Of a stretch of 13,499 nucleotides of DNA, positions 1-13,499 are shown one piece after another. The position numbers were made by a program, and so were the translations under genes. Position 1 is the stretch's first letter, and every line of letters begins with the position of its first letter. Source of the stretch: an uncultured Ruminococcus sp. (GTDB lineage: Bacteria; Bacillota; Clostridia; Oscillospirales; CAG-272); the NCBI GenBank assembly GCA_902778985.1, contig CACYZS010000010.1, positions 1 to 13,499 of the forward strand, written 5' to 3'. The notes beneath the pieces were generated by a model that saw only the letters and a program-made list of their open reading frames with translations, was not told the DNA's origin and searched no databases.

Positions 1-287
1 TCGTCGTAGCCCTCCTTCCAGGCATGAACGAGCAATTCGTTCTCGTCCGTCGTTACCTTCGCCGAATATACGGCCAGAAACGGCCTGTCGTTGCGCATGT
101 AGATGGTCATCCTTAACGAATCGACCAGCACGCTGCTGTCGGTCCTGCATATTGTCACTTTTGCGTCGGTCAGCGGAGTCTTCAGGAATCCGTCCTTCAC
201 GTCGCCCGTGATGGTTATTTCTCTCAGCTGCTGCGCTTCGGCCGTCAAGGCAATGAGCGCGAGGATGATGGTGATGAGTTTCTTCAT
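1..287 (-). CDS. Secreted protein with carboxypeptidase-like regulatory domain (partial, runs off window)
   Basis: I translated this by hand from the ATG at 287-285; 95 codons are open to the window edge, so the C-terminus is missing. The first 18 or so residues are a typical signal peptide: MKK, a hydrophobic run LITIILALIAL, then a plausible cleavage site at AEA-QQ. Next comes ITGDVKDGFLKTPLTDAKVT, which resembles the carboxypeptidase-like regulatory (Ig-like beta-sandwich) fold common at the N-terminus of Bacteroidetes outer-membrane proteins. The protein is therefore probably exported, but its function is unknown. The start codon overlaps the stop of a tiny upstream ORF (ATG 287-285, TGA 286-284). 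It lies in the same orientation as the beta-barrel gene at 674-1300, and such domains often precede or accompany barrels of that kind. Codon use (AGG, ATA, TTA present) differs from the Clostridia-like block beyond 1300. Confidence 0.75.
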   Translation of the reverse strand, partial: MKKLITIILALIALTAEAQQLREITITGDVKDGFLKTPLTDAKVTICRTDSSVLVDSLRMTIYMRNDRPFLAVYSAKVTTDENELLVHAWKEGYD

Positions 288-343
288 TGTTTCATCTCTT
301 TGTTGAAAATGTAGACAATCGTTTCCGATGCTTTGACAATCAT
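284..343 (-). CDS. Tiny ORF, 19 aa, possible coupled leader or fragment
   Basis: ATG at 343-341 opens MIVKASETIVYIFNKEMKQ and ends at TGA 286-284, overlapping the next gene's ATG. It is in the same frame as the 58-residue ORF at 347-523 and separated from it only by the TAG codon and one proline codon. It may be a translationally coupled leader peptide, or the tail of a longer gene interrupted by an amber codon. I do not recognise it, and a 19-residue ORF can arise by chance. Confidence 0.25.
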   Translation of the reverse strand: MIVKASETIVYIFNKEMKQ

Positions 344-346
344 GGG

Positions 347-523
347 CTATATCTGCTCCTCTTGGTCAATGATTTGGAGGAGTTCTTTGATCTCATCACT
401 GCTGAGGTCTTCTTTCTTGAATAATGGGCCATTGACGAGTGAGAAATGTTCATGACCCGTTAGCCAGTGGAATGCTTTGCATAAAAACAGGAGTAGTTTC
501 ATATCGTTTTCTGTTTTTATCAT
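347..523 (-). CDS. Small hypothetical protein, 58 aa
   Basis: I found this by hand on the minus strand: ATG at 523-521, TAG at 349-347. The product starts MIKTENDMKLLLFLCKAFHW and ends in an acidic helix-like stretch (KKEDLSSDEIKELLQIIDQE). It has no signal peptide or recognised motif. Its ATG overlaps the TGA of the preceding small ORF (520-663) as ATGA, a usual sign of translational coupling. The residue mix, with an amphipathic acidic C-terminus, looks protein-like rather than random. Without homologues I cannot say what it does. The frame stays open after the TAG for a further 20 codons. Confidence 0.4.
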   Translation of the reverse strand: MIKTENDMKLLLFLCKAFHWLTGHEHFSLVNGPLFKKEDLSSDEIKELLQIIDQEEQI

Positions 524-663
524 CTTACTGTGTCTTTATTATCGTTCGCAAGCGAATCTGTTTCTACAGACAGTTGGGTGTCACCATGTCCAACTTCTAT
601 ACGTTCTTCATTGTTTGACTTTTTGTAGAGTCTGCTTATGCTCGGCAGAGTTGATGCTAGCAT
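520..663 (-). CDS. Small hypothetical protein, about 47 aa
   Basis: Minus-strand ORF ending at TGA 522-520. The frame is open from an ATG at 723, but that start lies inside the 3' end of the beta-barrel gene. The ATG at 663-661, just downstream of the barrel stop, is more economical and gives 47 residues beginning MLASTLPSISRLYKKSNNEE. The sequence is polar and lacks a signal peptide or known motif. The ATGA overlap with the next small ORF is the main reason to list it. It could equally be untranslated spacer. Confidence 0.25.
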   Translation of the reverse strand: MLASTLPSISRLYKKSNNEERIEVGHGDTQLSVETDSLANDNKDTVR

Positions 664-673
664 CACTCTGCTC

Positions 674-1300
674 TCACTTAATGGCAGACTTCTTCGGTTG
701 TTTGTTGAATTTGTAAGATACACTCAACATGGCATACCTTCCGAGAACGTTCTGCCAGGTCTCGGTGCGTCCATAGGCGTTGACGGTGCGGTTGACGGCA
801 TCGAGCTGCCCCAGAAGGTCGTAGGCGGAGAGGCGCAGCAGCAGACGGTCGTTCAACAATCCGCGAGAGAGTGACGCCCCCACCACGATGCGGTCTGTGT
901 TCATCGATGTATCGTTGTAGCCGCGACGGGTATAAACCTTGGCATCAGCGGTCAGTTCCATCTTGAGCGGCAGTCGGGTATGGCCTTCAGCACCATAGGT
1001 GATGTTGAAGAAGTTGAATGGCTCGAAACCCGCTTCGTCTGAAGTGATGTGTGCATATTCGGCATTGGCTCCCACTTCGATGCGCGTATGCGACTGCTCG
1101 TAGGACACATGAAGCGATGCCGACGGCATGAAAGTATTGACCGTGCGCTTGTGGTTGACGAACTCCGTGGAGGTGGCGTAGGTGGCCTGTGCCGATGCGT
1201 TGGCATAGAAGCGGCGCTCCTTTGTGAAGGGCGTGCGGTAGTTGACGGAACCGCTCACTGCATTGCGCCCGTGCATGTTCATTAGGCTCACGGTCTGTAC
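674..1300 (-). CDS. Outer-membrane beta-barrel protein, C-terminal fragment (Bacteroidales)
   Basis: This is the C-terminal 208 codons of a beta-barrel protein, from about residue 282 of the composite 489-residue frame (2143-674) to the stop at 676-674. It shows alternating aromatic/polar strands typical of outer-membrane barrels, such as RFYANASAQATYATSTEF and LPLKMELTADAKVYTRRGYN. The end, LSAYDLLGQLDAVNRTVNAY followed by a final strand YAMLSVSYKFN, matches what I know of the Bacteroidetes 'outer membrane protein beta-barrel family' (OMP_b-brl_3 type). Proteins of that family begin with a signal peptide and a regulatory or plug domain, all absent here because the sequence upstream of about 1300 comes from another genome. 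Function in the source organism is unknown; the family is often involved in envelope transport or biogenesis. Codon use and base composition are unlike the adjoining oxidoreductase. Confidence 0.8.
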   Translation of the reverse strand, partial: VQTVSLMNMHGRNAVSGSVNYRTPFTKERRFYANASAQATYATSTEFVNHKRTVNTFMPSASLHVSYEQSHTRIEVGANAEYAHITSDEAGFEPFNFFNITYGAEGHTRLPLKMELTADAKVYTRRGYNDTSMNTDRIVVGASLSRGLLNDRLLLRLSAYDLLGQLDAVNRTVNAYGRTETWQNVLGRYAMLSVSYKFNKQPKKSAIK

Positions 1301-1315
1301 GCCGGTCGAGGAGTC
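1286..1315. other. Probable chimeric junction, Bacteroidales-like to Clostridia-like DNA
   Basis: Within one open frame the protein changes from a cytoplasmic FAD oxidoreductase to an outer-membrane barrel around residues 280-282 (STG/VQT, near position 1300). The oxidoreductase stops just after its FAAGDCAEG motif, where the family normally continues for well over 100 residues. Codon choice changes at the same place, for example GTA valine right after the join, which is rare in the upstream part. A short shared stretch such as GYDSSTG could have allowed mis-joining in assembly. The exact base cannot be fixed from this sequence alone. Confidence 0.85.
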
Positions 1316-2143
1316 GTACCCCTCGGCGCAGTCGCCCGCGGCAAAGACCGAAGGAAGGTCGGTCGCGCATCTCTGATCGACCACGATCCCGCGGTTGACG
1401 GATCCCCCCGCGTCTTTGACCAGGTCGGTATTGGCGCGTACGCCGACGGCGAGCACCAGAACGTCGAAGTCCACGGTCTTCCCGCTCTTCATCGTCGCGA
1501 CGTTTCGGTCGAACTTCACCGCCGTATCGCCGAGCAGGAAGTCGATGCCGCTCTCTTCAAGGTGTTTCTGCACCACGGCGGCGCAGTCGGCGTCCAGGAT
1601 GCTCGACAGCACCCGGTCGGCAAGGTCGCAGACCGTGATCTGTCCGACGCGATCTTTGATCCCCTCGGCGCATTTCAGTCCGATCAGCCCCGCCCCGACG
1701 ATCAGTACGCGCGCCTTCCCGTCGAGCGCCCCTTCGAGCGCCAAAGCGTCGTCGAGGGTCATAAAGGAATACTTCTTTTCGACCGTGTCCAACCCTTCAA
1801 AGGGCGGGACGAAGGGACGCGAACCGGTCGCGATCAAGAGCGCGTCGTAGGGAAGGGCTTCGCCCCCGTCGAGCGTCACGGTCTTCTTGTTGGGATCCAG
1901 CGCGACGGCGCGGCGTCCGTAGAGCACCCGGCAGCCGTTCTTTTCGTAGAAGTCGGCGGGGCGGTAGTTCATTTTGGCAAGGTCGGTCTTGCCCATCAGG
2001 TAGTAGGAGATCAGGGGACGCCCGTAGACCGGACGGTCCTCCCCGGAGACGACCGTGATCTCCCCCTCCGCGTCAAGGGCGCGGATCCCTTCGATGCAGC
2101 CGACGGCGGCGGTGCCGTTGCCGACGATCACGTAGCGTTTCAT
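1301..2143 (-). CDS. FAD/NAD(P)H-dependent oxidoreductase of the glutamate synthase operon (3'-truncated)
   Basis: Start ATG at 2143 overlaps the ferredoxin stop by four bases (ATGA), and GGAG lies just before it. The first 281 residues belong to the pyridine-nucleotide-disulfide oxidoreductase superfamily: FAD-binding GNGTAAVG at residues 8-15, ATGSRP at 105-110, NAD(P)-binding GAGLIG at 150-155, and the second FAD contact FAAGDCAEG at 268-275. It resembles the nitrite/rubredoxin-reductase-like NADH oxidoreductases, about 410-450 residues long. The C-terminal third, carrying the dimer interface, is missing because of the join near 1300. By position it should take electrons from NAD(P)H and pass them through the adjacent ferredoxin to the FMN/Fe-S glutamate synthase subunit. 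The role in GOGAT is inferred from operon context; the fold assignment is firm. Confidence 0.88.
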
Positions 2144-2580
2144 TCTCCGTCGCCCCTTTCTTCGTAAACGATCGCTTTGTTCGGGCAGCCCGTCACGCAG
2201 GCGGGTTCGCCGCAGGCGTTCTCAAGGCAGAGTTCGCATTTCTGCATCGTCCCGTTCTCCCCCGGGGCGAGCGCGCCGTAGGGACAGACCAGAACGCAGG
2301 TCAGACACCCGACGCATTTGGTGCGGTCGATCTTCACCACGCCGTCCTTTTTGGAGATCGCCCCGGCGATGCAACTCTTGACGCAGAGCGGATCGGTGCA
2401 GTGGCGGCAGGAGACGGCGAAGGTGATCTTGTCGTCCCCCTCGACGTGGATGCGCGGGAAGATCTTCTTGTCCTTCAAGGCGAACGCCATATCCGAGAGA
2501 CCCGAATTGGCGAAGGCGCAGTTGTATTCGCAGAGATGGCAGCCGAGGCACCATTCTTCGTTGACGTAAACTCTTTTCAT
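2140..2580 (-). CDS. Four-cluster [4Fe-4S] ferredoxin subunit (DmsB/HycB-like)
   Basis: I chose the ATG at 2580 (146 residues, MKRVYVNEEWCLGC) because the frame upstream to 2676 is arginine-rich, non-conserved and overlaps a hairpin; purine-rich AAAGGA and CAGGA lie before this ATG. Sixteen cysteines fit four clusters: C11-C14-C17-C21, C58-C61-C66-C70, C89-C92-C95-C99, and C115-C118 with C128-C132. This is the pattern of electron-transfer subunits of molybdopterin oxidoreductases and hydrogenases, cytoplasmic and without signal peptide. Lying between the synthase subunit and the NAD(P)H oxidoreductase, it most likely wires the two together. It starts 121 bases after the synthase stop and overlaps the oxidoreductase ATG by four bases, so all are one operon. 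It could serve other electron donors; only the family is certain. Confidence 0.9.
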   Translation of the reverse strand: MKRVYVNEEWCLGCHLCEYNCAFANSGLSDMAFALKDKKIFPRIHVEGDDKITFAVSCRHCTDPLCVKSCIAGAISKKDGVVKIDRTKCVGCLTCVLVCPYGALAPGENGTMQKCELCLENACGEPACVTGCPNKAIVYEERGDGE

Positions 2581-2642
2581 TCCTGTTCGTAATTCCTTTC
2601 TTCCTTGCGCCGGCCGACGTTTGCGCGGTCGCCGCAAGGGGA

Positions 2643-2669
2643 TTTCGCGCCGCGCTTTTCGGCGCGAAA
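2643..2669 (-). repeat. Intra-operon perfect 9-bp hairpin
   Basis: Arms 2643-2651 (TTTCGCGCC) and 2661-2669 (GGCGCGAAA) are perfect inverted repeats around a nine-base loop, in the 121-base spacer between the synthase stop and the ferredoxin start. On the transcribed (minus) strand it is followed by C-rich sequence, not a run of T, so it is unlikely to be a strong intrinsic terminator. It may protect the upstream message from 3' exonuclease or adjust the ratio of synthase to ferredoxin. Confidence 0.5.
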
Positions 2670-2701
2670 AACGCAAACTCGAAGATTGACGGTCACGTCA
2701 A

Positions 2702-4207
2702 TCATTCACCCGCGTGTGCGATCCCGAGGATCGACAGTTCCTTTTCGTTCAGTCCGACGCCCCGGAGCATCAGACGGTTGCCGCGCAGCGCCTCGATCGA
2801 GTTGATGCCCATACCGCCCATGATCTCCATGATCTCGTGCCGCCAGGCGGTCATCAGGTTGACAAGCCGCTCGCTCCCGATGTCGGGATTCAGGCGCTTG
2901 ACCAGATCGGGACGCTGGGTGGCGATGCCCCAGTTGCATTTGCCGGACTGGCAGGTGCGGCAGAGATGGCACCCGAGCGCGAGCAGGGCGGCGGTGGCGA
3001 TGTAGCAGGCGTCGGCGCCCAGCGCGACCGCCTTCACCACGTCGGCGGCGCTGCGGATCGAACCGCCGACCACGAGCGAGACGTTGTTGCGGATCCCCTC
3101 GTCGCGCAGACGCTGATCCACCGCGGCGAGCGCCAGTTCGATCGGGATCCCGACGTTGTCCCGGATCCGGGTCGGCGCGGCGCCTGTCCCGCCGCGGAAA
3201 CCGTCGATCGCGATGACGTCCGCGCCGCTGCGCGCGATCCCGCTGGCGATGGCGGCGATGTTATGGACGGCGGCGACCTTGACGATCACCGGCTTCTCGT
3301 AGTTCGTCGCTTCTTTGAGCGAAAAGACCAGTTGGCGAAGGTCCTCGATCGAGTAGATGTCGTGATGCGGGGCGGGGGAGATGGCGTCCGAGCCCTCGGG
3401 GATCATACGGGTCCGCGACACGTCCCCGACGATCTTCGCGCCCGGCAGGTGTCCGCCGATACCCGGTTTTGCGCCCTGTCCCATCTTGATCTCGATCGCG
3501 GCGCCCGCGTTCAGGTAGTCCTCGTGCACGCCGAAGCGCCCCGACGCGACCTGCACGACCGTGTTCGCGCCGTACTGATAGAAGTCCTCGTGAAGTCCGC
3601 CCTCGCCGGTGTTGTAGAGGATCCCGAGTTCGGTCGCGGCGCGCGCGAGCGAGGCGTGGGCGTTGTAACTGATCGAACCGTAACTCATCGCCGAGAACAT
3701 GACCGGCATCGATAGTTCGATCTGCGGCGGGAGCGCGCAGTCGAGTTTGCCGTCGGGCGTCCGCGTGATCTTCTCGGGCTTCTTGCCGAGAAAGACGCGC
3801 GTCTCCATCGGCTCGCGGAGCGGGTCGATCGGCGGGTTGGTCACCTGCGACGCGTTGATCAGGATCTTGTCCCAGTAGACGGGCAGGGGAGCGGGGTTGC
3901 CCATCGAGGAGAGCAGCACGCCGCCGCTGTTCGCCTGTTTGTAGATCTCCTTGATGGTCTCGTTCTTCCAGTTGGCGTTCTCGCGCAGGGTACATTCGCT
4001 CCGAACGATCTTCAGCGCCCTGGTCGGGCAGAGCGAGACGCACCGCTGACAGTTGACGCATTTGGTCTCGTCGGAGACCATCACGCCGCGCTCGGTGCTG
4101 AAAGCGTGGACCTCGTTTGCGCATTGGCGTTCGCAGACGCGGCACGCGATGCAGCGATCCTTATCGCGGATCACTTCAAATTCGGGATAGATGAACTCGA
4201 CTCCCAT
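2702..4207 (-). CDS. gltB: Glutamate synthase, FMN/Fe-S synthase subunit with N-terminal ferredoxin domain (archaeal type)
   Basis: 501 residues from ATG 4207, one base after the amidotransferase stop (TGA-T-ATG), with AAGGAAGGGG upstream. Residues 19-29 (C19, C22, C25, C29) and 50-60 (C50, C53, C56, C60) form a 2x[4Fe-4S] ferredoxin domain. From about residue 100 the glutamate synthase TIM-barrel (Glu_synthase family) follows, with PVIVKVAAVHN near 306-316, the FMN/substrate motif AIDGFRGGTGAAP at 333-345, GGSIRSAADV at 381-390, and C413, C416, C419 and C424 preceding WGIATQRPDL, which should hold the 3Fe-4S cluster. It makes glutamate from 2-oxoglutarate and ammonia delivered by the amidotransferase. 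The fused ferredoxin domain and separate amidotransferase are the archaeal-type arrangement also seen in Clostridia. The GXGXG structural domain is not in this polypeptide. The gene looks intact. Confidence 0.93.
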   Translation of the reverse strand: MGVEFIYPEFEVIRDKDRCIACRVCERQCANEVHAFSTERGVMVSDETKCVNCQRCVSLCPTRALKIVRSECTLRENANWKNETIKEIYKQANSGGVLLSSMGNPAPLPVYWDKILINASQVTNPPIDPLREPMETRVFLGKKPEKITRTPDGKLDCALPPQIELSMPVMFSAMSYGSISYNAHASLARAATELGILYNTGEGGLHEDFYQYGANTVVQVASGRFGVHEDYLNAGAAIEIKMGQGAKPGIGGHLPGAKIVGDVSRTRMIPEGSDAISPAPHHDIYSIEDLRQLVFSLKEATNYEKPVIVKVAAVHNIAAIASGIARSGADVIAIDGFRGGTGAAPTRIRDNVGIPIELALAAVDQRLRDEGIRNNVSLVVGGSIRSAADVVKAVALGADACYIATAALLALGCHLCRTCQSGKCNWGIATQRPDLVKRLNPDIGSERLVNLMTAWRHEIMEIMGGMGINSIEALRGNRLMLRGVGLNEKELSILGIAHAGE

Positions 4208-4208
4208 A

Positions 4209-5303
4209 TCAGTACGCCCCTTCCTTTACGTTCACGACGACCGGTTCGCCGCCCGCCGGCGACCATACGTTTTCCGCCGCGGGTTCCATCGCCCGGATCG
4301 CCGCCTCTTCGCTCGCGATATAGACGCGGTCGCCCTTTTCCGCGACCACCATCGACCGGAGTTTCAGCCGGTCGTTCAGCGCCATCAGCCCGCCGTTGTA
4401 CCCGAGCACGATCGAGAACGGCCCGGTGATGAGAAGGCTCGGGAAGACGGTGCGGAGGTAGTGCAGTTTTTCCTTCTCGTACGCGTCCTCTTTGTTCGCG
4501 ATGGTGCTCCAGAACGGAGCGGCGATCACGTTCGCCGCCTCGGAAAGCGAGAGCCCCTGCCTGCGCGTTAAATAATCCAATATATACGTTATGACCTCGG
4601 TATCGGTCTGTAAGGTGCATTTGTAACCGAACATCTCGATAAACCGACGGTTGGCGTCGTAGGACGAGATCTCGCCGTTGTGGACGATCGAGTAGTCGAG
4701 CAGGGCGAAGGGATGCGCGCCGCCCCACCAACCCGGCGTGTTGGTCGGGTATCTGCCGTGCGCCGTCCAACTGTACCCCTCGTACTCGTCGAGGCGGTAG
4801 AACACGCCGACGTCCTCCGGGAAGCCGACCGCCTTGAAGGTCCCCATGTTCTTCCCGCTCGAGAAGACGTAGGCGCCGTCCAGTTCGGTGTTGATCTTCA
4901 TGACCGTGCGCGCGACGAACTCCTTTTCGTCGAGTTGCAGGTCGGAGAGCACCGATTTCAGCGGCGTGACGAAGTAGCGCCAGATGATCGGCTCGTCGGT
5001 GATCTCGGGGATCTTCCGCGTCGGAATGATCTCGCCCCGGACGATCTCAAAGTGCTCCTTTAGCAGCGCCTCGCACGCCTTTCTCGTGTCCCGGCAGTCG
5101 AAGAACAGGTGCAGGGCGTAAAAATCGCGGTACTCGGGATAGATCCCGTAACCGGCGAACCCGCCGCCCAGTCCGTTCGAGCGGTCGTGCATGGGCTTCA
5201 TCGCCCGCATGATGCCCTCGCCCGTCATACGCTCGCCTTCGCGCGAGATGACCGCCGCGATCGCGCAGCCCGAGGGGATCCTGATCTTGCCTTCTCTTTC
5301 CAT
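4209..5303 (-). CDS. Class-II glutamine amidotransferase subunit of split glutamate synthase
   Basis: First gene of the minus-strand operon. I prefer ATG 5303 (364 residues, MEREGKIRIPSGCAIAAVIS) over the ATG at 5366: AAAGGA and GGGA lie just upstream, and the earlier start would fall in the leader hairpin. Ntn-type amidotransferase features are HGRYPTNTP at 182-190, HPF at 197-199 and IVHNGEISSYDANRR at 206-220. The likely nucleophile is C13 in SGCAI, so a short propeptide must be removed to free it, as in some PurF proteins. It hydrolyses glutamine and supplies ammonia to the synthase subunit encoded one base downstream. It lacks any synthase or asparagine-synthetase domain, consistent with the split archaeal-like GOGAT. 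The leader carries a consensus promoter and an attenuator-like hairpin. Confidence 0.88.
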   Translation of the reverse strand: MEREGKIRIPSGCAIAAVISREGERMTGEGIMRAMKPMHDRSNGLGGGFAGYGIYPEYRDFYALHLFFDCRDTRKACEALLKEHFEIVRGEIIPTRKIPEITDEPIIWRYFVTPLKSVLSDLQLDEKEFVARTVMKINTELDGAYVFSSGKNMGTFKAVGFPEDVGVFYRLDEYEGYSWTAHGRYPTNTPGWWGGAHPFALLDYSIVHNGEISSYDANRRFIEMFGYKCTLQTDTEVITYILDYLTRRQGLSLSEAANVIAAPFWSTIANKEDAYEKEKLHYLRTVFPSLLITGPFSIVLGYNGGLMALNDRLKLRSMVVAEKGDRVYIASEEAAIRAMEPAAENVWSPAGGEPVVVNVKEGAY

Positions 5304-5319
5304 ATTCCCGTTCCTTTCC

Positions 5320-5380
5320 GAAATAAAGAAAAGGCGCCGTTTTTGCGCAGTGATACACGTGCGCAAAAATGAACGCCTTT
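5320..5380 (-). terminator. Leader hairpin, possible attenuator, before the glutamate synthase operon
   Basis: In the minus-strand transcript, an outer stem (5374-5380 with 5330-5336, AAAGGCG/CGCCTTT) encloses a small internal loop and a perfect 10-bp inner stem (5360-5369 with 5340-5349, TTTTTGCGCA). The loop itself can close further (GTG/CAC). The 3' arm runs into T-rich sequence, TCTTTATTTC at 5329-5320, so the hairpin has the form of an intrinsic terminator sitting between promoter and first gene. Whether it terminates or only folds is inference. Confidence 0.55.
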
Positions 5381-5395
5381 GCTCATTTTTTCTGC

Positions 5396-5424
5396 ATTAT
5401 AGCACACGAAAGGTATCTTGTCAA
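5396..5424 (-). promoter_or_regulatory. Consensus sigma-A promoter for the glutamate synthase operon
   Basis: On the minus strand a perfect TTGACA (5424-5419) is followed after exactly 17 bases by a perfect TATAAT (5401-5396). Transcription should start near 5388-5390, giving a leader of about 85 bases to the amidotransferase ATG. Both boxes match the consensus exactly, so the promoter should be strong without an activator; control probably acts in the leader. Confidence 0.85.
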
Positions 5425-5475
5425 GTGCAAGAGGGGGCTCAAAAAAACTTTTTTCGAAAATTTCGCAAAAAGGGA

Positions 5476-5504
5476 TTGACAAACGGCGCGGGGAGGTGTA
5501 TAAT
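5476..5504 (+). promoter_or_regulatory. Consensus sigma-A promoter for the glutamine synthetase operon
   Basis: A perfect TTGACA (5476-5481), a 17-base spacer and a perfect TATAAT (5499-5504) drive the plus strand. The start point should be near 5511, leaving a structured leader of about 140 bases before the synthetase ATG at 5654. The two divergent -35 boxes are 51 bases apart; the gap contains A/T runs and a short palindrome CGAAAATTTCG at 5455-5465. Confidence 0.87.
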
Positions 5505-5520
5505 GCGTCGTGTTAAAGGC

Positions 5521-5565
5521 AATGGCGTCTTTGAGCGATGGGCTCAAAGGCGCGATTTTCTTTTT
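5521..5565 (+). terminator. Leader hairpin 1 with T-tract, probable attenuator
   Basis: Arms 5521-5536 and 5542-5557 pair over 15 of 16 positions (one G-G mismatch, one G-U) around a five-base loop GATGG. They are followed immediately by TTTTCTTTTT (5556-5565). This is the classic form of an intrinsic terminator, placed about 10 bases after the predicted start of transcription and before the first gene. A full terminator here only makes sense if read-through is regulated. Confidence 0.65.
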
Positions 5566-5590
5566 CCGACAAGTCCATATTACGGAAGGC

Positions 5591-5641
5591 AACGGCGTCT
5601 TTCATGTGAGAAACCATGAAAGGCGCCGTTATCCGATTTTT
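5591..5641 (+). promoter_or_regulatory. Leader hairpin 2, next to the glnN ribosome binding site
   Basis: Arms 5591-5606 and 5615-5630 pair at all 16 positions (one G-U) around an eight-base loop TGAGAAAC. TTTTT follows at 5637-5641, then AAGGAGG at 5642-5648 and ATG at 5654. The 5' arm repeats that of hairpin 1: GGCAAYGGCGTCTTT at 5518-5532 and 5588-5602, one difference in 15. The first arm of hairpin 1 could pair with the last arm of hairpin 2, so the two folds may be alternatives. Confidence 0.6.
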
Positions 5642-5653
5642 AAGGAGGAAAAC

Positions 5654-7750
5654 ATGAAATCGGTAAGTGAAACGTTCGGGAGCATGGTGTTCGACGACAG
5701 AGTGATGCGGGCGACCTTGTCCGCCAAGGTGTACGCGTCGCTGAAGAAGACGATCGACGAGGGCGAGACGCTGGACATCGGCGTCGCCAACGCAGTCGCG
5801 CAGGCGATGAAGGATTGGGCGGTCGAGCGCGGCGCGACCCACTTCACCCACTGGTTCCAGCCGCTGACCGGCATCACCGCCGAGAAGCATGACAGTTTCA
5901 TTTCTCCCTCGCCCGACGGCAGCGTGATCATGGAGTTCTCGGGCAAGGAACTGATCAAGGGCGAGCCCGACGCTTCGTCCTTCCCGTCCGGCGGTCTTCG
6001 CGCGACCTTCGAGGCGCGCGGCTACACCGCGTGGGACCCGACCTCCTACGCGTTTATCAAAGGAAAGACGCTCTGCATCCCGACCGCGTTCTGCTCCTAC
6101 GGCGGACACGCGCTGGATAAGAAAACGCCGCTGCTCCGCTCGATGGAAGCCCTGAACCGTCAGGCGCTCCGCATCCTGCGTCTGTTCGGCAACGATACCG
6201 CCAAGTGCGTGCGCAGTTCGGTCGGTCCCGAGCAGGAATACTTCCTCATTACCAAGGAAATGTACGACGCCCGTCCCGACCTCCGCTTCTGCGGCAGAAC
6301 CCTCTTCGGCGCGAAGCCCCCGAAAGGGCAGGAGATGGACGACCACTACTTCGGCGCCATCAAACCGAAGGTCGCGGAGTTCATGGAAGACCTGAACGAA
6401 GAACTCTGGAAACTCGGCATCATGGCGAAGACCGAACACAACGAGGTCGCCCCGGCGCAGCACGAACTGGCGCCCATCTACACCACCACCAACGTCGCCA
6501 CCGACCACAACCAGTTGACGATGGAGATGATGCAGAAGGTCGCGTCCAAACACGGTCTGGTCTGCCTGCTCCACGAGAAGCCCTTCGCAGGAGTGAACGG
6601 CAGCGGCAAACACAACAACTGGTCGATCGCGACCAGCGACGGACAGAACCTGCTGTCTCCGGGTGAAACGCCCTACGAGAACGCGCAGTTCCTGCTCTTC
6701 CTGTGCGCCGTCATCAAGGCGGTCGACGACTACCAGGATCTGCTTCGCATCTCGGTCGCGACGGCGGGCAACGACCACCGTCTCGGCGCAAACGAGGCGC
6801 CCCCGGCGGTGATCTCGATGTTTTTGGGCGACGAACTCTCGGCGGTGCTCGACGCGATCGAGAACGACGCGCCCTACAAGGGAGCCGAGAAGACGCAGAT
6901 GAAACTGGGCGTGCACGTCCTGCCCAAGTTCAACCGCGACACCACCGACCGCAACCGTACCTCGCCCTTCGCCTTCACCGGCAACAAGTTCGAGTTCCGG
7001 ATGCTCGGCTCGTCGAACAGCATCGCCTGCGCGAACATCATGCTGAACTCCGCCGTCGCCGAGAGTCTGAAGATCTACGCAGACAAACTCGAGGGCGCGA
7101 AGAACTTTGAGACCGCGCTCCACGACCTGATCAAGGAGACCATCAAGAAGCATAAACGCATCATCTTCAACGGCAACGGCTACGACGACGCCTGGATCAA
7201 AGAGGCTACGACGGTCCGCGGACTGCTCAATTTCCGCACCACCGCCGACTGTATGCCGCACCTGCTCGATAAGAAGAACGTCGATATGCTGACCTCTCAC
7301 AAGGTCTTCACGGTCGAGGAACTGAAATCCCGCTGCGAGATCATGCTCGAAAACTACTGCAAATCGGTCACCATCGAGGCGAATACCATGATCGATATGG
7401 CGAAGACCGAGATCGCGCCCGCGATCGAACGCTTCACCGCGGATCTTGCGCGCAACCTCGCCGCCAAGAAAGCCGCCGTTCCCTCGGCTGCCTGCGCTTA
7501 CGAAACCGACCTGATCGGCAAACTCTCGTCGCTGACCGACCGGATCGTTTCGGCGGTCTCCGACCTGCAGAGTTCGGTCATCGCCCTGCACGACTGTGAC
7601 GGCGTGATCGCGGAATCCGAATCGATCCGCGACGACGTGCTGCTCAAGATGTGCGCGCTCCGGCTCGCCTGCGACGAGGCGGAGACCCTGACCGAAAAGA
7701 AATACTGGCCCTATCCGACCTACGCCGACATTCTGTTCAGCGTGAGGTAA
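5654..7750 (+). CDS. glnN: Type III glutamine synthetase (GlnN)
   Basis: I chose ATG 5654 because AAGGAGG lies six bases upstream and the protein then begins [18 protein letters not shown], the usual GSIII start; the frame upstream to 5510 is leader. At 698 residues it has the normal GSIII length, much longer than GSI. Family blocks are [14 protein letters not shown] at 60-73, [19 protein letters not shown] near 96-114, [11 protein letters not shown] at 189-199 (metal-binding glutamates), [13 protein letters not shown] at 259-271 and [17 protein letters not shown] at 308-324 (active site). It makes glutamine from glutamate, ammonia and ATP in the cytoplasm and is the entry point for ammonium carried in by the next gene's product. 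It heads the plus-strand operon behind a consensus promoter and a two-hairpin leader. GSIII is common in Bacteroidetes, Clostridia and cyanobacteria; here codon use groups it with the Clostridia-like block. Confidence 0.97.
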
Positions 7751-7782
7751 AACCGATGATTGAATAATAAGGAGATACTTCC

Positions 7783-9537
7783 ATGACACCCCAAGAGATC
7801 CTCACACTTATCAAAGAAACCGCAACAAGCGAAGTTTTCGGCGTTTGGTTTCTGATCGGCGCCGCGCTCGTCTTCTTCATGCAGGCAGGGTTCGCGATGG
7901 TCGAGACCGGCTTCACCCGCGCAAAGAACGCCGGAAATATCATCATGAAGAACCTGATGGACTTCTGCATCGGGACGGTGGTCTTCGTCCTTCTCGGTTT
8001 CTCTCTGATGATGGCGGAGGACTACGTACTCGGGGTGATCGGCGTTCCGAACCTCAAGATTTTGACCGACTTCGGCGGTTTCCTTGCCGACGGTAACGCG
8101 CCGTCCTTCGTTTTTAACCTCGTGTTCTGCGCGACGGCGGCGACCATCGTTTCCGGCTCCATGGCGGAACGCACCAAGTTTCTCTCCTACTGCATCTATT
8201 CCGGCGTCATCTCGCTCTTCGTCTATCCGGTCGAGGCGGGATGGGTCTGGAACCAAGCCGGGTGGCTCGTGAAACTCGGTTTCCACGATTTCGCCGGTTC
8301 CGCGGCGATCCACTCGGTCGGCGGCACCGCCGCCCTGATCGGGGCGATCATGGTCGGTCCCCGTCTCGGCAAGTACGTGAAGGACGCCGCAGGGAAAGTG
8401 ACCAAAGTCAACGCGATCCAGGGGCACGCCGTCACCCTCGGCGCCCTCGGCTGCTTCATTCTCTGGTTCGGCTGGTACGGCTTCAACGGCGCTGCCGCGT
8501 GGGACGGCGACTCGCTCGCGTCGATCTTCGTGACCACCACCATCGCGCCCGCCGTCGCGACCTGCACGACCATGATCTTTACCTGGATCAAGAACGGCAA
8601 ACCCGACGTCTCGATGTGCTTGAACGCCTCGCTTGCGGGGCTGGTCGGGATCACGGCGGGCTGCGACGCGCTTGACGCCGTGGGTTCGACGGTCGTCGGG
8701 ATCGTTTCGGGTATCCTCGTGGTCGTCGTGGTCGAGGTGCTTGACCTGAAACTCCATATCGACGATCCGGTCGGCGCCGTCGGCGTCCACTTCGCAAACG
8801 GGATCTGGGGCACGATCGCGGTGGGGCTTCTTGCCAACCCCGACGCTCCGGCAGGGCTGAAAGGGCTCTTCTATACCGGCAGTTTCCGTCTCCTCGGCGT
8901 GCAGGCGCTCGGGATCGTCGCGATCCTTGCCTGGACCGCCGCCCTGATGACGCTGACCTTCTTCATCATCAAGCGGACGGTCGGACTGCGCGTTTCTCCC
9001 GAAGAGGAGATCAAGGGGCTCGACAGTACCGAACACGGTCTTCCGAGCGCGTACGCCGATTTCGTCCCCGCCGTGGAGAGCCTGGACTACGGCTTCTCGG
9101 GCGCCGTCGCCGTTTCGGGCGAAATGCCGGTCTCCGAGGCGATCCCGGTCAAGCGCGTGCCGTCGTTTGACGAGACGCAGCCCAAGTTTACCAAGATCGA
9201 GATCATCTGCAAGGAGCCTCGTTTTGAAGCGCTGAAAGCCGCGATGATGGACATCGGGATCACCGGCATGACGGTCTCGCACGTCCTCGGGTGCGGCGCG
9301 CAGAAGGGACAGCCCGAATACTACCGCGGCGTCCCGGTCGAAGCAACTCTGCTCCCGAAGATCCAGGTGGATATCGTGGTCAGCAAGGTGCCGGTGCGGC
9401 ACGTGATCGAGACCGCGAAGAAGGTACTTTACACCGGACATATCGGCGACGGGAAGATCTTCGTATACGACGTGGAGAACGTCGTGAAGGTCCGTACCGG
9501 CGAGGAAGGATACGACGCCCTGCAGGACGTGGAGTAA
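7783..9537 (+). CDS. amt: Ammonium transporter fused to a C-terminal P-II (GlnB/GlnK) domain
   Basis: 584 residues from ATG 7783, 32 bases after glnN, with AAGGAGA upstream. Residues 15-400 form the multi-helix Amt channel, including MQAGFAMVETG at 33-43, HDFAGSAAIHSVGGTAALIG at 168-187 and GAVGVHFANGIWGT at 331-344. H177 and H336 appear to be the twin pore histidines. The Amt C-terminal signature GLRVSPEEEIKGLDSTEHGL is at 401-420. After a linker, residues 469-584 are a complete P-II domain: KIEIICK at 471-477, the T-loop after KGQPEYYRG at 508-516, LLPK at 523-526, IGDGKIFVYDV at 554-564 and RTGEE at 571-575. P-II proteins bind ATP/ADP and 2-oxoglutarate and gate Amt, so this channel carries its own sensor. 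The position of GlnB Tyr51 is valine (V519), so uridylylation there is ruled out. Confidence 0.96.
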   Translation: MTPQEILTLIKETATSEVFGVWFLIGAALVFFMQAGFAMVETGFTRAKNAGNIIMKNLMDFCIGTVVFVLLGFSLMMAEDYVLGVIGVPNLKILTDFGGFLADGNAPSFVFNLVFCATAATIVSGSMAERTKFLSYCIYSGVISLFVYPVEAGWVWNQAGWLVKLGFHDFAGSAAIHSVGGTAALIGAIMVGPRLGKYVKDAAGKVTKVNAIQGHAVTLGALGCFILWFGWYGFNGAAAWDGDSLASIFVTTTIAPAVATCTTMIFTWIKNGKPDVSMCLNASLAGLVGITAGCDALDAVGSTVVGIVSGILVVVVVEVLDLKLHIDDPVGAVGVHFANGIWGTIAVGLLANPDAPAGLKGLFYTGSFRLLGVQALGIVAILAWTAALMTLTFFIIKRTVGLRVSPEEEIKGLDSTEHGLPSAYADFVPAVESLDYGFSGAVAVSGEMPVSEAIPVKRVPSFDETQPKFTKIEIICKEPRFEALKAAMMDIGITGMTVSHVLGCGAQKGQPEYYRGVPVEATLLPKIQVDIVVSKVPVRHVIETAKKVLYTGHIGDGKIFVYDVENVVKVRTGEEGYDALQDVE

Positions 9538-9541
9538 CGCT

Positions 9542-11125
9542 ATGTGTTCGATATTCGGATATTGCGGTCCCGTCCCGGACAGGACTGCGTTTGAAAAAGC
9601 GTTTGAGCAAACCAAATCACGCGGACCGGACGACAGTCGCGTGATCGGGGCGGGCGACGGGCTGATCGCCTTTCACCGCCTTTCGATCATGGGGCTGACG
9701 CCCGAAGGAATGCAGCCGTTCACCCTGAACGGCTGCACCGCCGTATGTAACGGGGAACTCTATGGTTTTACGCGCGAGCGCGCGAAACTACTGGAAAAAG
9801 GCTATACTTTTCAGAGCGACAGCGACTGCGAGATCCTGCTCCCGATGTATTTCGAGTACGGGACCGACCTGTTCCGAAAACTCGACGCCGAGTTTGCCTG
9901 CGTGATCTGGGACGGTCGGAGCGGGGAATGGATCGCCGCCCGCGACCCGATCGGGATCCGCCCGCTCTACTACGGCTACGACCGAAACGGAACGATCCTC
10001 TTCGCGAGCGAAGCGAAGAACCTCGTCGGGCTTGCGGGGAAGATCATGCCCTTCCCGCCGGGGCACTACTACAAGGGCGGACGCTTCGTTTGCTACCACG
10101 ATCCCGCGAAGGTCGACGCGACGTGCCGCGACGACGTCGAGACCGCCTGCAAACAGATCCGCGAGAAACTGGTCGCCGGGGTGGAAAAACGGCTGATCTC
10201 CGACGCCAAGGTCGGGTTCCTGCTTTCGGGCGGGCTGGACAGTTCGCTCGTCTGCGCGATCGCGCAGAAGAAGTGCACTCATCCGATCAAGACCTTCGCG
10301 ATCGGAATGAGCGAGGACGCGATCGACCTCAAGTACGCGCGGCAGGTCGCCGACTACATCGGCGCCGACCACACCGAGGTCTACATGACCCCGGACGACG
10401 TGATCGCCTCGCTTGAGGACGTGGTGCGGCTGCTCGGAACCTTCGACATCACCACGATCCGCGCGAGTATGGGAATGTACCTGGTCTGCAAAGCCATTCA
10501 CGAGACGACGGATCTTAGGGTGCTGCTTACCGGGGAGATCTCGGACGAACTCTTCGGCTACAAGTACACCGACTTCGCCCCGTCCCCCGAGGAGTTCCAG
10601 AAGGAAGCCGAGAAGCGGATCTCGGAACTCCACGTCTACGACGTTCTGCGCGCCGACCGCTGCATTTCGGTCAACTCGCTCGAAGCGCGGGTGCCCTTCG
10701 GCGATCTCGATTTCGTCAAGTACGTGATGGCGCTCGATCCCGCGATCAAGATGAACGTGTACGGAAAAGGGAAGTACCTGCTCCGGCACGCGTTCGAGGG
10801 GCTCGGCTACCTGCCCGATTCGATCCTCTGGCGCGAGAAAGCGGCGTTCTCCGACGCGGTCGGCCATTCGATGGTCGACGACCTGAAGGAATACGCCGAG
10901 CGGACCTACACCGACGAAGAGTTCGAAAAGCGTCGGCAGAAGTACGACTACGCGCGCCCCTTCACCAAAGAATCGCTGCTCTACCGCGAACTGTTTGAAA
11001 AGTACTACCCCGGACAGGCGGAGATGATCCCCGGCTTCTGGATGCCCAACAAGAGTTGGCAGGGATGCGACGTGAACGATCCGTCGGCACGCGTTCTTTC
11101 AAACTACGGCGACAGCGGAAAATAA
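9542..11125 (+). CDS. asnB: Asparagine synthetase, glutamine-hydrolysing
   Basis: 527 residues from ATG 9542, four bases after the transporter stop, with GTGGAG inside the end of that gene as ribosome site. MCSIFGYCG puts the amidotransferase nucleophile at C2; SRGPDDS, HRLSIMG and the NGELYG motif complete the class-II glutaminase. The synthetase domain has the pyrophosphate loop SGGLDSS at 229-235, TGEISDELFGYKY near 337-349 and LWREKAAFSDAVG near 430-442. It converts aspartate, glutamine and ATP to asparagine, glutamate, AMP and pyrophosphate. Length and motifs match AsnB of other bacteria (E. coli about 554). In this operon it directly consumes the glutamine made by GlnN. It appears intact. 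Confidence 0.95.
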   Translation: MCSIFGYCGPVPDRTAFEKAFEQTKSRGPDDSRVIGAGDGLIAFHRLSIMGLTPEGMQPFTLNGCTAVCNGELYGFTRERAKLLEKGYTFQSDSDCEILLPMYFEYGTDLFRKLDAEFACVIWDGRSGEWIAARDPIGIRPLYYGYDRNGTILFASEAKNLVGLAGKIMPFPPGHYYKGGRFVCYHDPAKVDATCRDDVETACKQIREKLVAGVEKRLISDAKVGFLLSGGLDSSLVCAIAQKKCTHPIKTFAIGMSEDAIDLKYARQVADYIGADHTEVYMTPDDVIASLEDVVRLLGTFDITTIRASMGMYLVCKAIHETTDLRVLLTGEISDELFGYKYTDFAPSPEEFQKEAEKRISELHVYDVLRADRCISVNSLEARVPFGDLDFVKYVMALDPAIKMNVYGKGKYLLRHAFEGLGYLPDSILWREKAAFSDAVGHSMVDDLKEYAERTYTDEEFEKRRQKYDYARPFTKESLLYRELFEKYYPGQAEMIPGFWMPNKSWQGCDVNDPSARVLSNYGDSGK

Positions 11126-11148
11126 AACACGACAAGGAGATAAGGACA

Positions 11149-11784
11149 ATGGAAAAGAGAGAGCAACTTTACGAGGGCAAGGCGAAAAAGGTCTTCAAGA
11201 CCGACGATCCCGAAAAACTGATCGTCGCGTACAAGGACGACGCGACGGCGTTCAACGGACTGAAAAAAGGGACCATCGTCGGCAAGGGCGTCATCAACAA
11301 CCAGATGAGCAACCGCCTGATGAAACTGCTTGAACAAGAGGGGATCCCCACCCATCTCGTGAAGGAACTTTCCGAGCGCGAGACGCTGGTGAAGCGGGTG
11401 TCGATCGTCCCGCTCGAGGTCATCGTACGGAACATTTCGGCGGGATCGTTTGCGAAAAGATACGGCGTGGAGGAAGGGATCGTTTTCCCCTCCCCCACGA
11501 TCGAGTTTTCTTATAAGAACGACGCGCTCGGCGATCCGCTCCTGAACCGCTACCACGCGCTGGCGCTGGGGCTCGCGACCGAAAAGGAACTGGACACCAT
11601 CGCCTCGTACAGTTTCAGGATCAACGAGATCCTCTCGGCGTTCTGGAAAGGGTGCGGCGTGATCCTGGTGGACTTCAAACTCGAGTTCGGACGGCTCTCC
11701 GACGGCACGATCGTGCTCGCCGACGAGATCAGCCCCGACACCTGCCGTCTCTGGGACACCAAAACCAAAGAAAAACTCGACAAA
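11149..11784 (+). CDS. purC: SAICAR synthetase PurC (3'-truncated by chimeric join)
   Basis: ATG 11149 has AAGGAG upstream and lies 23 bases after asnB; the frame further upstream overlaps asnB and is not used. 212 residues match PurC closely: YEGKAKKVF at 8-16, DDATAFNG at 30-37, PLEVIVRNISAGSFAKRYG at 88-106, LVDFKLEFG at 173-181 and LADEISPDTCRLWD at 190-203. The enzyme joins aspartate to CAIR with ATP in purine synthesis. PurC usually has about 235 residues, so some 20 at the C-terminus are missing; after KEKLDK the frame runs straight into unrelated AT-rich kinase sequence. The composite frame 11149-13410 would encode 753 residues. Its presence behind glnN-amt-asnB suggests the nitrogen operon continues into purine genes in the source genome. 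Confidence 0.92.
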
Positions 11785-11800
11785 ACTGAAGAGGATCTCC
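11765..11800. other. Probable chimeric junction, Clostridia-like to ciliate-like DNA
   Basis: Base composition changes abruptly near 11785 from GC-rich to about three-quarters A+T, and codons switch from CTG/CTC/ATC/CGC to TTA/ATA/ATT/AGA. The protein changes from PurC, just short of its normal end, to a eukaryotic kinase with a lysine/aspartate-rich linker. The sequence at the join is A-rich on both sides (AAAGAAAAACTCGACAAAAC), which would favour accidental overlap. The frame continuing is a coincidence of the join. Confidence 0.9.
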
Positions 11801-13410
11801 TTTGTAATATAAACAAGCTAAAAGACGAAGAAAAAGACGATGATAATAAATCGAATTTATCCCAATCGCGTGATTGTTTATATTATCAAAACGAATTAGA
11901 AAAATTATCCACATATATAAAAACATATTTTCTTGAGAAAAAATCATATCCAGAATCGAACACAAAATTTTATTTATTCGGTAGAGAGATTGGTCATGGG
12001 GCCTTCGGCAAAGTTAATTTATGTTTGCATATTGGGAGTGGGCATTTAGTTGCGATGAAAACATTTGTGAAAAATAATACAAAATATAAAGAGTCAAAAG
12101 AAAAATTAAAAAATGAAGTTGAAGTCCTGAGTAAATTGCACCATCCTTTCATTAATCAAATATTAGATAATTTCGAAACTGATACTCATTTTTTTATTGT
12201 TATGGAATATATTTGCGGAGATTTATTAACTTTTATTAGGAAAAGAAATAAATTAAATGAACAAATTGCCAAAGTTATTTTTAAACAATTAATCGAAGGT
12301 TTAAAATATATCCATAAAAAAAATATAATTCATCGTGATATTAAATTAGATAATATTTTAATTGATACCACTAATACTGTTAAAATTTGCGATTTTGGGG
12401 TGAGTAGAAAAATTCAAAAAGGAGAAAAAATTTATGAAAGGTGTGGTACCCCTGCATATATTGCTCCGGAAATTTATAAAAAAATTGGATATACTGGATT
12501 TCAAAGTGATGTTTGGTCGGCGGGGGTTACATTGTATTATATACTTAGTGGAAATTTACCTTTTAAAGGGAATAATATACATGATTTGGAAAATGCTATT
12601 CTTTTAGGAGAATATAAAAAAATAAGAGATATATCATTCGAAGCAAGCGATATTATCGATAGAATGTTAAAATTAAATCCTGCCGAAAGAATAACAATCG
12701 AGGAATTATTAAAACATCCCTGGTTAAAAAATGTAAATTTATCAAATCGTCACAAATTAAACATTTTTACCAAAGCCGAGAAAAAAGTTCTCTCGAAATA
12801 TTACATCGATTATTTAAATTCCTCCAAAACAGATTTACTCGAAAATTTCACCTATCGAAATTTAACAATCGATAACAGCAAAAAACGGCTTGGGGGGAAT
12901 ACCAAAAGTGTGATTTATGCCCCATATAATACTTGTATGAACGAAAATGAGGATTTTACAAAAAGAATAAAAAAGAAAAAAGTTGATATGTCTTATTTAA
13001 GCAAAGAAGAATTAGCGCTGTATAAAGAATTAAAAGTCGAAAATGATATTTGCAAATTTGGCTGGAGGGTGAGACAAGCGAATATTAATTATGAATTATC
13101 AAATAATGATGATTTTGATAATGGACTAATTAAATCTCTGGATGAGGATGGGGGGAAACATTCGAAAAAAACTGAGGAAAATTATTTTAGTGATAGTTTA
13201 TCGATGGAAAGTATACAAGATTACGAAAAAATTCAGATAAATGAAAATATTTTGAAATATATCGAAAATAAAATCGGATATAATCAAAAATATTTAATCA
13301 AATGTCTCAAAAAAAATATTATTAATTATGCGACGGCTGCTTATTATTTGAAATTTAAAGAAGAAACAAATAAAAATGATAAAGAAGAAAATATTTTTAT
13401 TAATAATTGA
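11785..13410 (+). CDS. Ciliate-type SNF1/AMPK-like serine/threonine protein kinase (5'-truncated)
   Basis: A eukaryotic protein kinase read in frame from the PurC fragment; its own start codon is not in the window. After about 65 polar residues the domain shows GHGAFGKV (11992-12015), the VAMK lysine (12058-12060), the catalytic loop HRDIKLDN (12331-12354), DFG (12391-12399) and GTPAYIAPE (12445-12471), so it should be active. It phosphorylates serine/threonine and is nearest to the CAMK/SNF1 group. The C-terminal region carries KSVIYAPYN, CKFGWRVRQANINYELSNND (from 13051) with DNG after it, and a UBA-like end, ENILKYIENKIGYNQKYL with YATAAYYLK (13243-13356). From memory, this combination is typical of the expanded Tetrahymena/Paramecium kinase family. 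No intron-like interruption is seen. It ends at TGA 13408-13410. It has nothing to do with the bacterial operon. Confidence 0.85.
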   Translation, partial: TEEDLLCNINKLKDEEKDDDNKSNLSQSRDCLYYQNELEKLSTYIKTYFLEKKSYPESNTKFYLFGREIGHGAFGKVNLCLHIGSGHLVAMKTFVKNNTKYKESKEKLKNEVEVLSKLHHPFINQILDNFETDTHFFIVMEYICGDLLTFIRKRNKLNEQIAKVIFKQLIEGLKYIHKKNIIHRDIKLDNILIDTTNTVKICDFGVSRKIQKGEKIYERCGTPAYIAPEIYKKIGYTGFQSDVWSAGVTLYYILSGNLPFKGNNIHDLENAILLGEYKKIRDISFEASDIIDRMLKLNPAERITIEELLKHPWLKNVNLSNRHKLNIFTKAEKKVLSKYYIDYLNSSKTDLLENFTYRNLTIDNSKKRLGGNTKSVIYAPYNTCMNENEDFTKRIKKKKVDMSYLSKEELALYKELKVENDICKFGWRVRQANINYELSNNDDFDNGLIKSLDEDGGKHSKKTEENYFSDSLSMESIQDYEKIQINENILKYIENKIGYNQKYLIKCLKKNIINYATAAYYLKFKEETNKNDKEENIFINN

Positions 13411-13499
13411 AAATAATAATTTTATAAGAGTTTTTTTTTTTGGAAATATGTTGTATTAATATCATTTAATTTTTATTTTATTTTTATTAATAAAATATA
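13411..13499 (+). other. AT-rich 3' flank of the ciliate gene
   Basis: About 90 bases of nearly pure A and T with a run of twelve T (around 13429-13440). I see no ORF, RNA gene or telomeric repeat. In-frame TAA TAA follow one codon after the TGA. It is probably the untranslated end of the kinase gene. Confidence 0.5.

Follow-up and report, generated by a model that had tools for sequence, protein, structure and literature searches.

Two divergent operons for nitrogen metabolism, each preceded by a perfect promoter and by a leader that folds into hairpins, raise the question of what decides whether transcription proceeds from the promoter into the first gene. The stretch of DNA analysed here (the window; 13,499 nucleotides) is contig G000:C10 of a draft genome of 1.65 Mb (250 contigs, 86% complete), and both operons originate between positions 5303 and 5654. 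The first gene on the minus strand encodes the amidotransferase-domain subunit of glutamate synthase (GATase_2, here gltB-GATase; 4209..5303), followed by the FMN/central-domain subunit (Glu_synthase; 2702..4207), a 4Fe-4S ferredoxin-like subunit (2140..2580) and a pyridine nucleotide-disulphide oxidoreductase (1302..2143), which is truncated at a chimeric contig junction at about 1302-1307. On the plus strand, glnN encoding a type III glutamine synthetase (5654..7750; GSIII_N, 7.1e-81) precedes the genes for an ammonium transporter with a fused PII domain (7783..9537), asparagine synthetase (asnB, 9542..11125) and SAICAR synthetase (purC, 11143..11783), the latter being genuine until a chimeric junction at about 11783. 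The contig is chimeric at both ends, and its alignment to intact relatives spans only about 1302 to 11783. In these relatives the oxidoreductase gene is followed by glnA and a gene for an ANTAR protein, an arrangement that is broken in the window at about 1302-1307. The chimeric ends leave the findings on the leaders untouched.

Promoters, hexaloop hairpins and terminators of the two leaders

The sigma-A promoters of the two operons both have the sequence TTGACA-17-TATAAT. The promoter of the gltB operon lies on the minus strand (5424-5396, with TTGACA at 5424-5419 and TATAAT at 5401-5396), that of the glnN operon on the plus strand (5476..5504); both are perfect, as the preliminary description had claimed, with a score of 12/12 each, and they are the only such sites among 19 promoter-like sites in the window (6.9 +/- 2.8 in shuffles). 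Strong promoters are also found in relatives: among 48 gltB leaders, about five of which (L133, L135, L137, L139, L175) were mispicked by the stem-free picker, the -35 box is perfect (6/6) and separated by a 17-nt spacer in 36, and the -10 box is perfect (6/6) in 32.

The leaders fold more stably than their shuffled counterparts, with -60.5 kcal/mol for the plus leader (5511-5660; z -6.1) and -32.7 kcal/mol for the minus leader (5390-5296; z -4.4), and in neither case was any of 200 shuffles as low. Stable hairpins running into T-rich tracts had been proposed for both strands (minus 5380-5320, plus 5521-5565), and these values as well as a fold-based terminator test, which all three leader terminators pass, bear this out. 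The minus strand carries one intrinsic terminator (5330..5380, -26.1 kcal/mol, T-rich tract at about 5329-5320), the plus strand two, termed T1 (5525..5553, -22.0 kcal/mol, T-rich tract at 5556-5565) and T2 (5583..5635, -29.7 kcal/mol, TTTTT at 5637-5641). T1 is the sole leader terminator listed by a consensus terminator scan and is also predicted by folding, and the minus terminator and T2 rest on folding; terminator-like sites found by the consensus scan are not enriched across the window (14 versus 16.4 expected). T2 may be weak because its main helix stops 6 nt short of its short T5 tract.

Using a search rule that mirrors ANTAR recognition (a six-base loop with A at position 1 and G at position 4 on a paired stem), we detected three hexaloop hairpins of the form C[AANGGC]G in the intergenic region, whose first loop bases are at 5380 on the minus strand and at 5521 and 5591 on the plus strand. 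The minus-strand hairpin P(-) (5367..5388; loop AAAGGC at 5380-5375, C-G closing pair, -6.1 kcal/mol), which is kept in relatives, reads AAATGAGC[AAAGGC]GTTCATTT from 5388 to 5367. On the plus strand, P1(+) (5513..5534; loop AATGGC at 5521-5526, -5.8 kcal/mol) reads TTAAAGGC[AATGGC]GTCTTTGA, and P2(+) (5584..5603; loop AACGGC at 5591-5596, -5.9 kcal/mol) reads GGAAGGC[AACGGC]GTCTTTC; the two hairpins are separated by 49 nt, and the P2(+) loop sits 70 nt downstream of the P1(+) loop. Neither T2 nor these three terminator-overlapping hexaloop hairpins had been noticed in the preliminary description.

The 5' arm of each terminator overlaps the loop or the 3' strand of its own hexaloop hairpin. 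T1 overlaps the 3' strand of P1(+), T2 overlaps P2(+), and the 5' arm of the minus terminator includes both the loop and the 3' strand of P(-), so that P(-) and this terminator are mutually exclusive. When prefixes of the leaders are folded, the hexaloop hairpin is present first, at 26-32 nt on both strands, and the terminator takes over from 44 nt (plus) and from 56 nt (minus); further along the plus strand, prefixes of 92-110 nt contain P2, which gives way to T2 at 116 nt. With about -6 kcal/mol for the hexaloop hairpins versus -22 to -30 kcal/mol for the terminators, read-through would need something that holds the hairpin.

Conservation, covariation and solo layout

Lack of conservation of the hairpins in relatives had been named as one observation that would refute regulation by attenuation; conservation is in fact pronounced. 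With an element defined as an AANG[GA] hexaloop on a stem of at least 5 bp and a T-run, we examined 49 distinct gltB-GATase leaders for which 150 nt or more upstream were available: 44 contain exactly one element, none contains two, and five have none by this rule (L127, L137, L138, L139, L145). Elements appeared in only 1.5-1.6% of dinucleotide shuffles (1.5% of 980 for the gltB set). Among 52 glnN leaders of at least 65% identity, 43 carry one (25 leaders) or two (18 leaders) elements and nine carry none. Upstream of the GltSyn, FeS, PyrRedox, Amt, AsnB, PurC and ANTAR genes the strict rule gave a single element in 285 stretches, and upstream of GlnA it gave eight in 78. A loose version of the rule had background, as it marked 10 of 53 GltSyn upstream stretches versus one of 53 with the strict rule.

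Covariation was analysed in a set that was anchored on strong promoters (402 in 110 sources) and on C[AANG(GA)N]G, in which the loop and the closing pair are fixed by the selection rule and the rest of the stem is free. The 92 distinct sites of this set have stems of at least 5 bp in 84 cases and a T-run in 83. They contain 167 double-change cells versus 64 +/- 16 in shuffles (none of 500 reached 167) and at most 40 for slid structures, a count to be read with the facts that the shuffles ignore relatedness and that much of it reflects the contrast between two families, the gltB type and the glnN type. One of five covariation measures, which counts the pairs that change on both sides, did not exceed shuffles (5 versus 3.8; 101/500). 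In a broader, stem-blind set of 147 sites (AANG[GA] located 11-19 nt past a strong promoter), stems of at least 5 bp are found at 92 sites (63% versus 20% after random re-pairing), and 39 sites are stemless, many of them resembling ribosome sites by eye. Stems of at least 5 bp had been a criterion for the seeds of our first alignment, A1, which makes its covariation count partly circular, and the same holds for results of the hairpin model R1, whose seeds were chosen for stems. In summary, hexaloops with A at position 1 and G at position 4 sit on covarying stems.

Paired leader hairpins, as known for ANTAR targets, had been expected for this locus; instead, each terminator has its own solo hexaloop. 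This layout was assessed with 145 elements, distinct by sequence and with fold-verified terminators, from 66 of 110 partly overlapping sources, including the three elements of the window; A at position 1, G at position 4 and overlap with the terminator were selection rules here. The closing pair is C-G in 143 of them, and the two that lack it (L123 -7390 and L184 +16887) are probably chance elements. A further ANNGNN hairpin of at least 4 bp ending no more than 30 nt upstream accompanies only one of the 145 elements, which is fewer than at random positions. Under a looser partner rule (at least 3 bp, linker of 2-25 nt) seven of 145 have a partner, whereas random positions in the same DNA would give 13.6, so that tandem hexaloops with a linker in this range are rarer than random among these elements.

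The position of the promoters points in the same direction. A good -10 box (5 or 6 matches) precedes 99 of the 145 elements, and in 82 of these 99 it ends 7-11 nt before the 6-bp stem. Transcripts usually start about 7 nt after the -10 box; the hexaloop hairpin would thus form the very 5' end of the RNA, which would leave no room for a classical partner. Where two elements follow each other on the same strand (23 pairs), their loops are 61-115 nt apart, and in the glnN leader of the window T1 separates P1 from P2. As a positive control we used loci of other ANTAR proteins (L233-L243), where the scan does see classical pairs (in L235 and L239); by the same rule, L233, L236, L240, L241 and L242 contain one hexaloop only; solo elements may thus extend beyond ANTAR proteins of the NitR type. 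Judged from sequence, each hexaloop is solo, and this layout is common to many gut Clostridia.

The linked ANTAR protein

The preliminary description had suggested searching the source genome for an ANTAR gene, and we detected one in the draft (PF03861, E 5.8e-15, above cut-off), which is located on another small contig directly behind glnA. In five intact relatives (L044, L045, L048, L050, L055) the genes for GATase, Glu_synthase, the Fe-S protein, the oxidoreductase, GlnA and the ANTAR protein lie on one strand, with the glnN leader divergent on the opposite strand. Downstream of glnN, Amt/PII and AsnB follow in three of the five and AsnB alone in L050, and L055 stops in the glnN leader. This gene order indicates that the ANTAR gene closes the operon whose leader contains the minus hexaloop. 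A scan with one genome per species returned at least 592 pattern matches, and 579 of the matches listed encode a relative. Among the best 80 of these at least 579 loci, which are labelled mostly as Clostridia MAGs from herbivore guts plus some Lachnospiraceae, GlnA is encoded directly upstream of the ANTAR gene in 76, and in the remaining four the contig ends. The ANTAR gene is thus linked to glnA and GOGAT genes, as expected for the NitR type.

In a survey of the genus, 11 of 60 genomes contain an ANTAR gene. At 25.3 bits or above, a cut-off chosen after the scores had been seen, and with at most 128 candidates scored per genome, the hairpin model gave 21 hits, most of which are seeds of the model: 19 fall in eight of the 11 ANTAR-bearing genomes and two in G009, a 92% complete draft that contains two strong elements, yet in which the ANTAR gene was not found. 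More telling than these hits is that the other 48 genomes that lack the gene gave nothing above 25.0 bits with the same model. Three ANTAR-bearing genomes remained below the cut-off (G021, G044 and G049, with best scores of 21.1, 23.3 and 22.7 bits, respectively), and in G021 and G044 the ANTAR gene resides on a contig of about 4 kb. Four glnN genes of genomes that lack the ANTAR gene (L058, L059, L061, L062) are not preceded by an element. In the genome of the window the elements are accompanied by a presumably cognate ANTAR protein; among the relatives, G009 is an exception.

The ANTAR protein shows profile matches to Rv1626, AmiR and EutV, and its model (pLDDT 87.9) consists of a receiver-like fold, a long helix and the ANTAR helices. 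In a Foldseek search two entries of Rv1626 ranked first and second by E-value (TM 0.52-0.53), and RNA-bound EutV (6ww6), third by E-value, had the highest whole-length TM among the top rows (0.79). Asn59 is invariant in all 42 aligned ANTAR proteins and aligns to an Asp of Rv1626, at a position that we take to be the phospho-acceptor site of the receiver family. A phosphorylatable receiver Asp as in EutV is thus absent from all 42 proteins, which suggests that the signal is probably not phosphorylation; Pfam reported only the ANTAR domain for two of them. With EutV residue numbers shifted by 2 relative to the chain in our reading, the RNA contacts K143, K147, K149, E160 and M172 of EutV align to R147, R151, K153, E164 and M176 and are thus kept or conservatively replaced, and Y164 aligns to H168, an invariant His as in AmiR. 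N173, R175 and R177 are not kept (D177, C179 and S181), nor is R142 (Ile), and a triple mutant of N173, R175 and R177 abolishes binding by EutV (accessible text of PMC8934654). The contacts to RNA would therefore differ in part.

Probable antitermination by solo hexaloops, its alternatives and known systems

Taken together, coordinated attenuation of the glutamine synthetase and glutamate synthase operons by an ANTAR antiterminator, as had been proposed for this locus, is well supported as a sequence-based reading by the presence of the ANTAR gene, its linkage to the same operon in five relatives and the covarying stems below loops with A at position 1 and G at position 4. We consider it highly probable that this represents NitR-type antitermination by solo hexaloops at the RNA 5' end, which would be a known kind of ANTAR control in a different layout. 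Strong constitutive promoters would start both operons, and by default transcription would stop at the leader terminators. The hexaloop hairpin, being the first structure to emerge, would be bound as a single hairpin by the NitR-type ANTAR protein, the product of the last gene of the gltB-glnA operon, as soon as it leaves the polymerase; while held, the hairpin would withhold the 5' arm from the terminator helix, and the polymerase would read on. The glnN leader would consist of two such hairpin-terminator units in series. The ANTAR gene would itself be subject to the attenuator of its operon, which would make the circuit self-amplifying. The receiver without a phospho-Asp makes AmiR-like control by a partner likely, and the signal would probably arrive by contact or as a ligand, most plausibly via GlnA, which is encoded directly upstream; GlnA or glutamine would be the candidate signal. 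Control of TnrA by glutamine synthetase in Bacillus provides an analogy (accessible text of PMC6316151).

A more speculative extension is that an ANTAR dimer bridges two nascent RNAs in trans, one with the solo hexaloop of gltB and one with that of the divergent glnN leader, in which case both operons would be released from termination together. A divergent element lies within 350 bp of 97 of the 145 elements (loop distances of 119-300 bp), and each domain of the dimer in the EutV crystal grips a different RNA molecule. However, 47 of the 145 elements have no divergent partner, and the authors of the EutV study consider binding in trans unlikely (accessible text of PMC8934654). We likewise regard such bridging as improbable.

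Classical dual-hexaloop control, with P1 and P2 of the glnN leader forming one pair or an unseen transcript start supplying the second hairpin, would be in line with the two hexaloops of this leader and with EutV, which requires a pair (PMC3369931). Yet P1 and P2 are 49 nt apart in the window, and the wide loop-to-loop spacing recurs in all 23 tandem pairs, whereas in EutV a linker of 14 nt already lowers induction drastically in vivo (PMC3369931) and 20 extra nt abolish antitermination in vitro (PMC8934654; accessible text in both cases). Furthermore, T1 would halt transcription ahead of P2, gltB leaders contain a single hexaloop, and the closeness of the -10 box to the stem speaks against an additional upstream hairpin, all of which makes dual-hexaloop control unlikely here.

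Perfect promoters combined with leader terminators are typical of riboswitch attenuation and would also fit a riboswitch for glutamine or ammonium or the target of an antisense or small RNA, the ANTAR gene being incidental; an antisense RNA has indeed been reported for the system of Clostridium saccharobutylicum (accessible text of PMC6316151). A ligand-binding RNA had been offered as an alternative for this locus, but it finds no support in the window, where no Rfam covariance model reached its gathering score (the only hit was mir-513 with 24.6 versus 72.1 bits). What is conserved is just a hairpin of about 16-22 nt together with a terminator, the loop fits the ANTAR recognition rule and the element is linked to an ANTAR gene, and we thus hold an explanation of this kind to be very unlikely. 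That the hairpins fold as strong terminators could in principle mean that they merely insulate two divergent operons from each other and play no part in regulation. However, they are located between each promoter and its own first gene, where unregulated termination would silence glnN and gltB, and the hexaloop that overlaps them is conserved with covariation, so that plain insulation is extremely unlikely. NitR-type antitermination by solo hexaloops therefore remains our preferred reading.

An ANTAR switch on nitrogen genes of clostridia is not new as such. In C. saccharobutylicum the ANTAR regulator NitR is reported to induce genes of the GS/GOGAT cycle by antitermination when nitrogen is limiting (Stutz et al. 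2007, as covered in the accessible text of a review, PMC6316151), and a similar role has been suggested for an ANTAR gene adjoining nitrogen genes in C. thermocellum (accessible text of PMC4676874). The regulator described here would act on the same kind of genes and probably belongs to the same family. In the present system the element is defined, solo and probably located at the RNA 5' end, it is found ahead of glnN, gltB, gdhA, pyrG and guaA, and the regulator gene is itself located downstream of such an element.

With EutV, which controls eut genes in Enterococcus faecalis, the system shares the hexaloop with A at position 1 and G at position 4, conserved closing pairs, the overlap with the 5' arm of the terminator and a receiver-like plus ANTAR protein of the same fold. 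EutV, however, is activated by phosphorylation and uses two hexaloops with a linker of 5-12 nt, whereas here one hexaloop is present per terminator and Asn replaces the phospho-Asp. Loss of P1 ablates induction in the EutV system (accessible text of PMC3369931), which counts against the reading that one hexaloop may suffice. AmiR (amiE leader of Pseudomonas) and NasR (nasF leader of Klebsiella) resemble the present protein as ANTAR antiterminators that respond to something other than receiver phosphorylation, with AmiC and a NIT domain, respectively, as sensors. In contrast to the solo elements described here, both are described as acting on paired hexaloops (accessible text of PMC3369931 and PMC7496416). 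The affinity of NasR for a single hairpin is about 12-fold below that for the pair (accessible text of PMC7496416), which likewise counts against one hexaloop being sufficient.

Ramesh et al. 2012 predicted many ANTAR elements of nitrogen genes, defined as dual hairpins, with Desulfotomaculum acetoxidans as one example (accessible text of PMC3369931). As in the present case, these elements precede genes for P-II, ammonium transporters and glutamine or glutamate synthase, and several attenuators can occur per unit; because the search, according to the same text, used dual hairpins, solo elements would go unlisted. A search for actinobacterial ANTAR targets likewise accepted only two stems connected by a linker of 2-25 nt (accessible text of PMC8164766). 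Walshe et al. 2022 found that the binding unit is one hexaloop and that antitermination needs two, expected solo sites where a transcribing polymerase sets no time limit, and left the role of single hexaloops open, asking for bioinformatic and experimental work. Their examples, the EutX RNA with one additional single hexaloop and stem-loops of mycobacteria that are not always dual, share the single hexaloop with our elements; as far as that text goes, however, EutX is a protein-sequestering RNA and the mycobacterial cases are ribosome-site or 5'-UTR elements, whereas the solo hexaloops described here face terminators under the time limit of transcription (accessible text of PMC8934654). A literature search, whose reach extended neither to the supplementary tables of Ramesh et al. 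nor to Stutz et al. 2007, gave no description of solo-hexaloop antiterminators.

What we take as new is thus the predicted solo, 5'-terminal layout of hexaloops against terminators, their tandem use in glnN leaders and their wide conservation. Current models of antitermination rest on two closely spaced hexaloops (accessible text of PMC3369931, PMC7496416 and PMC8934654), and a large natural set of solo hexaloops with a linked regulator makes it testable whether one hexaloop is enough against a terminator. The system also suggests how many gut and rumen Clostridia may tune ammonium assimilation, and it provides a search rule (promoter, solo hexaloop, terminator) that has been unused by dual-hairpin searches.

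Further genes located behind solo elements point to a wider regulon. They encode NADP-glutamate dehydrogenase (gdhA; L047, L157, L162, L173) and CTP synthase (pyrG; L053, L145), both above the equivalog cut-offs of NCBIfam, and an N-terminal fragment of GMP synthase (guaA; L160), above the cut-off of the N-terminal domain model. The theme shared by these genes with glnN, gltB, amt and asnB is the use of glutamine and ammonium. Another 20 lower-scoring model hits (25.6 bits or less; 17 from ANTAR-bearing genomes and three from the ANTAR-less G010 and G025) were rejected as regulon members, being crossed by stop-free frames of 157-823 codons. One of these hits, G045:C67:5996 (25.6 bits), has no terminator but follows a promoter-like site and lies just before what is, by eye, the start of a putative glutamyl-tRNA synthetase gene.

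Solo ANTAR-type leaders and candidate regulon members

Single hexaloop hairpins overlapping an intrinsic terminator were also found in the vicinity of non-NitR-type ANTAR genes, at five loci (L233, 12695, minus strand; L236, 11856, plus; L240, 7111, plus; L241, 16534, minus; L242, 11436, minus). Where promoter-like boxes are seen for these elements, they lie at a greater distance upstream. Solo elements may be more general than the NitR-type loci. CTP synthase genes lie downstream of solo ANTAR-type leaders at two further loci (L053, 902-2509, plus strand; L145, 10608-12203, minus strand), which suggests that the regulon includes glutamine-dependent nucleotide enzymes.

At another locus (L094, G045:C67:5996-6021), an AAAGGA hexaloop is located directly 3' of a promoter-like site, lacks a terminator and is directly followed by a putative glutamyl-tRNA synthetase start, read by eye. 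This hexaloop could be due to chance or to ribosome-site control.

Chimeric joints in the draft genome

The alignment of the window to intact relatives ends at 11783, and the purC reading frame continues into AT-rich DNA (11783-13499; 25-29% GC) encoding a eukaryote-like Ser/Thr protein kinase (domain match Pkinase, 3.6e-73). The joint near 11783 is a chimeric contig joint. At the left end, the alignment begins only at 1302-1307, and the oxidoreductase gene enters in frame a Bacteroidota-type outer-membrane beta-barrel (PF14905; 1-1302); this is a second chimeric joint (~1302-1307), in frame like that between purC and the kinase. A third is perhaps present on contig G000:C153 (L063) of the same draft genome, where the N-terminal part of glnA (~3652-4446) was judged by eye to be unlike the usual GlnA start in relatives.

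Amt-PII fusion and glnA-ANTAR arrangement

In the glnN operon, a single polypeptide (7783-9537) comprises an ammonium transporter and a PII signal protein (domains Amt, 21-420, and P-II, 470-574).

Among the best 80 of at least 579 loci, two from non-Clostridia metagenome-assembled genomes, labelled Flexilinea and Chloroflexi (L189, L181), show the same glnA-ANTAR arrangement, attributable to either horizontal transfer or binning error.
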